From contig NZ_JABBNU010000004.1 in NCBI RefSeq assembly GCF_012926615.1, positions 372,001 through 436,000 on the forward strand: a stretch of 64,000 nt of DNA, in the 5' to 3' direction. Under the pieces are notes generated by a model. That model was not told where the DNA came from and did no database searches. It worked only from the letters and a program-made list of their open reading frames with translations. The stretch comes from Marinigracilibium pacificum. Its GTDB lineage: Bacteria > Bacteroidota > Bacteroidia > Cytophagales > Cyclobacteriaceae. Every line of letters begins with the position of its first letter. Positions within the stretch are counted from its first letter, which is position 1. Position numbers and translations under genes: made by a program. Positions 1-64,000 of the stretch are shown here, in pieces.

Positions 1-410
1 TGACTGTTTTGTTTACCAAGCATAACTACAAACCAGAGGAAGCATTACTAAAAGGTAAAAACCTGATAGTATCTATAATTGTATTCTTCTTTATTGGTAT
101 ATATGGAGGCTATATACAGGCAGGAGTTGGCTTCCTGATTATGGCAGCTCTTACCGGAATTAATAAACTCGACCTGATCCGAACTAATAATTTAAAAATG
201 TTCGTCAATGTTGTATATACGGCGGTTGCTTTAATAATCTTTGCTTACCAAATCAAAATTGAATGGACAGCTGGCTTATGGCTTGCAGCAGGAAATATGC
301 TTGGAGCCTGGGTATCAAGCCGATGGTCAGTAAACACTCAAAGCAAAACCCTAAAGTATATCACTCTTTCAGTATTTGTAATCCTTGCCATTGCTTTATG
401 GTTTTATTAA
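1..410 (+). CDS. TauE/SafE-family permease, C-terminal part (partial, runs off left edge)
   Basis: The reading frame is open to the left edge, so only the C-terminal ~135 residues are visible. A TTG lies at 9-11, but nothing suggests it is the real start. Four hydrophobic segments follow one another (starting LIVSIIVFFF, MFVNVVYTAVAL, WTAGLWLAAG and YITLSVFVIL). A glycine-rich GGYIQAGVGF stretch in the first matches the repeated motif of the sulfite/organosulfonate exporter family TauE/SafE (DUF81). This family consists of inner-membrane permeases for small anions; the substrate cannot be told from sequence. The stop TAA shares the palindrome TTAA (407-410) with the stop of the convergent trmB. 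The family is fairly certain, the substrate unknown. Confidence 0.8.
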   Translation, partial: TVLFTKHNYKPEEALLKGKNLIVSIIVFFFIGIYGGYIQAGVGFLIMAALTGINKLDLIRTNNLKMFVNVVYTAVALIIFAYQIKIEWTAGLWLAAGNMLGAWVSSRWSVNTQSKTLKYITLSVFVILAIALWFY

Positions 411-1063
411 GCCCATTGAAATTTAAGGTACTTAATTGTAAAGCCTTTATCAAAAAACATCTTTTCAAACCTGGTTTTTATACCATGGTGCTCGTCCATA
501 AATTCTGAGTGATATAAATCACGAGTAAAAGACAGGTTCTTTATATCTTTCCTTTCTTCCAGAACTTCAAGTGTATAATCAAAAAGCCCCGGATTATCCG
601 TTTTAAAATAAACCCAGCCATCTTTGCTCATCACCTTCTTATACATATCTAAAAAGCGAGGAGAGGTAAGCCTGCGTTTGATATCACGCTTCTTTGGTCT
701 TGGATCAGGAAATGTAATCCAGATATCTCTAACCTCATTTTCTACAAAGAATTTTTCAAGCAATTGAATCTGTGTACGAAGAAACCCAACATTATTCAAT
801 CCTTCTTCTTCAGCTTCCTGACTACCATACCATATTCTATCGCCTTTAATATCTACGCCAATAAAATTTCTTTCAGGATAATGCTTAGCAAGGCCAGTGG
901 TATATTCTCCTTTTCCACAAGCTAATTCAAGAGTAATAGGGAATTCATTTTGAAAGTATTCCTTATTCCAGTTCCCCTTTATTTCTTCATATCCCGGTTT
1001 TTCCGGTTCAAAAACAAACTTGTTATCTTTATTATCTGCGAAGCGCTTAAGCTTTTTCCTCAT
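407..1063 (-). CDS. trmB: tRNA (guanine-N7-)-methyltransferase TrmB
   Basis: A 218-residue SAM-dependent methyltransferase predicted to make 7-methylguanosine at position 46 of tRNAs in the cytoplasm. The SAM-binding motif ELACGKGE is at residues 46-53, and the family signature FPDPRPKKRD is at about 118-127, followed by the RRLTSPRF stretch. The length is normal for the family. Its ATG (1063) lies inside the end of folC, with 17 bp overlap, so the two are probably translated from one message as the last genes of the envelope operon. Its stop interlocks with that of the convergent permease. No anomalies seen. Confidence 0.95.
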   Translation of the reverse strand: MRKKLKRFADNKDNKFVFEPEKPGYEEIKGNWNKEYFQNEFPITLELACGKGEYTTGLAKHYPERNFIGVDIKGDRIWYGSQEAEEEGLNNVGFLRTQIQLLEKFFVENEVRDIWITFPDPRPKKRDIKRRLTSPRFLDMYKKVMSKDGWVYFKTDNPGLFDYTLEVLEERKDIKNLSFTRDLYHSEFMDEHHGIKTRFEKMFFDKGFTIKYLKFQWA

Positions 1064-2294
1064 AGTCTAATTCATTCAGTTCGGCGACAACAAAAGTACT
1101 GCCACCAATATATAATGCCTCATCGGCTTTTAGATCATTTTTTGCTATACTTACAGCCTCATCCACTGTTTTATAGTATCCTTTAACATTAATATCACCA
1201 GAAACATGCATTTTAAGGTCTTCTACTTTTAAACCTCTGGGCACATTTGGTGTGCAAAAATAATATACGGCATTTTTAGGTACCACTTCAAAAACTTCCT
1301 CTACGGCCTTATCAGAGACAAACCCCATCACCAATCTATATGCAGAAGCTTCAACCTCTAATAACTGTTCCATGGTTTCTCTCAAGCCTTCTACATTGTG
1401 CGCCGTATCACAAACGATAAATGGTTTTTCTGATAAAATTTGCCACCTTCCCTGTAAACCGGTATTAATTATAACACTTGATAATGCCTTATCTATATTT
1501 GATAGGGGAAATCCTATTTTCATAAGCTGTTCGGAAACAGCCAGCACTCCAGCCAGGTTTTTACGCTGATATTTACCTTTCAAATCAAGATTATATTTTT
1601 GAAGTGTATCGAAATTATAATTATGAGCGGCAAATGTTAAATCAGCATTACAATCTTTGGCCTTATTCTCGAATATATCAGCTATTTCTTCCTGATACTC
1701 ACTGACAACAACTGGAACTCCTGGTTTTATAATTCCCGCCTTCTCGCCAGCAATCTCCCGCAAGGTATTACCAAGCATATTCTTATGGTCCAGACCAATG
1801 TTGGTAATCAATGATACCAATGGAGTAATTATATTTGTAGAATCCAGACGACCACCTAGACCAACCTCTATCACGGCAATATCAACCTGCTGCTCTTCAA
1901 AATATTTAAAAGCAAGAGCTACAGTCCATTCAAAAAATGAAGGCTTCAGATGCGCTGTAACATCTTTGTATTTATCGACAAAATTAACCACATAATCCTT
2001 GGTGATCATTTTGCCGTCTATTTTAACTCTTTCTCTAAATGATTTTAAATGTGGTGAAGTATACAGTCCAGTCTTATACCCGCTCTCTTGCAAGACAGAA
2101 GCCAGCATATGTGATGAACTACCCTTACCGTTAGTTCCTGCAATGTGAATGGATTTAAAATTATTTTGAGGATTACCAATTATACGGCAAAACTCAATAA
2201 TATTATCAAGTCCTTTTTTAAAAGCAACACTTCCAACACGTTGATACATGGGAAGCTGCTCAAAAAGATATTCCTCTATTTGATTGTAATTCAT
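1047..2294 (-). CDS. folC: Bifunctional folylpolyglutamate synthase / dihydrofolate synthase FolC
   Basis: A 415-residue cytoplasmic Mur-ligase-family enzyme that adds glutamate to folates and/or dihydropteroate, using ATP. The P-loop AGTNGKGS is near residue 53. The SPHL and FRERV stretches, the EVGLGGRLDSTN motif and the GLDH motif are all typical of FolC, and the C-terminal Mur-ligase domain contains a CDTAHN motif. An in-frame GTG one codon upstream (2297) could also serve as start; I prefer the ATG at 2294. It follows the TonB-like gene by 36 bp and overlaps trmB by 17 bp. Whether it has both activities cannot be decided from sequence. Confidence 0.94.
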   Translation of the reverse strand: MNYNQIEEYLFEQLPMYQRVGSVAFKKGLDNIIEFCRIIGNPQNNFKSIHIAGTNGKGSSSHMLASVLQESGYKTGLYTSPHLKSFRERVKIDGKMITKDYVVNFVDKYKDVTAHLKPSFFEWTVALAFKYFEEQQVDIAVIEVGLGGRLDSTNIITPLVSLITNIGLDHKNMLGNTLREIAGEKAGIIKPGVPVVVSEYQEEIADIFENKAKDCNADLTFAAHNYNFDTLQKYNLDLKGKYQRKNLAGVLAVSEQLMKIGFPLSNIDKALSSVIINTGLQGRWQILSEKPFIVCDTAHNVEGLRETMEQLLEVEASAYRLVMGFVSDKAVEEVFEVVPKNAVYYFCTPNVPRGLKVEDLKMHVSGDINVKGYYKTVDEAVSIAKNDLKADEALYIGGSTFVVAELNELDYEEKA

Positions 2295-2330
2295 CACCGT
2301 TAGTTAAAACGGTGCAAAGATAACAAGAAG

Positions 2331-3197
2331 TTAATTGCTTTTAATAATGAAAGTAACCTTTCCTTTCGTTTCAGATTTAGGAGGAAGGTTTCCTGTTTGA
2401 TGAAATGTTGTTTCTTCAAGCTGTCTTTGATAAAAACTAACCACATCAGGACTTACTGTGCTTTCTAAAACTCTAGCTCTGATGACATACCCATCTTCAT
2501 CAATGAAAAATTCAAATACAATACGACCAGCTTGATCGGATTTATCCTTTTTATCAGGCTTGGAGTCCCAGTCCCAACCATCAATTTCTAACTGTGGTCC
2601 ACCGCCACCGCCACCGGAAGTGCCTTTATAGATAAAGCGTTCATCAACACTATTCGGATCTCCTTTATCACCTTGCTGGCCGGTATCGTCACCATCACTC
2701 TTTTTAGAAGCGCCGCTACCCTCTCCTTTATCAGTACCAGGATAAACAGGTGCTTTTACCGTTTCTTTCTCAGGTTGTTTTTTAGTCTCTGTGGTTTTAG
2801 TTTCCTTAGGTTTAGGTTCAACAGGAACTGCATCACTATCATCAGTCACATCTTCTACAGTTTCAACGACCTCTGTTTCCACAGGTTCGGATGTTTCTTC
2901 AACTGCCTCTTCAACCGGTTCTTCGGTTGGTTGTTCTTCTACTGCCTCTTCAACTGGAGATGGTTCATCTTCAGCTTCAGTTTCCGGAGCTTCAACATCA
3001 TCCTGATCACTTCCACCACCTATTTCATCCATTCCCATATCAACTTCAATTCCATATTGAGGCAATGGTGGATTAGGTTCCTTCCAGGCAAGAAGAAAAG
3101 CAAAAAGAATCAAAAGAACACTATGAATCACAAAAGTGATCACCATTGACTTTTGTTTATCTTTTTTTCTGGCTGTATCTTCTTCTCTGTTAATCAT
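2331..3197 (-). CDS. TonB/TolA-like energy-transducer protein with acidic spacer
   Basis: A 288-residue protein. A short basic N-terminus (REEDTARKKDKQK) precedes one transmembrane helix (about 18-38), then a long low-complexity region dominated by Glu, Val and Pro (about 45-150). A glycine-rich patch (SGGGGGG) follows, then a folded C-terminal domain (about 218-288) that reads like a TonB/TolA C-terminal domain (FEFFIDEDGYVIRARV). It lies 1 bp after exbD in the order exbB-exbD-tonB, so it is predicted to carry proton-motive force from ExbBD across the periplasm. The spacer is acidic rather than the usual Pro/Lys-rich TonB type. TonB versus TolA role is not resolved. Confidence 0.8.
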   Translation of the reverse strand: MINREEDTARKKDKQKSMVITFVIHSVLLILFAFLLAWKEPNPPLPQYGIEVDMGMDEIGGGSDQDDVEAPETEAEDEPSPVEEAVEEQPTEEPVEEAVEETSEPVETEVVETVEDVTDDSDAVPVEPKPKETKTTETKKQPEKETVKAPVYPGTDKGEGSGASKKSDGDDTGQQGDKGDPNSVDERFIYKGTSGGGGGGPQLEIDGWDWDSKPDKKDKSDQAGRIVFEFFIDEDGYVIRARVLESTVSPDVVSFYQRQLEETTFHQTGNLPPKSETKGKVTFIIKSN

Positions 3198-3198
3198 T

Positions 3199-3594
3199 CT
3201 ATTTATCTGGTGTTGTCGCTATTGAAACTTTAGCTTTCAGAGATGTCGCTATCCCTGCAATTTCCACAAAATGCTCTGTAGGCACCGACTTATCTATATA
3301 TAACGAAACTGTTGGAGATTCCGTTTTTCCAATTTCATTTCTCAGTAATGCCTCTATCTCTCTCCGTGAAGATTTTTTACCATTAAAGTAATATTCAAGA
3401 TCTTTAGTAATAGCTACTTTAATAACAGGATTACTGAATGTATTACTTTTTGATTTTGGAAGATTTACCGGCAATGCCATCGGATCTACGACTGTTGATG
3501 TGAGCATAAAGAATATAAGCAGCAAAAACACCACATCAGTCATCGATGACATGTTAAATGTCGGATCAACTTTATGTTTTGACTTTAATGCCAT
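3199..3594 (-). CDS. ExbD/TolR-family biopolymer transport protein
   Basis: A 131-residue protein with one N-terminal transmembrane helix (about 17-39). It contains the conserved DVVFLLLIFFML segment, whose Asp is the proton-pathway residue in ExbD/TolR. A small periplasmic domain follows. It forms a proton channel with the ExbB/TolQ homologue encoded 2 bp upstream and drives the TonB-like protein encoded 1 bp downstream. The tight spacing indicates one transcript. ExbD and TolR cannot be separated by sequence here. Confidence 0.93.
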   Translation of the reverse strand: MALKSKHKVDPTFNMSSMTDVVFLLLIFFMLTSTVVDPMALPVNLPKSKSNTFSNPVIKVAITKDLEYYFNGKKSSRREIEALLRNEIGKTESPTVSLYIDKSVPTEHFVEIAGIATSLKAKVSIATTPDK

Positions 3595-3596
3595 AA

Positions 3597-4289
3597 TTAT
3601 TTATTTGGCTCTTGTAAAAGATCAATAAACTCAACAGAAGTGTACTCCATTCGATGAACCACCTTTAACACTCTGGCTACTAAATAGTTATACCCTAAGT
3701 AAGCCAGAATACCTATAAACAAACCACAGGCAGTTGTAATTAAAGCCTCATAAATACCGGCAGAAAGCTGTTGAGGTGTCAGAGCACCTTCAATCTTCGT
3801 AATATCCATGAAGGCCGTAATCATACCTGTTACTGTACCCAGGAACCCAAGCATAGGAGCTGCCCCGGCTATAGTTGCCAACAGGTTAAGGTTTTTCTCT
3901 AGTCTGTAGATTTCTATTTTACCGACATTCTCTATACTTACCTCGATATTTTTAAGTGAAGAACCAATTCGGTCAATACCCTTTTCAATCATTCTTGCAA
4001 TCGGGGTATTTTCACCACTACAAATACTTTTTGCACCAGTGATATCACCAGCCATCACAGAATGTCTCACACGATCCATCAGATCGTCAGAATCCCTGTC
4101 GGCTCTTTTTATGGTAAATATTCTTTCGAAGAAAATGTATACCGCTGCTAGTTGCAGAAGTACCAATGGCACTAACCACCACCCTCCTTTTTGTAATAAC
4201 TCTAAAAATGTTAGTGTTTCCTCAGACGACATCGACTGTAAAGCCAGTGAATCAGGTGTCGCCTGAGTCAGTTGCAAAAGTAAGCTCAT
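3597..4289 (-). CDS. ExbB/TolQ/MotA-family proton channel subunit
   Basis: A 230-residue inner-membrane protein with an N-terminal helix (about 33-55), a cytoplasmic loop, and two C-terminal helices in the conserved MotA/TolQ/ExbB domain (about 130-205). The domain includes the LLATIAGAAPMLGFLGTV stretch typical of the family. It is the stator-like channel that uses the proton gradient with ExbD. It is the first of a three-gene exbB-exbD-tonB set and lies 8 bp downstream of the SPOR protein gene. No unusual features. Confidence 0.94.
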   Translation of the reverse strand: MSLLLQLTQATPDSLALQSMSSEETLTFLELLQKGGWWLVPLVLLQLAAVYIFFERIFTIKRADRDSDDLMDRVRHSVMAGDITGAKSICSGENTPIARMIEKGIDRIGSSLKNIEVSIENVGKIEIYRLEKNLNLLATIAGAAPMLGFLGTVTGMITAFMDITKIEGALTPQQLSAGIYEALITTACGLFIGILAYLGYNYLVARVLKVVHRMEYTSVEFIDLLQEPNK

Positions 4290-4297
4290 AAATTATT

Positions 4298-4948
4298 TTA
4301 ATATTTCAACACCCAAACTTCCGATCCGTATTCACTTTTATAACTTTCTGATCCCTGCATACCTTCATCGTAGGTTTCATAAGATTCGGCTGCTACACGA
4401 TAAAACCTGGTTTTACCATATGGCTCAATTACAAAAGTGGTTAATCCTTGTTCTTTGCGTTTTCCAGCTAAATCCATAGCTTGATCTTTGTCAAAGAAAC
4501 TTCCTATTACTACATATGAACGTCCTGTTCTGCTTTTTAGTACACTGATTGTACCTTCTTCAGGAATATTTTCTTGTGCGAGTCTTGCAGAGTCTAATGC
4601 TCTATGTCTTTCTGCTTCCAACTCACGTTGTTTTTCTTGCTCAGCTTTCAATTTTTGATCCGCTAATTCCTGCTGTCTTCTTTTTTCAGCAGCAGCAATT
4701 TTATCTGCCTCATTTTGAGGTTTGATAAGGAAGAAATAAATAACAAAGCCTGCCGCAACTAATAATAAAATTACTACAAGAGCAATAATACCTCCGTTGG
4801 AATTATCTTTTTTGGTGGTCTTTGTTGTTGCTTTTGGTGTTTGCTTTTGGCTCGTTTGTTCAGTTGGTTTGTTTCTGTCTATTGGATTGAATGACTGATT
4901 TTCAGGTAATCCGTAATCAGAATCTTTGGATCTATACTTTTGCTCCAT
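4298..4948 (-). CDS. SPOR domain-containing single-pass membrane protein
   Basis: A 216-residue protein with a hydrophilic, Lys/Thr-rich cytoplasmic N-terminus (1-50), one transmembrane helix (about 53-73), a charged Glu/Lys/Gln-rich predicted coiled coil (about 78-125) and a C-terminal SPOR domain (about 133-214). The SPOR domain has the pattern YVVIGSFFDKDQAMDLAGK. SPOR domains bind denuded septal peptidoglycan, so a role at the division site or in wall anchoring is an inference. It sits between an outer-membrane barrel gene and exbB, which suggests an envelope-spanning, Tol-like assembly. Confidence 0.85.
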   Translation of the reverse strand: MEQKYRSKDSDYGLPENQSFNPIDRNKPTEQTSQKQTPKATTKTTKKDNSNGGIIALVVILLLVAAGFVIYFFLIKPQNEADKIAAAEKRRQQELADQKLKAEQEKQRELEAERHRALDSARLAQENIPEEGTISVLKSRTGRSYVVIGSFFDKDQAMDLAGKRKEQGLTTFVIEPYGKTRFYRVAAESYETYDEGMQGSESYKSEYGSEVWVLKY

Positions 4949-5071
4949 GATTAAAATTTGCTGACGGTTTTTAAAAAATTAAAGTTTGAGTGTAAACTTA
5001 ATTTAAATAAATTATACCTCAAAAACCTAAAGTAAACACTTTTTTAACCCAAATCAAGTATTTACCCCTAA

Positions 5072-6748
5072 TTAAAAGCTATAAGTAAGTCCTGCCAATA
5101 CCTGAACTTTCTTATTTGAATAATTCAGATATCGCTGATAATCTTTATTTAACAAATTATATCCTTCGATAAATGCACTAAATCTTGGTGAAAATAAATA
5201 CGAAATCTGGGCATTTACATCAAAAATATTATCAAGTTTTGCTATTGTATCAGAGGCCGGATTTATTGTTTCAATCTGGCCTAGATAATATGCACCTAGT
5301 CCAAGATGTACTTTATCAAACAAATTATATTGTGCTACCAAATCAAATTTATACGTTGGTTTATGCCATGCTCCTAACAGTTCATCAAGACCATAATTAA
5401 ATACATCCATTGAAATCTGGACATTACCATTCTCATTAAACTGATAACGACCATTGGCATAAAAATTAAACACGGCCACAGCATCATTATTATATACAAT
5501 TTCGAATCTTGATGTATCGGCATCACTATTTTTATAGAATCCCATATTCAGATAGCTCCCTGCTCTAAAACCAACACTGTATGCATAGTTTTGGTTCTGA
5601 CCTCTAATTCCACCGTCAAGCTCAAATGTCTTTATTTGTTGTCTGATATCAAGCCCTGTGCCTAGATAAGGATTTTCTGACACATAATTCTGGTAAGTTT
5701 GTTTATCAACACCTCCTGAAATTCCGGCATAAACACTAATCATCTCCTTCAAATCATATTCGGCAAATACAACAGGGAAGAATCTCAGGTCCTTTTGATT
5801 ATCAGCCAAGGTATCATCTTCATAAGCTACTGTAACACCAGCTCTGATTCTAAAATCGTTCCAATGGAAATAATATGAAGGAGTAAACTGAAATAAATTT
5901 CTTGTATCAGATCTGAAGTTATCTTTCAACTTGCTATGCCAAAGCTCGAAATCTACTTGCAGATTTTGCTCATCATTAACATTCCAGTCAGCATGACCCT
6001 CTAAACCCACCTGAGTTTCTACATCATCAAACTTCGAGTTAAAACGATTAGCTTTAGCTTTCAAATTAAAATTAAAATCCTTCTTTTCCTGATATGATCC
6101 AAAATCCACTTGAAGGCCAAGATTATTATAATTCTGCTTGATATCTTTTTTATCAACTTCCAGAGAAGGATTATAGCCGTAGTAGTGGTAGGTATCTGTC
6201 GAACCTATAAATTTACCACCAACCTGATACCCATTATCCATATACTTGGCATTTAACTCCAGATCAGTATTTCCGAATGCTGCATTTTTACCATATGGCT
6301 CCGGACCTTTCCCCGAACTATTATGTAGAAAACTACCTCCAACTATTAAATTGTTATTCCTTTTGTTGTTAATAAGCACCTTTAAGTATGGAGTAGAATA
6401 ATTACCAAACCCTGCCTTAATGAAATTACCATAAAGCTTTTCAATTTTCTCCGGACTGATTTTTAACGGACGTATTGGAATCAAAGCCGGTAATTGCTTT
6501 ATTTCCAATTGAGGGATTGTATAGTTTACTTTTAAATCTTTTTTATCAGCTTCCGACTCATCTGCTGTAACAAATATCTTTGAAGCTTTAGGTACAGAAA
6601 GCTCCTTATTTTTTTCAATTACAATGTTAGTCGGGTCAATTTGACTTTGAGTCTCTTCTTTTTTATTCTGACCGTCAGTACCTTGTGCAAAAACAGTATA
6701 CCCGGAAAAAAATAATAATATATATATCAGTTGAGATTTGATCTTCAT
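5072..6748 (-). CDS. Outer-membrane beta-barrel protein (TonB-dependent-receptor-like, no clear plug)
   Basis: A 558-residue protein with a signal peptide ending near FAQ (about residue 22). Most of the rest alternates aromatic and polar residues as in outer-membrane strands, and the protein ends in Phe (LAGLTYSF), the usual barrel-assembly signal. I see no obvious TonB plug domain; the ~100 residues after the signal are charged and Lys/Glu-rich. It lies 7 bp downstream of the 1016-residue TPR protein gene and 123 bp upstream of the SPOR gene. A partner of the ExbBD/TonB-like proteins is plausible but inferred. The substrate is unknown. Confidence 0.72.
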   Translation of the reverse strand: MKIKSQLIYILLFFSGYTVFAQGTDGQNKKEETQSQIDPTNIVIEKNKELSVPKASKIFVTADESEADKKDLKVNYTIPQLEIKQLPALIPIRPLKISPEKIEKLYGNFIKAGFGNYSTPYLKVLINNKRNNNLIVGGSFLHNSSGKGPEPYGKNAAFGNTDLELNAKYMDNGYQVGGKFIGSTDTYHYYGYNPSLEVDKKDIKQNYNNLGLQVDFGSYQEKKDFNFNLKAKANRFNSKFDDVETQVGLEGHADWNVNDEQNLQVDFELWHSKLKDNFRSDTRNLFQFTPSYYFHWNDFRIRAGVTVAYEDDTLADNQKDLRFFPVVFAEYDLKEMISVYAGISGGVDKQTYQNYVSENPYLGTGLDIRQQIKTFELDGGIRGQNQNYAYSVGFRAGSYLNMGFYKNSDADTSRFEIVYNNDAVAVFNFYANGRYQFNENGNVQISMDVFNYGLDELLGAWHKPTYKFDLVAQYNLFDKVHLGLGAYYLGQIETINPASDTIAKLDNIFDVNAQISYLFSPRFSAFIEGYNLLNKDYQRYLNYSNKKVQVLAGLTYSF

Positions 6749-6755
6749 AAAAATT

Positions 6756-9700
6756 TTATTTTATACTGTCAGTATCAATATAATTCTCTTCTACAATTTG
6801 TTTTCCTAAGCCTTTAAGCTCTGCTAGTTTAGCATTTGCCATTTCTACATTCTCTTCATTTTCAGCATTTTCAATCACTGAATTTAAAGTAGCTTCAGCT
6901 TGTATTAATTCATCCAAGCCTATGAAATTATCAGAAATAAGAATAAAGCTTCTACCAAGCCAATAATCATAAGCACCAAACTTATTTATGAACTCATATA
7001 ATATCTCATTACTCGCTTTGTAGTTTTTTGACTTATACAGCACTTCAGCTTTTCTAAACATTGCTTCTGCTGCATATTCATCAGATGCATTTGCAACAAG
7101 GTTATCAAATACTTTTACAGCAGCTTCTGTCTCGCCTTTACCTAATAAAGCTTTTCCTTTGTAAACATTTGCCATGGTTACTGATGAAGGCTTTGGAGAT
7201 CCTATTTGCAATGCTTTATCAGCATATTCAATTGTCTTATCATATTGGTTTGTATTGTAATAAGCAATCATCAACCCTTCTACCGCATCGTATTTCTCTC
7301 TGTTGTTTACAGCGTCATTTTCTAATTTTGAATATGCAGCTATTGAAGACTCCCAGTTTCCATTTTCTTGCTGAAGGTCACCTATTTTCTGTCTGGCACG
7401 GTTTACCTTATTTGTTTTGTTTTGTTCAATGACTTTTTGATATGCAAGAATCGCTTCAGTTGGCTTCCCTTGATATCTCAATGCTTCTGCTTTAAGGTAT
7501 TGGGCTTCATATGCTTCTGTCGTACCCTGGTAATCCTTTATAATATCATCAAATGCACCAATCGCTTCCGGGTACTTTCCTGCATAAAGCAAAGACTTTG
7601 CAGATTCAAATCTTACTGTAAGCAATTGTTTGTTTTCAGGGTTTGTCTCCCTGTAAATCTTAAGATATTGATCAAACTGTTCAGATTGGTCAGTTCTAGC
7701 TAATAAATCTTGTAATCCCAATAAAGCATTATAGGCACTTGGGTAAGTAGGATATTTACTTACAGCCATTTTATAATCCTTTATGGCCATATCATAATCT
7801 TGCAAATTGGTAGCAGCTAATGCCCTTTTTACATGTGCCTGAACAATTAGATCTTGTTTTGTAGCGCCTGATAAAAATCTTGTAAATGCATCAATTGACT
7901 CCTGATATTTACCTCCTTCGAATAAGATTGTCCCTATCTGAAACGCTGCATCCTCCCTGTAAACACTATTTGGATAGCTTCGCACTAATTTTGATAGTGA
8001 TTGAACAGCATCGTTATCCTTTCCCTCAAGCCATTGTGATGCCGCAAGTTGGAAAGCAGCATAATCAACATTTAAAGTAGATTTGTTAAGGTATGAATTA
8101 TATGCGGAAATGGCATTGGAATATTGTTTTGTCACATAATATGAATCTCCTAATCTAAGCGTTGCATCAGCTATTTTTCTTTTTTGAGCTTCCGTTTCAC
8201 CATTAAGTGATGAGTAAACTTTAAAGTGAGTTATAGCTTTATCATATTTTTTATCATTAAAATAAGCATAACCTATTCCATACCTCGAATCAAGAAACAA
8301 CTCGGAAGATTCATCCTCATTTCTGAAAACTGTTGAGTATGCATTTACTGCTTCAGGATAATTCTCTTTGAGAACCATAATTTCTCCCTTTAGATATGAT
8401 GCTTTTGAAGTAAGCATTCTATCGGCCCCTACTCTGATCGATTCGTTTGCAAACCCTAAAGCCTTATCAACCTCTTTCCTGTTAAATGATTCAACAGCAA
8501 GGTTATAAGTAACACGTTGAAAAACCTCTCTTAATTGAGGCGAGTTTAAGTTTGTATTACTTAGGTGATTATAAGCAGCCTGATAGTTATTATTATATAG
8601 GTAAGCCTGACTAAGCCAATCGTTTACGTTATTTTTTGTAGCTTCATTAGGATATTGCTCTTTAAAAGCTTCTAGTCCGGTAATAGCATCGTCAAAATTA
8701 CCAAGTTCAAGATTTAACTTTGCATATAATAACAATGCTTCTTTACTAATTTCCGCATCATTATTCATTTCATATGCCTTTTTTAAAGGTGCAGGTGCAT
8801 AATTTTTGTTTCCTGATTCCAAGTAACAAAGTCCCAGAAAAAATGATGCTCTTTGACCAATTTCACCTTCAGTTAAAGCTAATGGTCTTAATCTATTTAC
8901 AGCAGTTTCGAAATTGCCAGCTTCATAATTAGCAATTCCTATTCTTAATGCTATTCTCTCATCAACTTTACCCTTATTAGTGCTTATAAATTTATCATAG
9001 TAAACAAGGGCTTTTTCCTTCTGGTTACTAAAAAAATAAGCTTCAGCAAGTGAAAGGTAGAAATCAGAAGAATTACGAATTTTTCTTCCACTCAGATTAA
9101 CCTGTTCTCCATATTGAATTAACTCTTCATATTGCTGTGTCTCATAATATGAAAGAGCAATTAATGAAGGAACAATTTCTTTATAAGATGCTCCTGATTC
9201 AGCCTGTTTAAATTCTGTTACAGCTTTATCATAGTCTTTATTTCTATAATAAATATAACCACTATAATAATGAGCAGCGTGTGTATAAGGGTTTGATGAG
9301 TTCTTTAAATAGTCAAAATGAACAAGTGCATCATTAAATTTTTGCTCATTAAAATATGAATAAGCCATCCTGAACCTTGTCTCAACAGCAGTAGCACGAC
9401 TCAATTTATTAGCGTTAACCCTTTTATAATAAGTTACGGCCTTTCCATATTTACCAGACCTATAGTAAAAATCGCCTAACTCAACAAAAGCCTGATTTGC
9501 TAACGGATGGCCAGGATATCTATTTGTAAATTGCCTAAGAAGGTACTCACCATCATCATGGTAAAGCTTTATTGCACACATAGCCAGATAATACCTTGCT
9601 TCCATAAGGTTGTTATCCTCTGGTGATGTTTCAAGATAATTTTCCAGCATACTTCTTCCGGCATTGTATTTACCACTATTGTAAAGTGAAATAGCTTGCA

Positions 9701-9806
9701 AAAGAGGCCCGTCATCATCTGTAAAAAACAGTGTTTGCTGAGCGTTGACATAAAAATTTAGCAAGAAAAAAATCAGAAGTCCTGAAAAGACTTTAACTCT
9801 ATGCAT
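6756..9806 (-). CDS. Large periplasmic TPR-repeat protein
   Basis: A 1016-residue exported protein with signal peptide MHRVKVFSGLLIFFLLNFYV and likely cleavage after VNA. The remainder is almost entirely tetratricopeptide-like helical repeats with the spaced pattern A.Y.....Y..A...F. YbgF/CpoB-type repeats are frequent (PNSVYREDAAFQIGTILF, YPGHPLANQAFVELGDFYY). Such proteins act as periplasmic scaffolds; CpoB links Tol-TonB energy to outer-membrane constriction. Its place at the head of the barrel, SPOR and ExbBD-TonB-like genes fits that role, by inference. The ATG at 9806 is supported by the signal peptide. Divergent from the hybrid kinase gene across 211 bp. Confidence 0.85.
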   Translation of the reverse strand: MHRVKVFSGLLIFFLLNFYVNAQQTLFFTDDDGPLLQAISLYNSGKYNAGRSMLENYLETSPEDNNLMEARYYLAMCAIKLYHDDGEYLLRQFTNRYPGHPLANQAFVELGDFYYRSGKYGKAVTYYKRVNANKLSRATAVETRFRMAYSYFNEQKFNDALVHFDYLKNSSNPYTHAAHYYSGYIYYRNKDYDKAVTEFKQAESGASYKEIVPSLIALSYYETQQYEELIQYGEQVNLSGRKIRNSSDFYLSLAEAYFFSNQKEKALVYYDKFISTNKGKVDERIALRIGIANYEAGNFETAVNRLRPLALTEGEIGQRASFFLGLCYLESGNKNYAPAPLKKAYEMNNDAEISKEALLLYAKLNLELGNFDDAITGLEAFKEQYPNEATKNNVNDWLSQAYLYNNNYQAAYNHLSNTNLNSPQLREVFQRVTYNLAVESFNRKEVDKALGFANESIRVGADRMLTSKASYLKGEIMVLKENYPEAVNAYSTVFRNEDESSELFLDSRYGIGYAYFNDKKYDKAITHFKVYSSLNGETEAQKRKIADATLRLGDSYYVTKQYSNAISAYNSYLNKSTLNVDYAAFQLAASQWLEGKDNDAVQSLSKLVRSYPNSVYREDAAFQIGTILFEGGKYQESIDAFTRFLSGATKQDLIVQAHVKRALAATNLQDYDMAIKDYKMAVSKYPTYPSAYNALLGLQDLLARTDQSEQFDQYLKIYRETNPENKQLLTVRFESAKSLLYAGKYPEAIGAFDDIIKDYQGTTEAYEAQYLKAEALRYQGKPTEAILAYQKVIEQNKTNKVNRARQKIGDLQQENGNWESSIAAYSKLENDAVNNREKYDAVEGLMIAYYNTNQYDKTIEYADKALQIGSPKPSSVTMANVYKGKALLGKGETEAAVKVFDNLVANASDEYAAEAMFRKAEVLYKSKNYKASNEILYEFINKFGAYDYWLGRSFILISDNFIGLDELIQAEATLNSVIENAENEENVEMANAKLAELKGLGKQIVEENYIDTDSIK

Positions 9807-10017
9807 ATGATGCTTTTGTTTTTGATTAAATAACAGTTAAAATTCTGAATTATTTTATTGAGATGAAACAAAAAGAATAAAGAATATTTTATTCCCGTCA
9901 AAAATCCTATTTAATATTTCAATATGTAAGATTGAAAGTCATTGAGCAATATTCAGCATTTAAACTATCAATTATTATATTTATTATTGTGAAGTTGAGA
10001 AATTAAATAAGAAGACC

Positions 10018-12402
10018 TTGTTAGACCGGTTAAAGCATATTTTTAAATCTAAAAATTCAAACTCAGAGCCAATATTTGGTGATGAGCAGATTAGCAGATT
10101 TGTAAGTTATCTGGTTTATAATGTTGAAAATATAGAGTCTAACCCATTACTTAAAGAAAAGGTAAGGGAGATTAACAAGCTAGAACCAAAGGACAAAAAG
10201 AATTTCTTAGCCGGATTATATTTACTTTTTGAAAGGAATATCTTTTCAGATCCTAAATTTGCAACTGAAACTGATAAGAAGAACTTCAGAGAAGATTTCA
10301 AAAGCAAATTCCCAACCATTAGTCAGACCCCTGAGATGTCATTAATATTTCAGGAAAGGATAATTCAGGAAAAGCTAATTTGTATATTATTCCTAAAGAA
10401 ATTAATCCAAAACAGTTTCCATTCATTTGATTCATCCGGAAAAGGTTATATAAAGAATATAAATGATTATCTGGATGAATTAACCAGTAACATAAACTCA
10501 TTAAAAGCTGACAAATCCAAAAAGGTAATCGGAAAATTGAAGACATACACTAGTGAGATCTTCAACAGGTTACATAATAAAGTTGGAAAGAAATTAGCTA
10601 CAGAAATTTTTCAAGGTGTATATAATTTCATGGCAGACAATTATCGTTTGCTTAATTCATTTCATGAAGTAATTGTAATCATTCCTGAGGAAGTACTTAA
10701 TGAACAGCAAATAGGTATGCTTAGTAAAAAGCATATGCAAAACATGCTTGTTGATAAAGTAGGAAATCTAGAAGCTGTTAATACCCGGTTAAATGAGGAG
10801 ATCCGTGACAGAAAGAAAGCTGAAGCCGCACTAAAAGATAGTGAGCAAAGGCTAGCACAAATCATTGGATCTGCAATGGATGCCGTGGTAATCTTTAACA
10901 GCTCCGGAATTATCATGGAATGGAATAAACAAGCTGAAATTCTACTTGGATATTCGAAAGAGGAGATTATAGGCAAGCAGGTTCATAAAACAATTCTACC
11001 TGATATTGAAATAACTAAAAATGAGAATGATGAACCGATGATCAAGATCGGAGATCAATTTCCAATAAACACAAATAACCTTCGTATTGAGCTTAAATCA
11101 GTAACAAAATCAAATACGGAAATTGAAACAGAATTATCAATCTCACCAATAAGCTATCATGACGAAAAGATATTTAGTGCTTTCGTAAGAGATATTACTC
11201 AAAGAAAAAAATACGAAAGGGAAATTCTGGATGCAAAAGACAAGGCAGAACAAGCATCTATTTCCAAAGCTCAATTTCTTTCTACGATGAGTCATGAAAT
11301 CAGGACTCCGCTTAACGCAGTAATAGGAATTTCAAATTTGCTTTTGAAATCCAACCCTAGCAAAGAGCAGATTGAAGACCTGAAAATATTAAAATTCAGT
11401 GGTGAAAATCTTCTGTCTATTATCAATGACATTCTGGATTTTAATAAGATTGATGCAGGAAAAATTGAATTAGAAAAAGCTCCATTTAATATAAAAACAG
11501 TCATTAACGGGGTTAAAAGCTCGTTATCAACTAAAGCTTATCAAAAGAACCTTCCATTAGTTCTTTATGTTGATGATAACCTGCCTGATGTAGTTGTTGG
11601 GGATAGCACCCGATTAACACAAATCCTGACTAACCTAATTAATAACGCCATTAAGTTCACTCATAAGGGCTCTGTAACCATTGCAGTTTCAGTAATTTCA
11701 AATGAGGAAGACGAAATTGAAATAAGGTTTTCGATACGTGATACAGGTATTGGTATTTCTACTGAAGAGCAAAACAAGATATTTGACAGTTTTAGTCAGG
11801 CATCAAGCAGTACAACAAGAAAATATGGCGGTACTGGCTTAGGACTTTCTATATGCAAAAAGCTTCTAGAACTTCAGGATAGCAACCTTATGTTAGAAAG
11901 CGAAATAGGAAAAGGCTCTGAATTCTTTTTCACATTGAAGTTTGGCAAATCAGATATCCAGATTGCTCCTGAAGAATTAAACATTAATGATGACAAAAAG
12001 GATCTTGCCAAAGCGAAAATACTGGTTGCCGAAGATAATAAAGTAAATCTATTAATTGCAGTAAAATACCTGAACCGCTGGAATGCTATAGTCGACACAG
12101 CTGAAAATGGTATTGAGGTAATTGAGAAGTGCAAGAAAAATGATTATGATCTTGTTTTAATGGATCTACAGATGCCTGATATGGATGGTATAGAAGCCAC
12201 AAAGCAAATTCGATCATTGAACAACAAGAAATTCCAAAGCTTACCAATCATTGCCTTAACAGCATCTGCGATGATGGAGGTAAAAAGACAAGTATTAGAA
12301 GCCGGAATGAATGACTTTGCAGCAAAGCCTCTTAATCCGGAATTACTTTACGAAAAGATTTATAATCATATCTTTGAAAACAAGGAAACTATGTCGATAT
12401 GA
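10018..12402 (+). CDS. Cytoplasmic PAS hybrid sensor histidine kinase/response regulator
   Basis: A 794-residue protein with no transmembrane segment. Its order is an unrecognised helical N-terminal region (about 1-240), a short coiled coil, a PAS domain (about 270-395), HisKA with MSHEIRTPLN (His near 426), HATPase (about 515-645, with DTGIGIS and GGTGLGLSI) and a C-terminal receiver (about 670-790; LMDLQMPDMDG phospho-acceptor Asp, later AKPLNP Lys). The start is TTG at 10018. There is no in-frame ATG between it and the upstream stop at 9961, and the next ATG would remove over 100 residues. No output regulator is adjacent. The stop abuts the convergent holA stop. Confidence 0.9.
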   Translation: MLDRLKHIFKSKNSNSEPIFGDEQISRFVSYLVYNVENIESNPLLKEKVREINKLEPKDKKNFLAGLYLLFERNIFSDPKFATETDKKNFREDFKSKFPTISQTPEMSLIFQERIIQEKLICILFLKKLIQNSFHSFDSSGKGYIKNINDYLDELTSNINSLKADKSKKVIGKLKTYTSEIFNRLHNKVGKKLATEIFQGVYNFMADNYRLLNSFHEVIVIIPEEVLNEQQIGMLSKKHMQNMLVDKVGNLEAVNTRLNEEIRDRKKAEAALKDSEQRLAQIIGSAMDAVVIFNSSGIIMEWNKQAEILLGYSKEEIIGKQVHKTILPDIEITKNENDEPMIKIGDQFPINTNNLRIELKSVTKSNTEIETELSISPISYHDEKIFSAFVRDITQRKKYEREILDAKDKAEQASISKAQFLSTMSHEIRTPLNAVIGISNLLLKSNPSKEQIEDLKILKFSGENLLSIINDILDFNKIDAGKIELEKAPFNIKTVINGVKSSLSTKAYQKNLPLVLYVDDNLPDVVVGDSTRLTQILTNLINNAIKFTHKGSVTIAVSVISNEEDEIEIRFSIRDTGIGISTEEQNKIFDSFSQASSSTTRKYGGTGLGLSICKKLLELQDSNLMLESEIGKGSEFFFTLKFGKSDIQIAPEELNINDDKKDLAKAKILVAEDNKVNLLIAVKYLNRWNAIVDTAENGIEVIEKCKKNDYDLVLMDLQMPDMDGIEATKQIRSLNNKKFQSLPIIALTASAMMEVKRQVLEAGMNDFAAKPLNPELLYEKIYNHIFENKETMSI

Positions 12403-13425
12403 TTAATGCATTAATTTGTAAATAAGCTCTTTCCACAATTCTTTTTCTTCAATACTTGCGCCCACACCTTTAGAAGCTAGGTCAGCATTAAACAAATGAC
12501 CTAAATTTTCTATCACCTTCTGAGGCGGGTAATTTCTTGCCGCCGAAAGATATTCTTTTTGAACGTAAGGATTAAATATCTTAATTATACCTCCTACCGC
12601 TTTTTCTGAATAAGCCTGCTTATGGTGTATTTGCAACAGCTTTGAATAGTAACCAGTTAGTACAGCTAATGCAGGAATAATCGGGTGACTCTTGGTATTT
12701 GCTGCAAAATACTGAACAATGCGGTTGGCTTTAACGACATTCCTCGTAGAAAGAGCCTTTTGAAGCTCAAAAATGTTAAAATCTTTACTTATTCCGACAT
12801 TCTTTTGAATGTGATCTTCATCGATTGTGTCACCTTCTTTCAAGTTTATGAGAATTTTATTTATCTCATTACTTAATCTACTAAGGTCGTTACCAATAAA
12901 ATCCGACAACATAATAGTTGCCTTCTGATTTATTTTATATCCCTGTCCCGAAACATATTTTTCTATCCAGTCAGGCACCTGGTTATCGTATAATTTCTTT
13001 ACGGAAACTAATGTTGCATATTTATCAAGACTTTTAGCCAGAGACTTTCGGCCATCGAGTGTTTTATGTTTATGAGCAAACACAAGTATAGTACTAGGTT
13101 GTGGGTTCTTAATATAGTTTTCCATCAACTTAATACCTTGTTCCTTCTGTAGATCAGGTACATCTTGAGCTTCCTTGATAATTACTACCTGACGGTCAGA
13201 CATCATCGGAAATCGTCCGGCATTTGTAATAATAGTATTAACATCAACATCCTTTCCGTAAAACACCATTTGATTAAAACCACGTTGAGATTCTTCGAGT
13301 GCATTTTTCTCGATATACTCAGTGATCATATCAATGTAAAAAGGTTCATCACCTTGTAAAAAATATACCGGGTGATAAGTTCCCTTATTTAGTTCTTCGA
13401 TTATTTTTTCGGGTGCTACGGCCAT
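12403..13425 (-). CDS. holA: DNA polymerase III delta subunit HolA
   Basis: A 340-residue clamp-loader subunit that opens the beta sliding clamp. The N-terminus (HPVYFLQGDEPFYIDMI), the MSDRQVVIIKEAQ segment, the later SDFIGNDLSRLSNEINKI and the FELQKALSTRN region all match the delta family, which is AAA+-like without a functional P-loop. The length is normal. The ATG at 13425 overlaps the 3' end of the SanA/YdcF-like gene by 41 bp in another frame on the same strand, so the two are probably cotranscribed. Confidence 0.92.
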   Translation of the reverse strand: MAVAPEKIIEELNKGTYHPVYFLQGDEPFYIDMITEYIEKNALEESQRGFNQMVFYGKDVDVNTIITNAGRFPMMSDRQVVIIKEAQDVPDLQKEQGIKLMENYIKNPQPSTILVFAHKHKTLDGRKSLAKSLDKYATLVSVKKLYDNQVPDWIEKYVSGQGYKINQKATIMLSDFIGNDLSRLSNEINKILINLKEGDTIDEDHIQKNVGISKDFNIFELQKALSTRNVVKANRIVQYFAANTKSHPIIPALAVLTGYYSKLLQIHHKQAYSEKAVGGIIKIFNPYVQKEYLSAARNYPPQKVIENLGHLFNADLASKGVGASIEEKELWKELIYKLMH

Positions 13426-14608
13426 GTGTTTTCTTTAATCGATTAGTATAACTGTATCCTATAACAAAAGATGTCGCCAAAATTGACAATAAATTGATAA
13501 AAAGTACAATAACAAAGAGGTTATAATCTTTTTTATTCTTTGACATATTCAGGTCAGGCCCTGAAAAAGTACTGCTATACAATGGTTTAGTATTAAAAAT
13601 ATACAGATCAAGATGAACTTTAAACCTTGCAATCAATTCCCTGACAAACATTTTAACTGTCATCCCTCCTTTTGCTACCGCTCCTACCACTTCATAATCA
13701 TGGTATTCAGCTATTGGAATTGCCCTACGCAAATGAAATTGCTGTGACACAATTATAACTTCGGAAACACGGTGGTCTTTTAAGCGAATTACCGAACCAA
13801 GTGTATTCCTACCAGCATAATCAAGGTGTATTAAAGATGAAGGCACACTCCTTTTAACCAATGACTCCTGCATTAAAGCCGGTTCATTGTAACTTGATGA
13901 GCTATTATCTCCTGATAAAACAAAAAAACTGGCTTTCCCTTTATGATAAAGATCTGCTGCCATATCCATACGGTTTTCATAATAGGCATTTAACGACTTT
14001 CCATCACTAAGGTATTTATTTGTACCCAAAACAAGTACTGGGGCCCTACCAGGAATATCCTGAGCAGAATCAGTAAGATTTCCCATTGACTGAAATACAA
14101 TCAAAATATTACTGATAAGAATACAGGAGATTAAAAATGTTACTGGAAACCCAAATACTTTTAACCAATAAAAAATAGGTGACTGATATGATAATCCTTT
14201 TTCACCATCATTAGATGATTTCTTACGAGAAGATTTTTTTCTTTTACTTTTATTCTTCCGGAAGAATTTAGATATGTAAGAAACAATTGGAACTTCTATG
14301 AAAAATATCCAAAACAGATTATGAACCATAAAAAGTATTTGTCCATACAAGAAATTCTTGACGCGATATTCACTAAGGTCTAATTCAATGCTTTGAAAAA
14401 CTGATGATAGCCCAAGACTATCAAATGAATCTTTGAAACTAATATAGCCTGTCAGAAAATGTAGTGAAGGGTATTTAAAATTTAAAAACTCAAATGCAGG
14501 AAGTATTTTCTGCTTTTCAAGCATAAACAGAGGAACACAGGTTTGAAAAAATGTAATTCCAATGGCAAAAATTAAAAAAATAAATATTCCCGTCAGTGCG
14601 CGTTGCAT
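13385..14608 (-). CDS. SanA/YdcF-like (DUF218) membrane protein with extended N-terminus
   Basis: A 407-residue protein. Its DUF218 core (about 188-325) includes VLVLGTNKYL, the HLDYAGRNT stretch and VSQQFHLRRAI, typical of SanA (vancomycin-exclusion) and YdcF proteins of the envelope. Unlike short SanA, it has an N-terminal helix (1-25), two further membrane segments (about 100-125 and 150-172) around a basic Lys/Ser/Arg-rich loop, and a C-terminal helix (about 365-390). The family's exact reaction is unknown; it is linked to outer-membrane barrier function in enterobacteria. The 3' end overlaps holA by 41 bp. Confidence 0.78.
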   Translation of the reverse strand: MQRALTGIFIFLIFAIGITFFQTCVPLFMLEKQKILPAFEFLNFKYPSLHFLTGYISFKDSFDSLGLSSVFQSIELDLSEYRVKNFLYGQILFMVHNLFWIFFIEVPIVSYISKFFRKNKSKRKKSSRKKSSNDGEKGLSYQSPIFYWLKVFGFPVTFLISCILISNILIVFQSMGNLTDSAQDIPGRAPVLVLGTNKYLSDGKSLNAYYENRMDMAADLYHKGKASFFVLSGDNSSSSYNEPALMQESLVKRSVPSSLIHLDYAGRNTLGSVIRLKDHRVSEVIIVSQQFHLRRAIPIAEYHDYEVVGAVAKGGMTVKMFVRELIARFKVHLDLYIFNTKPLYSSTFSGPDLNMSKNKKDYNLFVIVLFINLLSILATSFVIGYSYTNRLKKTHGRSTRKNNRRTK

Positions 14609-14691
14609 GAATATTTCCTTAGCTGTTAAGCTAGCAAATAAATAATTTTTAAGGTAAGATAAAAGGGTTATTGCGGGTCATGTAAGGTTAA

Positions 14692-14720
14692 AATAAAAAG
14701 AGCCCCGGGTAAGGGCTCCT
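14692..14720 (-). terminator. Rho-independent terminator after the acyl-CoA dehydrogenase gene
   Basis: On the minus strand a 6-bp GC-rich stem (GAGCCC at 14713-14718 against GGGCTC at 14700-14705) with a 7-nt loop is followed by TTTTTATTTT. It lies 43 bp after the stop of the acyl-CoA dehydrogenase gene, so that gene is probably monocistronic. Confidence 0.85.
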
Positions 14721-14762
14721 AAGGGCAATCGGAATTAACGATTAATAAATACGAACAGGTTA

Positions 14763-15920
14763 TTAATCGAGAATTTTTCTTGAAATAATTTCTTTCATAA
14801 TTTCATTTGTACCTGCATAGATACGCTGAACTCTGGCATCAGCCCAAGCTCTCGCTACAGGGTATTCCCACATATAACCATAACCTCCATGTAATTGAAC
14901 GCATTCATCTGCTATTTCACACTGAAGATCAGTCAATTTGTATTTGGCCATTGATGCAGTTGCAGTATCTAACTTACCTTCATTATGAAGCATTAAACAC
15001 TTATCTGCAAATGCACGTCCCATTGTTAATGAACTAGCCATCTCGGCAAGCTTGAATTTTACCGTTTGAAGCTTAGTTAATGATCCACCAAATGCTTCTC
15101 TTTGTTTTGTGTATTCTACTGTTTGATGAAAGATAGCTTCCGCTGCTGCTATCGCGCTTAATGCAACAACTAAACGCTCTTGTGGTAATTCGGTCATCAG
15201 GTATACAAACCCTCTTCCCTCTTCACCTATTAAATTTTCTTTTGGTACTTTTAAGTCTTCAAAAAACAATTCGCATGTATCTTGAGCATGGAGTCCTACT
15301 TTTTGAAATGGAACGCCTTTTTTGAATCCTTCCATGCCTTCTTCTACAAGAAGCAAGCTAATTCCTTTGGCTCCCATTTCAGGATTAGTCTTAGCCGCAA
15401 TCACCACATAATCAGCCAAATAACCATTAGTAATAAAAGTTTTACTTCCATTTACTAGATAATGATCACCTTTATCTACAGCAGTGGTACGCATTGCTTT
15501 AAGGTCACTTCCAGCACCAGGTTCAGTCATTGCTATCGCGTTAACCTTTTCACCAGTTAACATTTCAGGCAGAACTCTCTTTTTAAGTTCTTCAGAACCA
15601 TTATGTAAAACATACGGAAGTACAATATCAGAATGAAGCGGATAACCGATAGCTGGCCCAGCACAACCTGATCGAGATAATTCTTCTATAAGTATGGCAT
15701 TGTACCTAAAGTCATCAATACCTAACCCTCCATATTCCTCAGGAACCTGAATTCCCAGGAAGCCATTTTCACCAAACTTTTTCCATGACTCACGGGATAC
15801 CATTTTATTTTTCTCCCATTCATCATTATAAGGTACAACTTCTCGATTAATAAAATCTTTTACCGAATCTCTGAACAAATCATGTTCTTCATTAAATATT
15901 TCTCTGGGTAGTAGTTCCAT
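14763..15920 (-). CDS. Long-chain-type acyl-CoA dehydrogenase
   Basis: A 385-residue FAD enzyme for the first step of fatty acid beta-oxidation (acyl-CoA to trans-2-enoyl-CoA). Family motifs include AMTEPGAGSDL, GSKTFITNG, YTKQREAFG, QLHGGYGYMWEY and YAGTNEIMKEII. The YEGT Glu that is catalytic in medium-chain enzymes is replaced by Ala. A Glu is present instead in the AAAEAIFHQT helix, as in long-chain (ACADL) and isovaleryl-CoA dehydrogenases. The whole C-terminal half resembles ACADL, so long-chain or branched substrates are inferred. It is flanked by its own promoter and terminator. Confidence 0.92.
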   Translation of the reverse strand: MELLPREIFNEEHDLFRDSVKDFINREVVPYNDEWEKNKMVSRESWKKFGENGFLGIQVPEEYGGLGIDDFRYNAILIEELSRSGCAGPAIGYPLHSDIVLPYVLHNGSEELKKRVLPEMLTGEKVNAIAMTEPGAGSDLKAMRTTAVDKGDHYLVNGSKTFITNGYLADYVVIAAKTNPEMGAKGISLLLVEEGMEGFKKGVPFQKVGLHAQDTCELFFEDLKVPKENLIGEEGRGFVYLMTELPQERLVVALSAIAAAEAIFHQTVEYTKQREAFGGSLTKLQTVKFKLAEMASSLTMGRAFADKCLMLHNEGKLDTATASMAKYKLTDLQCEIADECVQLHGGYGYMWEYPVARAWADARVQRIYAGTNEIMKEIISRKILD

Positions 15921-15947
15921 AACCTAACAAGTGTTAGTAATTTTTAG

Positions 15948-15977
15948 CAAATATAACCCATAACAGGATATTTTCAA
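15948..15977 (-). promoter_or_regulatory. Bacteroidota-type promoter of the acyl-CoA dehydrogenase gene
   Basis: On the minus strand, TTG (15975-15977) is followed by exactly 19 nt and then TATATTTG (15948-15955). This matches the known -33/-7 consensus of Bacteroidota primary sigma promoters (TTG-N19-TAnnTTTG). Transcription would start near 15941, leaving a leader of about 20 nt before the ATG at 15920. No experimental support. Confidence 0.72.
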
Positions 15978-15981
15978 GAAT

Positions 15982-17349
15982 CTAGAGTGGAAGAAACCGA
16001 TACCGGTCTGAATTATGATTGAAGAATTGATTGAGAATACGCTGAACATCGGCATCGTGAATTCCCTGATTAATTAAGTTTTGCCAATTTTCTAAAGCCT
16101 GATTTTCGTTTGAAGCAAAACCAAAACCTTTATAAGTATTATCCTTAATAACAACAAATCCGGTTTCTCCAACACTTCTTCCCTCTCCAAGGATCAAAAT
16201 ATCAGCTTTATTAGTAATAACTGAATTATGCCAGTCCAAAACCCTTTTGTTATACTCTTCAGGTGTTTCATGATCACAACACGCTCCTTTACATTCTTCA
16301 TCTTTAACCCATGCACATGGCCCGGAAGTTTTAGCTAAACCTAATAACTTGGGACATAATTGATATTCCCTGGCTATTTCAAACAAGTAATTCCTAGATT
16401 CCATCATGGAATTAAAGGTCATTATCAGGTTTGGTTTACGTCCCTGAGCAACACCATGCCTGATAAAGCCTTTTCCATCGAAATATGAAATCAGACTAAA
16501 TACTTTTGAATTAAATTTTTGCGCCTTATTAAATGGTGGCCAATATTTTTTAATTAGTTCATTTTCATGAAGCAGTGCTATTAACTCATTTCCACAAACT
16601 ACGTGTTCAATATTGTGAATTTCATTAATGAATGAAACCTCAGGTTTTCCAGAGCCGGTTGTAAAATGAGATTTAACCCTTTTTCTAATATTAATTGCTT
16701 TACCAACATATAACACCCTGCCCTTTCCATCGATAAAAATATAAACACCAGGTAATTCCGGTAGATTTATAAATACAGATTCTTCAAGATTGGGAGGAAT
16801 ATATCTATGAATGCTTCCATGGTTGATCAGCTTATCCATGATCCCTTCTGAATCCTTAGACACCATTAAATGAAAAATTTCAACTGTAACCATAGCATCT
16901 CCAAACGCTCTGTGCCTGGCTTCGTTATTAAAACCCAGATTATCCGCAAGCTTACCTAAACCATATGATGGAAGGCCAGGGAAAATCTTCCTCGCATACC
17001 TAACTGTACACAATTTCTTCGAATCCCATTCATATCCACTGGACTTAAGCTCATTTTTGACAAAATGATAATCGAAATTCACATTGTGAGCAACAAAAAT
17101 TGAATCCTTAAGCATTGAAATAACCTCATCTGCTATATCTGCAAAAACAGGAGCTCCTTCAACAGTATAGTTGTCAATACCGGTAATAGAAGTAATGTAT
17201 GGCGGTATGGAAACCTTAGGATCAACAAGAGAATGAAATTCATCTATCACCTTTTCTCCATCACTTAGGTAAATAGCAATCTCAGTAATCTTGTCTTCAA
17301 AAGATGATCCTCCTGTTGTTTCAATATCTACTATAGCGAAAGTATTCAT
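15982..17349 (-). CDS. DEDDh exonuclease fused to a GIY-YIG nuclease domain
   Basis: A 455-residue protein. Residues 1-165 are a DnaQ-like 3'-5' exonuclease with Exo I IVDIETTG, Exo II HNVNFDYHF and the Exo III HRAFGDAMVT His/Asp pair. Residues about 197-275 form a GIY-YIG domain of the UvrC/Cho kind (GVYIF then VLYVGKAINIRKR). The C-terminal third carries a Cys-rich segment (CAWVKDEECKGACC, near 345-358) that could bind metal. The exo/GIY-YIG combination suggests DNA repair or end processing rather than replicative proofreading. The function is inferred. Confidence 0.85.
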   Translation of the reverse strand: MNTFAIVDIETTGGSSFEDKITEIAIYLSDGEKVIDEFHSLVDPKVSIPPYITSITGIDNYTVEGAPVFADIADEVISMLKDSIFVAHNVNFDYHFVKNELKSSGYEWDSKKLCTVRYARKIFPGLPSYGLGKLADNLGFNNEARHRAFGDAMVTVEIFHLMVSKDSEGIMDKLINHGSIHRYIPPNLEESVFINLPELPGVYIFIDGKGRVLYVGKAINIRKRVKSHFTTGSGKPEVSFINEIHNIEHVVCGNELIALLHENELIKKYWPPFNKAQKFNSKVFSLISYFDGKGFIRHGVAQGRKPNLIMTFNSMMESRNYLFEIAREYQLCPKLLGLAKTSGPCAWVKDEECKGACCDHETPEEYNKRVLDWHNSVITNKADILILGEGRSVGETGFVVIKDNTYKGFGFASNENQALENWQNLINQGIHDADVQRILNQFFNHNSDRYRFLPL

Positions 17350-17489
17350 TTGGATTTTTCAAGTACACGCATTTGCAATTTACTCATGAAAGATGACAGT
17401 TCACGTCACAATAATGACAACTCACGGAAATGTGCTAATCAAAATTCATTTCAGCAAGTTATCTGATCAAACAAAAATTCGACAATACT

Positions 17490-19238
17490 ATGAAGACCTT
17501 ACAATCACTTTATTTAAAAAGATTATCACTGATACTACTCAGTATCTTTGTATTAGGATTATCATCTTGCGATGATGATGACAATCCGGGAACACAACCA
17601 CAAATCGATGAAAATCTGGCGGAAGTTGCAGAAGATGCAGGTTTTTCTGCATTATTGGCTGCTGCAGAAGAAGCTGGATTATCAGATGCACTTACAGACG
17701 AAAACAGTGATCTGACAGTTTTCGCACCTACAAATGATGCTTTTGCTGCATTTTTAAGTGCTAATGGTTGGGCAGATGTAACTGAAATTCCTGATGCAGC
17801 ATTAGAGGCTGTTTTAAAATATCATATTTTAGGAAGCAGCAAATCTTCAAGTGAATTAGGAGCCTCAGAAGAAACTTTAGAAGGTAATTCAATTTACTTA
17901 AACACAAGCGCATTAACAGTCAATGGAAATGTAGATATTCTTTCAGCAAATGTTAATGCTTCAAATGGTATAATACATGTTATTGATGCCGTATTAATGC
18001 CTCCAACAGAAAATATTGTAGCTATAGCAGCTGGCAACGATGATTTTTCAATTCTAGTTTCTTTATTACAACGCGCAGGCCTTGTTGAAGCTGTACAAAA
18101 TGGTGAATTCACAGTTTTTGCTCCAACTAACACCGCTTTTGAAAATTCAGGTATTACTACAGCAGTAGCAGAACAGTTATCTGATGAAGAATTAACAGAC
18201 ATTTTAACGTATCACGTAATCGGTGGATTTGCATTTAGCTCAAATCTTTCAAACGGAGATATTACCATGCTAAATGGTGAAAGTCTTACAGTAGATGCAG
18301 ATAACGGAACATTACAAGGCGCAAATAACGAAGATCCTGTAGGATTGACAGCTACCGACATTTTAGGTACAAATGGAGTTATTCATGTAATCGATGGGGT
18401 TTTACTACCTCCAAAAACTATTGTTGATGTTGCAGTTTATAATGGTTTCGATAGTCTTGCTGTAGCCGTTCAGGAAGCTGGATTAGTACAAGCCTTAAGC
18501 GAAGGTGAATTGACTGTCTTTGCTCCTACAAATGCGGCCTTTGTAAACTTGTTGAGCAATTTAAGTTATGCCCAAGTATCAGATATCCCATCTGATTTGT
18601 TGACTGCTGTTTTAACTTATCATGTTGTTGATGGAGTTGTTAGTTCGGAAATGCTGTCTGATGGATTTGTACCTACTTTAAATGGTCAGGCTGTAAAGGT
18701 AAATGTAGCAGGATTGACGTTAAATGGAAATACAAATATTGTTGCTGTTGATGTCATGGCTGATAATGGAATCGTTCATGCAATTGATAAAGTTTTAGTT
18801 CCAGAAACAAGAACAATAGCTGAAATAGCAGGAGATGCGGGACTTTCAAGATTAGTTGAGGCTCTTACAGAAGCAGGATTAGCCGAAACATTTACATTGG
18901 AAGGAAATTATACAGTATTTGCTCCTTCAAACGCGGCATTTGACGCATTGTATTCAGCACTTGGGGCTTCGGGACCTGCTGACATTGATGATGCTACTTT
19001 AACTGCAGTATTGACTTATCACGTTTTAGGAAACAGAGTATACAGTTCTGACTTAACTGATGGCGCAATGCCAGAAACTCTTCAAGGAGGAACGTTCACA
19101 GTTAATATTGATTCAAACGTAACTATCACAGATAATGACCCTGATAATACTGATGCAACGGTTACTGCAACAGATATTCAAGCAACAAATGGAGTAATTC
19201 ATACTATTAACCAAATCATATTACCAGTAGATATTTAA
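17490..19238 (+). CDS. Four-domain fasciclin (FAS1) surface lipoprotein
   Basis: A 582-residue protein with a lipoprotein signal (lipobox LSSC) followed by DDDDN, an acidic run resembling the Bacteroidota surface-lipoprotein export signal. Four FAS1 domains follow at about 43-170, 173-305, 308-437 and 438-580. Each has the TVFAP(T/S)N.AF motif and a later LTYHV or KYHIL motif, and each ends near a GVIHVID-type strand. FAS1 domains mediate cell-cell or cell-matrix adhesion. It is expressed alone: a strong terminator lies just downstream, and the upstream gene is divergent across 140 bp with no recognisable consensus promoter. Confidence 0.93.
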   Translation: MKTLQSLYLKRLSLILLSIFVLGLSSCDDDDNPGTQPQIDENLAEVAEDAGFSALLAAAEEAGLSDALTDENSDLTVFAPTNDAFAAFLSANGWADVTEIPDAALEAVLKYHILGSSKSSSELGASEETLEGNSIYLNTSALTVNGNVDILSANVNASNGIIHVIDAVLMPPTENIVAIAAGNDDFSILVSLLQRAGLVEAVQNGEFTVFAPTNTAFENSGITTAVAEQLSDEELTDILTYHVIGGFAFSSNLSNGDITMLNGESLTVDADNGTLQGANNEDPVGLTATDILGTNGVIHVIDGVLLPPKTIVDVAVYNGFDSLAVAVQEAGLVQALSEGELTVFAPTNAAFVNLLSNLSYAQVSDIPSDLLTAVLTYHVVDGVVSSEMLSDGFVPTLNGQAVKVNVAGLTLNGNTNIVAVDVMADNGIVHAIDKVLVPETRTIAEIAGDAGLSRLVEALTEAGLAETFTLEGNYTVFAPSNAAFDALYSALGASGPADIDDATLTAVLTYHVLGNRVYSSDLTDGAMPETLQGGTFTVNIDSNVTITDNDPDNTDATVTATDIQATNGVIHTINQIILPVDI

Positions 19239-19255
19239 TATATTGCCTGCTGAAT

Positions 19256-19298
19256 GAGGAGATCGGGAGTTGTTTTACTCCCCTCTCCTCTTTAATTT
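19256..19298 (+). terminator. Rho-independent terminator after the fasciclin gene
   Basis: A two-part stem: GAGGAGA (19256-19262) pairs with TCTCCTC (19284-19290), and GGGAGT (19265-19270) pairs with ACTCCC (19277-19282). A small asymmetric bulge separates the two, the loop is TGTTTT, and TTTAATTT follows. It separates the fasciclin gene from the LytS-like kinase gene. Confidence 0.85.
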
Positions 19299-19319
19299 GT
19301 AATCTGATCGCTCGCTAAG

Positions 19320-20375
19320 ATGTTATTTAATAATAAATATAGATGGTTAATCATTGCTTTGATTTCAATCTATTCTTTCCTGAACATTATGTTTACTGTG
19401 GGAGAAAAGATTTTCGATTTCAATGCACCTCCTATATTTTTATTTTTCATACTTACATTTCAAGTGATTTTCATTTGGGAAGGTAATAGAACCTTATTTA
19501 ACAAGATCGAGAAAAATTACGGTTCAACATTAAAAACTCTTCTCTTTTACTACTCAATTTCAATAATACTGGTCGTTGCTATTTCATTTATTGCTGTTCT
19601 GATTACAGCTGGAATTTTAGAAGGTGCCAAAACCGGATTTTGGAATAACTTGAGGCTAGATCTGGCATTTGTATTCAGAGTGAATCTATTTCTTCACACA
19701 GTTAATGCAATTGTGATATATGCTCAAAAAGCAACAACAATGAAAGAAGAGAAAAACAAATTGGAAAAAGAAATTCTCGAAGTTCAATATGATGCTCTCC
19801 GTAATCAATTGAACCCACATTTTCTTTTTAACAATTTGAATGCATTGAGCAGTTTAATTTCTATATCACCAGATAGAGCAGAAAAATTCGTTGAAAAACT
19901 TTCTCTCATATTCAGGTACCTGCTTCAACACAACAGTAATAACCTTGTAACAATAAAAGAAGAAATAGATTTTATAAAAAATTACTTAGATCTCTACAAA
20001 GAGCGATATGGAATTGCTCTCACATATGAAATAAACATTGATCAAGAATTTGAAAACCAATTAATAGTTCCTTCTGTAACACAATTAATATGTGAGAACA
20101 TATTCAAGTACAATAGTTTCACAAAACAAAACCCGATACATATTAGAATAAACATTGATAAAGAAAATAACTACCTGGATATCTGGAATAGCCGCAATCC
20201 AAAAGCTGTCACCAAAACAGATAGTTCCGGAGTTGGATTTAAAAACATTGTTAAACGGTACGAAAATTTTTCTGATAAAAAAATTGAAAGTTTAAACAAT
20301 GACTCTACCTTCTCGGTTAGATTACCAATAATTCCAACAGACAGCAGCAATGAATTACTTAATAATCGAGGATGA
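19320..20375 (+). CDS. LytS/YehU-family sensor histidine kinase
   Basis: A 351-residue inner-membrane kinase. Four hydrophobic helices (residues about 8-135) are followed by a short coiled coil and the His_kinase domain with QLNPHFLFNN (phospho-acceptor His near 166). The C-terminal ATPase part has a divergent N-box (QLICENIFKYNSF) and G-box (SGVGFKNIVKRYENF). It has no extracellular sensor domain, so the signal is probably sensed in the membrane. The gene overlaps its cognate LytTR regulator by 26 bp, which indicates translational coupling. Confidence 0.92.
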   Translation: MLFNNKYRWLIIALISIYSFLNIMFTVGEKIFDFNAPPIFLFFILTFQVIFIWEGNRTLFNKIEKNYGSTLKTLLFYYSISIILVVAISFIAVLITAGILEGAKTGFWNNLRLDLAFVFRVNLFLHTVNAIVIYAQKATTMKEEKNKLEKEILEVQYDALRNQLNPHFLFNNLNALSSLISISPDRAEKFVEKLSLIFRYLLQHNSNNLVTIKEEIDFIKNYLDLYKERYGIALTYEINIDQEFENQLIVPSVTQLICENIFKYNSFTKQNPIHIRINIDKENNYLDIWNSRNPKAVTKTDSSGVGFKNIVKRYENFSDKKIESLNNDSTFSVRLPIIPTDSSNELLNNRG

Positions 20376-21114
20376 AGAAATAGCCGCGGAAAAATTAAAA
20401 TCCCAGCTAAAAAAAATTGATAATGAAGCCACATTTTCCGGCTATTGTCAAAGTGTAGCTGAAACCATAGAATTTTTGAATAATGATCACCCTCCCATCG
20501 ATCTTGTATTTATGGATATTCAACTTACCGATGGCGTTTCGTTTGATATATTCAAAAACACTACTCTTGATTATCCCGTAATTTTTGTAACTGCCTATGA
20601 TGAATATGCTCTGGAGGCCTTTAAAGTTAATAGTGTTCACTATTTATTAAAGCCTATTTCCACTTCAGACTTAAATGAAGCTTTAAATAAATTTAAGTCG
20701 ATTAATTATCACCATAGCTTCCAAAGCTTAAAAAAAATAGAAGATCAACTTTTAGGGAAAACAACCTATAAAGACAGGTTCATTAGTCAAATAGGATCCA
20801 AATTCTTTATTATTAAAACTCAGGATATTTCCGGGTTTTATGCTGATGGAAAAACTGTTTATTGTCTGAAGCATAATGACAATACAAAATACATAATTGA
20901 ATATTCACTTGATATGTTGGAAAATGAGCTTTTAGACCCAAAGGCATTTTTCAGGATAAATAGAAAAATGATAATCCATATTGATAAAATATCGGAAATT
21001 AGGAATTATGTGAATAGCAGACTACTTTTAATGGTACCGGAATTAAATCTTCCTTTTGATGCTATAGTTAGCAGAGAAAGGGTCTCATCTTTTAAAAACT
21101 GGTTAAATCAGTAA
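20350..21114 (+). CDS. LytTR-family response regulator
   Basis: A 254-residue DNA-binding regulator. The receiver domain (1-120) has acidic residues EDE (7-9), phospho-acceptor Asp56 in FMDIQ, and Lys in YLLKPIS. The LytTR DNA-binding domain is at about 145-252 (KDRFISQIGSKFFIIKTQDI, then FFRINRKMIIHIDKI). It is predicted to be phosphorylated by the overlapping LytS-like kinase. The small membrane-protein gene 2 bp downstream is probably in the same transcript. Confidence 0.94.
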   Translation: MNYLIIEDEEIAAEKLKSQLKKIDNEATFSGYCQSVAETIEFLNNDHPPIDLVFMDIQLTDGVSFDIFKNTTLDYPVIFVTAYDEYALEAFKVNSVHYLLKPISTSDLNEALNKFKSINYHHSFQSLKKIEDQLLGKTTYKDRFISQIGSKFFIIKTQDISGFYADGKTVYCLKHNDNTKYIIEYSLDMLENELLDPKAFFRINRKMIIHIDKISEIRNYVNSRLLLMVPELNLPFDAIVSRERVSSFKNWLNQ

Positions 21115-21116
21115 TC

Positions 21117-21488
21117 ATGAATAAATACTTTTATCTTTTACCAATACTATTTATTTCCTTTATATCGACTCAAAAAGTTCAAGCACAAGGACCTGTAGTT
21201 ATCGATACAACCGGTCTGGAAGCTAGAATAAACCTTATGGAATCAAGGATTTCATATTTAGAGGATAATCTGGCCAAAATGGATAAACAATTTAAAATTG
21301 GTGCTGCCATGGCTGCTACCGGCTATACTGTAACAATTATTGGAGGACTAATGTTGGGAAGAGAAAATGACAAACTAGGTCAGGGATTATTAATTGCCGG
21401 AGGTACAATAGGATTGAGTGGAACAATTGTTTTAGTTGATGCTTTTAAATATCTTGGTCGCTCCAAAAAAAGACATGGTCGGAAATGA
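21117..21488 (+). CDS. Small exported protein: coiled coil plus glycine-rich membrane hairpin
   Basis: A 123-residue protein I cannot assign to a family. It has a signal peptide (cleavage near VQAQ, residue ~24), a predicted heptad segment (LEARINLMESRISYLEDNLA, about 33-52), and two glycine-rich hydrophobic stretches (IGAAMAATGYTVTIIGGLML and GLLIAGGTIGLSGTIVLVDA). The tail is very basic (RSKKRHGRK). It follows the LytTR regulator by 2 bp, and its stop overlaps the nth start as ATGA. It could be an effector or accessory of the two-component pair; that is position-based inference only. Confidence 0.6.
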   Translation: MNKYFYLLPILFISFISTQKVQAQGPVVIDTTGLEARINLMESRISYLEDNLAKMDKQFKIGAAMAATGYTVTIIGGLMLGRENDKLGQGLLIAGGTIGLSGTIVLVDAFKYLGRSKKRHGRK

Positions 21489-22135
21489 CGAGAAAAGAGA
21501 AAGCAAAGGAAATACTAAACATCTTAAACAATATCTATCCGGAACCTCCTATTCCACTCGATCACAAAGATGCCTATACATTATTAATAGCAGTTCTATT
21601 GTCTGCTCAATGCACAGATGAAAGGGTAAATAAAGTTACCCCTGAATTATTTGCCTTGGCTGACAATCCATATGACATGGTAAAGCTAACTGTTGAACAA
21701 ATTAAATCTATAATAAGACCTTGTGGTTTATCACCTAGAAAATCTAAAGCCATTTATGATTTAAGCCAGATATTAATTGACAAGTACAATGGAGAGGTGC
21801 CAGATGACATGGCAAAATTAGAAGAACTACCTGGCGTGGGGCATAAAACAGCTTCCGTTGTTATGGCTCAGGCATTTAATGTGCCTGCTTTCCCCGTTGA
21901 CACACATATTCATAGGTTAGCATGGAGATGGGGACTTTCTACCGGTAAATCTGTTGAGAAAACTGAAGCAGATCTTAAAAAAGTTTTTCCTCCTGAAACC
22001 TGGAATAAGGTTCACTTGCAAATAATCTACTATGCAAGAGAATATTCTCCAGCAAGAGGATATAGATTTGAAAAAGATATTATTAGTCAAAAATATGGCA
22101 GAAAATCTTTTACAAGTAAATACATTGACAAATAA
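21485..22135 (+). CDS. nth: Endonuclease III (DNA glycosylase/AP lyase) lacking the [4Fe-4S] cysteines
   Basis: A 216-residue HhH-GPD base-excision-repair enzyme for oxidised pyrimidines. The helix-hairpin-helix LPGVGHKTA carries catalytic Lys121, and PVDTHIHR carries catalytic Asp139; LLSAQCTD is also typical. The C-terminus, where E. coli Nth has a Cys-X6-Cys-X2-Cys-X5-Cys cluster loop, reads YYAREYSPARGYRFEKDI and contains no Cys. The only cysteines are 43 and 80. From memory, a similar REYSPARG tail occurs in other Bacteroidota Nth proteins, so this is probably a lineage trait rather than damage. The start overlaps the preceding stop. Confidence 0.92.
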   Translation: MTRKEKAKEILNILNNIYPEPPIPLDHKDAYTLLIAVLLSAQCTDERVNKVTPELFALADNPYDMVKLTVEQIKSIIRPCGLSPRKSKAIYDLSQILIDKYNGEVPDDMAKLEELPGVGHKTASVVMAQAFNVPAFPVDTHIHRLAWRWGLSTGKSVEKTEADLKKVFPPETWNKVHLQIIYYAREYSPARGYRFEKDIISQKYGRKSFTSKYIDK

Positions 22136-22201
22136 TGTCATCAACAGGTTACTAATTAATTTTAACCCGAATAAACAATATAAATAGAACAACTTTTTTT
22201 A

Positions 22202-24244
22202 ATGGGATCGCATTTCAGGCTTGCAATATCTTTATTCCTAATTCTCCAGACCTTACTAGGTTTTGCTGTAGAGACAGACTCTACAACAATAACTATCAAT
22301 GGAAATGAAAATGATATTATAGAGTTATCAGGAAAGTGGTATCTCATTAAAAACCTCGATAATAAAAGCATTATTAACTTACAGCATGGGCCGTTAAATA
22401 AATCACCTTATGAGTATGGTGAATATCAAAAAAAGATATTTTTAGATTCAGACGAACACAAAACAACAGCAATATTATTTCCAATAATTAGATCAGCCTA
22501 CCAATTAAAAATAAACAATGAATTTATAACTGAACATGGCGTCTTTTCATTTGATAAAGATGAATATAAACCTGGAGCAAAAATAGTTCCTTATGAAATC
22601 ACATTAAAGCCCGGTTTAAACACTATTTCTATATTATATGCTAATTATGACCACGTTAATGGTGGTATAATTGCTCCACCACTACTCGGTAACATAAGTC
22701 AATTAGAAGGACTATTAGTTCAAAACGATTTAGTACTTACGGCAATCTATAGTAGCATAATTTTGTTAGGAATATTTTTTATGGTATTCTTTATTAGCTG
22801 GAAGAAAGACCTTGAAATATTTTATTTTAGTCTTTTTGCCATTTTATGGGCTATAAGATGTTTAGCTACATCAGAAAAGAAAATCACTTATCTCTCAAAC
22901 AATATAGATTGGGACTTATTAATGCGGATTGACTATTTCGCATTCTTTGGAAGCACCCTCTTTGGGCTACTGTTCTTTAACAGTCTGTTTAAAAATTATT
23001 CAAAGCCTCTTTTTGCTAAGGTGGCCATAATTGGTAACACTTCAATGATGGCCTTAACAATATTTTTTCCGGTTAAAGTATTTACAGAGGCAACTACAAT
23101 AATTCACTTTGTATTGTCACCATTAATTGGGTATGTTATATATCTGGCGTATCAATCATATAAGAATAATGATGATATATCTAAAATAGGATTAGTTGCT
23201 GCAATTTCTGCCATGGCGATATTCTTTTTGGAATGGCTTCTTTATTTTCAATTTTTTGCCATTCCTGAATTTACAATTGATTTTGGTTATTTATTAATTT
23301 TTATATTGAATGCTTCAACACTTTCAAGAAGATTTGGGAAACGATTTACAATTCTGGAAAAGCTTCAAAAAGAAACTTATGATCAAAATAAGAAAATAGA
23401 AGAACAGCATAAGAAGATTATCGATTCGCACAACACAATTGTCCAGCAAAGAGATGAACTCGAAAAGAAGCATAATGAAATCAAAGCCATAAATATTAAT
23501 CTGGAAGAAACAGTTCAGCTTAGAACCAGAGAATTAAAAAAAGTTAATAACGAATTAGACACTTTTTTGTATAGAGCATCTCATGACTTAAGAAGGCCTT
23601 TGACGTCAATCCAGGGACTATGTAATATTTCAATGGCTAATCAGGATATTCAGGAAATTCATCAGTTGGTTGAAATGATTAAACAGACAACAGGAACTAT
23701 GGATGATATGCTTAAAAAGTTAATAAGCATAAGCGAAATATTTAATTATAATGGGAATAAAGATTTAATTCAACTAAATACAATTCAGCAGGAAATACTA
23801 ACTATGTTTAAATGCAGGCTTGAGACAAACAAGATACAGTTAAACTTTAATACTGATTGTGACCAAATCTTAATCAATAAACGCATGCTATTTTTGATCA
23901 TATATCAATTAATTGATAATAGTATCAACTATCATAAAAAAGGAGTAGAAAGGGAGCAGAAAGTAATAAATGTTAATTTCGAAAAGTCTAATAAGGAATT
24001 AGTTGTTTCTGTTTTTGATAACGGAACCGGTATTGAAAAAGGACAGCTTAATAAGGTATGTGGTATGTTTTATAAAGGTACTGATCAATCTTCTGGTAAT
24101 GGTTTAGGGCTTTATCTATGCCAATCTGCTGCAAATAAAATTGGAGGTGAATTATCAATTATAAGTCAGGAACAAAACTATACTGAAGTAATCCTTTCTA
24201 TACCTCTTTCTGAAGTTGAATTGGAATTAATTTCTCAGAATTGA
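22202..24244 (+). CDS. 7TMR-DISM sensor histidine kinase
   Basis: A 680-residue membrane kinase. A signal peptide (1-22) precedes an extracellular beta-rich 7TMR-DISM-type domain (about 25-165). Seven hydrophobic helices span about 178-385, followed by a long coiled coil (about 395-450), HisKA with RASHDLRRPLTS (His near 461) and HATPase (about 540-670; FDNGTGIE and NGLGLYL). DISM domains are thought to bind carbohydrate-like or other small ligands. No receiver domain and no adjacent response regulator. The kinase module closely resembles that of the convergent propeller kinase. The stops abut as TGATTA. Confidence 0.92.
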   Translation: MGSHFRLAISLFLILQTLLGFAVETDSTTITINGNENDIIELSGKWYLIKNLDNKSIINLQHGPLNKSPYEYGEYQKKIFLDSDEHKTTAILFPIIRSAYQLKINNEFITEHGVFSFDKDEYKPGAKIVPYEITLKPGLNTISILYANYDHVNGGIIAPPLLGNISQLEGLLVQNDLVLTAIYSSIILLGIFFMVFFISWKKDLEIFYFSLFAILWAIRCLATSEKKITYLSNNIDWDLLMRIDYFAFFGSTLFGLLFFNSLFKNYSKPLFAKVAIIGNTSMMALTIFFPVKVFTEATTIIHFVLSPLIGYVIYLAYQSYKNNDDISKIGLVAAISAMAIFFLEWLLYFQFFAIPEFTIDFGYLLIFILNASTLSRRFGKRFTILEKLQKETYDQNKKIEEQHKKIIDSHNTIVQQRDELEKKHNEIKAININLEETVQLRTRELKKVNNELDTFLYRASHDLRRPLTSIQGLCNISMANQDIQEIHQLVEMIKQTTGTMDDMLKKLISISEIFNYNGNKDLIQLNTIQQEILTMFKCRLETNKIQLNFNTDCDQILINKRMLFLIIYQLIDNSINYHKKGVEREQKVINVNFEKSNKELVVSVFDNGTGIEKGQLNKVCGMFYKGTDQSSGNGLGLYLCQSAANKIGGELSIISQEQNYTEVILSIPLSEVELELISQN

Positions 24245-27200
24245 TTATTTAATAATAGATATTTCAAAGGTTGTCTTACCATTAGTAGATTCAACCAGTC
24301 TTATCTTCCCTCCTAGCTTATCCATTGCCACTTTTGAAATATACAAGCCTAACCCTGACCCCTTTGACCTCTCAGATCCTTTATAGAACATATCAAAAAT
24401 ATGACTTTTGGATTCTTCTCTAATTCCAACGCCATTATCTGTCACATAAAAATTAACATACTTTCCGTTAGGCACAATGTCAATTTTAACTTTAGAGTTT
24501 TCATTTGAAATATCTGAATACTGAATACTATTTAAAAACAAGTTATAAAACACTCTTTTTAGTAATTCAGGATCCGTTGAAATGGGTTTATCATAATTAT
24601 TAATGATATCTAACTCAAAAGGGAGCCCATTTTTAACATTTGCTTCTTTAAACGCAGTTTTTATTATTTTTTGATAGTCTACATTCTTGATTTTCGGATC
24701 GTTCTCTCTTATTGAAATAATATCAATCAATTTCTTAAGAATGACATACATTTCATCAGCAGAATTAGACAATAAACTCATGTATTTAACTGCAACTTCT
24801 TCTTCTACTTCAAGCTTACCCAGATGACACAAACCTTTCAATCTTGCTAGCGGCCCTAACAAATCATGAGATGCTTTATACATAAAAGTATCCAGTTCTT
24901 TATTCAGATAGGCTAATTCTTTATTAGCTTCTTCAAGGCTGGCTGTACGTTCAGACACCTTTCGCTTCAACTCTTTATTGAATTTATGAATTGTATCATT
25001 AGCCTCTTTTAATTTTTCATTTATGGCCTCATACTCTTCATTTTTTTCTTCTATTTCGTCTTTCTGTTTCTGAATTTCTCTAGTCCTTTCTTCTATTCGC
25101 TCCTCGAGCTTCCTATTATAATTCCTTAGACTACTAATACTTAAATTAACAATCATAACAACTAAAAAAAGAGCTCCCATACCTGCAACTAATAGAAACC
25201 AAGGAGATTCATACCATGGAGGAAGAATACTAAAGTTAATTTTGATAGGCTCAATTGAATTGGTTTCATTGAGATTTGAAGCCTTAAATTCTAAAGTATA
25301 TTTACCAGGTTTCAAATTACTAAACGAGACAATTCTTTGAGTTGAGGCTGGTGACCAATATTTCTCTGCCGGTAGTAATCGGTAACGATAAACCCAATCT
25401 GTTTTTCCAATCAGATCAATACAATCAAAGTAAAATGTTAAGGTAGTAACATCATTTTCAATAGATATTACCTCATCTGAATTAATGTATTTTTTTAATT
25501 CCTCATCCACCTCAAGTGGAGATTCACCATAATTTCCGGAGATATCTTTCAGAAAAAGTTTTGGTTCAGAATTTCCTAGAATATTCGGAGATCTTTTAAC
25601 TAGAGTAATCCCATTATCTGTACCAACCCATAAATTATTAGACGAATATGAAAGTGCATGCGGATATCTTGAAATACCATAAAAACCATCTTCCTCTCCA
25701 TAGGCTATAGTTTCCTCTGCATTTCCAGATTCATTTATAATAATACATTCAAGTCCATTATCAGTATTAAACCAGATTTTCCTGGATGTTTCGATAAATA
25801 AATTAAATGTGTTTAATGAACTTAACCCTTCATTTTTGGTAAACCAGGTCACCTTATCATTTCTTATCCTTATTAAGCCAGATCCCAAAGTAGATAACCA
25901 ATAGTCCTGATCTTTACTTTTACTAATTTGAGTTATCTTAACATTTTGATCTTTACCAAGGTCAAATGATTCAACTTTACCATTTATTAATTTATATAAA
26001 CCTTTATCGGTGGCAATCAATAAATTGTTAAATTCATCCGAATATATATCATTAATTTTTGATGAATTGAATCCATCACTTTGATCAAAATATCTAACAA
26101 CCGTATTGGTAAAGAGAATTAATCCATTCTCAGTAGCTACCCATATACCATTTTTAGATCTTGCCAATGAATTTATTTTCCCATTTGTATATGGCTTTAA
26201 ACTATAGGAATCAATAAACCCATCTTTAAACTTTATTAACCTGCCATCGCTAGTTCCAAACCATAAGGCACCACCACCATAACTTACACTTGTAAACAAT
26301 TCATTTCGAAGCCATTCTTCTCCGGTAATATCTGCGAGATTAACAGTGTCTTTTGAGGAAATTCTGTAAGCACCATTACCAAGAGTCGTTACCCAGTTAG
26401 TAGTAGAGCCTTGAGTAGTTTGGTAAATTCGCGTAATAATACCCAGATTTTCAGGTTTGGTATTGAGATAAGTGAATTGATCCCCTCTATAATTAAACAC
26501 TCCGGAATTTCCACCGGCAATCCAAAGCATACCATTAAGATCCAAATGAAGATCATAAATATCAGTAGCATTCAATCCATTTGAAGGACCATAATTAATT
26601 ACTTTATTCTCATTGATTGAGAAGAGACCTTTAAGCGATGAAATCCAAATTGTTCCCTGATAATCTTTTAAAACATCAGTTACTCCCGCTCTATATAAAT
26701 TAGGAAATTCTTTAATGAAATTTCTTACTTTACCATTCTGGAGGGTATAGATGTCCTCATTTGAAACAATAGCTAGTTCATTTTCACCTAAACCTTTGAT
26801 ACTAATAATCGGTGATGAAGATATTTTTAAAGCATCATACTCACCAATATCCTTATTCATCAAAAGTCTACCTTTAGATGTTCCAACATATAAAAGATCA
26901 TCATAATAAATTAAAGCACTTACTTTTTCATTATTATATAATTGCGGAATATCAAATGGGTAAACTTTACTATCCGTATATAGAAATATTTCATTTTCAG
27001 ACAAAAAGAATAGACTATCTCCTACAGCTGGTATTATTTTATCAACTCGCTGACTGAAAACAGAATCCTGTTCTTTAACAACTTTATCATTAGTAATATT
27101 AACAGTACCATCAAGAGTACTCACCCATACTGATCCATTGTCTGAAATATTTACATCAAGAACAAAATCCGAAGGAAGGCCCTTTTCTCGGTCAAACCGT

Positions 27201-27412
27201 ACAAATTCAGAACCATTAAATCTAAACACACCGCTACCTTTGGTTCCTATCCATAGATAGCCATTATTATCCTGTATTACTGAGGATGCAGTAATTTCAG
27301 TATAGGTATTACCTACTTTTAATTGATTAAATTCGAATTGAACATTCTGACCATATAACCCTTCCCCGTAGATAAATATGAGCAGAAAAATAAGATGGAT
27401 TAAATATTTCAC
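24245..27412 (-). CDS. Two-component propeller / Y_Y_Y sensor histidine kinase
   Basis: A 1055-residue protein starting at GTG, followed at once by a signal peptide (MKYLIHLIFLLIFIYG). Residues about 25-630 hold tandem Reg_prop blades, with repeated (L/V)WIGT and GLF.(I/L) patterns (e.g. GYLWIGTKGSGVF). A Y_Y_Y domain lies at about 635-725, a transmembrane helix at about 737-757, a strong coiled coil at 760-840, HisKA with KASHDLLGPLAR (His near 847) and HATPase to the end. Unlike the Bacteroides hybrid two-component systems it has no receiver or AraC output. Propeller sensors in this phylum often sense oligosaccharides; the ligand here is unknown. Confidence 0.92.
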   Translation of the reverse strand: MKYLIHLIFLLIFIYGEGLYGQNVQFEFNQLKVGNTYTEITASSVIQDNNGYLWIGTKGSGVFRFNGSEFVRFDREKGLPSDFVLDVNISDNGSVWVSTLDGTVNITNDKVVKEQDSVFSQRVDKIIPAVGDSLFFLSENEIFLYTDSKVYPFDIPQLYNNEKVSALIYYDDLLYVGTSKGRLLMNKDIGEYDALKISSSPIISIKGLGENELAIVSNEDIYTLQNGKVRNFIKEFPNLYRAGVTDVLKDYQGTIWISSLKGLFSINENKVINYGPSNGLNATDIYDLHLDLNGMLWIAGGNSGVFNYRGDQFTYLNTKPENLGIITRIYQTTQGSTTNWVTTLGNGAYRISSKDTVNLADITGEEWLRNELFTSVSYGGGALWFGTSDGRLIKFKDGFIDSYSLKPYTNGKINSLARSKNGIWVATENGLILFTNTVVRYFDQSDGFNSSKINDIYSDEFNNLLIATDKGLYKLINGKVESFDLGKDQNVKITQISKSKDQDYWLSTLGSGLIRIRNDKVTWFTKNEGLSSLNTFNLFIETSRKIWFNTDNGLECIIINESGNAEETIAYGEEDGFYGISRYPHALSYSSNNLWVGTDNGITLVKRSPNILGNSEPKLFLKDISGNYGESPLEVDEELKKYINSDEVISIENDVTTLTFYFDCIDLIGKTDWVYRYRLLPAEKYWSPASTQRIVSFSNLKPGKYTLEFKASNLNETNSIEPIKINFSILPPWYESPWFLLVAGMGALFLVVMIVNLSISSLRNYNRKLEERIEERTREIQKQKDEIEEKNEEYEAINEKLKEANDTIHKFNKELKRKVSERTASLEEANKELAYLNKELDTFMYKASHDLLGPLARLKGLCHLGKLEVEEEVAVKYMSLLSNSADEMYVILKKLIDIISIRENDPKIKNVDYQKIIKTAFKEANVKNGLPFELDIINNYDKPISTDPELLKRVFYNLFLNSIQYSDISNENSKVKIDIVPNGKYVNFYVTDNGVGIREESKSHIFDMFYKGSERSKGSGLGLYISKVAMDKLGGKIRLVESTNGKTTFEISIIK

Positions 27413-27546
27413 TATTCTATACAGCTGTCAAGAATCGGAATCTAATATACAACAGCATTACGAAGAAATTAAAGAAATCTTTACTTTTTAATTATGGTTA
27501 TACTGGTAATTTTATACAGTATTAATCAATAGTTCAACTAACTGTC

Positions 27547-27750
27547 TTATTGAGAGTTTTTTACAGAATCTTTATCATCATTTTGAGTATCATTTCCTTC
27601 TCCGTTTAATATCCGTTCTTTTAGTTGAGGTTTACTTCCTGGAAATGTAGTTCTTTTGGCAATATCAATACAAACTATCCCTATGATTATAATGAATATT
27701 GCAGAAAAGATTAAAAAATACTTTTTTGATTTGGAATTTTGTTTAGCCAT
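27547..27750 (-). CDS. Small single-pass membrane protein at end of MoxR operon
   Basis: A 67-residue protein of unknown family. It has a basic N-terminus (MAKQNSKSKKY), one transmembrane helix (about 12-30) and a hydrophilic acidic tail (GNDTQNDDKDSVKNSQ). It lies 3 bp downstream of the 564-residue membrane-protein gene and has a good ATG, so it is probably the last gene of the moxR operon. It is the least certain coding call of that operon because of its size. Confidence 0.6.
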   Translation of the reverse strand: MAKQNSKSKKYFLIFSAIFIIIIGIVCIDIAKRTTFPGSKPQLKERILNGEGNDTQNDDKDSVKNSQ

Positions 27751-27753
27751 TTG

Positions 27754-29448
27754 TCAAATCTTTGGAGCTAACCAGATTAATGCCATTCCACCAATTATAA
27801 GCAACAACGACAACCAACCTGGCTCTTTATACTTCGAAATTAATAAATCATTACTTTTTATGCCCTGATTATGTTCAATAATCGATTCTTCTGTCTTAAT
27901 TGAATTTTCAATTACATTAAATTCAGGCCAATCATTATCATAAACATATAACATAAAACTGTTCCCAGAATTATATCTAAACTCTACCCAACCAGTTGAA
28001 TCAATTGCACCGGATATTCTATTTAAGTTGGGCACCATATTCAACTCCAATGCATCAAAATTTCCATTGCCAGGTAAATCCACAGAAATGATTTCACCAG
28101 TAAACAAACGGTTTTTTGTTAAGTAAGGAAACTTAATAAATACAGGATCTGAAACAGCATTGCTCACAATTTTAATTGGCACTTGCCATATTTCATTATA
28201 AACATCCTCTGAACCTCTCAACATAATTTCAAAAGTTGTATTGAAAGGTAAAACGGTGACCCTACCATTACCTGAAATAAAGTATGGCCATTTAAGTTCA
28301 TTTAATTCAGAATTTTTATACAAGTCAAATGATAGTTCATTACCTTTCAGACCCGCCAGAGATGATCTGGCTAATGTTTCCCGGGTTCCATGAACGTTTA
28401 CATTGTAACTAATTCTTTGCCCTTCTTGCCAGTAAGTTTTTAAATTGACATTTAGATAATTTATAGCAAGATTTACTCCCCTCCTGTTGTCTCCGGTTAT
28501 AATTAATCCTTTACCATTTTGGTTTATCAAATCTGAAATTATAGACCATTCATATGAGTTAAATGCATCGGATGAAACAATGAATAAATCAAACTGATAA
28601 AGCCACTCTTGATTAAATTGATAAGGCTCAAACTCTCCGGCACTTTTATTTAGAAATCTGTCTCTAGAAATTTGTGACCGATAAAAATAAGAGTGCCCTT
28701 CTGATTCAAGCCATCTTACCAGAGTATTAAACTCACTATTTGGTGTTTGGGTAAATAAGCCAATTTTCTTGGGCGTATAAGGTAATACATTTACCCCCAG
28801 TTTGGATGTTCTTACTTTATTAAATCCTTTATAAAATTCTACATTTAGAATTGATTTACCTGGTGATTTAAATTTATGATTAATTACAAAATCGATTTGT
28901 TTATCAGTATCCAATCTTTTAGCTGCAATAATTTCATTATTAATATTTATTGCAATACTATCATATTTTGACAATAAATAAGGTTTCAGGTTTAATTGCC
29001 AATCCTTACCAACTGAAGTTGAATAATCACATGAAAATGGCTCTTCAAATTTTCGATTATACAATACCTCAGCTTTTCTATTATCTATTAGATATGATCT
29101 GAGTTTAAGCTGATCTTCCCATGGACTGACAATTTTAATATTCTCAACTAATGAAGGATCTATAAAGTGATTGTTATTAACTGAATCCTCATATATAACA
29201 ATGTTGTTTTCACCTTTAATAGGAGAAAAAATTGTAGAATCATACCCGGTTCCAACAAGATAAATATTGGAAGTATCTAAATCTGCATTATTGGCTAGAG
29301 GAAATAGCAATAAATACAATCCTATCGCCAGTAAAAAAGACCCGGTTATTTTAATTATACGCTCCTTACCTTGTGTTTTAACAGAAAATACAAAAGCTAT
29401 CAAGGCAGCCAGAAAGATTAAAATAATATTCAGCCAATAATGGTTCAT
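27754..29448 (-). CDS. Membrane protein of the MoxR/BatA operon, unknown function
   Basis: A 564-residue protein with two N-terminal transmembrane helices (about 4-22 and 33-50), a large extracytoplasmic region and a C-terminal helix (about 543-562, LSLLLIIGGMALIWLAP). The layout resembles BatA/VWA-type proteins, but no DxSxS motif is visible. The segment around KKIGLFTQTPNSEFNTLV to GLIITGDNRRG looks like a Rossmann or class-I-amidotransferase-like fold, as in some proteins of this operon type; that is a fold guess only. The start overlaps the preceding gene's stop as ATGA (29445-29448), indicating coupling. Confidence 0.75.
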   Translation of the reverse strand: MNHYWLNIILIFLAALIAFVFSVKTQGKERIIKITGSFLLAIGLYLLLFPLANNADLDTSNIYLVGTGYDSTIFSPIKGENNIVIYEDSVNNNHFIDPSLVENIKIVSPWEDQLKLRSYLIDNRKAEVLYNRKFEEPFSCDYSTSVGKDWQLNLKPYLLSKYDSIAININNEIIAAKRLDTDKQIDFVINHKFKSPGKSILNVEFYKGFNKVRTSKLGVNVLPYTPKKIGLFTQTPNSEFNTLVRWLESEGHSYFYRSQISRDRFLNKSAGEFEPYQFNQEWLYQFDLFIVSSDAFNSYEWSIISDLINQNGKGLIITGDNRRGVNLAINYLNVNLKTYWQEGQRISYNVNVHGTRETLARSSLAGLKGNELSFDLYKNSELNELKWPYFISGNGRVTVLPFNTTFEIMLRGSEDVYNEIWQVPIKIVSNAVSDPVFIKFPYLTKNRLFTGEIISVDLPGNGNFDALELNMVPNLNRISGAIDSTGWVEFRYNSGNSFMLYVYDNDWPEFNVIENSIKTEESIIEHNQGIKSNDLLISKYKEPGWLSLLLIIGGMALIWLAPKI

Positions 29449-31616
29449 TGTGTTAATTTTTTCTTATAAAAATTGACTAAACTATCAGAGATAACTTTCT
29501 GATTTTCTGACTTATAATTAAAATCAGATAGAATTTTATTTAAGGATTGTAGTAACTGATCCGATTCAGATTTAGACAATTTATCACCCTGTGAAACTTT
29601 TCTTAAACTTGCGAGAGGCTTTAATAAGGTAATGTCATTATTTTGAAGAATTCTACGTGAAAACTCATTACCAACTAATTGAATGTCAGCTGAGTTATAA
29701 ATTTTAGAATTCCCTATTAAATAATCCTTAAAAGAGATTAATGAAGTATATAAATTATACTCCTCTATCTTTGCCTTTTCACTAATTCGCTTATCACTTA
29801 TATCATTAAGGTCACCCGCATACCGACGTTCAGACAATTTAATCGGAGGTGGTTCAAACCCAACCCTTTCCACATATACCCTTGAGCGCTGTTGAATTTC
29901 CTTAATTAATAATAAAGCACGTTCTTCATAAGGTAACGCAGTCGAAGGTTTCATCATTCTAAGATACAATTCTGCATCCCACATTTCATTAAGAGCTGCA
30001 CGTAGGAGTGCTTTTATTGACTGGTCAAAAAAGGTCGACTCAGACTCAATATCGTGAGTATGAACAAAGTCATCCAGCCCTGTTAGTTCATCCTTCCCTG
30101 TTGCTGAAGGAGCATCAGATTCATGTTCATGGTCTTCATGATCATCTCCATCTCCACCATGATCGTGTTCTTCTGTTGCATCAGCTTCAGGCGTAGTAAT
30201 TCCAAGGCCACCAGTCTCAAATTCTTCTCCCATAAACTTACTATACCTGATTCTAAGCAATTTCTGATCATAACCTAACTCATTACTTCTTTGTCTGAAT
30301 TCATCCTTGGTAATTTTTAAGCTATCAGATATTAACTTTTTAGTATCTATAATTATTTGTCTTTGTGACCTAAAATATTCAGGCATAATATCAACAGCCA
30401 TCCCACCACTATATGTGAGTTTATCAGCATTTTCATCAACTAGTTTTATAAACCTCGTTTGACTCTTAGTTATGTTTGCAGCCGGTTCCTTATTATCAGT
30501 TGCTCTAACGTGAAAATAAACTTCATCGCCTGGTTCCAATGACAAAGAATTAGTTGTTAAGGAAAAAGCATACCTTCCATTACCAACTCTAACCATATCA
30601 AATTCCTGATCTCTGAATTTCACACTTTCACCGGAACCTCTACTAACAGTAGTAACTATCTTAACATCCGTGATAGCATAATCATCTTTGACCATTGTGA
30701 TTATATCAAACTTAAAATCAGACTTAAATGGTGTTATTAAATATTCTTCAACAGGCTTAATAAATGTAATTTCAGGTGCATTATCAGGAATAACATTTAT
30801 AGAAAATGAGGTTACAGATAAAAACTCTCCTTCTGTCAATACTCCGATTTCAACAATTTTGTCAGATGTTACATTTTCTGATCTATAAAAGTATTTACCT
30901 TTTTCATTTTCATTAAAATTTATGGTGTCATTCAGGTTTTCTATAACAAACAAATTCCTTTCTGGCTTTGATTCAATATTAATGATCAATGTTGATCTTT
31001 CAGGAATAGAAATGCTTTCCAAATCACTATAAAACGACCTTTTCCCAGTATAGGAAGGCGGAATCACTCTCATTGAAGCTTTATCAATTCCGAAAGCAAT
31101 TTTCAGATTTTCGTTTGCCTGATTTAACGAATCGTTGGTAACAGATCCTGGAGTTATTCCTAGAACACGATCATTCTCCATTTTAGCTTGATTAACTAAA
31201 TACCAGGCAATTAAGGTAAATAGAGCAAACAAAAAAGTGTTGAATAAACTTATTGGCGGGCTTAATTTTTTAAGCGCTTCAATCACATACTTTTTAATGC
31301 GCTCCAATTGAATTTCTTCAACCAGGGACTTATTTTTTTTCGTAATTAACCCTGTACTACTTTGTACTAGCGGTTCATTACTGTTAATAAAATCAAGTAC
31401 ATTTTGAGCGTTAAGTGTAAAGAATTGAAAAGAAATCAGAAATCCGGCTAATGTCACTATGAACAAACCATATGCCCAATAGTAAACATCCTCATATCCA
31501 TCACCAAGCAAGATCAGGATTAAAGACAAGCCAAAAGAATAAAAGATGGATTGCAGGAGAATTTTCATTTTCCATTTAATTAAAAACCATCTTATTTTAT
31601 CAGAAATTTCCTTCAT
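29445..31616 (-). CDS. DUF4175-like membrane protein with His/Asp-rich linker
   Basis: A 723-residue protein. Two closely spaced N-terminal membrane helices (about 15-60) and a third near 130-150 precede a long extracytoplasmic region, then a predicted helical C-terminal region (about 540-720). Size, topology and place in a moxR operon match DUF4175. A low-complexity run rich in His, Asp and Glu (HDHGGDGDDHEDHEHE, plus VHTHD further on) lies at about nt 30040-30180 and could bind divalent metal. I chose ATG 31616 because its first base is the last base of the upstream stop (TGATG). An in-frame ATG at 31685 would overlap 70 bp and adds an unconvincing N-terminus. Confidence 0.78.
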   Translation of the reverse strand: MKEISDKIRWFLIKWKMKILLQSIFYSFGLSLILILLGDGYEDVYYWAYGLFIVTLAGFLISFQFFTLNAQNVLDFINSNEPLVQSSTGLITKKNKSLVEEIQLERIKKYVIEALKKLSPPISLFNTFLFALFTLIAWYLVNQAKMENDRVLGITPGSVTNDSLNQANENLKIAFGIDKASMRVIPPSYTGKRSFYSDLESISIPERSTLIINIESKPERNLFVIENLNDTINFNENEKGKYFYRSENVTSDKIVEIGVLTEGEFLSVTSFSINVIPDNAPEITFIKPVEEYLITPFKSDFKFDIITMVKDDYAITDVKIVTTVSRGSGESVKFRDQEFDMVRVGNGRYAFSLTTNSLSLEPGDEVYFHVRATDNKEPAANITKSQTRFIKLVDENADKLTYSGGMAVDIMPEYFRSQRQIIIDTKKLISDSLKITKDEFRQRSNELGYDQKLLRIRYSKFMGEEFETGGLGITTPEADATEEHDHGGDGDDHEDHEHESDAPSATGKDELTGLDDFVHTHDIESESTFFDQSIKALLRAALNEMWDAELYLRMMKPSTALPYEERALLLIKEIQQRSRVYVERVGFEPPPIKLSERRYAGDLNDISDKRISEKAKIEEYNLYTSLISFKDYLIGNSKIYNSADIQLVGNEFSRRILQNNDITLLKPLASLRKVSQGDKLSKSESDQLLQSLNKILSDFNYKSENQKVISDSLVNFYKKKLTQ

Positions 31617-32761
31617 CACATACTCACTTTTCTTGAATACACCCTTTCCAAAATAAATAATAGAAGAAATATAGTCAGGATCCACTTCCTATAATTCGAT
31701 ACAAATCCAAATTCAATCAGTTTGCTTTTTGGTTTAAGTTTTCTTTCGGAAATAAACTCATAAACTGGTATTCTAGTATTGATTCCTGTAGTGTCTGTTT
31801 GAAGAACAGCACTTGACACAAAATAAGGTATTAATAAATCCTTTTCATCAATTATATCCCTGTCTGGTAATGTTAAGCTATAGTAGTTTGCAGCAGTTTT
31901 TGAAAGTTTAGTTCGATTTCCCGGAGTGACATACACTATTGGTATTCCATCTAATTGAAAATCTTTCTTATCAGTAAAGACAAAATCAGATATTCTCGGA
32001 TTATTAACTTCAAGAAACTGAATTCCAGACACATACGACAAGCCTTCCAAAGAATATTTCACCGTATTCTTAAAAACTGAAGTTGAATCAAAATTCAAAG
32101 TATAAAGTATTGTATCTGAACTTATTTCATTGTTTGATTCAAAATATATTGTATCATTTTGAGTTCTAGTCTGATAAACCCAATCACCATAAACACTATC
32201 CTTTACGGCTCCAATAAGTCGTATTTTTTCATTTGACTCCGGTTTATAAAAAGGATTTACAAGAAAAGCCTCATAATTTAAGGAATACTTGTTTAATGGG
32301 ATATCGAACTTTCTCCAATCAGATAAAAACATCACTGACAGAGGAAGTGTATCAGAATTGTTCCAACTTAAAAGTTGGCTAAAAATTTTACTTTTATTGT
32401 TTTCCTCAGAGATCTTAAAAGTTGTTTTTAATGAATCCTCAGGATGTAATTTTAGCCATGTTTTTATTGATGTAGTATCACCAACCAGCCAATTTTTTGG
32501 TTTAAAGTTTATTTTTCCAATACCAGGAGCTGTAGGATTAATAAAGTAAAAAACAATCAATGTTATCAGTGAAATTCTCAACATTAGGAGAATCAATTCG
32601 TGTAATTTTATTGACCTGGCTTTTTGAACCTCAAAAGACTTAAGAAATCGAACAGACCCAATGTTAAGAATTTTCCCTTGTCTCCGATTTAGTAAATGAA
32701 TTAAAATGGGGATTAAAATTGCACTTAAAGCAAGTCCATATGGCAGCCAATCAATCTTCAT
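31616..32761 (-). CDS. BatA-like (aerotolerance regulator N-terminal domain) membrane protein
   Basis: A 381-residue protein. The N-terminal BatA domain (about 1-75) has a first helix (YGLALSAILIPILIHLLNRR), the conserved VRFLKS segment and a second helix near 57-76. A C-terminal helix lies near 357-375. The middle is extracytoplasmic and lacks a VWA motif. Such proteins act with MoxR ATPases in assembling or protecting envelope complexes; the exact job is unknown. It overlaps the DUF58 gene by 11 bp and shares the TGATG junction with the DUF4175-like gene. Confidence 0.85.
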   Translation of the reverse strand: MKIDWLPYGLALSAILIPILIHLLNRRQGKILNIGSVRFLKSFEVQKARSIKLHELILLMLRISLITLIVFYFINPTAPGIGKINFKPKNWLVGDTTSIKTWLKLHPEDSLKTTFKISEENNKSKIFSQLLSWNNSDTLPLSVMFLSDWRKFDIPLNKYSLNYEAFLVNPFYKPESNEKIRLIGAVKDSVYGDWVYQTRTQNDTIYFESNNEISSDTILYTLNFDSTSVFKNTVKYSLEGLSYVSGIQFLEVNNPRISDFVFTDKKDFQLDGIPIVYVTPGNRTKLSKTAANYYSLTLPDRDIIDEKDLLIPYFVSSAVLQTDTTGINTRIPVYEFISERKLKPKSKLIEFGFVSNYRKWILTIFLLLFILERVYSRKVSM

Positions 32762-33623
32762 ATTCAGGGTTTCCGTTTAAAAATTGTATTAAAGATTTAA
32801 TTGGGTCATTATCGATCTTCAACTGATAATACCTCACCTTATATGAGTGACAAAAGTCTTTCCATTCTCTAATAAATTCATTAAACTCCTTTAAATAATC
32901 CGATTGAAAATTATTCACAGATGTGGTAACTATTGTACCGGACTCAAGATCACGTAATGAATCCCTTTCAAACAAGCCATCCAATTCATTAGGAGCTAAG
33001 GTATGTACTAAAGTATAATGCTTTTTTGAGGTTGAATGGTTTTTTATAAAATCCTTAATTCTGTCATCATAACCATCAGTAACGATTAAAATTTCCTCTT
33101 CGATATCAGGATTAAAGTCCTTCCAGTTTATTTCAGATTCAAGATCTTTTTGACTACCCTTTGGTTTGGTTGATAAAACAATTGATGCTAAATGTTGCCA
33201 ATGACTTATATCCAGTTTTCTAAGTTTTTGTTCATCGGTTCCTCCAAACCACTGAAGGTTAAGTCTATCTCCATTTTTATGTGAAACATATATCAGACCA
33301 GCAATAAAAACACTTAAATATTCCCATTTGGTAGTTCCATTAAACTGGTGTCCCAAAGAAGCTGAACAATCAACTATTAAGCGAATACGCAGGTTAGTTT
33401 CAACTTCAGACATACGCACATAATATTTACCGGTTTTAGCGTACATCTTCCAATCAAGCATCCTTAAATCATCACCAGGCATATATTGTCGGTAATGACT
33501 AAATGTAATACCTGTTCCGGTTTTGAGTCCTTCGTGTCTTCCCTGTAAAAAGGCCTCAACCCGACGCTGTACATTAAGAATTAACTGATCTAGTTCCCGG
33601 TATGAAATATTATCTTCTACCAC
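32751..33623 (-). CDS. DUF58 domain-containing protein (MoxR partner)
   Basis: A 290-residue soluble protein. It carries the DUF58 signature (GITFSHYRQYMPGDDLRMLD, then YYVRMSEVETNL) followed by a VWA-like MIDAS motif DCSAS. DUF58 proteins are adaptors encoded beside MoxR AAA+ ATPases. The start is GTG at 33623, inside the end of moxR (7 bp overlap), with no better alternative. The 3' end overlaps the BatA-like gene by 11 bp, so the operon is tightly coupled. Confidence 0.93.
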   Translation of the reverse strand: MVEDNISYRELDQLILNVQRRVEAFLQGRHEGLKTGTGITFSHYRQYMPGDDLRMLDWKMYAKTGKYYVRMSEVETNLRIRLIVDCSASLGHQFNGTTKWEYLSVFIAGLIYVSHKNGDRLNLQWFGGTDEQKLRKLDISHWQHLASIVLSTKPKGSQKDLESEINWKDFNPDIEEEILIVTDGYDDRIKDFIKNHSTSKKHYTLVHTLAPNELDGLFERDSLRDLESGTIVTTSVNNFQSDYLKEFNEFIREWKDFCHSYKVRYYQLKIDNDPIKSLIQFLNGNPEYED

Positions 33624-34609
33624 CCGATTTCACCTATTGATTTACTGATTAGCTCTTCTACATTAATATTTTCTGCTTCAGCTTTATAAGATAATAATAA
33701 CCTGTGTCTTAAAACTGCTGCTGCCATTACTTTAAGGTCTTCGGGCACTACTGCTAACCTGCCTTCTTTAAATGCTCTGGCTTTTGCTGTTAGAATTAAA
33801 GCCTGACCAGCACGAGGACCAGCCCCAAATCGGAGATAACCAGAAATAGCCGAATTGTTATCCTTTGATGGCCTCGTTGACCTAATAAATCTGTTTACCT
33901 GACTAATTAATTTGTCATCTATATAAACCTCTTTTACACTATTTTGAGCATTAACAAAATCTTCGGCTGTACAAACTGCCTTTATAGTTTCAAACTGAGT
34001 TCCTGTTGTCATTTTAAGAACCTCTTCTTCCTCAGATTCAGTAGGGTAGTCAATTAGGACCTTGACAAGGAATCTATCTAATTGTGCTTCAGGAAGAGGA
34101 AAGGTCCCTGCTTGTTCAATGGGGTTTTGAGTGGCCAGGATAAAAAACGGTTTATCAAATACATGATCTTTACCAGCATAGGTAATCATCTTTTCTTGCA
34201 TAGCCTCTAACAGTGCTGCCTGTGTTTTCGGGGGAGTTCTGTTTATTTCATCGGCAAGAATAATATTTGCAAAGATTGGTCCTGGCAAAAATTTAAATAT
34301 TTTCTTACCAGATTCTTGATCCTCATCCAATACTTCAGTACCAATAATATCTGAAGGCATTAAATCGGGTGTAAACTGGATCCTTTTAAATTTAAGATCC
34401 ATTGCCTGTGCAATTGAATTTATAAGAAGAGTTTTTGCCAACCCAGGTACTCCTTCAATCAAAGCATGACCTGAAGCCAGCATTGCAGTAAGTAATTCGT
34501 CAATTACCTGCTGTTGACCTACAATTTGCTTTCTCACTTCAGATTCAATACTCTTTATTTTACTCTGAAGAGACTCTATTTCTTTTTCTTTAATTTTCAA
34601 CTCACTCAT
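33617..34609 (-). CDS. MoxR-family AAA+ ATPase
   Basis: A 330-residue cytoplasmic ATPase with Walker A GVPGLAKT (near residue 55), Walker B ILADEINR, the sensor segment ILATQNPIEQAGTFPLPEAQ and an arginine-finger region around LDRFLVKV. MoxR proteins act as chaperones that activate or assemble partner complexes with VWA/DUF58 proteins. It is the core of this operon: DUF4159 is encoded 2 bp upstream and DUF58 overlaps downstream. Confidence 0.96.
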   Translation of the reverse strand: MSELKIKEKEIESLQSKIKSIESEVRKQIVGQQQVIDELLTAMLASGHALIEGVPGLAKTLLINSIAQAMDLKFKRIQFTPDLMPSDIIGTEVLDEDQESGKKIFKFLPGPIFANIILADEINRTPPKTQAALLEAMQEKMITYAGKDHVFDKPFFILATQNPIEQAGTFPLPEAQLDRFLVKVLIDYPTESEEEEVLKMTTGTQFETIKAVCTAEDFVNAQNSVKEVYIDDKLISQVNRFIRSTRPSKDNNSAISGYLRFGAGPRAGQALILTAKARAFKEGRLAVVPEDLKVMAAAVLRHRLLLSYKAEAENINVEELISKSIGEIGW

Positions 34610-34611
34610 AA

Positions 34612-35232
34612 TTAAACAGTCAATGCGTACATTATAATATTCACCCCAAATCTGGTATTATCCCTGGCGAGCCACCTTTTATTTCTAAAATCATAATCCC
34701 ATTCACACCCATAATCTTTATTACTATACAGCACTGCAATACGTCCATTTATAGTAATAGCTTTCAAATAATCATGGACTAAATCATCTCCCCATCCATT
34801 TAATTCCTGAGAAGTAGTTGGTGGTCCATCCTCAAAATTGAAAAAGCAATTATACAGATAATGATTATTCGGAATCTTTTTTAATTCTCCAGCTCCAAAT
34901 AAAGTTTCCATTTGTCTTTCAAATGATTTTGCAAATAAACCATCAATATCATGATTGCAATCATCTACAAATATGAATCCTCCCTGTTGAACATACTGTT
35001 TAAAATTTTGAGCTTCATTTTCAGAAAATTCAACCAGTTTATGACCTGAAAGGTAACAAAACGGACTTTCAAATATCTTTTTACTGCTCAAAGGGACAAC
35101 CCTTTCAACAGTATCAATATCCAGAGAAGTATATTCGGCCAGGGAATTCAGCAAATTACTCGGCATTCGCTGATCCACATTCCAGTCACCGGAATTATAT
35201 TGAATTCGGGTAAAGAAAAATGGGTAATTCAT
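34612..35232 (-). CDS. DUF4159 domain-containing protein
   Basis: A 206-residue protein without an obvious signal peptide. It matches the DUF4159 pattern: FFFTRIQYNSGDW at the start, then GGFIFVDDCNHD and IAVLYSNKDYGCEWDYDF. The fold is probably glutamine-amidotransferase-like, by family analogy; no catalytic triad is claimed. DUF4159 is a usual neighbour of moxR/DUF58 genes. A strong hairpin (35244-35272) lies just upstream of its ATG and separates it from pmbA, so it may be the first gene of a separately controlled unit. Confidence 0.85.
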   Translation of the reverse strand: MNYPFFFTRIQYNSGDWNVDQRMPSNLLNSLAEYTSLDIDTVERVVPLSSKKIFESPFCYLSGHKLVEFSENEAQNFKQYVQQGGFIFVDDCNHDIDGLFAKSFERQMETLFGAGELKKIPNNHYLYNCFFNFEDGPPTTSQELNGWGDDLVHDYLKAITINGRIAVLYSNKDYGCEWDYDFRNKRWLARDNTRFGVNIIMYALTV

Positions 35233-35243
35233 CTAATAATAAA

Positions 35244-35272
35244 CTCAGGTGCATACTTAGTATACACCTGAG
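35244..35272 (-). other. Long hairpin between pmbA and the DUF4159 gene (attenuator or terminator candidate)
   Basis: CTCAGGTG (35244-35251) pairs with CACCTGAG (35265-35272). After one mismatch the stem continues with four more pairs to a 3-nt loop (TTA). On the minus strand only a weak T-run (TTTATTATTA) follows before the ATG at 35232. It may partly terminate tldD-pmbA transcription or mask the DUF4159 start region. Confidence 0.6.
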
Positions 35273-35292
35273 CTTTGATAAAGTTTTGAAAA

Positions 35293-36609
35293 TTATATAG
35301 CGTCAGATAAAGATGTAAAAGTAAAGTCTCTGATCTTCATTGCAGGTATCAGGCTTCCGTTTACTCTTTGTTGTTCACCTAATTCTTCAAGATTATTAAG
35401 CATTATCACAGGGCTTTCATTAAATCTGAAGTTTTTAACCGGAAATTTAATTTCTCCGTTTTCGATATAGAAGGTACCGTCTCTGGTTAATCCTGTGTAT
35501 AATAGAGTTTGTGGGTCGACAGAACGGATGTACCACAGCCGGGTAACTAAAATACCCTTTTCAGTTCCTTTAATAAGATCTTCAAGTGATTTATCACCTC
35601 CAATCATTATTCCATTACTTGGAAAAGGCATCGGTTCGACACCATTCTTTTCAGCCCAGTATCGACTATAAAACATATTTTTCACTACTCCGTTTTCAAC
35701 CCACATGGTCTTTTTAACCGGAAGACCATCCTGTCCCCATGGTGCAGATGGTACCTGATCATTTGTTGGATCAGAAAATATTGTTACCCTTTCATCAAAT
35801 AACTTTTCTCCAACTTTGGTTCCACCACCCTGCTTTGAAAGAAAACTTCTTCCTTCATCTGCAGATCTGGCATCCATATTTCCAATCATATTCTGGAGTA
35901 AATCGTGAGCTGCTGCCGGTTCAAGGATAACAGTATATTTACCTGGTTCCAATGCTTTCGGATTCTTTGACATTGTTGCCTTATTAAGAGCAACCATTGA
36001 AGCAGCCTCTGCATCGAAACGATCAACATCATTAAAATCACGAGTAACCCAACCGGATCCCGTACCATCATTTGATCGCATTGTCACAGTAAAGTCTACA
36101 CTTGAACTTTGATTGTATGCGAACAGTCCTTTTGAGTTCATCATTGCTGAAAACCCAGCGCTATCTTGTAAAAATCCTGCTGCGGTAACGTCTTTAGCTT
36201 TTGCAGGATTAATTGATTTTGCTGCAACTTCCGCACGATATTCAGGAGAAATATTTCGAGTGCTATCAAAGAATGATTTTGACTCCAAATAAGTTTGCGG
36301 CCCCAGAGGCTCCATAAACTCAGGATTTTCAGGAGACAGCCTTGCCAGTTCTTCAGCACGAGCGACAACTTTCTTTAATGAATCTTCATCAAATTCATTT
36401 ATTGTAGCGGTACCTACTTTTTTTCCAAAACTAGACTGAACAACCAATGATGTATTACTTTCAGCACCTGCGGTAGACACAGTATTTCTTGCATATCTGA
36501 TGTTTCCTCCTATGTTACCATTCAGGTTAGCTTCGATAGCATCTGCTTTACTATAGCCAATTACCTTTTCAAGGATTTGTCTGACTTCGTCTTTTGATAA
36601 TATTGCCAT
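35293..36609 (-). CDS. PmbA/TldE-family metalloprotease subunit
   Basis: A 438-residue protein of the TldD/PmbA family, the non-catalytic-like partner (TldE) of the heterodimeric protease. In enterobacteria the pair processes unfolded peptides such as microcin B17 precursor and CcdA. Supporting stretches are EANLNGNIGGNIRYARN near the start, the EPGKYTVILEPAA segment, where TldD has its HExxxH helix, and LYTGLTRDGTFYIENGEI. It lacks HExxxH, as expected for PmbA, and has no signal peptide. It lies 19 bp downstream of tldD. Confidence 0.9.
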   Translation of the reverse strand: MAILSKDEVRQILEKVIGYSKADAIEANLNGNIGGNIRYARNTVSTAGAESNTSLVVQSSFGKKVGTATINEFDEDSLKKVVARAEELARLSPENPEFMEPLGPQTYLESKSFFDSTRNISPEYRAEVAAKSINPAKAKDVTAAGFLQDSAGFSAMMNSKGLFAYNQSSSVDFTVTMRSNDGTGSGWVTRDFNDVDRFDAEAASMVALNKATMSKNPKALEPGKYTVILEPAAAHDLLQNMIGNMDARSADEGRSFLSKQGGGTKVGEKLFDERVTIFSDPTNDQVPSAPWGQDGLPVKKTMWVENGVVKNMFYSRYWAEKNGVEPMPFPSNGIMIGGDKSLEDLIKGTEKGILVTRLWYIRSVDPQTLLYTGLTRDGTFYIENGEIKFPVKNFRFNESPVIMLNNLEELGEQQRVNGSLIPAMKIRDFTFTSLSDAI

Positions 36610-36628
36610 GGTTTAAAATCTTTTTAGG

Positions 36629-38272
36629 TTAAATTTTACGTTCAGTATTGATAACATTTACTCCGTTAAATCTCGTAGTTGAACTACCATGAGATACCGA
36701 ACTTATCTGTGAAGGCTGTCCTTTACCATCAAAGAAAGAACCAAACAACCTGTAATCGTCCTTATCACAAATCTTCACACAAGAATTCCAGAATTCCTGA
36801 GTATTTGACTGATAAGCCACATCATTAACAGGACCTTTAATTTTACCATTTTCAATTTCGAAGAAGGCAGTTCCTCCAAACTGGAAGTTGTAACGTTGTT
36901 GATCAATTGAATAAGACCCACGACCTACAATATATATACCTTTTTCAACATCACTAATCATATCATTAGCGCTGTATTTATCCTTCCCAGGTTCTAAAGA
37001 GACATTTGGCATTCTTTGAAACTGAACGCTATTCCAACTGTCTGCATAGCAACAACCATGAGACTCTTTTTGATCAATAATCTGGACCTGATCTCGGATA
37101 GCCTGATAATTTACAAGAGTACCGTCCTTAACAAGATGCCATTTCTTAGTTTTAACTCCTTCATCATCCCAACCGACATTACCTAATGAATTAGCCTGAG
37201 TTTTATCGGCTACTAAGTTTACAATTGGGCTTCCGTATTTAAAGTCTTTAGTTTTCCACTTGTCAAGTGTAGCAAAACTTGTTCCCGCATAATTGGCTTC
37301 ATACCCTAATACTCGGTCTAGCTCTAATGGGTGACCAACAGATTCATGAATTGTAAGTCCCAGGTGATTAGGCTCTAATACCAGATCATATTTCCCTGGC
37401 ATAATTGAAGGTGCTGACAACATTTGTTTTGCCTGTTCAGCTGCAACTGTTGCATCTTCAATCAAATCATAATTATTTCTATATAAATTAAATCCTGCAG
37501 GACTCATTATCTTTTCACTATCAGTTGGAGTCATATACTCATACCCCATTCCCATAGGAGCCGACATTGCATTTCGAGACTTGAATTTACCAGTTTTAGG
37601 ATCAATACAAGTTACCGTAAATGTTGGCCAGATTCTATGTATGTCCTGATCAATATAACTACCTTCAGTAGAAGCAAAATATTTTTGTTCATTTACCAGA
37701 AATAGTAAATTATTCACATAATTAGCACCGTTTTCCATTGCCTTTGCATTAGCAGAAAGCAATAGATCAACCTTATCAGCAACCGGAACTTCAAAAGCAT
37801 TTTGCTTGATTGGTGTTTTCCATGAAACCTCACCATAAGATTCAACAGGGGCTAACTCAACTGGTTCGGTTTGAAACCTGCTATTCGCCTTAGCAATAGA
37901 AACAGCTCTTTGAGCAGTTTTGGCAATACTTTCCGGAGTCACTTCATTTGTAGAAGCAAAGCCCCAGGTACCATTTGCGATAACACGAATACCAATACCA
38001 TAAGATTCGGTATTTACAATATTCTGAACTTTGTTTTCGCGGGTTATTACATATTGATTAAGATATCTGCCTAACCTGAAGTCAGCATAAGATGCTCCGG
38101 CTGATTTTGCAGCACTAAGAGCTGTATCAGCTAACACTTTCTTTGCTGCAACATCCATTGATGATTCCAGAAAGACTTCAGGAGATACAGCTTTACCAAT
38201 AATAGGTATTGATGAAACTGCCATCGCTCCCAGGCCAAGTCCGGATAATTGAATAAAATCTCTTCTTTTCAA
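36629..38272 (-). CDS. TldD-family zinc metalloprotease with Tat signal
   Basis: A 547-residue protein with the family HExxxH motif HESVGH (near residue 313) following the PGKYDLVLEPNHLGLTIH region. The N-terminus KRRDFIQLSGLGLGAMAVSS is a twin-arginine signal with its hydrophobic stretch, so export of the folded protein is predicted. The start is TTG at 38272, supported by an ideal Shine-Dalgarno AAAGGAGG a few bases upstream, which is unusual in this phylum. PmbA follows directly. The family is known from cytoplasmic TldD/E; the exported location is inference. Confidence 0.9.
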   Translation of the reverse strand: MKRRDFIQLSGLGLGAMAVSSIPIIGKAVSPEVFLESSMDVAAKKVLADTALSAAKSAGASYADFRLGRYLNQYVITRENKVQNIVNTESYGIGIRVIANGTWGFASTNEVTPESIAKTAQRAVSIAKANSRFQTEPVELAPVESYGEVSWKTPIKQNAFEVPVADKVDLLLSANAKAMENGANYVNNLLFLVNEQKYFASTEGSYIDQDIHRIWPTFTVTCIDPKTGKFKSRNAMSAPMGMGYEYMTPTDSEKIMSPAGFNLYRNNYDLIEDATVAAEQAKQMLSAPSIMPGKYDLVLEPNHLGLTIHESVGHPLELDRVLGYEANYAGTSFATLDKWKTKDFKYGSPIVNLVADKTQANSLGNVGWDDEGVKTKKWHLVKDGTLVNYQAIRDQVQIIDQKESHGCCYADSWNSVQFQRMPNVSLEPGKDKYSANDMISDVEKGIYIVGRGSYSIDQQRYNFQFGGTAFFEIENGKIKGPVNDVAYQSNTQEFWNSCVKICDKDDYRLFGSFFDGKGQPSQISSVSHGSSTTRFNGVNVINTERKI

Positions 38273-38300
38273 GGTTCCTCCTTTTTAATTTTAACCTGAT

Positions 38301-38308
38301 TATATTTG
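38301..38308 (+). promoter_or_regulatory. Candidate -7 element (TATATTTG) upstream of dinB
   Basis: A perfect TAnnTTTG box 62 bp before the dinB ATG, in the intergenic space between divergent tldD and dinB. No TTG is found at the right distance upstream, so this is a weak call. Confidence 0.35.
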
Positions 38309-38370
38309 AATTAAATAGTGACATTTAAAATGCCGTAAAACGGGTCTTATAATATTAACAGCATTTTTTC

Positions 38371-39468
38371 ATGAATCCAAACCGCTTATCATCGGATGTG
38401 ACCAATAAAATAATCCATGTCGATATGGATGCTTTTTATGCATCTGTGGAGCAACGTGATAACCCTTCATTAAAAAATAAACCTGTAGCTGTTGGTGGCG
38501 GTGCTACTCGTGGAGTGGTTGCTGCAGCTAGCTATGAAGCACGAAAATATGGTGTTAAATCTGCAATGCCGGGAATTGTTGCCAAAAGAAAATGCCCCGA
38601 CTTAATATTTGTAAAACCACGGTTTGAAGTATATAAGGAAGTTTCAAATGAGATAAGGGAAATATTTTATGAATATACTGATTTGGTGGAGCCTTTATCG
38701 CTCGATGAAGCATTTTTGGATGTGACTAAAAATAAAAAAGGATTACCCTCGGCCACACTCATAGCCAGAGAAATAAAAGTTAAGATAAAAGAAAAAACAG
38801 GCCTCACTGCATCAGCAGGAATTTCAATTAATAAATTCCTAGCCAAAACCGCAACAGATATTCACAAACCCAACGGCCTTACTTTGATCCCTCCTGATAA
38901 GATTGAGCCTTTTATTGAAAAACTACCAATTGAAAAATTTTTCGGAGTAGGAAAATCTACTGCTGAGAAAATGCATAAAATGGGTATTCTTCATGGCAAA
39001 GATCTTAAATCTATAAGTCTTGAACGATTGAAACAATCATTTGGTAAACAAGGTCAATACTTTTATAATATAGCCAGAGGAATAGATAATAGACCGGTGG
39101 TACCAGATAGAACAAGAAAATCTGTTAGTGCTGAAAGAACATTTGAAAAAGATCACCGACAAGAATCATATCTTCAGGAGTTTTTATCAGGATTGATTGA
39201 TAAAATTTATAACTGGAGTATTAAAAATGAGAATTTCGGCAGAACATTAACTGTTAAAATCAAGGACAACCAATTTAAAGTATTCTCGAAAAGTTATTCA
39301 TCAACCCTGCCTTTTAAGGAAAAAGAACTTATTGAAAAGGTGGCTTCAGAATTATTAGGCAGTTTATTAGACCAAAAGAACTACCCTCCTGTCAGACTAT
39401 TAGGGTTTGGCATTTCGTCTTTAACAAAAGGAACAGAAACGGACCTTCAGCTAACATTGGATTTTTAA
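38371..39468 (+). CDS. dinB: DNA polymerase IV (Y-family, DinB)
   Basis: A 365-residue error-prone translesion polymerase. The catalytic motifs are VDMDAFYASVEQRD and PLSLDEAFLDVT (DE pair). SAGISINKFLAKTA and the GVGKSTAEKM helix-hairpin-helix are also present. The protein ends in QLTLDF, a good beta-clamp-binding motif. The length is normal. The stop shares the TTAA palindrome (39465-39468) with the convergent AEC transporter, and the junction is a near-perfect AT-rich inverted repeat. Confidence 0.96.
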   Translation: MNPNRLSSDVTNKIIHVDMDAFYASVEQRDNPSLKNKPVAVGGGATRGVVAAASYEARKYGVKSAMPGIVAKRKCPDLIFVKPRFEVYKEVSNEIREIFYEYTDLVEPLSLDEAFLDVTKNKKGLPSATLIAREIKVKIKEKTGLTASAGISINKFLAKTATDIHKPNGLTLIPPDKIEPFIEKLPIEKFFGVGKSTAEKMHKMGILHGKDLKSISLERLKQSFGKQGQYFYNIARGIDNRPVVPDRTRKSVSAERTFEKDHRQESYLQEFLSGLIDKIYNWSIKNENFGRTLTVKIKDNQFKVFSKSYSSTLPFKEKELIEKVASELLGSLLDQKNYPPVRLLGFGISSLTKGTETDLQLTLDF

Positions 39469-40376
39469 AAAATCCATTCCAGGAAATAATACCAAAGAGG
39501 TAGAATTATTGAAGATAATACTAATCCCACTCCAACCATTAGGTTTGCAAGATCCTTCTTTAAATTATGGTTAATTGCCAAAATAGATGCAGTTATCATC
39601 GATGGCATTGCTGCTTCCATAATGCTTACTTTAGCTGTAATACCATAAGCACCAAGAAAATAATAAGCTATAAATATAATTATTGGAAAAACTATCAATT
39701 TTGCAATTGAACCAATAATCAGAAAAGGAATATAAACAGATTGCCGGTTGATTCTCCATTGAATCCCTACCGATACAAGGGCAACAGGCACTAAAGTAAT
39801 TCCAATTTTATGAAAGGCCTCTGCAATTGTCCAATGCAGGGAAAAACCACTAAAATTGATAAGAATGGCTATACAAAATGCTATAAATGGAGGAAAAGTA
39901 ATTAATCGTTTAAATATATTAGTCTTTGATTTAGTTGAATGAGAATATTTTTGAGCGATAAATAAGCCTAATGTAGATAATGCCATAAATGAACCAACTT
40001 GATCTACAATTAAAGCTTTCTCAAGCCCCTCTTCTCCATAAAAAGCTTCGATAATCGGAAATCCAAGAAAAGAGGTGTTTGCAAATCCAGTAGTTAAAAT
40101 TAAACACCCTATTAATTTATCAGGCCAATTAAATATTTTGCCAACCAAAGCAAAAAATATCCATGAAATAAAAACTAAAATCCAGGCAACACTAGCTGGA
40201 AATAAAAGTGAAATATCAAAATTCAGATTACTAATAAAATAAATGGATAATGAAGGCAAAGCAATATTAATAACATATGCATTCAACCCTACATAGGTAT
40301 TGTCAGGTAATATCCGAAGGTTTCTGAGTAAAGCACCTCCTGACAAACAAATAAATATTAATAACAGATTATCCAT
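39465..40376 (-). CDS. AEC (auxin efflux carrier)-family transporter
   Basis: A 303-residue inner-membrane protein with about ten hydrophobic helices along its length. The N-terminal VINIALPSLSIYFI region, TGFANTSFLGFPIIEAFYG and the C-terminal EAAMPSMITASILA match the AEC family (bile-acid/auxin-carrier superfold). Bacterial members export organic acids such as malate; the substrate here is unknown. The ATG comes directly after the T-run of the upstream gene's terminator. Confidence 0.9.
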   Translation of the reverse strand: MDNLLLIFICLSGGALLRNLRILPDNTYVGLNAYVINIALPSLSIYFISNLNFDISLLFPASVAWILVFISWIFFALVGKIFNWPDKLIGCLILTTGFANTSFLGFPIIEAFYGEEGLEKALIVDQVGSFMALSTLGLFIAQKYSHSTKSKTNIFKRLITFPPFIAFCIAILINFSGFSLHWTIAEAFHKIGITLVPVALVSVGIQWRINRQSVYIPFLIIGSIAKLIVFPIIIFIAYYFLGAYGITAKVSIMEAAMPSMITASILAINHNLKKDLANLMVGVGLVLSSIILPLWYYFLEWIF

Positions 40377-40412
40377 AAAAAAATTAAGCTGCCCAAATTG
40401 AGCAGCTTAATT
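40377..40412 (-). terminator. Rho-independent terminator after the 155-residue protein gene
   Basis: An 11-bp perfect stem (AATTAAGCTGC at 40382-40392 against GCAGCTTAATT at 40402-40412) with a 9-nt loop. On the minus strand it runs into TTTTTTT at 40377-40383. It lies between the 155-residue protein gene and the AEC gene. Confidence 0.85.
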
Positions 40413-40427
40413 ACTGATTAAGTTACT

Positions 40428-40895
40428 TTATATTTTTTCAGGATCATTGATCATTGGAAGATCAACAACTTGTTTTTCATCATAATTAATTCTAAACCAT
40501 CCCAGAAAACCACCATTAGCTTTAGCAACTTTCATAGAGAAATCCTGCATAGCATCATAAAACTGAATGGCAAATTTCCTATCTAGCTTAGGAAGAACAT
40601 CATTTATCTTCTTTAGGTGACTTAACACCATTTCTCCTGCTTTTTGCTCATCATCAGGAAGGGAAGCAACAGCCGCTTCAAGGTCCTTTTTAAAAGTCTG
40701 GTCAACTTCATGGTAATATTCACGAAGTACAAACCTACCTGTTTTTTCTCTTAAATGGATCATTGATAAAGCTTCATCCAATTCCTCTTTATCGATTTTA
40801 TGATCGGCACTGGCGATTAAAATAGTTACCCATACAGGGGCTTCCATCATAATTTTAACTTCGTCAGGGTTTAATGATTTAAATGCTTCTATCAT
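40428..40895 (-). CDS. Small helical acidic protein (TerB-like), unknown function
   Basis: A 155-residue soluble protein, predicted all-helical. The pattern VTILIASADHKIDKEELDEA resembles the TerB/TerB-like fold, whose N-terminal helix carries a DxxxDxxE acidic site. This is a resemblance, not a firm family call. No signal peptide or membrane helix. It lies 7 bp downstream of the DinB-like (damage-inducible fold) protein gene, so the two are probably cotranscribed, and it is closed by a strong terminator. Confidence 0.65.
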   Translation of the reverse strand: MIEAFKSLNPDEVKIMMEAPVWVTILIASADHKIDKEELDEALSMIHLREKTGRFVLREYYHEVDQTFKKDLEAAVASLPDDEQKAGEMVLSHLKKINDVLPKLDRKFAIQFYDAMQDFSMKVAKANGGFLGWFRINYDEKQVVDLPMINDPEKI

Positions 40896-40902
40896 TTTCT
40901 GA

Positions 40903-41436
40903 TTAATTATATATTCTTTTGAGTTTTGTTATTTGAATACTGTGGTGCAAAGAATGATTAGTTAAAAATTCAATTGTTTGTAAAATATTCAACTTACCCG
41001 CTAACGGATGCTTAAAGATAAAAAAGTCTAATTTGTCTTGCGGAAATTGATCAATGAATTTTTCAAATTTTATTGTATGTTCTCGATAAAATTGAATCAT
41101 TGTTTCTATATCCGGATTTTCATCTGGTTCGATGGCTTTAGTTGGTACTTTAGCCTTCATAGTAGATTTAAGAAATGCATTTAGCATAAAACTATTAATC
41201 AGATTACGGATTCCGGTTTTCTCCTTTTTTCTATTAAAATCAAAGTGAGAAATAAAATCAAATGTATTCTTTTCTACTTTCATCAGGTGATTGATGATCT
41301 GGGCTGAATTCCATTTTTCCTCATTAAGTTTAAAAAATAAAAACTCAGCAGGTTCATTTTCTAATGTATCAAGGAAAGAAAGATGAAACTTCTTCAGCTC
41401 ACCCCACCTTTTTGTTAATTGTGCTGTGGTTGACAT
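40903..41436 (-). CDS. DinB/YfiT-like four-helix metal-binding protein
   Basis: A 177-residue protein of the DinB_2 (YfiT-like, DNA-damage-inducible fold) superfamily, which is unrelated to DNA polymerase IV. The usual metal-ligand positions are present: His in WNSAQIINHLMKVE and the His cluster of TNHSLHHSIQITKLKR at the C-terminus. Members include thiol transferases and hydrolases; the reaction here is not predictable. Cytoplasmic, first gene of a two-gene unit. Confidence 0.85.
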   Translation of the reverse strand: MSTTAQLTKRWGELKKFHLSFLDTLENEPAEFLFFKLNEEKWNSAQIINHLMKVEKNTFDFISHFDFNRKKEKTGIRNLINSFMLNAFLKSTMKAKVPTKAIEPDENPDIETMIQFYREHTIKFEKFIDQFPQDKLDFFIFKHPLAGKLNILQTIEFLTNHSLHHSIQITKLKRIYN

Positions 41437-41460
41437 AAAAAATTTTATATGCGTGAAAGT

Positions 41461-41497
41461 AAAAAAAAAGCGGCCTCTTAAAAAAGAATGCCGCTTT
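41461..41497 (-). terminator. Rho-independent terminator downstream of the T9SS remnant
   Basis: An 8-bp stem (AAAGCGGC at 41467-41474 against GCCGCTTT at 41490-41497) with a 15-nt A-rich loop. On the minus strand it is followed by an unbroken T9 run. It would end the transcript coming from the PorP/SprF gene and the remnant. Confidence 0.85.
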
Positions 41498-41523
41498 AAT
41501 TTTATTGGGTTTATAAATTATTC

Positions 41524-41634
41524 TTATTTAATCAATTTACCTGTATGTAATCCATTCGCATCTGATTCGATACGATAGATAAACATTTGATCTTTAATAT
41601 GAATGATATAGTCTTTATAGTTCGAAAAATTATA
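41524..41634 (-). pseudogene. Remnant of a T9SS type A sorting domain
   Basis: The minus strand between an in-frame TGA (41635-41637) and the TAA (41524-41526) reads 36 codons. They end FIYRIESDANGLHTGKLIK, preceded by FSNYKDYIIHIKDQ. This closely fits the last strand and terminal Lys of T9SS type A sorting domains (YFYRIES...GKLIK). Upstream all three frames hit stops, so only the tail of a former secreted protein is left, trapped between sprF-like and the DinB-like gene. It could instead be mis-inserted or recombined DNA. Confidence 0.6.
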
Positions 41635-41706
41635 TCATTCTTATCAAAGCTGGCTTCAACTAATCAAGATAATAGAGTTCTGGATTTTATGAATGTCATA
41701 TACGTC

Positions 41707-42633
41707 TTATTCATAACTAAAAAATGAAGGACACTCAATGTTTTTATGAACATCTCTAAGTCTGAATTTAAAGTTAACCAGAAATTCATGGCTACCCCCC
41801 GAGTCTACTGACAGATTAGAGGTAACAAAATCATAAGAATAACCTATATGAAGGTTATCTACTATTGTTAACTGAAATAATCCACTAACTGAATCTCCGG
41901 AACGCCAATTAGCTCCTAAAGCAACTCTATCATAAAATACAAATGAACCACTCAAATTTAATGTAGCAGCCTGGTTTTCCTGAAGTCTAACAAGGAAGGA
42001 AGGTTTAAAAATCACATTACCCGCCAAATGAAAATTCTTTCCACCGTTAAGAAAATAATAACGTTGTTCTTTAGACTCATTTGGAGAATCTTCAACATCT
42101 AAAATCTTGTTTCTTAACATATAAGGCACTGAAAATCCTAAATAGAAATCTTTGATCTTATATAGAAACCCTACTCCGGCATTTGGCCTGAAAGAAACAT
42201 TTCTATTATTAATTAATGGATCCATTGGGTCCAGGGGACTTGTTTTACCATAATTTGAAACCAAATTATTAAAACCAGCCTGAAGTCCCATACTTAATGT
42301 ACCATTTGGAAGTCGTAGCTTGTATGCATAGGCAGCATAAACGGCAAGATCACTATGAACCCCGATTTCATCATACTCGATCTTTAGCCCTACACCGACA
42401 AGGTCTTTTGCTAAGCCGGTATGAGCATTAAGCATTTGCGTAGTTGGAGCACCATCAAAATTCACCCACTGATCACGATGGTGCAAAGTAACTGAACCAA
42501 TGTTATCAGATCCGGCATAAGCAGGGTTAAACACAAACATATCATACATATACTGTGTAAGAACCGTTCGCTGCTGTGCATTAGTCTGCAAATAAGCTGA
42601 TAGCAGAACCAATATTAATAATAATTTTTTCAT
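41707..42633 (-). CDS. PorP/SprF-family T9SS outer-membrane protein
   Basis: A 308-residue outer-membrane barrel. The signal peptide MKKLLLILVLLSAYLQTNAQ is followed by the family signature QYMYDMFVFNPAYAGS and LHHRDQWVNFDGAPTTQM. PorP/SprF proteins anchor or help export the T9SS substrate encoded beside them, as SprF does for SprB. Here that is the giant type-B protein immediately upstream. I prefer the ATG at 42633, directly preceded by GGAAGGGGAG, over an in-frame TTG at 42645. Spacing to the giant gene is about 16 bp, so they form an operon. Confidence 0.93.
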   Translation of the reverse strand: MKKLLLILVLLSAYLQTNAQQRTVLTQYMYDMFVFNPAYAGSDNIGSVTLHHRDQWVNFDGAPTTQMLNAHTGLAKDLVGVGLKIEYDEIGVHSDLAVYAAYAYKLRLPNGTLSMGLQAGFNNLVSNYGKTSPLDPMDPLINNRNVSFRPNAGVGFLYKIKDFYLGFSVPYMLRNKILDVEDSPNESKEQRYYFLNGGKNFHLAGNVIFKPSFLVRLQENQAATLNLSGSFVFYDRVALGANWRSGDSVSGLFQLTIVDNLHIGYSYDFVTSNLSVDSGGSHEFLVNFKFRLRDVHKNIECPSFFSYE

Positions 42634-42649
42634 CTCCCCTTCCAATATT

Positions 42650-45600
42650 TTATCTCAATAACTCCATATATCCGGTAATAGGCTTAGATCCATCATTCAG
42701 ATCAATTACATAGAAGTATGTACCTACAGGTAGTGCATTCCCCATAGCGTTAACTCCTCTGTTAGAAACACCATTAAACCTTCTATTTGGATCATCATTA
42801 TCATAGCTATCCATCTCAAATACTAGCATACCCGCACGATTAAATATTTTAACCTGATTATCCGGGAAGCTGGCTATACATCCGATATGGAAATATTCAT
42901 TAAGATTATCACCATTTGATGTTACCGCATTAAAATCTTTAATGTCAAGACCAACCTCAAAATCAGCATAACCTTCACACCCATTATACCCAATTGCAGT
43001 TACAGTATAGTTACCTTCAAATAGTCCGTCAACATACCCACCATTATAAAGTGAACCATTTATATCCCAGACAATTTCTCTTAGGATCACATCATTATTA
43101 TCCAAGTTGATGATTGCACTTCCTTGTCCTGTACCACCTTCACTTCTTGAACAAATATCATTTTCAACAATCACTTTAATTCTTGGATATTCATTAATCT
43201 CTGCTACAGTAACTGTATCACTACCAATGAAACAACCAGACTCAACATCAACAACATCAACTCTAAGTTTTGAATAAGAAAGTCCGTCAACGATATCCTG
43301 ATAGCTAACCTCTCTATCAACATAAGTTCCAAGACTATCCTCCAATAGATACCAGGTAAAGTCATAACCAACAGTTAATCCTTCAACTTTAGCACCAACT
43401 TTACCATTATCTTCTTCACAACTCTCATCATTATCAATCAGGAAAGCTTCAGGTGAAGGAAATTCAGGAAGTTCTTGTCTAACTGTAGTATTAGTTGATA
43501 CTTCACATTTAGTAAAATTATCGATAGCAACTACAGTATATGTACCCTGAGCCGCGTTCATATAAGTATTATTACCAATTACCTGATTTGTAACCGTTCC
43601 GTCGAATGAAGAATAATCCCAGTTAAAAGTAAATCCAGCTACTAAATTACCATTTGCATAAGCACTAAGCTGACCATTTCCAATAACATTACAGTCAGTC
43701 ACTGGAGCATCTTCAATAATCTTTACAACCGGAATTGTTAAAAGTTCTTTAATATCCACCGGTACAATTTCAGAAGTACACTGATTACCGTTTAGCTGAG
43801 TAGCTTGAACATAATAAGTGCCTTCAGGCAAATCGATCAGATCTTGAGTATTTCCTATAACTGTATTACCGGCATCATCGCTAAACCAAGTATAGCTAAA
43901 TAATGGATCTTCAGTTTGTCTTGGATCATCAACAGTAGCCAGTGCAGAAACAGTACCATTTGCATCATCACCACAAATAATATCAGCAGTAGATGAGGCC
44001 TGAACAGTTGGTTCAACTAGTGAAATCACCATTGTCTGACTTGCAGTTGACTGACAAAGGTTATCCGTAACAATCACAGAATATGTACCAGCATCTAATC
44101 CAGTTGCGGTTGAAGTACTTGAAATAAGGTTATTAGCACCATCATACCACTCATAATTATAAGTTCTGGCTGGGTTTTCATTTAGAATCAATACAGACAA
44201 CTCTCCATTTGGATCTGTAACCACACAAGATTGTTGTGGAGCCACCTCTATTATATCAAGAGCCGGATTTGTTCTATCATCATTAATTCTTAACTGAGCC
44301 GGAGCTGATTGACAACCAGTAAGATTATCTTCAGCAACAATAAAGTAAGTCGCTACATCAAGATCAGTACGGTAAAAATCAGGGCCTGTTTGCTCAACGG
44401 TATTTTCATCTGGTGTATGCCAGGTGTAAGTAAAATCAGTAAGCGGCTGACTAAGTCCATTTTGAAGAATCTCAACGACACCTCCTTCACCTCCAACATC
44501 ACAATTCTGCGGATCTAATTTTGAAATCTGAGTTATAATTGGCTCCTGATTTATACTTCGATCCTCAATAGTAAAGTTTCTGATGTTTATACATTGTGTA
44601 CGTTGATTTAATACCTCAACCGAATAATCTCCAGGTGCTAATGCTAAATTCTCATCAATTGTAGTATTAGGAGTTGTTTGGAAAACACTTCCACTTCCAC
44701 CAGATCCATCAAAATTATCATACCAGGTAAAGGTATAAACATCAGTACCAGGATTTGAAAGTGAAATAGATGCTTGACCTAATGGATTTAGGTTATCGCA
44801 ACTAATATCACCAGTTGTTGCTACATTAATAGCCGGGGTAACAGAAATATCATTAATTCTGGCACTAAGCGTTCTTGTCTGACAGCCAGCTCCGTCGCCA
44901 TTTATTTTAACAGCTTCAACATAATAAGATATACCATTCTTTATATCAGGGTAAACCGTTTCATTTAATACTGTACCGTTAACACCTGCTATTGGAGTAT
45001 TTGTTGTCAAATTTACTGAACCTTCGTACCAGTAAAACTCAAAATTTGCTGGATCTTCAACTGGGAAGCTAACAGAAATTGATCCCTGATCTATACAATC
45101 ATCCTTATCTACCTTAGCAATAGCCATACTAAAAGAAGGAATCGGGTCATTACCAACAGTGAAAGATCTTATCAATTCACAACCTGATACAGTTCCTCTG
45201 AAAGTTGCAGTATATGTACCTGGCTCTAAATCGGTGAAATTATGTGAATTCCCACTTGAAATTGTTATCCCTGATTCAGGTTGAGTAGTGGTAGCAGAAG
45301 CATCCCAGATTACCTCCCATGAATTAGAGAAAAAGTCATTAGGATCAGTTTGTAAACCAATCTCTATGGCTCCATTAAAATCAATACAGTTTTTATTATT
45401 AGTTATATTTTCAGTAACAATCGGATCTTTAGATTGAATAACTAATGTCTCAGAAACAATATTTGATTCACAAATTTCTGTTGCTGACCTGTTTTCAAAA
45501 GCAACGATTGTATAAGTTCCAGCGGCTAAATCAGTATATGAATATGTACCAGAAGAATTAACACCAAGATCTGAGCCCGCAATTGTACCACCAAGGTTAG

Positions 45601-48600
45601 CACCTTCATAGACAAATATATCATATGATAATGACGGATCACCACCAATAATCTGAACATCAATCATTCCATTTTCCTGAATACAACCTTCAACATCTGT
45701 AGGTGTAACAGCAATTGAATGTGCAGTAGGTGCTGTTAGCGATGCCGTTGCATACTGTTCACAATTGGTTGCTGTATTTGTTACCACAACAGTATATAAT
45801 CCAGCTCCAAGGTCTGCATTTGTTAATGCATTTGAACTAATCGGTGGTGCACCAAATGTCAATGGACTTGTAGAAATCGGTGCTCCTTCATACCATTCGT
45901 AGGTATATGTCCCTGGTTCTACAACAGAAGCTTCCAACTGACCATTAGGTGCCGAATCATCACAACTAGTTGGATCAGTGGTTGCTATATTAATAGTATA
46001 AGGAACAACTACATTATTGATAGTTTCAACTATCAAATTAGATACACAACCTGTTAAATTATTTATTGCTCTTACAGAATAGGTTCCTTCCGGATAACCC
46101 GCCAAAACAGATCCTGTCTCTCCTCCTATTTGATTTGCCGCAGTTGCAAAAGATCCTGTAAACCATTGGAAGGTATAATCAGAATTTACAGCTGTTGCCG
46201 GAGTGGTAACATCAACTTCGATTGAACCGTTAGGTGTACCACACTGATCAACATCAGAAACATTAACTAAAGATATTACAGGAATTACAATTGCATCCTG
46301 TACATCATATGTTTCGACAGTTTCACAAGCATTTGTATTATTAACAACCTGAACAGTATACGGTCCTACATCAACATTTCTTATAATGTTACCTGCTGCT
46401 CCCTGAATATTTCCTGCGTTTACCGGAGATCCAGCAATTGAACTACCCTGGAACCAACTCCAGGTGTATCCTGAAGTTTCTGTAGCTGAACCTCCTGTTG
46501 ATGTTTCATTTACATAGGTTTCAACTTCACCATTTGGAGTCAAACATGAAGTAACATCAACAATTGTTTCATCTATTACCGGATAGGTTCTTAAATCTTC
46601 AACATTAATAGTTACCGGTGTAGATTTACAGCCCGTTGTATTATCAATTGCTTGTGCCGTATAATCTCCATCATACAAATCTGTATAGCTAAGACCTGCA
46701 TTATCAGCAGTATTTTCTACTGCACTACTATTATACCAGCTTACACTAACATTCGAAGGATTAGAATGAACTACAGATGCTTCAAGTTCTCCATCAGGAT
46801 AATCACATCTTGTATAATCATTAATTTTATTAAGATTTAAAGAAGGATATTCCAGAGTCTCTGGTAGATACAATTGATTAATACCTGTACACCCTGTAGC
46901 TGTATTAGTCACAACAACAGTATAAGTGTTACTAGATAGTCCAGTTTGAGACATCCCGGTTCCAATAAAGTTTGCCGGAAGTGTATTTAATCCTTCAAAC
47001 CATTCAAAGGTATATCCGTCAACCTCACCTAAACCAGTTAAAGTTCCTTCAGAGGCTACTACTGCCAACTCACCATTTGGAGTTGCAGAAATACAACTTG
47101 TCTGAGGGCTTATCAGGTTTATTTCAGGTGTTGGATAAGTTCTAACATCTACAATATCGACAGTAATCATGTCAGTACAACCAGTTACATCATTGACAAC
47201 TTCAACTGTGTAAGTGCCTTCTGCAAGCGCAGTCTGGTTTGCACCGGTAAAATCAGGTACCGTTGACGTTGTTGTACCAACATACCAATTAAATGTATAT
47301 CCTGTTATTACACCCGAAACACTAACACTTGCAGTTCCTACAGGGTTATCACAAGATGTTATATCTGTTTTTGCATCTAAGGTTAATACAGGATAAGTCA
47401 GAGTTACAGGTAAAGTCAAAGATTTCTCTTTCCAGCAACCTGTAATATTATTCGTTACCAGAACTCCATAGGTAATACCACCCTCTAGTCCTGTTAATGT
47501 CTGACCTGTTCCTACTGGTTGATTATAATCTAATATTCCAAATTGATCAGACAGGAACCACTCAAAGGTATAATTAGCATCATCATCATCGGCAACAAAA
47601 GCATATAATTCACCATTCGGAGGAGTACAGAAAGTCTGTTCCTGAATAAGCTGAACCTGATCTTCGAAATCAAGGAATCCAGGATTGATAATAACTGTAT
47701 CTGGAGAACTAGAACAACCCTTAGCATTGTTTGTAGCAATTACATAGTATTCTCCATCAGCTACATCAGTCAGGTACGGACCTGTACCAATTATACTTCC
47801 ATCACCACCTACCTCATACCAGTTAAATGTATAGCCAGCAGTTATAGTATCTCCTGTTACTGCATCAAGTCTGTAAGCTCTTGCTGCTCCGACATCAGGA
47901 TAGGTATCATCACATTTTATATTATCCTGAACTTTCAATGCTTCTATATCATAAGGAAGCGGTTCAACTAGCTGATTTGTTATATTATTAAAGTAATCAC
48001 ACTCCAGAACAGTACCATCCAAAGGAAATTGTAAAGGAAGTGTATTAGTACCATCATCATCAAGTACAATATATAACTGGAAAGACGTACCATCTCCCTG
48101 AACAGGTAATCCAGTTACGGAAATAGTTTCTCCCGGAGCTAGAGATATGGTTCTATTAATAGTCAATAGTTTTTGAGCCGTCGGATCATTTACCGGGTCT
48201 CCGGCATACAATGTCATTAACAAGTCATCTGCAACGGCAACATCCCCATCATTCTTTACAATGTAATCAATAGTAAACTGTTCTCCCGGGCAAATTGGAG
48301 GATTTACTGTGATAAACGAAGCAGAACCATCAATCGGATCTATTATTGGGTCAAAAACAAGATCAGCACCAGGTAGTGAAGGACAACCATTAGCATCTAA
48401 TGAAGGAGTTTGAACCATAAAGTTGTTAAACGGATAAACAGTTCTACCGTCTCCGTAACAGTTACCTGGAAAGCTCGCAGCATTATTTGTAAATTCTCTC
48501 GGAACTGTTAAATCATCATTAACGTTAGTTACATGGTATCCATGCTGGTTCCATACATCCCGAGTTGGAACCCAGTATTGTTGGCCAGACGCTTCATAAA

Positions 48601-50095
48601 TTCTTAAGTTACCATTTCCCTGCTGCTGAAGTCCATCTCCTATTTTAAACGCTGATGAGTTATCAGAGAAGTTACAAGGAATAACGATGTTCGTATTTCC
48701 ATCTCCATTGGCATCAACTATTAGCGGGTATTCCATAAAAGTGTGAGACTGGCATATCTCCTGATGGATGATAGATCCATCAATACCAGAAGCAATTGTA
48801 AGGAAAGTAGCATCCCGATAGACAATTTCTTTTATACCATCATTATCAAAATCATAAGCCGTTACCCCAATAATTCCGGATAAACTATCTTCAATTGGCC
48901 TTATCCATTCTACTGAATAGCTTAAATCTGCATTAATCTCCAGATTATATAGGTTGGATCCAGAAACAAACAATGCATTCATTAATCCATCATTATCTAC
49001 ATCGGTAAGTGTCACCCTACCTGTACCCCAAAGCCAATCATCAGGAGTTTCATAGACCTCAAAATTATCATTATGTGGGTCCCATATAAATATTGCAGTA
49101 TTTCCGGTATTACTATCAGTAGCTCCGGACATTACAACATCAAGTTTGCCATCACCATTTACATCTGCAACCGAAGAAGTGCTGTAGGTAGCATACCCCA
49201 TGTCTTTGGTAAAGTATTCAGGCAATTCTTTCCATACAGTCCATGTGCCCGTGTTGACATTAACATTAATTATTGTTCCACCTACAATTAGTTCCATACC
49301 AGGGCTGGCTGGGTTGATATCCATTGCAACCGGACCATGAGAAACTTCGGAATTCCAATTTCCTAGATTTATATCATCAATCAGGGCTGCTCCTGTATGA
49401 GCATCGTAAATTTCATCTTTAAAATATATTTCAACTTTACCATCAGCATTAAAATCAGCGAGACCTATGATTCCCGGGTTATCAGGCCCTAAATCAACTT
49501 TACCATTAACACCAAATGTAGTTATCGGTTCTAAACGACAATTATAGGCTACCAGATAAAAATTACCATTAAATTCATTTCCTTTTGCATCCCCTTTAGC
49601 GCGCTCTATTGAGAAAACTTCCCCACAATCATCATTATCAATGTTTGCAATGGCAACTTCAAGCTCAGGTCTATATTTATCATTTCCAACTACGGTAGTA
49701 GTAGACTTATATTCGGTGTCACCTGCATCAGGACCTGTACTATATATAATACGTATTTCCTGGTCCCACTTATGAGGAGTGACAACTTCAGGAATTCCGT
49801 CATTATTAAGATCTCCAATTACAATCCTTGCCTGAGTATGGACGTTCCTGTTTGCAGAACCAACAGTATTTTCCATCTCAAAATCAACAACCGGAGGATT
49901 AACATTACAAGTACCCGGAGTAGTATCTAAGAAGAAATCATCGCAAGCAGACTCTGAATTACAGTCTCCATCATAACAGTCTACTAAACCGTCGCCATCA
50001 TCATCGATACCATTTCTACAATTTGTTTCCTGTGATAACCCGCTAAAAAATATAAATAAACCTGCTATTACAGTTAAAAAAAATTTGTTTCCCAT
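42650..50095 (-). CDS. Giant T9SS-secreted surface protein with 18 tandem Ig-like repeats (SprB-like partner of PorP/SprF)
   Basis: A 2481-residue cell-surface protein. A signal peptide starts at MGNKFFLTVIAGLFIFF; the ATG at 50095 is chosen over one at 50128, which adds a non-signal extension. An acidic CRNGIDDDGDGLVDC calcium-type segment follows, then FG-GAP/VCBS blades (about 50-500; NNDGIPEVV, DNDDCGEV, DADG-type loops). A CARDB-like domain lies near 590-710. Eighteen repeats of about 92 residues follow at about 715-2382, each with a Cys near the start, (Y/F)TF.WY, GTYTV and a late TGC. The type B (CHU_C) sorting domain closes it (VKIFNRAGMLVFEM to GYMELLR). Likely adhesin or gliding-related filament; the function is inferred. 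Confidence 0.92.
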   Translation of the reverse strand: MGNKFFLTVIAGLFIFFSGLSQETNCRNGIDDDGDGLVDCYDGDCNSESACDDFFLDTTPGTCNVNPPVVDFEMENTVGSANRNVHTQARIVIGDLNNDGIPEVVTPHKWDQEIRIIYSTGPDAGDTEYKSTTTVVGNDKYRPELEVAIANIDNDDCGEVFSIERAKGDAKGNEFNGNFYLVAYNCRLEPITTFGVNGKVDLGPDNPGIIGLADFNADGKVEIYFKDEIYDAHTGAALIDDINLGNWNSEVSHGPVAMDINPASPGMELIVGGTIINVNVNTGTWTVWKELPEYFTKDMGYATYSTSSVADVNGDGKLDVVMSGATDSNTGNTAIFIWDPHNDNFEVYETPDDWLWGTGRVTLTDVDNDGLMNALFVSGSNLYNLEINADLSYSVEWIRPIEDSLSGIIGVTAYDFDNDGIKEIVYRDATFLTIASGIDGSIIHQEICQSHTFMEYPLIVDANGDGNTNIVIPCNFSDNSSAFKIGDGLQQQGNGNLRIYEASGQQYWVPTRDVWNQHGYHVTNVNDDLTVPREFTNNAASFPGNCYGDGRTVYPFNNFMVQTPSLDANGCPSLPGADLVFDPIIDPIDGSASFITVNPPICPGEQFTIDYIVKNDGDVAVADDLLMTLYAGDPVNDPTAQKLLTINRTISLAPGETISVTGLPVQGDGTSFQLYIVLDDDGTNTLPLQFPLDGTVLECDYFNNITNQLVEPLPYDIEALKVQDNIKCDDTYPDVGAARAYRLDAVTGDTITAGYTFNWYEVGGDGSIIGTGPYLTDVADGEYYVIATNNAKGCSSSPDTVIINPGFLDFEDQVQLIQEQTFCTPPNGELYAFVADDDDANYTFEWFLSDQFGILDYNQPVGTGQTLTGLEGGITYGVLVTNNITGCWKEKSLTLPVTLTYPVLTLDAKTDITSCDNPVGTASVSVSGVITGYTFNWYVGTTTSTVPDFTGANQTALAEGTYTVEVVNDVTGCTDMITVDIVDVRTYPTPEINLISPQTSCISATPNGELAVVASEGTLTGLGEVDGYTFEWFEGLNTLPANFIGTGMSQTGLSSNTYTVVVTNTATGCTGINQLYLPETLEYPSLNLNKINDYTRCDYPDGELEASVVHSNPSNVSVSWYNSSAVENTADNAGLSYTDLYDGDYTAQAIDNTTGCKSTPVTINVEDLRTYPVIDETIVDVTSCLTPNGEVETYVNETSTGGSATETSGYTWSWFQGSSIAGSPVNAGNIQGAAGNIIRNVDVGPYTVQVVNNTNACETVETYDVQDAIVIPVISLVNVSDVDQCGTPNGSIEVDVTTPATAVNSDYTFQWFTGSFATAANQIGGETGSVLAGYPEGTYSVRAINNLTGCVSNLIVETINNVVVPYTINIATTDPTSCDDSAPNGQLEASVVEPGTYTYEWYEGAPISTSPLTFGAPPISSNALTNADLGAGLYTVVVTNTATNCEQYATASLTAPTAHSIAVTPTDVEGCIQENGMIDVQIIGGDPSLSYDIFVYEGANLGGTIAGSDLGVNSSGTYSYTDLAAGTYTIVAFENRSATEICESNIVSETLVIQSKDPIVTENITNNKNCIDFNGAIEIGLQTDPNDFFSNSWEVIWDASATTTQPESGITISSGNSHNFTDLEPGTYTATFRGTVSGCELIRSFTVGNDPIPSFSMAIAKVDKDDCIDQGSISVSFPVEDPANFEFYWYEGSVNLTTNTPIAGVNGTVLNETVYPDIKNGISYYVEAVKINGDGAGCQTRTLSARINDISVTPAINVATTGDISCDNLNPLGQASISLSNPGTDVYTFTWYDNFDGSGGSGSVFQTTPNTTIDENLALAPGDYSVEVLNQRTQCINIRNFTIEDRSINQEPIITQISKLDPQNCDVGGEGGVVEILQNGLSQPLTDFTYTWHTPDENTVEQTGPDFYRTDLDVATYFIVAEDNLTGCQSAPAQLRINDDRTNPALDIIEVAPQQSCVVTDPNGELSVLILNENPARTYNYEWYDGANNLISSTSTATGLDAGTYSVIVTDNLCQSTASQTMVISLVEPTVQASSTADIICGDDANGTVSALATVDDPRQTEDPLFSYTWFSDDAGNTVIGNTQDLIDLPEGTYYVQATQLNGNQCTSEIVPVDIKELLTIPVVKIIEDAPVTDCNVIGNGQLSAYANGNLVAGFTFNWDYSSFDGTVTNQVIGNNTYMNAAQGTYTVVAIDNFTKCEVSTNTTVRQELPEFPSPEAFLIDNDESCEEDNGKVGAKVEGLTVGYDFTWYLLEDSLGTYVDREVSYQDIVDGLSYSKLRVDVVDVESGCFIGSDTVTVAEINEYPRIKVIVENDICSRSEGGTGQGSAIINLDNNDVILREIVWDINGSLYNGGYVDGLFEGNYTVTAIGYNGCEGYADFEVGLDIKDFNAVTSNGDNLNEYFHIGCIASFPDNQVKIFNRAGMLVFEMDSYDNDDPNRRFNGVSNRGVNAMGNALPVGTYFYVIDLNDGSKPITGYMELLR

Positions 50096-50166
50096 AGCGC
50101 TAAAAATAATTGTATGCAAATAATGCATTTATATTACATTATTCAACATGAAATCAAATCATTTCT

Positions 50167-50174
50167 TACATTTG
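50167..50174 (+). promoter_or_regulatory. Candidate -7 element (TACATTTG) for the beta-barrel gene
   Basis: A perfect TAnnTTTG box 20 bp upstream of the ATG at 50195. It would give a leader of roughly a dozen bases. No TTG is seen 17-23 nt upstream. The box also supports choosing 50195 over the upstream in-frame ATG at 50114, which would lie before the promoter. Confidence 0.45.
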
Positions 50175-50194
50175 AAAAATTACTTTTTGCCAGC

Positions 50195-50995
50195 ATGAAT
50201 AAATTTTTAAGTTATATCATTTTTTTAATATTTGCTAATTCAGCATTTGCACAACTACATATCGGCCCTAATATAGGTGTTGATTATAACTCTGTTAGAT
50301 TCGGTGAAAAAGAGTATACTGATATTATAGATCGAAACCCATCTATTGGATATCATGCAGGTGTTGCTGCTCTTTTTGAATTTAATCAAAATGTAAGTGT
50401 CTCAGCAAAATTACTTTATGCAAACAAAGGTCGAGATGTAAAACTTTCTGCAACAGGACTTAGAATACAAGAAAGATATGGCTTTGTTGAATTTCCATTA
50501 GTATTAAGGTATGCTTTATACAAAAACCCTGGATGGTATTATATAGGAGTTGGTGGTCATATAAGCTACTGGCTTAATGGTAAGGGTACTTTTTCAGAAG
50601 GAGAACTTGAAGATTACGGCCCTGTAGATTTTAAAACTGAATTCAATTCATTGGGAAATGAATTTGGTGTGATGTACTATACTGAACCAAACCGACTTTT
50701 TGCAGGGTTAACTGTGGTAGTTGGTTCTATGTTTCACACCAACTATGGACAGCGTATCATGATTGAAGCACAATTCAGTCTGACACAAACTTTTATGTCA
50801 AATGAAAGTGAAGGCAATTATACAAGGATTTTGTCGTTTTACGACAGAACACGTGTTTCCCCTTTTGCTACCGGTATTTCTGTAAGCTATTTGTTTGATG
50901 CTCAATTTGGAAAAGCTAAGAAGGGTAAGTCAACGAAAAAAGAATCAAACAAAAGAAATCACCGCAGAAAAAAGGATAAGCACAATATTTTTTAA
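50195..50995 (+). CDS. Outer-membrane beta-barrel protein (PorT/OmpW-like fold)
   Basis: A 266-residue protein with signal peptide MNKFLSYIIFLIFANSAFAQ, then alternating strands: LHIGPNIGVDYNSVRF, SIGYHAGVAALFEF, VSVSAKLLYANKGRD, WYYIGVGGHISYWL. These are typical of 'outer membrane beta-barrel protein' families including PorT, a T9SS component. A specific PorT assignment is not justified. The C-terminus has an odd very basic tail (KKGKSTKKESNKRNHRRKKD) after the last strand VSYLFDAQF. Divergent from the giant T9SS substrate gene across 99 bp. Confidence 0.78.
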   Translation: MNKFLSYIIFLIFANSAFAQLHIGPNIGVDYNSVRFGEKEYTDIIDRNPSIGYHAGVAALFEFNQNVSVSAKLLYANKGRDVKLSATGLRIQERYGFVEFPLVLRYALYKNPGWYYIGVGGHISYWLNGKGTFSEGELEDYGPVDFKTEFNSLGNEFGVMYYTEPNRLFAGLTVVVGSMFHTNYGQRIMIEAQFSLTQTFMSNESEGNYTRILSFYDRTRVSPFATGISVSYLFDAQFGKAKKGKSTKKESNKRNHRRKKDKHNIF

Positions 50996-51023
50996 TTTTA
51001 AGGAAACCAAAGAAAGATAGAAT

Positions 51024-51815
51024 ATGTTTATCAAAAACTTGATTAACACTACACTTGCGTGTTTACTACTTGCACTAGTTTCATCATGTACTGATGATGA
51101 ACCATCTACACAACTTGTAACGATTAAGCTCACTGATGCTCCTGGTGATTACGAGGAAGTCAATATTGACATTAAAGAAATCTACGTAAACCTTGGAGAT
51201 GAAAGTGATGAATCAGGCTGGTATCAGCTTTCGGGAGTAAATCAGGGCATTTATGATTTAATAGAATTATCAAATGGAATTGATACTACTCTGGTAACTG
51301 AAAGAATACCTGCTGGTGACATCTCTCAAGTTCGACTTGTATTAGGCAATGACAATTCTGTTCAAATTGATGGAATTGAGTATGCTTTGAAAACACCTAG
51401 TGCCCAACAGTCAGGACTTAAAATCAACTTAAATGAAACTTTTGAGGAAGGTATTCCTTATATCATTGTTCTTGATTTTGATGCTGCAAGATCTGTTGTT
51501 GAAACAGGAAATGGAAGCTATAACCTTAAACCTGTAATTAGAGCAACTGCTGAAGCTTCAGGTGGAGCGATAGCGGGTAATGTTCAACCTGAAGAAGCTA
51601 ATGCTATTGTCTATGCTATTTTAGGACAGGACACTGTAACTTCTACTCCAGTTAATGATTCAGGTGACTTCCTCCTACCATATCTTCCTGCGGGAAATTA
51701 TACCGTTGGTATTGACCCAATTGAAGATTATGAAGAAGCATCGATTTCAAACCTGACTGTAACAGATGGAAACCTTACTGAGGCTGACACAGTCTTTCTT
51801 GATTTTATACAATAA
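51024..51815 (+). CDS. DUF4382 lipoprotein (first of a tandem pair)
   Basis: A 263-residue lipoprotein (lipobox VSSC, Cys22, followed by TDDE, an acidic surface-export-like context). The DUF4382 domain spans about 30-170 with the signature TIKLTDAPGDYEEVNIDIKE and DFDAARSVV. A C-terminal Ig-like/carboxypeptidase-regulatory-like beta domain (about 180-263) contains FLLPYLPAGNYTVGID. The function of DUF4382 is unknown. It lies 28 bp downstream of the barrel gene and is followed by a strong terminator. Confidence 0.88.
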   Translation: MFIKNLINTTLACLLLALVSSCTDDEPSTQLVTIKLTDAPGDYEEVNIDIKEIYVNLGDESDESGWYQLSGVNQGIYDLIELSNGIDTTLVTERIPAGDISQVRLVLGNDNSVQIDGIEYALKTPSAQQSGLKINLNETFEEGIPYIIVLDFDAARSVVETGNGSYNLKPVIRATAEASGGAIAGNVQPEEANAIVYAILGQDTVTSTPVNDSGDFLLPYLPAGNYTVGIDPIEDYEEASISNLTVTDGNLTEADTVFLDFIQ

Positions 51816-51838
51816 AACATAAAAAACAATGTTTAAAT

Positions 51839-51868
51839 ACCCCGGTTAATAGCCGGGGTTTTTATTTG
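51839..51868 (+). terminator. Rho-independent terminator after the first DUF4382 gene
   Basis: A 7-bp stem (ACCCCGG at 51839-51845 against CCGGGGT at 51853-51859) with a 7-nt loop, followed by TTTTATTT. It lies 23 bp after the stop. Confidence 0.88.
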
Positions 51869-51943
51869 GCCATAGTGTTTCAGGACCTTTATTTTATGGT
51901 TACCTTTTAATATATATTGGTATAGACATTAAATGTTAAACCT

Positions 51944-52714
51944 ATGAGCCTTAAAAACATATACCTGCTTTTTCTTGCCACATTAATACTATTTTCGTGT
52001 TCGAAAAACACCTCTGAATTAAATACTACAAGGCAAATCTCTATAAAACTTTCAGACTCACCGGCAGATTATGAACGACTAATAATCGACATTGACGGTG
52101 TTTTATTAAAAGAAAACAATAAGGAATATTATTTGAAAACAGCGTTTACCGGTCAGCTTGATATTTTAGACTTTAATAATGGTAAATACTATAACCTGGT
52201 AACTGAAAAATTTAAAGATTTTAATCCTACAGAAGTTATTCTTGTTTTAGGTGATAATAATTTTGTAACCATTAAAAATAAAAACTACCCATTGGAATTA
52301 GCAACAGGCATTTCTAATGGCATTTCAATTACTATGCCAGAAGACGTGTTAAATAGTGAAATAATTGATTTACACCTTGATTTTAACGCTGCGAGTTCTG
52401 TAAAATCAACCAATGATGAATACATTCTTAATCCGGTTATCAATGCAAAGAAAAAAGATAGTGGTGGTGGTGTAGAAGGACGAATCAATCCGGTTGTGCC
52501 AGCCGTAGCCTACATAATTAAGGATCAAGACACGATATCTTCAACTTATGTAGATGAATATGGATACTTTTTAATTGATAATGTAGAAGAAAACGACAAA
52601 TATACTCTGGTTTTAGAATCTACAGATGATTATGAAATCGCTCAAAAGAATAATATAAATATTAAAAATGGAAGAATTAGCAATGCAGGTGTGATTATTC
52701 TAAAAAGTAAATAA
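51944..52714 (+). CDS. DUF4382 lipoprotein (second of a tandem pair)
   Basis: A 256-residue paralogue of the preceding gene, with the same order. The lipobox is LFSC (Cys19), then the DUF4382 domain (ISIKLSDSPADYERLIIDID, VILVLGDNNFVTI, LDFNAASSV) and a C-terminal beta domain (GRINPVVPAVAYIIKDQDTI, then YGYFLIDNVEENDKYTLVLE). It has diverged strongly, with a Lys/Asn-rich composition and no acidic run right after Cys. It is transcribed separately, since a terminator lies between the two. It probably arose by tandem duplication. Confidence 0.85.
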   Translation: MSLKNIYLLFLATLILFSCSKNTSELNTTRQISIKLSDSPADYERLIIDIDGVLLKENNKEYYLKTAFTGQLDILDFNNGKYYNLVTEKFKDFNPTEVILVLGDNNFVTIKNKNYPLELATGISNGISITMPEDVLNSEIIDLHLDFNAASSVKSTNDEYILNPVINAKKKDSGGGVEGRINPVVPAVAYIIKDQDTISSTYVDEYGYFLIDNVEENDKYTLVLESTDDYEIAQKNNINIKNGRISNAGVIILKSK

Positions 52715-53066
52715 TTCCTTAGCAAATGAATAAATTCATCGTAATATAACAAATTATCTTACCCTTTTAGATAAATCCTTACATAACAAGGATAGACTTT
52801 TTAAGTTAAACGATAAACCCTGCATTATATAAGATAAGCTATTTTTTTCCTTACAGAATAAATACTTAAAACACTAAACTTAAAAATATCCTATATCAAA
52901 TCAGGGTATTTAATACGATCACATAATTAATATTCCTACGACTTTTACTCCAAAAAAATTAATCCCTTTTGTTTAACAACAATGGAGTCATGACTTTTTC
53001 TTAAATTATAAGGAGAATATTATTTCTAATAATCCTTATTAAAAATTCTTTCACCTAATCCTAGTC
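52715..53066 (+). other. 352-bp gene-free region upstream of aconitase
   Basis: No plausible coding frame and no RNA gene that I recognise. It is very AT-rich. It holds a weak terminator-like hairpin after the DUF4382 gene (ATCCTT at 52775-52780 with AAGGAT at 52788-52793, then ACTTTTT). A second inverted repeat lies 27 bp before the aconitase ATG: ATAAGGA (53008-53014) against TCCTTAT (53033-53039), with an inner TATTA/TAATA pairing. No TAnnTTTG promoter box was found, so the promoter position is open. Confidence 0.5.
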
Positions 53067-55844
53067 ATGATGTCAAATCCATATAAAAACGAAGCTACAT
53101 TAAAAACCAATAAAGGTGATTACAAATACTATAGTTTAAAAACCCTGGAGGAAAATGGTTATAAAATTTCAAAGCTCCCTTTTTCGATTCGAATACTTCT
53201 GGAGAACGCTTTAAGAAATTTTGATGACTTTGGCATCACTAAAAGCCACATTGAAACATTGCTTAATTGGTCGCCAAAAGCATCAGATAAAGATATCCCA
53301 TATAAACCTGCAAGAGTATTAATGCAGGATTTTACGGGAGTTCCTGCAGTAGTAGATATTGCTTCCTTAAGAGCTGAAATGGATAGAAAAGGTAAGGACC
53401 CTAATAAAATCAACCCTCTAGTTCCTGTTGATCTAGTTATTGATCACTCTGTACAAGTAGATTATTTTGGCACCTCATACTCATATCAAAAGAATGTAGA
53501 AGTAGAATATGAAAGAAATGGTGAAAGGTACCAGTTTCTAAAATGGGCACAACATGCTTTTGAGAACTTTAGTGTGGTCCCTCCCGGAATGGGAATATGC
53601 CACCAGGTAAATCTGGAAAACCTTGCTAAAGGAGTAATCACAAGAGATGGAATGATTTTTCCTGATACACTTGTTGGTACAGACAGCCATACGCCAATGG
53701 TAAATGGAATAGGTGTCGTTGGCTGGGGTGTCGGCGGAATTGAAGCAGAAGCGGCTCTTTTGGGACAACCAATCTATTTCATTATGCCACAAGTAATTGG
53801 TTTAAGGTTATCAGGAAGTATGCCATTAGGAACTACCGCAACTGATTTAGTATTAACAATTACTCACTTACTAAGATCTTATGGTGTTGTAGGTAAATTT
53901 GTTGAAGTATTTGGTCCCGGTTTAAATAATCTAACGATTCCTGACAGAGCAACAATTAGCAATATGTCTCCAGAGTTTGGTTGCACAATATCATATTTCC
54001 CTATTGATGATCAAACACTAGATTACATGGAAAAAACTAATCGTAGTGAAGATCACATAAAAACAGTAGAGCAATATTGCAAAGCAAATATGCTTTGGAG
54101 AGAAAATGAAGATGAAATTGTCTATTCAGATGTTCTTGAACTAGATCTAAACTCCATTAAACCAACCATTTCAGGACCAAAAAGGCCTCAGGATAAAATA
54201 TTATTAGAAAATCTTAAACCCAAATTTGAAGAGCTTTTAAAGATAGGGTTTGAAAGAGAATACATTCCTCTGGATGAAAGAGATGTTGTTCGATGGAAAA
54301 GTGAAGGAGGTGGACAAACAGAGGTTAAAGCACGCAAATCAGATCTCCCTCAAGAAGTTGAAGTAGAAAAAGTAGAGAATAAACTCAAAACTGTCAGTAT
54401 TAAAATAGGAAATGAAAAATATGAAATAAGTGATGGTTCCATTGCCATAGCAGCAATCACATCTTGTACAAACACTTCCAACCCAAGTGTTATGATCGGT
54501 GCAGGATTAGTGGCACGAAAAGCCGTACAATTAGGGCTTGATGTAAAACCATGGGTTAAAACTAGTTTAGCACCAGGATCAAAAGTTGTGACAGATTACC
54601 TTAAAAAATCCGGACTACTTGAAGACCTTGAAGCACTTAAATTTCATACTGTTGGTTACGGCTGTACCTCGTGCATAGGTAATTCCGGTCCATTGCCAGC
54701 ACCAATCTCTAAAGCTGTTGAAGATTATAATCTGGTGGTATGTTCAGCACTATCAGGAAATAGAAATTTTGAAGCCCGTGTACACCCATTGGTTAAAATG
54801 AACTTCCTAATGTCTCCAATGTTGGTTGTTGCTTTTGCATTAGCTGGCAGAATTGATATTGATATGGCTAAAGAACCACTTGGGTATGACCCGAATATGA
54901 ATCCGGTATTTCTTAAAGACATATGGCCTTCAAATGAAGAGATATTTAATGAGATGAAAAGTGTTCTGACTCCTAAGGATTATGAAAAGAATTATAATGA
55001 AATTTTTGATGGTAATGAGATCTGGAGAGAACTAAAAGCTCCGGAAGGCAAGCTATATGATTGGTCAGATAAATCAACATATATCAAAGAAGCTCCATTC
55101 TTCTTAAATATTAGTGAAGATCCTAAAGATTTTGAGGACATTATTGGAGCCAAAGTTCTTTTAAAACTCGGTGATAGTATTACCACTGACCATATTTCTC
55201 CTGCCGGATCGTTTAAGAAAGAGTCCGCCGCTGGTCAATATCTAATTAACCGTGGTGTAAATCAGGAAGATTTTAATTCATATGGTTCACGAAGAGGAAA
55301 TGATGAAGTGATGGTTAGGGGGACTTTCGCAAATGTCAGAATTAACAATCAACTTGCTAAAAAGGAAGGTGGATATACAACACATTTACCTTCCGGAGAT
55401 GAAATGACAATATTTGAGGCCTCCCAGCTTTATAAGAAGGATAATACACCATTAATTGTTATCGGTGGAAAAGAATATGGTAGCGGATCTTCACGAGACT
55501 GGGCAGCAAAAGGCACCTTCCTGCTAGGAATAAAAGCTGTTATTGCTGAAAGCTATGAGCGAATTCACAGGAGCAACCTTGTTGGTATGGGTGTGCTACC
55601 TCTCCAATTTAAAGAAGGTGATACACCCGATAGTTTAAATCTCAATGGAACTGAAACCTATGATATAACTGGTATTAGTGATAGCCTCTCTCCTCTCGAA
55701 GAATTAAACGTAAAGGCAACTAAAGACGATGGTTCTACTACCGAGTTTAAGGTTATCTGCAGGCTCGACTCCCAAATAGAAGTTGCTTATTATCAGAACG
55801 ATGGCATTCTTCAGTATGTGTTAAGGCAGTTTTTAAAGGAATAA
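53067..55844 (+). CDS. acnA: Aconitate hydratase (AcnA type)
   Basis: A 925-residue [4Fe-4S] TCA-cycle enzyme converting citrate to isocitrate. The length and order fit AcnA/IRP1 rather than AcnB. DFTGVPAVVDIASLR and VGTDSHTPMVNGIGV lie in the N-terminal domains. The cluster cysteines are in SCTNTSNPSVM and GCTSCIGNSGPLP. The swivel domain has DHISPAGSF, SYGSRRGNDEVM and YGSGSSRDWAAKG. The start is either of two consecutive ATGs (53067 or 53070). AcnA apo-proteins can bind RNA, so the structured leader is of some interest. Followed within 12 bp by the repeat array. Confidence 0.96.
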   Translation: MMSNPYKNEATLKTNKGDYKYYSLKTLEENGYKISKLPFSIRILLENALRNFDDFGITKSHIETLLNWSPKASDKDIPYKPARVLMQDFTGVPAVVDIASLRAEMDRKGKDPNKINPLVPVDLVIDHSVQVDYFGTSYSYQKNVEVEYERNGERYQFLKWAQHAFENFSVVPPGMGICHQVNLENLAKGVITRDGMIFPDTLVGTDSHTPMVNGIGVVGWGVGGIEAEAALLGQPIYFIMPQVIGLRLSGSMPLGTTATDLVLTITHLLRSYGVVGKFVEVFGPGLNNLTIPDRATISNMSPEFGCTISYFPIDDQTLDYMEKTNRSEDHIKTVEQYCKANMLWRENEDEIVYSDVLELDLNSIKPTISGPKRPQDKILLENLKPKFEELLKIGFEREYIPLDERDVVRWKSEGGGQTEVKARKSDLPQEVEVEKVENKLKTVSIKIGNEKYEISDGSIAIAAITSCTNTSNPSVMIGAGLVARKAVQLGLDVKPWVKTSLAPGSKVVTDYLKKSGLLEDLEALKFHTVGYGCTSCIGNSGPLPAPISKAVEDYNLVVCSALSGNRNFEARVHPLVKMNFLMSPMLVVAFALAGRIDIDMAKEPLGYDPNMNPVFLKDIWPSNEEIFNEMKSVLTPKDYEKNYNEIFDGNEIWRELKAPEGKLYDWSDKSTYIKEAPFFLNISEDPKDFEDIIGAKVLLKLGDSITTDHISPAGSFKKESAAGQYLINRGVNQEDFNSYGSRRGNDEVMVRGTFANVRINNQLAKKEGGYTTHLPSGDEMTIFEASQLYKKDNTPLIVIGGKEYGSGSSRDWAAKGTFLLGIKAVIAESYERIHRSNLVGMGVLPLQFKEGDTPDSLNLNGTETYDITGISDSLSPLEELNVKATKDDGSTTEFKVICRLDSQIEVAYYQNDGILQYVLRQFLKE

Positions 55845-55855
55845 TAAAATAGAAA

Positions 55856-55967
55856 TGCTGTTCGATATGTTCTGAAAGGACATGTCGAACCTATTAATAA
55901 AAGGGGTTTTGAAACCCCGATTCATTCCAAGCTCCAGATGCGCAAAAGCTAAGATCTAGAACAACAT
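55856..55967. repeat. RAYT-associated mini-element R1
   Basis: A 112-bp unit bounded by TGCTGTT and an imperfect AACAACA. It holds three hairpins in order. H1 is a 13-bp stem with G-T wobbles and loop GAA (TTCGATATGTTCT against AGGACATGTCGAA). H2 is GGGGTTT against AAACCCC. H3 is TCCAGATG against a decayed GATCTAGA around an ~12-nt loop. It is the first of five copies with a ~129-bp period and begins 12 bp after the acnA stop, where H1 or H2 might also act as a terminator. Confidence 0.85.
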
Positions 55968-55984
55968 TTCGTATATATTCAACT

Positions 55985-56097
55985 TGCTGTTTGATATGTT
56001 CTGTAAGGACATGTCGAACATCTTAATAAAAAGGGGTTTTGAAACCCCGAGTCATTCCAAGCTCCAGATGCACAAAGGCTAACATCTAGAACAGCAT
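55985..56097. repeat. RAYT-associated mini-element R2
   Basis: A 113-bp copy bounded by TGCTGTT and AACAGCA with the same three hairpins. H1 has loop GTA; H2 is perfect; H3 (TCCAGATG against CATCTAGA) has one mismatch. It is separated from its neighbours by 16-17-nt AT-rich linkers that are themselves alike (TTCGTATATATTC). Confidence 0.85.
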
Positions 56098-56113
56098 TTC
56101 GTATATATTCGAC

Positions 56114-56807
56114 TGCTGTTTGATATGTTCTGAAAGGATATGTCGAAAAAAACACTAATAATCACTTAATTCAAGAATACTTTCTCCATAGCCATAAATC
56201 TCGGCACAACTACTATTTAAATAGTGTTCTTCTCTTTCTACTATCCCCGCTCTCACTGGATTACTGTGAATGTAATCCATTTTTTGTTCCATAAACTCTT
56301 TTGTTAATATCTCCTTAGCGTGATAACCTTTGCCCCATAATTTAACTTTATCTTCATCTCTAAGTAGCCATAGAAGCCAATTCTTCCTACTTTCTTTCCC
56401 ATTATTTTGAATTGCTTTAATAATTTTACTTGAAGTGAATTTTTTAAAATCTCTAATTATATCACTTAAATTTCCTTTCTCACTACTTACAATCAAATGT
56501 AAATGATTTGACATGATTACCCATGAATATATTTCTAACCCTTTATTTATTTGACAGAACTTAAGACTTTCAATTAAAATATTTATATAATCTTGTCTAG
56601 TAAAGACATCCACCCATTGATTTACTGTTATAGTAATAAAATGTGTAGCATATTGATCTCTTATTCTATATTCAAACCCCATTAATTTTATTTTTAGTTG
56701 ATAAATAACAATATATAAAACTAATAATTAATTAAAATAAAAAAGGATCTAAGATCCAATAATATTCCAAGCTCCAGATGCGCAAAGGCTAACATCTGGA
56801 ACAGCAT
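56114..56807. mobile_element. RAYT/IS200-like element R3, the gene-bearing copy of the repeat unit
   Basis: This 694-bp unit starts with TGCTGTT and H1 (56114-56147), exactly like the small copies. It then contains the transposase gene on the minus strand and an AT-rich leader. It resumes with H2 and H3 (56745 onward) and ends in AACAGCA. The transposase gene thus sits between hairpins 1 and 2 of a repeat unit. H2 here is GGATCT against AGATCC instead of GGGGTTT against AAACCCC: both arms changed and pairing was kept. It is interpreted as the autonomous element from which the ~112-bp copies derive. Confidence 0.78.
56155..56682 (-). CDS. REP-associated tyrosine transposase (RAYT, IS200-like Y1 family)
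   Basis: A 175-residue HUH single-strand transposase. The HUH motif HLH is at residues 60-62 (MSNHLHLIV), and the catalytic Tyr is probably Tyr137 in DYIHSNPVRAG, the characteristic RAYT C-terminal motif. Such enzymes bind and cleave hairpin (REP) DNA and are usually single-copy per genome. The length is normal for the family and the frame is intact, so it may be active. It is transcribed opposite to acnA and in the same direction as the GH97 gene. Both ends are flanked by hairpin repeats, its expected substrates. Confidence 0.9.
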   Translation of the reverse strand: MGFEYRIRDQYATHFITITVNQWVDVFTRQDYINILIESLKFCQINKGLEIYSWVIMSNHLHLIVSSEKGNLSDIIRDFKKFTSSKIIKAIQNNGKESRKNWLLWLLRDEDKVKLWGKGYHAKEILTKEFMEQKMDYIHSNPVRAGIVEREEHYLNSSCAEIYGYGESILELSDY

Positions 56808-56823
56808 ATTGTAAATATTCAAC

Positions 56824-56935
56824 TGCTGTTTGATATGTTCTGAAAGGACATGTCGAACTTATTAATAATAGGGGTTTTGAAACCCCGCCTTATTCCAAGC
56901 TCCAGATGCGTAAAAGCTAACATCTGGAACAGCAT
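56824..56935. repeat. RAYT-associated mini-element R4
   Basis: A 112-bp copy bounded by TGCTGTT and AACAGCA. H1, H2 (GGGGTTT/AAACCCC) and H3 (TCCAGATG/CATCTGGA) are all intact. It is the best preserved small copy, directly after R3 with a 16-nt linker. Confidence 0.87.
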
Positions 56936-56951
56936 CATGTAAATATTAAAC

Positions 56952-57057
56952 TGCTGTTCGATATGTTCTGAAAGGACATGTCGAACCTATTAATAAAAGG
57001 GGTTTTGAATCCCCGATTCATTCCAAGCTCCAGATGCGCAAAAGCTAACATCTGGAA
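56952..57057. repeat. RAYT-associated mini-element R5 (right end truncated)
   Basis: This copy starts at TGCTGTTCG with intact H1 and H3. H2 has one mismatch (AATCCCC). The terminal AACAGCA is missing: after TCTGGAA the sequence runs into the flank of the GH97 gene, 32 bp before that gene's stop. Confidence 0.82.
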
Positions 57058-57088
57058 ATGAATTTCTTTAAACCGTAATTTCTATAAG

Positions 57089-59224
57089 CTATTGTTTTGG
57101 CTTTATACTTATCGCTAAACCACCTCCGGGTGCCAAGTGAAAGGTTTCAGATGATGTGTTGGTAACATCCATATTCGAAATTACTATTGATTCAGGATTA
57201 TCATTCCAATGAGCATCCTCACCATCCTTATATATTATCGCCTCATATGTTTTGCCCTCGTCCAAAAATGAAAACTCTATCTTTATATCTCTTTCATTTT
57301 CATCTGAGATACTTCCTAAATACCAATCGTTACTACCTTTTGCCTTTCTGGCAATGGTTACAAAATCTCCTACTTCACCATTAAGAACCTCAGTACGATC
57401 CCAGTCTACAGCTACATCTCTGATAAACTGAAATGCAGGTTGGCCTTCATAACTTTCTGGTAGATCTGCAGCCATTTGTATCGGGCTGTAAATAACCACA
57501 TATAAAGCTAGTTGCTGGGCAAGAGTAGTGTTTACCTGATTACCCTTTTTATATGGTTCTAATTTAATATTGAAAATTCCCGGAGTGAAATCAATTGGCC
57601 CGGCAAGCATTCTTGTAAAAGCAACAGTTGGAAGGTGTTCCGGAGGATTACCACCATCAGAAGCCCAGGCATTAAATTCCTGACCTCTTAATCCTTCCCT
57701 TGCAATCATGTTTGGATATGTTCTTCTTAAACCAGTTGCTTTAATAGGCTCATGAGCATTAACTGCAACCTGGTAATCAGCAGCCTTAATTACTGCATTA
57801 TTGTAATGATTAACCATCCATTGCCCATGATGATACTCTCCTTTAGGAATTATAGGACCAACATAACCGGATTTAACAGAATGTATCCCAAGCTTTTGCA
57901 TTAGTGCATAAGCCGTATCCATTTGTTGATCATAAGTTCTTGGAGCTGCTGAAGTTTCATGATGCATGATTAACTCAACACCATGTTCTTTTCCATATTT
58001 CACAACTTCTTCAATATCATAATCAGGATAAGGTGTAACAAAGTCAAATACTCCTTCACGATCATCAAATCCGATCCAATGAGACCAACCTGTATTCCAG
58101 CCTTCGACTAAAATCCCTTCGATATTATTCTTAGATGCAAAATCTATATATCTTTTAGCATTCTCAGTTGTAGCTCCATGCTTTGAACTAGTAGCCTTAT
58201 CTTTTGTGAAAGTAGACATATCTTGTGTTGCTTCTATATCCCAGGTCGAAATACCAAGATGCATTTCCCACCAGATGCCCACATACTTCATCGGCTTAAA
58301 CCAAGGAATATTACCCAATTTATTTGGTTCATTAAGATTCAGTATTAACTTTGATTCTATCAGATCTCCAGCCTTTTCAGATATTTGAATAGTTCTCCAG
58401 GGAGTATCAAAAGGCAGTTTCCTCTTCACTTTATACCCAAGTCTTTCAGAACCAACCAGTTCACTTGTAAATTTTTGATTTTCTTTATCTACCTTTAAGG
58501 TCATACCAGCATAATCTACTAAAGCAGCTTCATGAAAACTGATATGTAAACCAGAATCAGTTCTCATTGTAACCGGGGTATTTACGGCGTTTTCAGGAAT
58601 ATATATTGATGCTATATCTTTATTTCTCTTAGCTCTTTCCAGAGCATCAATTTCTGAAAACCGACTTGTACTATATAGCCATTCATAGCTATCCCAGTCA
58701 CCGGGAATCCACCAGGTCATGTGATCACCGGTTAGATTAAAGTCTGTGTGTTCATCCATTATGATTAACGAATCAACTCCCTTTTGTTCAGGAAACTGGT
58801 ATCTGAACCCTACTCCATCATCATAGGCTCTAAAAATTACAGTTAATTTTCTTTGTGTTTCACTCTCTTCCTGTAAATTAACTTCTATTTCCCTGAATTG
58901 ATTCCTTACTGTTTTTTGTTCTCCCCAAACCATGTCCCAGGATTGATCAAGAGCTCTTTCCTGAACACCAATAATCTTAAATTCGTCATCCATGGGAGGT
59001 TGATTTTTGAATTCAAACCCAAAGTATGAGGTATCAATTACAGTTCCTTTTTTATATGTAACCGAATAATATGGTTTACCTAATTCATCTACACCAAAAC
59101 AAACTGCAATATCTTCATTAGGAGATTTGACAAAGGCCTCCGTCTTAATATTTTCTGTTGGTTGACAAGCTAAAAAAGCTGTTAAAATGATCAAAAGACC
59201 AATTAAATTTCTTGATTGAATCAT
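57089..59224 (-). CDS. Glycoside hydrolase family 97 lipoprotein (alpha-glucosidase-like)
   Basis: A 711-residue lipoprotein (lipobox FLAC, Cys20). An N-terminal beta-sandwich (about 25-280) precedes a (beta/alpha)8 barrel (about 290-590; YVGIWWEMHLG, ILVEGWNTGW, VNAHEPIKATGLRRTYPN, GPIDFTPGIF) and a C-terminal beta domain. This order is typical of GH97/SusB. At the position of the retaining-type Asp nucleophile the sequence reads VKSGYVG, as in inverting members, so an inverting alpha-glucosidase is inferred. No SusC/SusD neighbours are in the window. It is the only gene of its unit, with no clear promoter in the 83 bp upstream. Confidence 0.9.
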   Translation of the reverse strand: MIQSRNLIGLLIILTAFLACQPTENIKTEAFVKSPNEDIAVCFGVDELGKPYYSVTYKKGTVIDTSYFGFEFKNQPPMDDEFKIIGVQERALDQSWDMVWGEQKTVRNQFREIEVNLQEESETQRKLTVIFRAYDDGVGFRYQFPEQKGVDSLIIMDEHTDFNLTGDHMTWWIPGDWDSYEWLYSTSRFSEIDALERAKRNKDIASIYIPENAVNTPVTMRTDSGLHISFHEAALVDYAGMTLKVDKENQKFTSELVGSERLGYKVKRKLPFDTPWRTIQISEKAGDLIESKLILNLNEPNKLGNIPWFKPMKYVGIWWEMHLGISTWDIEATQDMSTFTKDKATSSKHGATTENAKRYIDFASKNNIEGILVEGWNTGWSHWIGFDDREGVFDFVTPYPDYDIEEVVKYGKEHGVELIMHHETSAAPRTYDQQMDTAYALMQKLGIHSVKSGYVGPIIPKGEYHHGQWMVNHYNNAVIKAADYQVAVNAHEPIKATGLRRTYPNMIAREGLRGQEFNAWASDGGNPPEHLPTVAFTRMLAGPIDFTPGIFNIKLEPYKKGNQVNTTLAQQLALYVVIYSPIQMAADLPESYEGQPAFQFIRDVAVDWDRTEVLNGEVGDFVTIARKAKGSNDWYLGSISDENERDIKIEFSFLDEGKTYEAIIYKDGEDAHWNDNPESIVISNMDVTNTSSETFHLAPGGGLAISIKPKQ

Positions 59225-59307
59225 GTCTGACAGGTTTATATAAGGTTATGTTTAAAGATAAGAAAATCAGTCTGAATTCATAAAATATTATACAAACCCT
59301 AAATAAT

Positions 59308-62094
59308 TTAATACACAATCAGTTTGCCAGTAATATTTATTTCTTCACCGATAATTTTATAAACATAGACTCCTTGTTTGACTTTATTTAGCTTGATGAA
59401 GTCCTTTTCCGGATAAATTGATCGCTCAACAAGTACTCTTCCATCAAGACTTATCAAACTAAATATGTGTATTGAATTGAATTTTCTGGTAAAAATCTTC
59501 AATTCTTCTCCATTACTAACCGGATTTGGAAAAACTTGTCCCGGAGTATCACTATAAAAGTATTCTGAGACAATTTGAGACAATAGTATCTCACCATTTT
59601 CAAATATAACTTTACACTGATAAGAATTGATTCCTTCAGTGGGATTTGGATCTAAAACAAAATTATTACCTGATATCAGATTTGCATTATTTATCTCGGC
59701 AACAAGCAAATTATCATCTGTTCTATATACTTCTACTTTCTCAATCCCCAAAGACGAACCAAGTCCAACAATCAGATCGATACCCTTTTCTTCAACTGAT
59801 CGTTGAGCAAAAAAAGAACTCAAAAAACAGGATGCCTGCTGGAATTCAGAAAATACAGTCAAACTTGATATTGCTTCAATATTATTAAACGAAGGAATAA
59901 TTCTGAAAATGGGAAATGTAACTGTCTGGGGAATCACAGCAAAAGTATCTATATCTGTATTGACACTTTTAAATCTTTTTGAAGACTCATCGAATAACTG
60001 TAATTCATAACTTTCAAGTCCCACAAGTTTATTCCAACTTACAATTAATGAATCACTACAACTCACTACTACACGAGGTCGCACTGGCCTTGAAATAATA
60101 AATTCATCAGAAATATATTCATCATTAGGTGTTTTTAAAATTGCTTGTGCAGTTGCGAAGGTATCGGGAGCAACCCACCAATATTTACCAGATGAAACAT
60201 CATCTACCTGGCCGATTAGTTGTTCTTTTCCATCTTTCCATCTGATAAATAATGTGCCACTTGATTTGATTGTTGAGTTCCACCGGAAATAAGATGGTGT
60301 TTCCCCATTGTATGGCATATTCTCATGATACAACGGAGCATACCATTCAAAACTATTGTCCTTAGTAATTTTCCATGCAACCGAAAAGTCCTGGCTGGAT
60401 ACCAGGCTTGATGCTGATGAAATTTTAATTTTATAGATTCCCGCAGGAGGATTTACCATTGTTATCAATTCACCATTATTAACATTATCTACACCTCGTG
60501 TTGCGTTAATAGTCAAAATATCAGCAGTTGGGGTGGCATCAATCACCCAGGGAAGTATAATGTCCCCATTTGGAGATTGTAGCTTCACATCCAAATCATT
60601 AATTAAGGCTTTGAAGCTTCCTGCATTAATCGGTGGATCAACCCATGAAAGAGCCAACTTCAATTCATTTGTATTTTCAGGAATGGTAATAGAATACTCA
60701 TTAGATTCACCCGGACTTAATAAACCAGAAATAATATTATCATTTTCGATACAGCGAATTGCTTCAATGGCATTAACACTTCCATACCCTGACGAATAAT
60801 CCGGTCCTTGCTGAAGTTCATCTTTTGATGTAGCCATTAATACAGATTTAATGACAGAAAAATCAGGCAATTGATTATGTATTTCCTTGAATTTTTGCTG
60901 TAGCAATACAACTATACCTGACATCAAAGCAGCAGAATTTGAAGACCCTACATTACTATATGTTACAAACTCAGGTTTTATCCTACCATCATAAGCCGGG
61001 CCTTTAGATACAAATGAGGGAACCACACCGGTGGTATCTATAGATCCAATAGTAAGTACATTTTTAGCCTGCTTATAATTACCGGTCAAATTTGCTGCCC
61101 CCTGAATGTTAGCATAATCACCTTCCGAGGCTGAAGAGAAACCCGAGTTTCCAGAAGAAAACACATGAATCAAACCAGGTAAGCTATCTACGAGTTTATC
61201 ATATTCCTCAGCTATAGCACCATAAAAACTCTCGATCTCAGTTCCAAAAGAATGATTCTGTACAGAAATTTCATAATTCTGATAATCTTCAATACGGTCT
61301 GGTACAATATCAGAAAAATCAGATGAAAATAGCGATACCCCAGGGGCTACCCCTCTGCCTGTAACAAAAGAATTTCCATTGCCAGCAGCGATTGTTGCCA
61401 TTTCAGTAGCGTGTCGGGAGGTACTTTCATTAACATTCGGAAATTCATTTACTCTACCTGAAAAATCTATATCATCATAATCAAATTTCTCTTCATGGAT
61501 GGATAAATTTATACCCTCACCACTCAATTCAGGATATAATTTATGAACCACGTTAACATGATTAGGCCTCAAATTAAGATCAAGTACAGCAGATTCCTCC
61601 TTTGGTCTTAAACTTTCAGCACCTATATAAAAAACTTCTTTAATTGGTGCTATATCTGTGATAACACTTGATAATTCTCCTTTTATATAAATAAATCCAT
61701 TAATAATCTTTGGAGAGTAGGTATCAGGGATAATCTGCAATACCATTTGAGGGTCATTAGATTTGATTATAAATTCATTATTCCCTGTTTTTAAGGCTCC
61801 CGGAGCAAATTTCCACAAATCATTAACCGCCCATACTTCGGCATCACTTTTAAAACTTGCATTTCCTTTTATTATAGCTACCCCAGGTGAAACCCTTCTA
61901 ACAATATCTCCACCATTCTGAAGTACCAGACCTTCGGCCCCCTTATATTTAATCAGATAATATTTATCAGGATTTAAATAGTTAAAATCTGTATTGATTT
62001 TCCTGACCACAAATTTTTCGTGAGAGATATTCTGGGCTGATAACATACCCGAAATTGTCAGAATCAGAAAAACATGAAGAAACACGTCTTTCAT
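59308..62094 (-). CDS. S8 (subtilisin-like) serine peptidase with T9SS type A sorting domain
   Basis: A 928-residue secreted protein with signal peptide MKDVFLHVFLILTISG, cleaved near SAQ. The peptidase domain spans about 175-460: His in SRHATEMATIAAG, oxyanion Asn in FSSGNSG and catalytic Ser in GSSNSAALMSG. Where the catalytic Asp is expected the sequence reads LSIHEEKFD, with Glu. A P-domain-like beta region, an Ig-like part and a C-terminal sorting domain follow (VFPNPVSNGEELKIF to GVYVYKIIGEEINITGKLIV). T9SS export to the surface or medium is predicted. ATG 62094 is chosen over 62109 because the closer promoter box leaves almost no leader for the latter. Confidence 0.88.
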   Translation of the reverse strand: MKDVFLHVFLILTISGMLSAQNISHEKFVVRKINTDFNYLNPDKYYLIKYKGAEGLVLQNGGDIVRRVSPGVAIIKGNASFKSDAEVWAVNDLWKFAPGALKTGNNEFIIKSNDPQMVLQIIPDTYSPKIINGFIYIKGELSSVITDIAPIKEVFYIGAESLRPKEESAVLDLNLRPNHVNVVHKLYPELSGEGINLSIHEEKFDYDDIDFSGRVNEFPNVNESTSRHATEMATIAAGNGNSFVTGRGVAPGVSLFSSDFSDIVPDRIEDYQNYEISVQNHSFGTEIESFYGAIAEEYDKLVDSLPGLIHVFSSGNSGFSSASEGDYANIQGAANLTGNYKQAKNVLTIGSIDTTGVVPSFVSKGPAYDGRIKPEFVTYSNVGSSNSAALMSGIVVLLQQKFKEIHNQLPDFSVIKSVLMATSKDELQQGPDYSSGYGSVNAIEAIRCIENDNIISGLLSPGESNEYSITIPENTNELKLALSWVDPPINAGSFKALINDLDVKLQSPNGDIILPWVIDATPTADILTINATRGVDNVNNGELITMVNPPAGIYKIKISSASSLVSSQDFSVAWKITKDNSFEWYAPLYHENMPYNGETPSYFRWNSTIKSSGTLFIRWKDGKEQLIGQVDDVSSGKYWWVAPDTFATAQAILKTPNDEYISDEFIISRPVRPRVVVSCSDSLIVSWNKLVGLESYELQLFDESSKRFKSVNTDIDTFAVIPQTVTFPIFRIIPSFNNIEAISSLTVFSEFQQASCFLSSFFAQRSVEEKGIDLIVGLGSSLGIEKVEVYRTDDNLLVAEINNANLISGNNFVLDPNPTEGINSYQCKVIFENGEILLSQIVSEYFYSDTPGQVFPNPVSNGEELKIFTRKFNSIHIFSLISLDGRVLVERSIYPEKDFIKLNKVKQGVYVYKIIGEEINITGKLIVY

Positions 62095-62121
62095 ATTGTT
62101 CACTAGCATTGGTTGATTTTA

Positions 62122-62129
62122 CAAATATA
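62122..62129 (-). promoter_or_regulatory. Candidate -7 element proximal to the S8 peptidase gene
   Basis: TATATTTG on the minus strand, a perfect TAnnTTTG box 27 bp before the chosen ATG (62094). No TTG lies at the right distance. One of two identical boxes in this intergenic region. Confidence 0.38.
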
Positions 62130-62169
62130 TAAATTATACTGATAACTCCTTGAGTTGACATTATTTTAA

Positions 62170-62201
62170 CAAATATAATTCTGTCTTTTGAAACATATCA
62201 A
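62170..62201 (-). promoter_or_regulatory. Candidate promoter (TTG-N21-TATATTTG) of the S8 peptidase gene
   Basis: On the minus strand TTG (62199-62201), 21 nt, then TATATTTG (62170-62177). This is within the spacing allowed for Bacteroidota primary promoters. It would give a leader of about 70 nt. A better candidate than the proximal box because it has both elements. Confidence 0.5.
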
Positions 62202-62292
62202 AATTATTAATCATAAATAAATTCAAAATTATTTTTTCTTTAAAAAACTAATTTTTACATTAGCGCAAATCTTTAACCAAATCAATTTTACA

Positions 62293-63147
62293 ATGAAACA
62301 ATTGAGAATCAGTTTCTTGTGTGTAGCAGTTATTGCTTTCACACAGATGATCTTCGTATCATGTACTAACGAAGAAAGTCTACAACCAAAACAATCTGAA
62401 ATTTCGGAAGAAGTAATCGCTCAGTTTTATGACCTGGGTTTTGATGTTTCTGATATCCGAATGACTGATGATGTGGATTTATTGGATCCTGCTAGTGAAT
62501 CTGGAAACTACTTGCTAGAAGGCGACATCATTATCACCCCTGAAAACCTTCAGGAAATGCTTAAAAGTGAAATCCATTCGCAAGGACCAAACTTTGAGCA
62601 GTACCGTACTAACAACTTAGTATCAGCTCCAAGAACTATCAGAGTAATCGGTTATACCGCTAACAACTCTAATGGTTTGGACAATACTATGAGAACTGCT
62701 TTACAGTGGGCTGTTGATAACTACAACAGACTTAACACTGGATTAAACTTCACTTTAACGTTTGGAACAAATTACAACTCATATGACATGGTTGTATATC
62801 GTACTAGCGGTGGTGGCGGAGGTTCTGCCGGCTTCCCAAGTGGTGGCAAACCATACAAGTGGATCCAGATTCAGTCTGGTACAAGCAGCTATGGTACTAA
62901 CGTTGTAGAACACGTTATGACACACGAAATTGGTCACGCAGTTGGATTACGTCACACTGACTACTTCAACAGATCTTATTCTTGTGGTTCTGGTGGAAAT
63001 GAAGGTGACGGTGGTGTTGGTGCTGTTCATGTACCTGGCACTCCTACTGGAGTAGATCCAAACTCAATCATGTTAGCTTGTTTTAGCGCTAACGAGGATG
63101 GAGAATTTGGTCAGTATGACATTGTAGCTCTTGAGAGACTATATTAA
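62293..63147 (+). CDS. M57-type (HEIGH) zinc metalloprotease lipoprotein
   Basis: A 284-residue protein with a lipoprotein signal (lipobox FVSC, Cys24, followed by TNEES). The metzincin-like zinc site THEIGHAVGLRH is at about 209-220 (HExxHxxGxxH), with a possible Met-turn in PNSIMLACF. This is typical of the 'dual-action HEIGH' M57 family. The catalytic domain starts near 115 (RTIRVIGYT). There is no T9SS sorting domain. Codons ending in C (AAC, TAC, TTC) are noticeably commoner than in neighbouring genes, which may reflect high expression. It is divergent from the S8 peptidase and closed by a bidirectional terminator. Confidence 0.88.
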   Translation: MKQLRISFLCVAVIAFTQMIFVSCTNEESLQPKQSEISEEVIAQFYDLGFDVSDIRMTDDVDLLDPASESGNYLLEGDIIITPENLQEMLKSEIHSQGPNFEQYRTNNLVSAPRTIRVIGYTANNSNGLDNTMRTALQWAVDNYNRLNTGLNFTLTFGTNYNSYDMVVYRTSGGGGGSAGFPSGGKPYKWIQIQSGTSSYGTNVVEHVMTHEIGHAVGLRHTDYFNRSYSCGSGGNEGDGGVGAVHVPGTPTGVDPNSIMLACFSANEDGEFGQYDIVALERLY

Positions 63148-63165
63148 TCACTGATCATCCACAGC

Positions 63166-63206
63166 AAAAAAAATATCCCTGGTCATGGCCAGGGATTATT
63201 TTTTTA
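63166..63206. terminator. Bidirectional rho-independent terminator
   Basis: An 8-bp stem (ATCCCTGG at 63175-63182 against CCAGGGAT at 63189-63196) with a 6-nt loop. A-rich sequence lies on the left and TTATTTTTTT on the right, so it can stop both the metalloprotease transcript and the convergent B3/B4 gene, whose stop codon lies within the T-run. Confidence 0.88.
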
Positions 63207-63863
63207 TATGATTCTAGTTTTAATATTTTCAGCTCCGGCAAATTGTTCAAACCATTCACCGGATTGATGTAGCCAAAGTTCCAGATCTGCCTTTCCGTTA
63301 AAATCATAAAACACCAATACCATCTTTGAAGTTGCCGGTTTAATACTTGTACGGTCTGAATCAGAAGTCGGAGTACCAAAATACCCATCAATATCACGTA
63401 AAGCAGGCAGGCTGCTTACATTTAATTGCCCTCTTCCGATTGCTTCGTAAGGAATGCCTTCAGGTGCAATATCAAGAGTTACATCTCCATTGATCTGCTC
63501 GACATCATAGGCACCTATAGAAAATCCGGATACAAATGATAACCAATTAACAATGTCGACTGCATTATTTACCTGATACAATCCCTTTCCTTGAACTATT
63601 CTCCTTGATAATGCTTCTGCACTGGGACGATACCTGTTTGGATCTTTTCCAAGATCTTTATAGGCATTTCTTGTAGCCTGAATAATCGGGCGATTCTTAA
63701 TATCTTCTACTTCGTATTTATTAAAAAGTATATCAATTTCCTGCTCCAAGCGATCATCAAGTTCGGCAATACTATATACCACTCGAATATCTGCTTCGAG
63801 AACACCTAATCGAAGGTCAGGCAATTTTGATTTAATTTCTTCTGTGATAAAAATATTCTTCAT
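63204..63863 (-). CDS. B3/B4 (PheRS beta-like) tRNA-binding-domain protein
   Basis: A 219-residue stand-alone B3/4 domain protein, the domain found in phenylalanyl-tRNA synthetase beta chains. Diagnostic stretches are ATRNAYKDLGKDPNRYRPSA, EALSRRIVQGKGLYQVNNAV and FVSGFSIGAYDVEQINGD. Such free-standing proteins may edit mischarged amino acids or tRNAs; the substrate is unknown. Cytoplasmic, with no signal peptide. It converges on the metalloprotease gene across the shared terminator. The upstream neighbour, beyond 63962, is divergent. Confidence 0.88.
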   Translation of the reverse strand: MKNIFITEEIKSKLPDLRLGVLEADIRVVYSIAELDDRLEQEIDILFNKYEVEDIKNRPIIQATRNAYKDLGKDPNRYRPSAEALSRRIVQGKGLYQVNNAVDIVNWLSFVSGFSIGAYDVEQINGDVTLDIAPEGIPYEAIGRGQLNVSSLPALRDIDGYFGTPTSDSDRTSIKPATSKMVLVFYDFNGKADLELWLHQSGEWFEQFAGAENIKTRII

Positions 63864-63961
63864 TACACACTGTCTTCTATCTTACACATCGGTAATTTAA
63901 ACATCAAAAAACTTGATGTCTACCCAAAATAATTGTTTTTATTGCAAAAACTTATTTCCAT

Positions 63962-64000
63962 ATGAAAAACACATCTTTCGTCTTAATATTTATCATATTT
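63962..64000 (+). CDS. Start of an exported protein (partial, runs off right edge)
   Basis: An ATG at 63962 opens 13 codons to the window end, reading MKNTSFVLIFIIF: a basic residue, then a hydrophobic stretch as in a signal peptide. The 98 bp to the divergent B3/B4 gene are AT-rich. Too short to identify; it could be spurious. Confidence 0.45.
   Translation, partial: MKNTSFVLIFIIF

Follow-up and report, generated by a model that had tools for sequence, protein, structure and literature searches.

How do REP and REPIN elements originate, and why are genes for REP-associated tyrosine transposases (RAYTs) kept when the genes themselves do not move? Both questions are raised by a locus of Marinigracilibium pacificum at which a RAYT gene stands within a tandem array of hairpin-bearing units. 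The locus lies in a stretch of 64,000 nucleotides, here called the window (contig NZ_JABBNU010000004.1, positions 372,001 to 436,000); the window's genome is G000, and G001 and G002 are same-genus genomes. We think it probable, on balance, that we are dealing with a REPtron: the RAYT is stationary, and the REP hairpins on its two sides are also arrayed as gene-less tandem doublets by RAYT-guided, one-end-anchored local amplification.

What does the array consist of? Five units of about 111 bp lie in tandem (Table 1), beginning with TGCTGTT exactly where the first-pass annotation had placed them; the spacings are 129, 129, 710 and 128 bp, and its period of 128-129 bp, apart from an enlarged third copy, stands as given. 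The linkers, which it had described as conserved and 16-17 nt long, are indeed homologous to each other, and measured from the base that follows the final A of CARCA up to the next TGCTGTT their lengths are 18, 17, 17 and 17 nt. Each unit opens with the foot TGCT and continues with H1 (GTTYGATATGT/ACATGTCGAAC), an AT linker, H2 (GGGGTTTTGAAACCCC) and H3 (TCCAGATG/CATCTGGA), the last in inverse orientation and with a terminal AACAGCA, the complement of H1's foot. The unit ends in the complement of the foot with which it starts, which makes it an inverted REP doublet that encloses a third hairpin: a REPIN/BIME-type doublet of two REP hairpins, feet outward, with a small hairpin between. The foot is TGCT, and the canonical REP foot GT[AG]G is absent. 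H1 and inverted H3 are both present in units 1-4, H3 being degraded in unit 1, and unit 5 runs from CATCTGGAA into unrelated sequence with no CAGCA; the last unit likewise ends at CATCTGGAA without the CAGC foot in G001 and G002. Pairwise unit identity is 75-92% when the gene copy is joined without its gene. Patterns for H1 and for H3, each allowing up to 3 mismatches, hit the same five places in the window, and 100 shuffles yielded no match. TRF reports two separate arrays, which are the halves on either side of the gene, and elsewhere in the window a 15-bp tandem repeat of 2.4 copies (10345-10380). Covariation in H2-H3 is modest, with both-sided changes in 3 of 14 pairs, a count lowered by four window units that fit H2 one column off; no shuffle of 500 reached the covariation score, and 67 of 500 reached the pair number.

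Table 1. Coordinates, in the window, of the hairpin array and its RAYT gene
Feature	Positions	Strand	Basis or remark
Unit 1: H1 REP hairpin with TGCT foot (55856-55890), H2 (55903-55918), H3 inverted REP, degraded	55856-55966	+	
Linker 1	55967-55984	+	homologous linkers at 56097-56113, 56807-56823, 56935-56951
Unit 2, gene-less; H2 56033-56048	55985-56096	+	
Unit 3 left end: H1 of the gene-bearing copy, the downstream REP of the RAYT	56114-56147	+	
RAYT gene, 175 aa, Y1 HUH transposase	56155-56682	-	Pfam PF01797, NCBIfam NF047646; alignment; fold
Unit 3 right end: H2' (GGATCTAAGATCC, terminator-like on the minus strand) and H3, the upstream REP of the RAYT	56745-56806	+	
Unit 4, gene-less; H2 56871-56886	56824-56934	+	
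Unit 5, gene-less, without right CAGCA foot	56952-57057	+	two same-genus genomes show a similar right boundary
19-nt direct repeat (16/19) with 56717-56735, bracketing the gene	56151-56169	.	

The gene, which is on the minus strand, lies between H1 and the middle hairpin of unit 3; this position is as first annotated, with the qualification that the fit is not precise: this copy exceeds the period by 581 bp, the gene itself is 528 bp, and the middle hairpin is GGATCTAAGATCC in place of the GGGGTTTTGAAACCCC of the gene-less units. The gene-less units correspond to the gene's two ends without equalling their exact sum. Two inverted REPs flank the gene, H1 downstream and H3 upstream, with an outward TGCTGTT foot on each.

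Judged from its sequence, the gene is a RAYT, a Y1 HUH transposase related to IS200/IS605. The protein scores 36.2 bits against Pfam PF01797 (Y1_Tnp; cut-off 23) and 115.3 against NCBIfam NF047646 (REP-associated tyrosine transposase; cut-off 80), falls below the cut-off of the IS200 model, and is one of 27 members of alignment A3, all of which match the RAYT model at E <= 0.001. Its predicted fold (mean pLDDT 91.3) has as best structural match 4er8 (E 7.7e-9, TM 0.69), which is TnpAREP with a bound REP hairpin. The HLH at residues 60-62 contains the HUH histidines H60 and H62, found in 76 of 76 aligned relatives, and the putative catalytic tyrosine is Y137 (75 of 76). Profiles, fold and HUH residues thus agree with the original identification of the element as a RAYT. 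TnpAY1 subclass 2.6 (Bertels group 5) is characterized in PMC6006769 by NH[LIV]H, YIH[QN]NP, an SS motif, about 179 aa and occurrence in Bacteroidetes. The window protein has NHLH, YIHSNP (S for Q/N), SS at 157-158 and a length of 175 aa, and so in length, motifs and host group it appears to fit this subclass, except that it has WG for the subclass's WQ dipeptide, which 37 of the 76 relatives carry. The gene is single copy and not mobile, by the evidence of its orthologous position in G001 and of its own genome, where seven further RAYT-like matches have 30-46% identity, one with an internal stop.

Are the units dispersed through the genome or found only here, as the first-pass annotation asked of its ~112-bp unit? 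Complete units of at least 90% identity occur in the window's genome at this locus only, so that the high copy number and dispersal of canonical REPs are not seen among close complete copies. Diverged units (73-79%, E < 0.02) lie at eight other places, six on contig C7 and one each on C34 and C23. A RAYT search of the genome gave no match on C7 or C34, though both carry diverged units; C23 has two matches, the nearer about 27 kb from the diverged unit. Units without any RAYT, across many genomes and in unrelated order, had been named as a refuting finding, and within this genome the units of C7 and C34 are in part such a case. C7 also holds (L037:11126-13078) a 338-bp tandem array of 5.7 copies, in which a relative of this unit is fused with the REP of a second RAYT family; an integron-type (attC) array on C7 was considered and dropped, as the 338-bp array is two REP families with no ORF of at least 80 aa inside. 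At least 49 matches to the unit of this second RAYT exist in the genome, a figure that takes in its own array and comes from scoring 40 of 50 candidates. In both G001 and G002 the second RAYT is found at a syntenic position, and local repeats accompany it each time.

What has become of the locus in related genomes? Comparison of copy number in relatives, which had been suggested at the outset, gives five units in G001 and one gene-less relic in G002. In G001 the order acn - five units - GH97 is that of the window (acn, aconitase, and GH97 are named from Pfam matches), and a 78%-identical RAYT again stands in the third unit, which has lost H1. In G002 a gap of about 200 bp separates acn from GH97, and it holds a single H2-H3 relic and no RAYT gene. 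The window's array starts 11 bp past the acn stop, and these bases (55845-55855) are without the hairpin and T-run found after acn in G001 and G002.

Mean H2-H3 identity is 83.5% within G000 (73.9-91.3), 89.3% within G001 (81.2-98.6) and 72.0% between them (65.7-79.1), the within-G000 and between-genome ranges overlapping; for H1 the means are 84.7%, 95.7% and 72.4%. Position-matched pairs of G000 and G001 units (68.7-74.6%) are no closer than other pairs. Since the average identity of units is higher inside one genome than across the two, they postdate the species split or have been homogenised since, and the gene has persisted. With dN 0.14 and dS 1.56 between the G000 and G001 genes, dS being near saturation, the RAYT gene is evidently under purifying selection. 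The comparison suggests that the array turns over while the gene stays. A REP of another family is carried by linkers L1, L2 and L4 of the G001 array (L078:5594-6830), and L3 is without it, resembling an empty site; the 39-nt core of this foreign REP also occurs beside a G002 RAYT (L090). Most simply, one insertion was spread by array turnover. The L090 region (G002:C2:241000-260500) has three RAYT matches in 20 kb, of which one has an internal deletion and another is split in two and contains stops.

Is the arrangement peculiar to one genus? We assembled 147 RAYT loci, 76 of them for distinct proteins of at least 150 aa (90 hits, from the window's genome and relatives) and 71 from 80 named loci; the loci are mutually related, and L090 and L091 are one gene pair counted from both sides, so counts over them are not independent. 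Gene-less pairs of both ends occur within 4 kb at 47 of 143 assessable loci, the window among them, and at 1 of 159 controls, which were pseudo-genes set within the same loci; the other four loci had too little flank. Cyclobacterium roseum (L226) and Pedobacter yonginense (L261) have the same architecture with quite different unit sequences. A second full-length RAYT lies within 3.2 kb of the first in L243 (Bacteroidota MAG SSA2, 99%) and L273 (Pedobacter suwonensis, 98%), which is unusual for genes described as single copy.

Hairpin density and feet were compared at 83 of the 147 loci (at least 50% identity, or 170 bits). Perfect hairpins number 3.27 per kb within 300 bp of a RAYT and 0.39 per kb beyond 2.5 kb, a contrast of 8 times that is inflated by the far stretches being richer in coding DNA. 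Of 159 near hairpins, 85 are flanked by GCT, GTT or ACT, compared with 18 of the 150 far ones; the p of 2e-15 is optimistic because the set was picked after the surveys had been viewed; GCT alone, the first motif noticed, gives 50 of 159 against 11 of 150. In the 71 additional loci alone, GCT faces outward at 23 of 158 and inward at 13 of 158 (p 0.055, marginal), and among those of at least 50% identity at 21 of 98 and 11 of 98 (p 0.040), a test blurred by neighbouring units, which face both ways in 300-bp flanks. The near-versus-far comparison is the stronger of the two, yet it pools both sets of loci.

Pieces of the gene itself are found beside it in relatives. When each gene was searched against its own flanks (4 kb per side; same strand, at least 85% identity, under 480 bp aligned), 43 fragments of 85-100% identity were found at 26 of the 147 loci, the full-length copies at L243 and L273 being left out. 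All save two are terminal, 25 at the 3' end and 16 at the 5' end, and in size they extend from ends of 24 bp up to large truncated copies (L155; L198, a copy interrupted by a run of N). Close to the RAYT of L275 (Chitinophagaceae bacterium LY-5) there are another nine repeats, each containing the gene's last 74-88 bp (81-92%), and eight of them are on its downstream side. Of 29 distinct junctions that could be read, from 22 loci, 11 have a hairpin end no more than 10 nt away, against 68 of 2501 random nearby points (2.7%); with perfect stems only, the figures are 9 of 29 and 62 of 2093, and 18 of the 29 junctions have no hairpin by the criteria used. In Chryseotalea sanaruensis a segment of 205 bp is duplicated, beginning two bases beyond the foot (outside GCTGTTCGACATG) and reaching 110 bp into the gene from its 3' end; the junction shows 0 nt of homology. 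Homology is 0-2 nt at the four cleanly readable loci (L080, L094, L173 and L219), L275 being uninformative here as it repeats its own junction. No common base was seen by eye on the gene side of the junctions.

How might such structures be made? The RAYT, an HUH enzyme with one tyrosine, would bind a single-stranded REP hairpin through its stem and its foot, which is TGCT in the window and GCT, ACT or GTT in relatives, and would itself, we infer, nick the strand at a point close outside the foot. Those RAYTs that have been studied cleave single-stranded REP at CT, and one of them at CA as well, on the 5' or the 3' side of the stem-loop, and then rejoin it; in one of them the foot helps to choose the cut site (PMC8266576, in the passages covered); for the group to which this RAYT belongs, no biochemistry is reported in the literature covered. 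If the cut end were joined to the matching point of the next unit, one unit and its linker, that is one 128-129-bp period, would be gained or lost; were it joined to an internal point of the element, a duplication with one fixed and one variable end would result. Repeated rounds would rebuild the array next to the gene, and the gene would stay, kept by selection. The window locus presumably took the same route as its relatives. In four units, the gene copy included, the middle hairpin with its T-rich minus-strand tail scores as a terminator, and there are 6 terminator-like sites in all against 0.6 expected; upstream of the RAYT, this hairpin may act as a terminator-like insulator against read-through from GH97.

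The main rival to RAYT-guided amplification is replication slippage. Slippage or template switching at hairpins, together with unequal crossover, might amplify the units and homogenise their ends by host processes alone, the RAYT being the neighbour that first brought the hairpins. The whole period, linker included, is repeated in register, as such processes would have it; homogeneity within an array is an outcome of unequal crossover, recombination between units explains the gain and loss of whole periods, and the foreign REP sits in three of four G001 linkers. Slippage, too, can place a breakpoint at the foot of a hairpin. One would not expect from host processes, however, the crowding of hairpins around RAYTs (even allowing for the inflation noted above), the near-absence of junction homology at the four readable loci, or the finding, in several species, of one breakpoint just outside the REP foot and another that varies within the gene. 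We regard this rival as rather unlikely, and the best of those considered.

Did the RAYT gene instead insert into a tandem array that already existed? The first-pass annotation had left the choice between insertion inside the array and parentage of it. The gene is AT-richer than the units (28.8% against 39% GC), and it has one half of a unit on each side and is bracketed by an imperfect direct repeat of 19 nt, whose 16/19 match was reached by 1 of 300 Markov-resampled flank pairs. That repeat, however, overlaps the gene's last codons, and the gene copy differs from the others by more than a clean insertion would leave, having its own H2' and 53 bases beyond the gene. The architecture recurs, moreover, with the different unit sequences of Cyclobacterium roseum and Pedobacter yonginense, and at the 26 related loci nearby repeats contain gene ends, so that the gene must come first. 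Insertion is thus improbable, and we prefer parentage because of those gene-end repeats; the direction is read from relatives, none of the window units carrying a gene remnant. That the array persists chiefly because it serves the host, supplying terminators or mRNA 3' ends to the convergent acn and GH97 rather than transposon ends, is very improbable: the region does lie between convergent genes, four middle hairpins score as terminators on the minus strand and the window lacks the hairpin and T-run that follow acn in both other genomes, but G002 has one relic only, termination does not call for an inverted doublet whose feet match, and the RAYT gene is itself bordered by this doublet.

RAYT-guided amplification, then, is the reading that we carry forward. 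Bacteroidota RAYT loci in a number of species have the parent gene, partial copies and clean units side by side. As a tentative generalization, less secure than our reading of the window locus, Bacteroidota RAYTs may be stationary amplifiers whose own ends are duplicated in place, with one break beside a GCT-type foot and the other anywhere in the element, such that parent, fragment intermediates and clean miniature units coexist in an array whose renewal outpaces the splitting of species. A candidate foot motif is available and breakpoints can be read, so that the origin of REPINs becomes testable by strain comparison and a cutting assay.

How does the locus compare with systems already described? 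The first-pass annotation contrasted the tandem array with the dispersed REP/BIME pairs usually described, a contrast that fails, since the architecture has a precedent in Gammaproteobacteria: tandem BIME-2 and REPIN clusters beside RAYTs have been published (PMC2817692, PMC3116915). Nunvar 2010 (PMC2817692) reported that one third of rayt genes have BIMEs next to them, that in four species REPs cluster around rayt genes, and that four rayt 3' ends have been captured in BIMEs, and proposed a rolling-circle model; the passages covered do not mention Bacteroidetes. Bertels and Rainey 2011 (PMC3116915) described REPIN clusters beside each RAYT of one strain. The main-text passages of PMC6006769, to which our coverage was confined, do not describe tandem arrays or a GCT-type foot for subclass 2.6, and a GCT-type foot, a third hairpin in the unit, captures of both 5' and 3' gene ends, and evidence of turnover from orthologs were not found in the literature passages covered. 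A literature search joining 'repetitive extragenic palindromic', 'concerted evolution' and transposase found nothing.

We conclude, within the literature covered, that the locus is a Bacteroidota version of a known RAYT/REP element. With the REPtron or RAYT plus BIME-2 systems, E. coli yafM and Stenotrophomonas Smal4 (PMC2817692), it shares a RAYT between inverted REPs with tandem BIME modules adjoining, and the Bacteroidota loci share with them the capture of rayt 3' ends and the clustering of REPs near some rayt genes. In those systems, however, the foot is GT[AG]G, where here it is GCT, ACT or GTT; our unit carries a third hairpin in its middle; the gene ends captured in Bacteroidota loci include 5' ends in addition to 3' ends; and orthologous arrays are here compared across species. 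The REPINs of Pseudomonas fluorescens SBW25 (PMC3116915) are likewise inverted REP doublets in tandem clusters, one beside each of three RAYTs, but their doublets form a dispersed genomic family, whereas here close copies are private to the RAYT locus. In its protein the locus resembles subclass 2.6, Bertels RAYT group 5 (PMC6006769), with which the window gene shares its Bacteroidetes host, a length near 179 aa, NH[LIV]H, YIH.NP and Ser-Ser after the core, differing in WG for WQ; that subclass, too, lacks GT[AG]G and is flanked by 'atypical secondary structures' with copies elsewhere.
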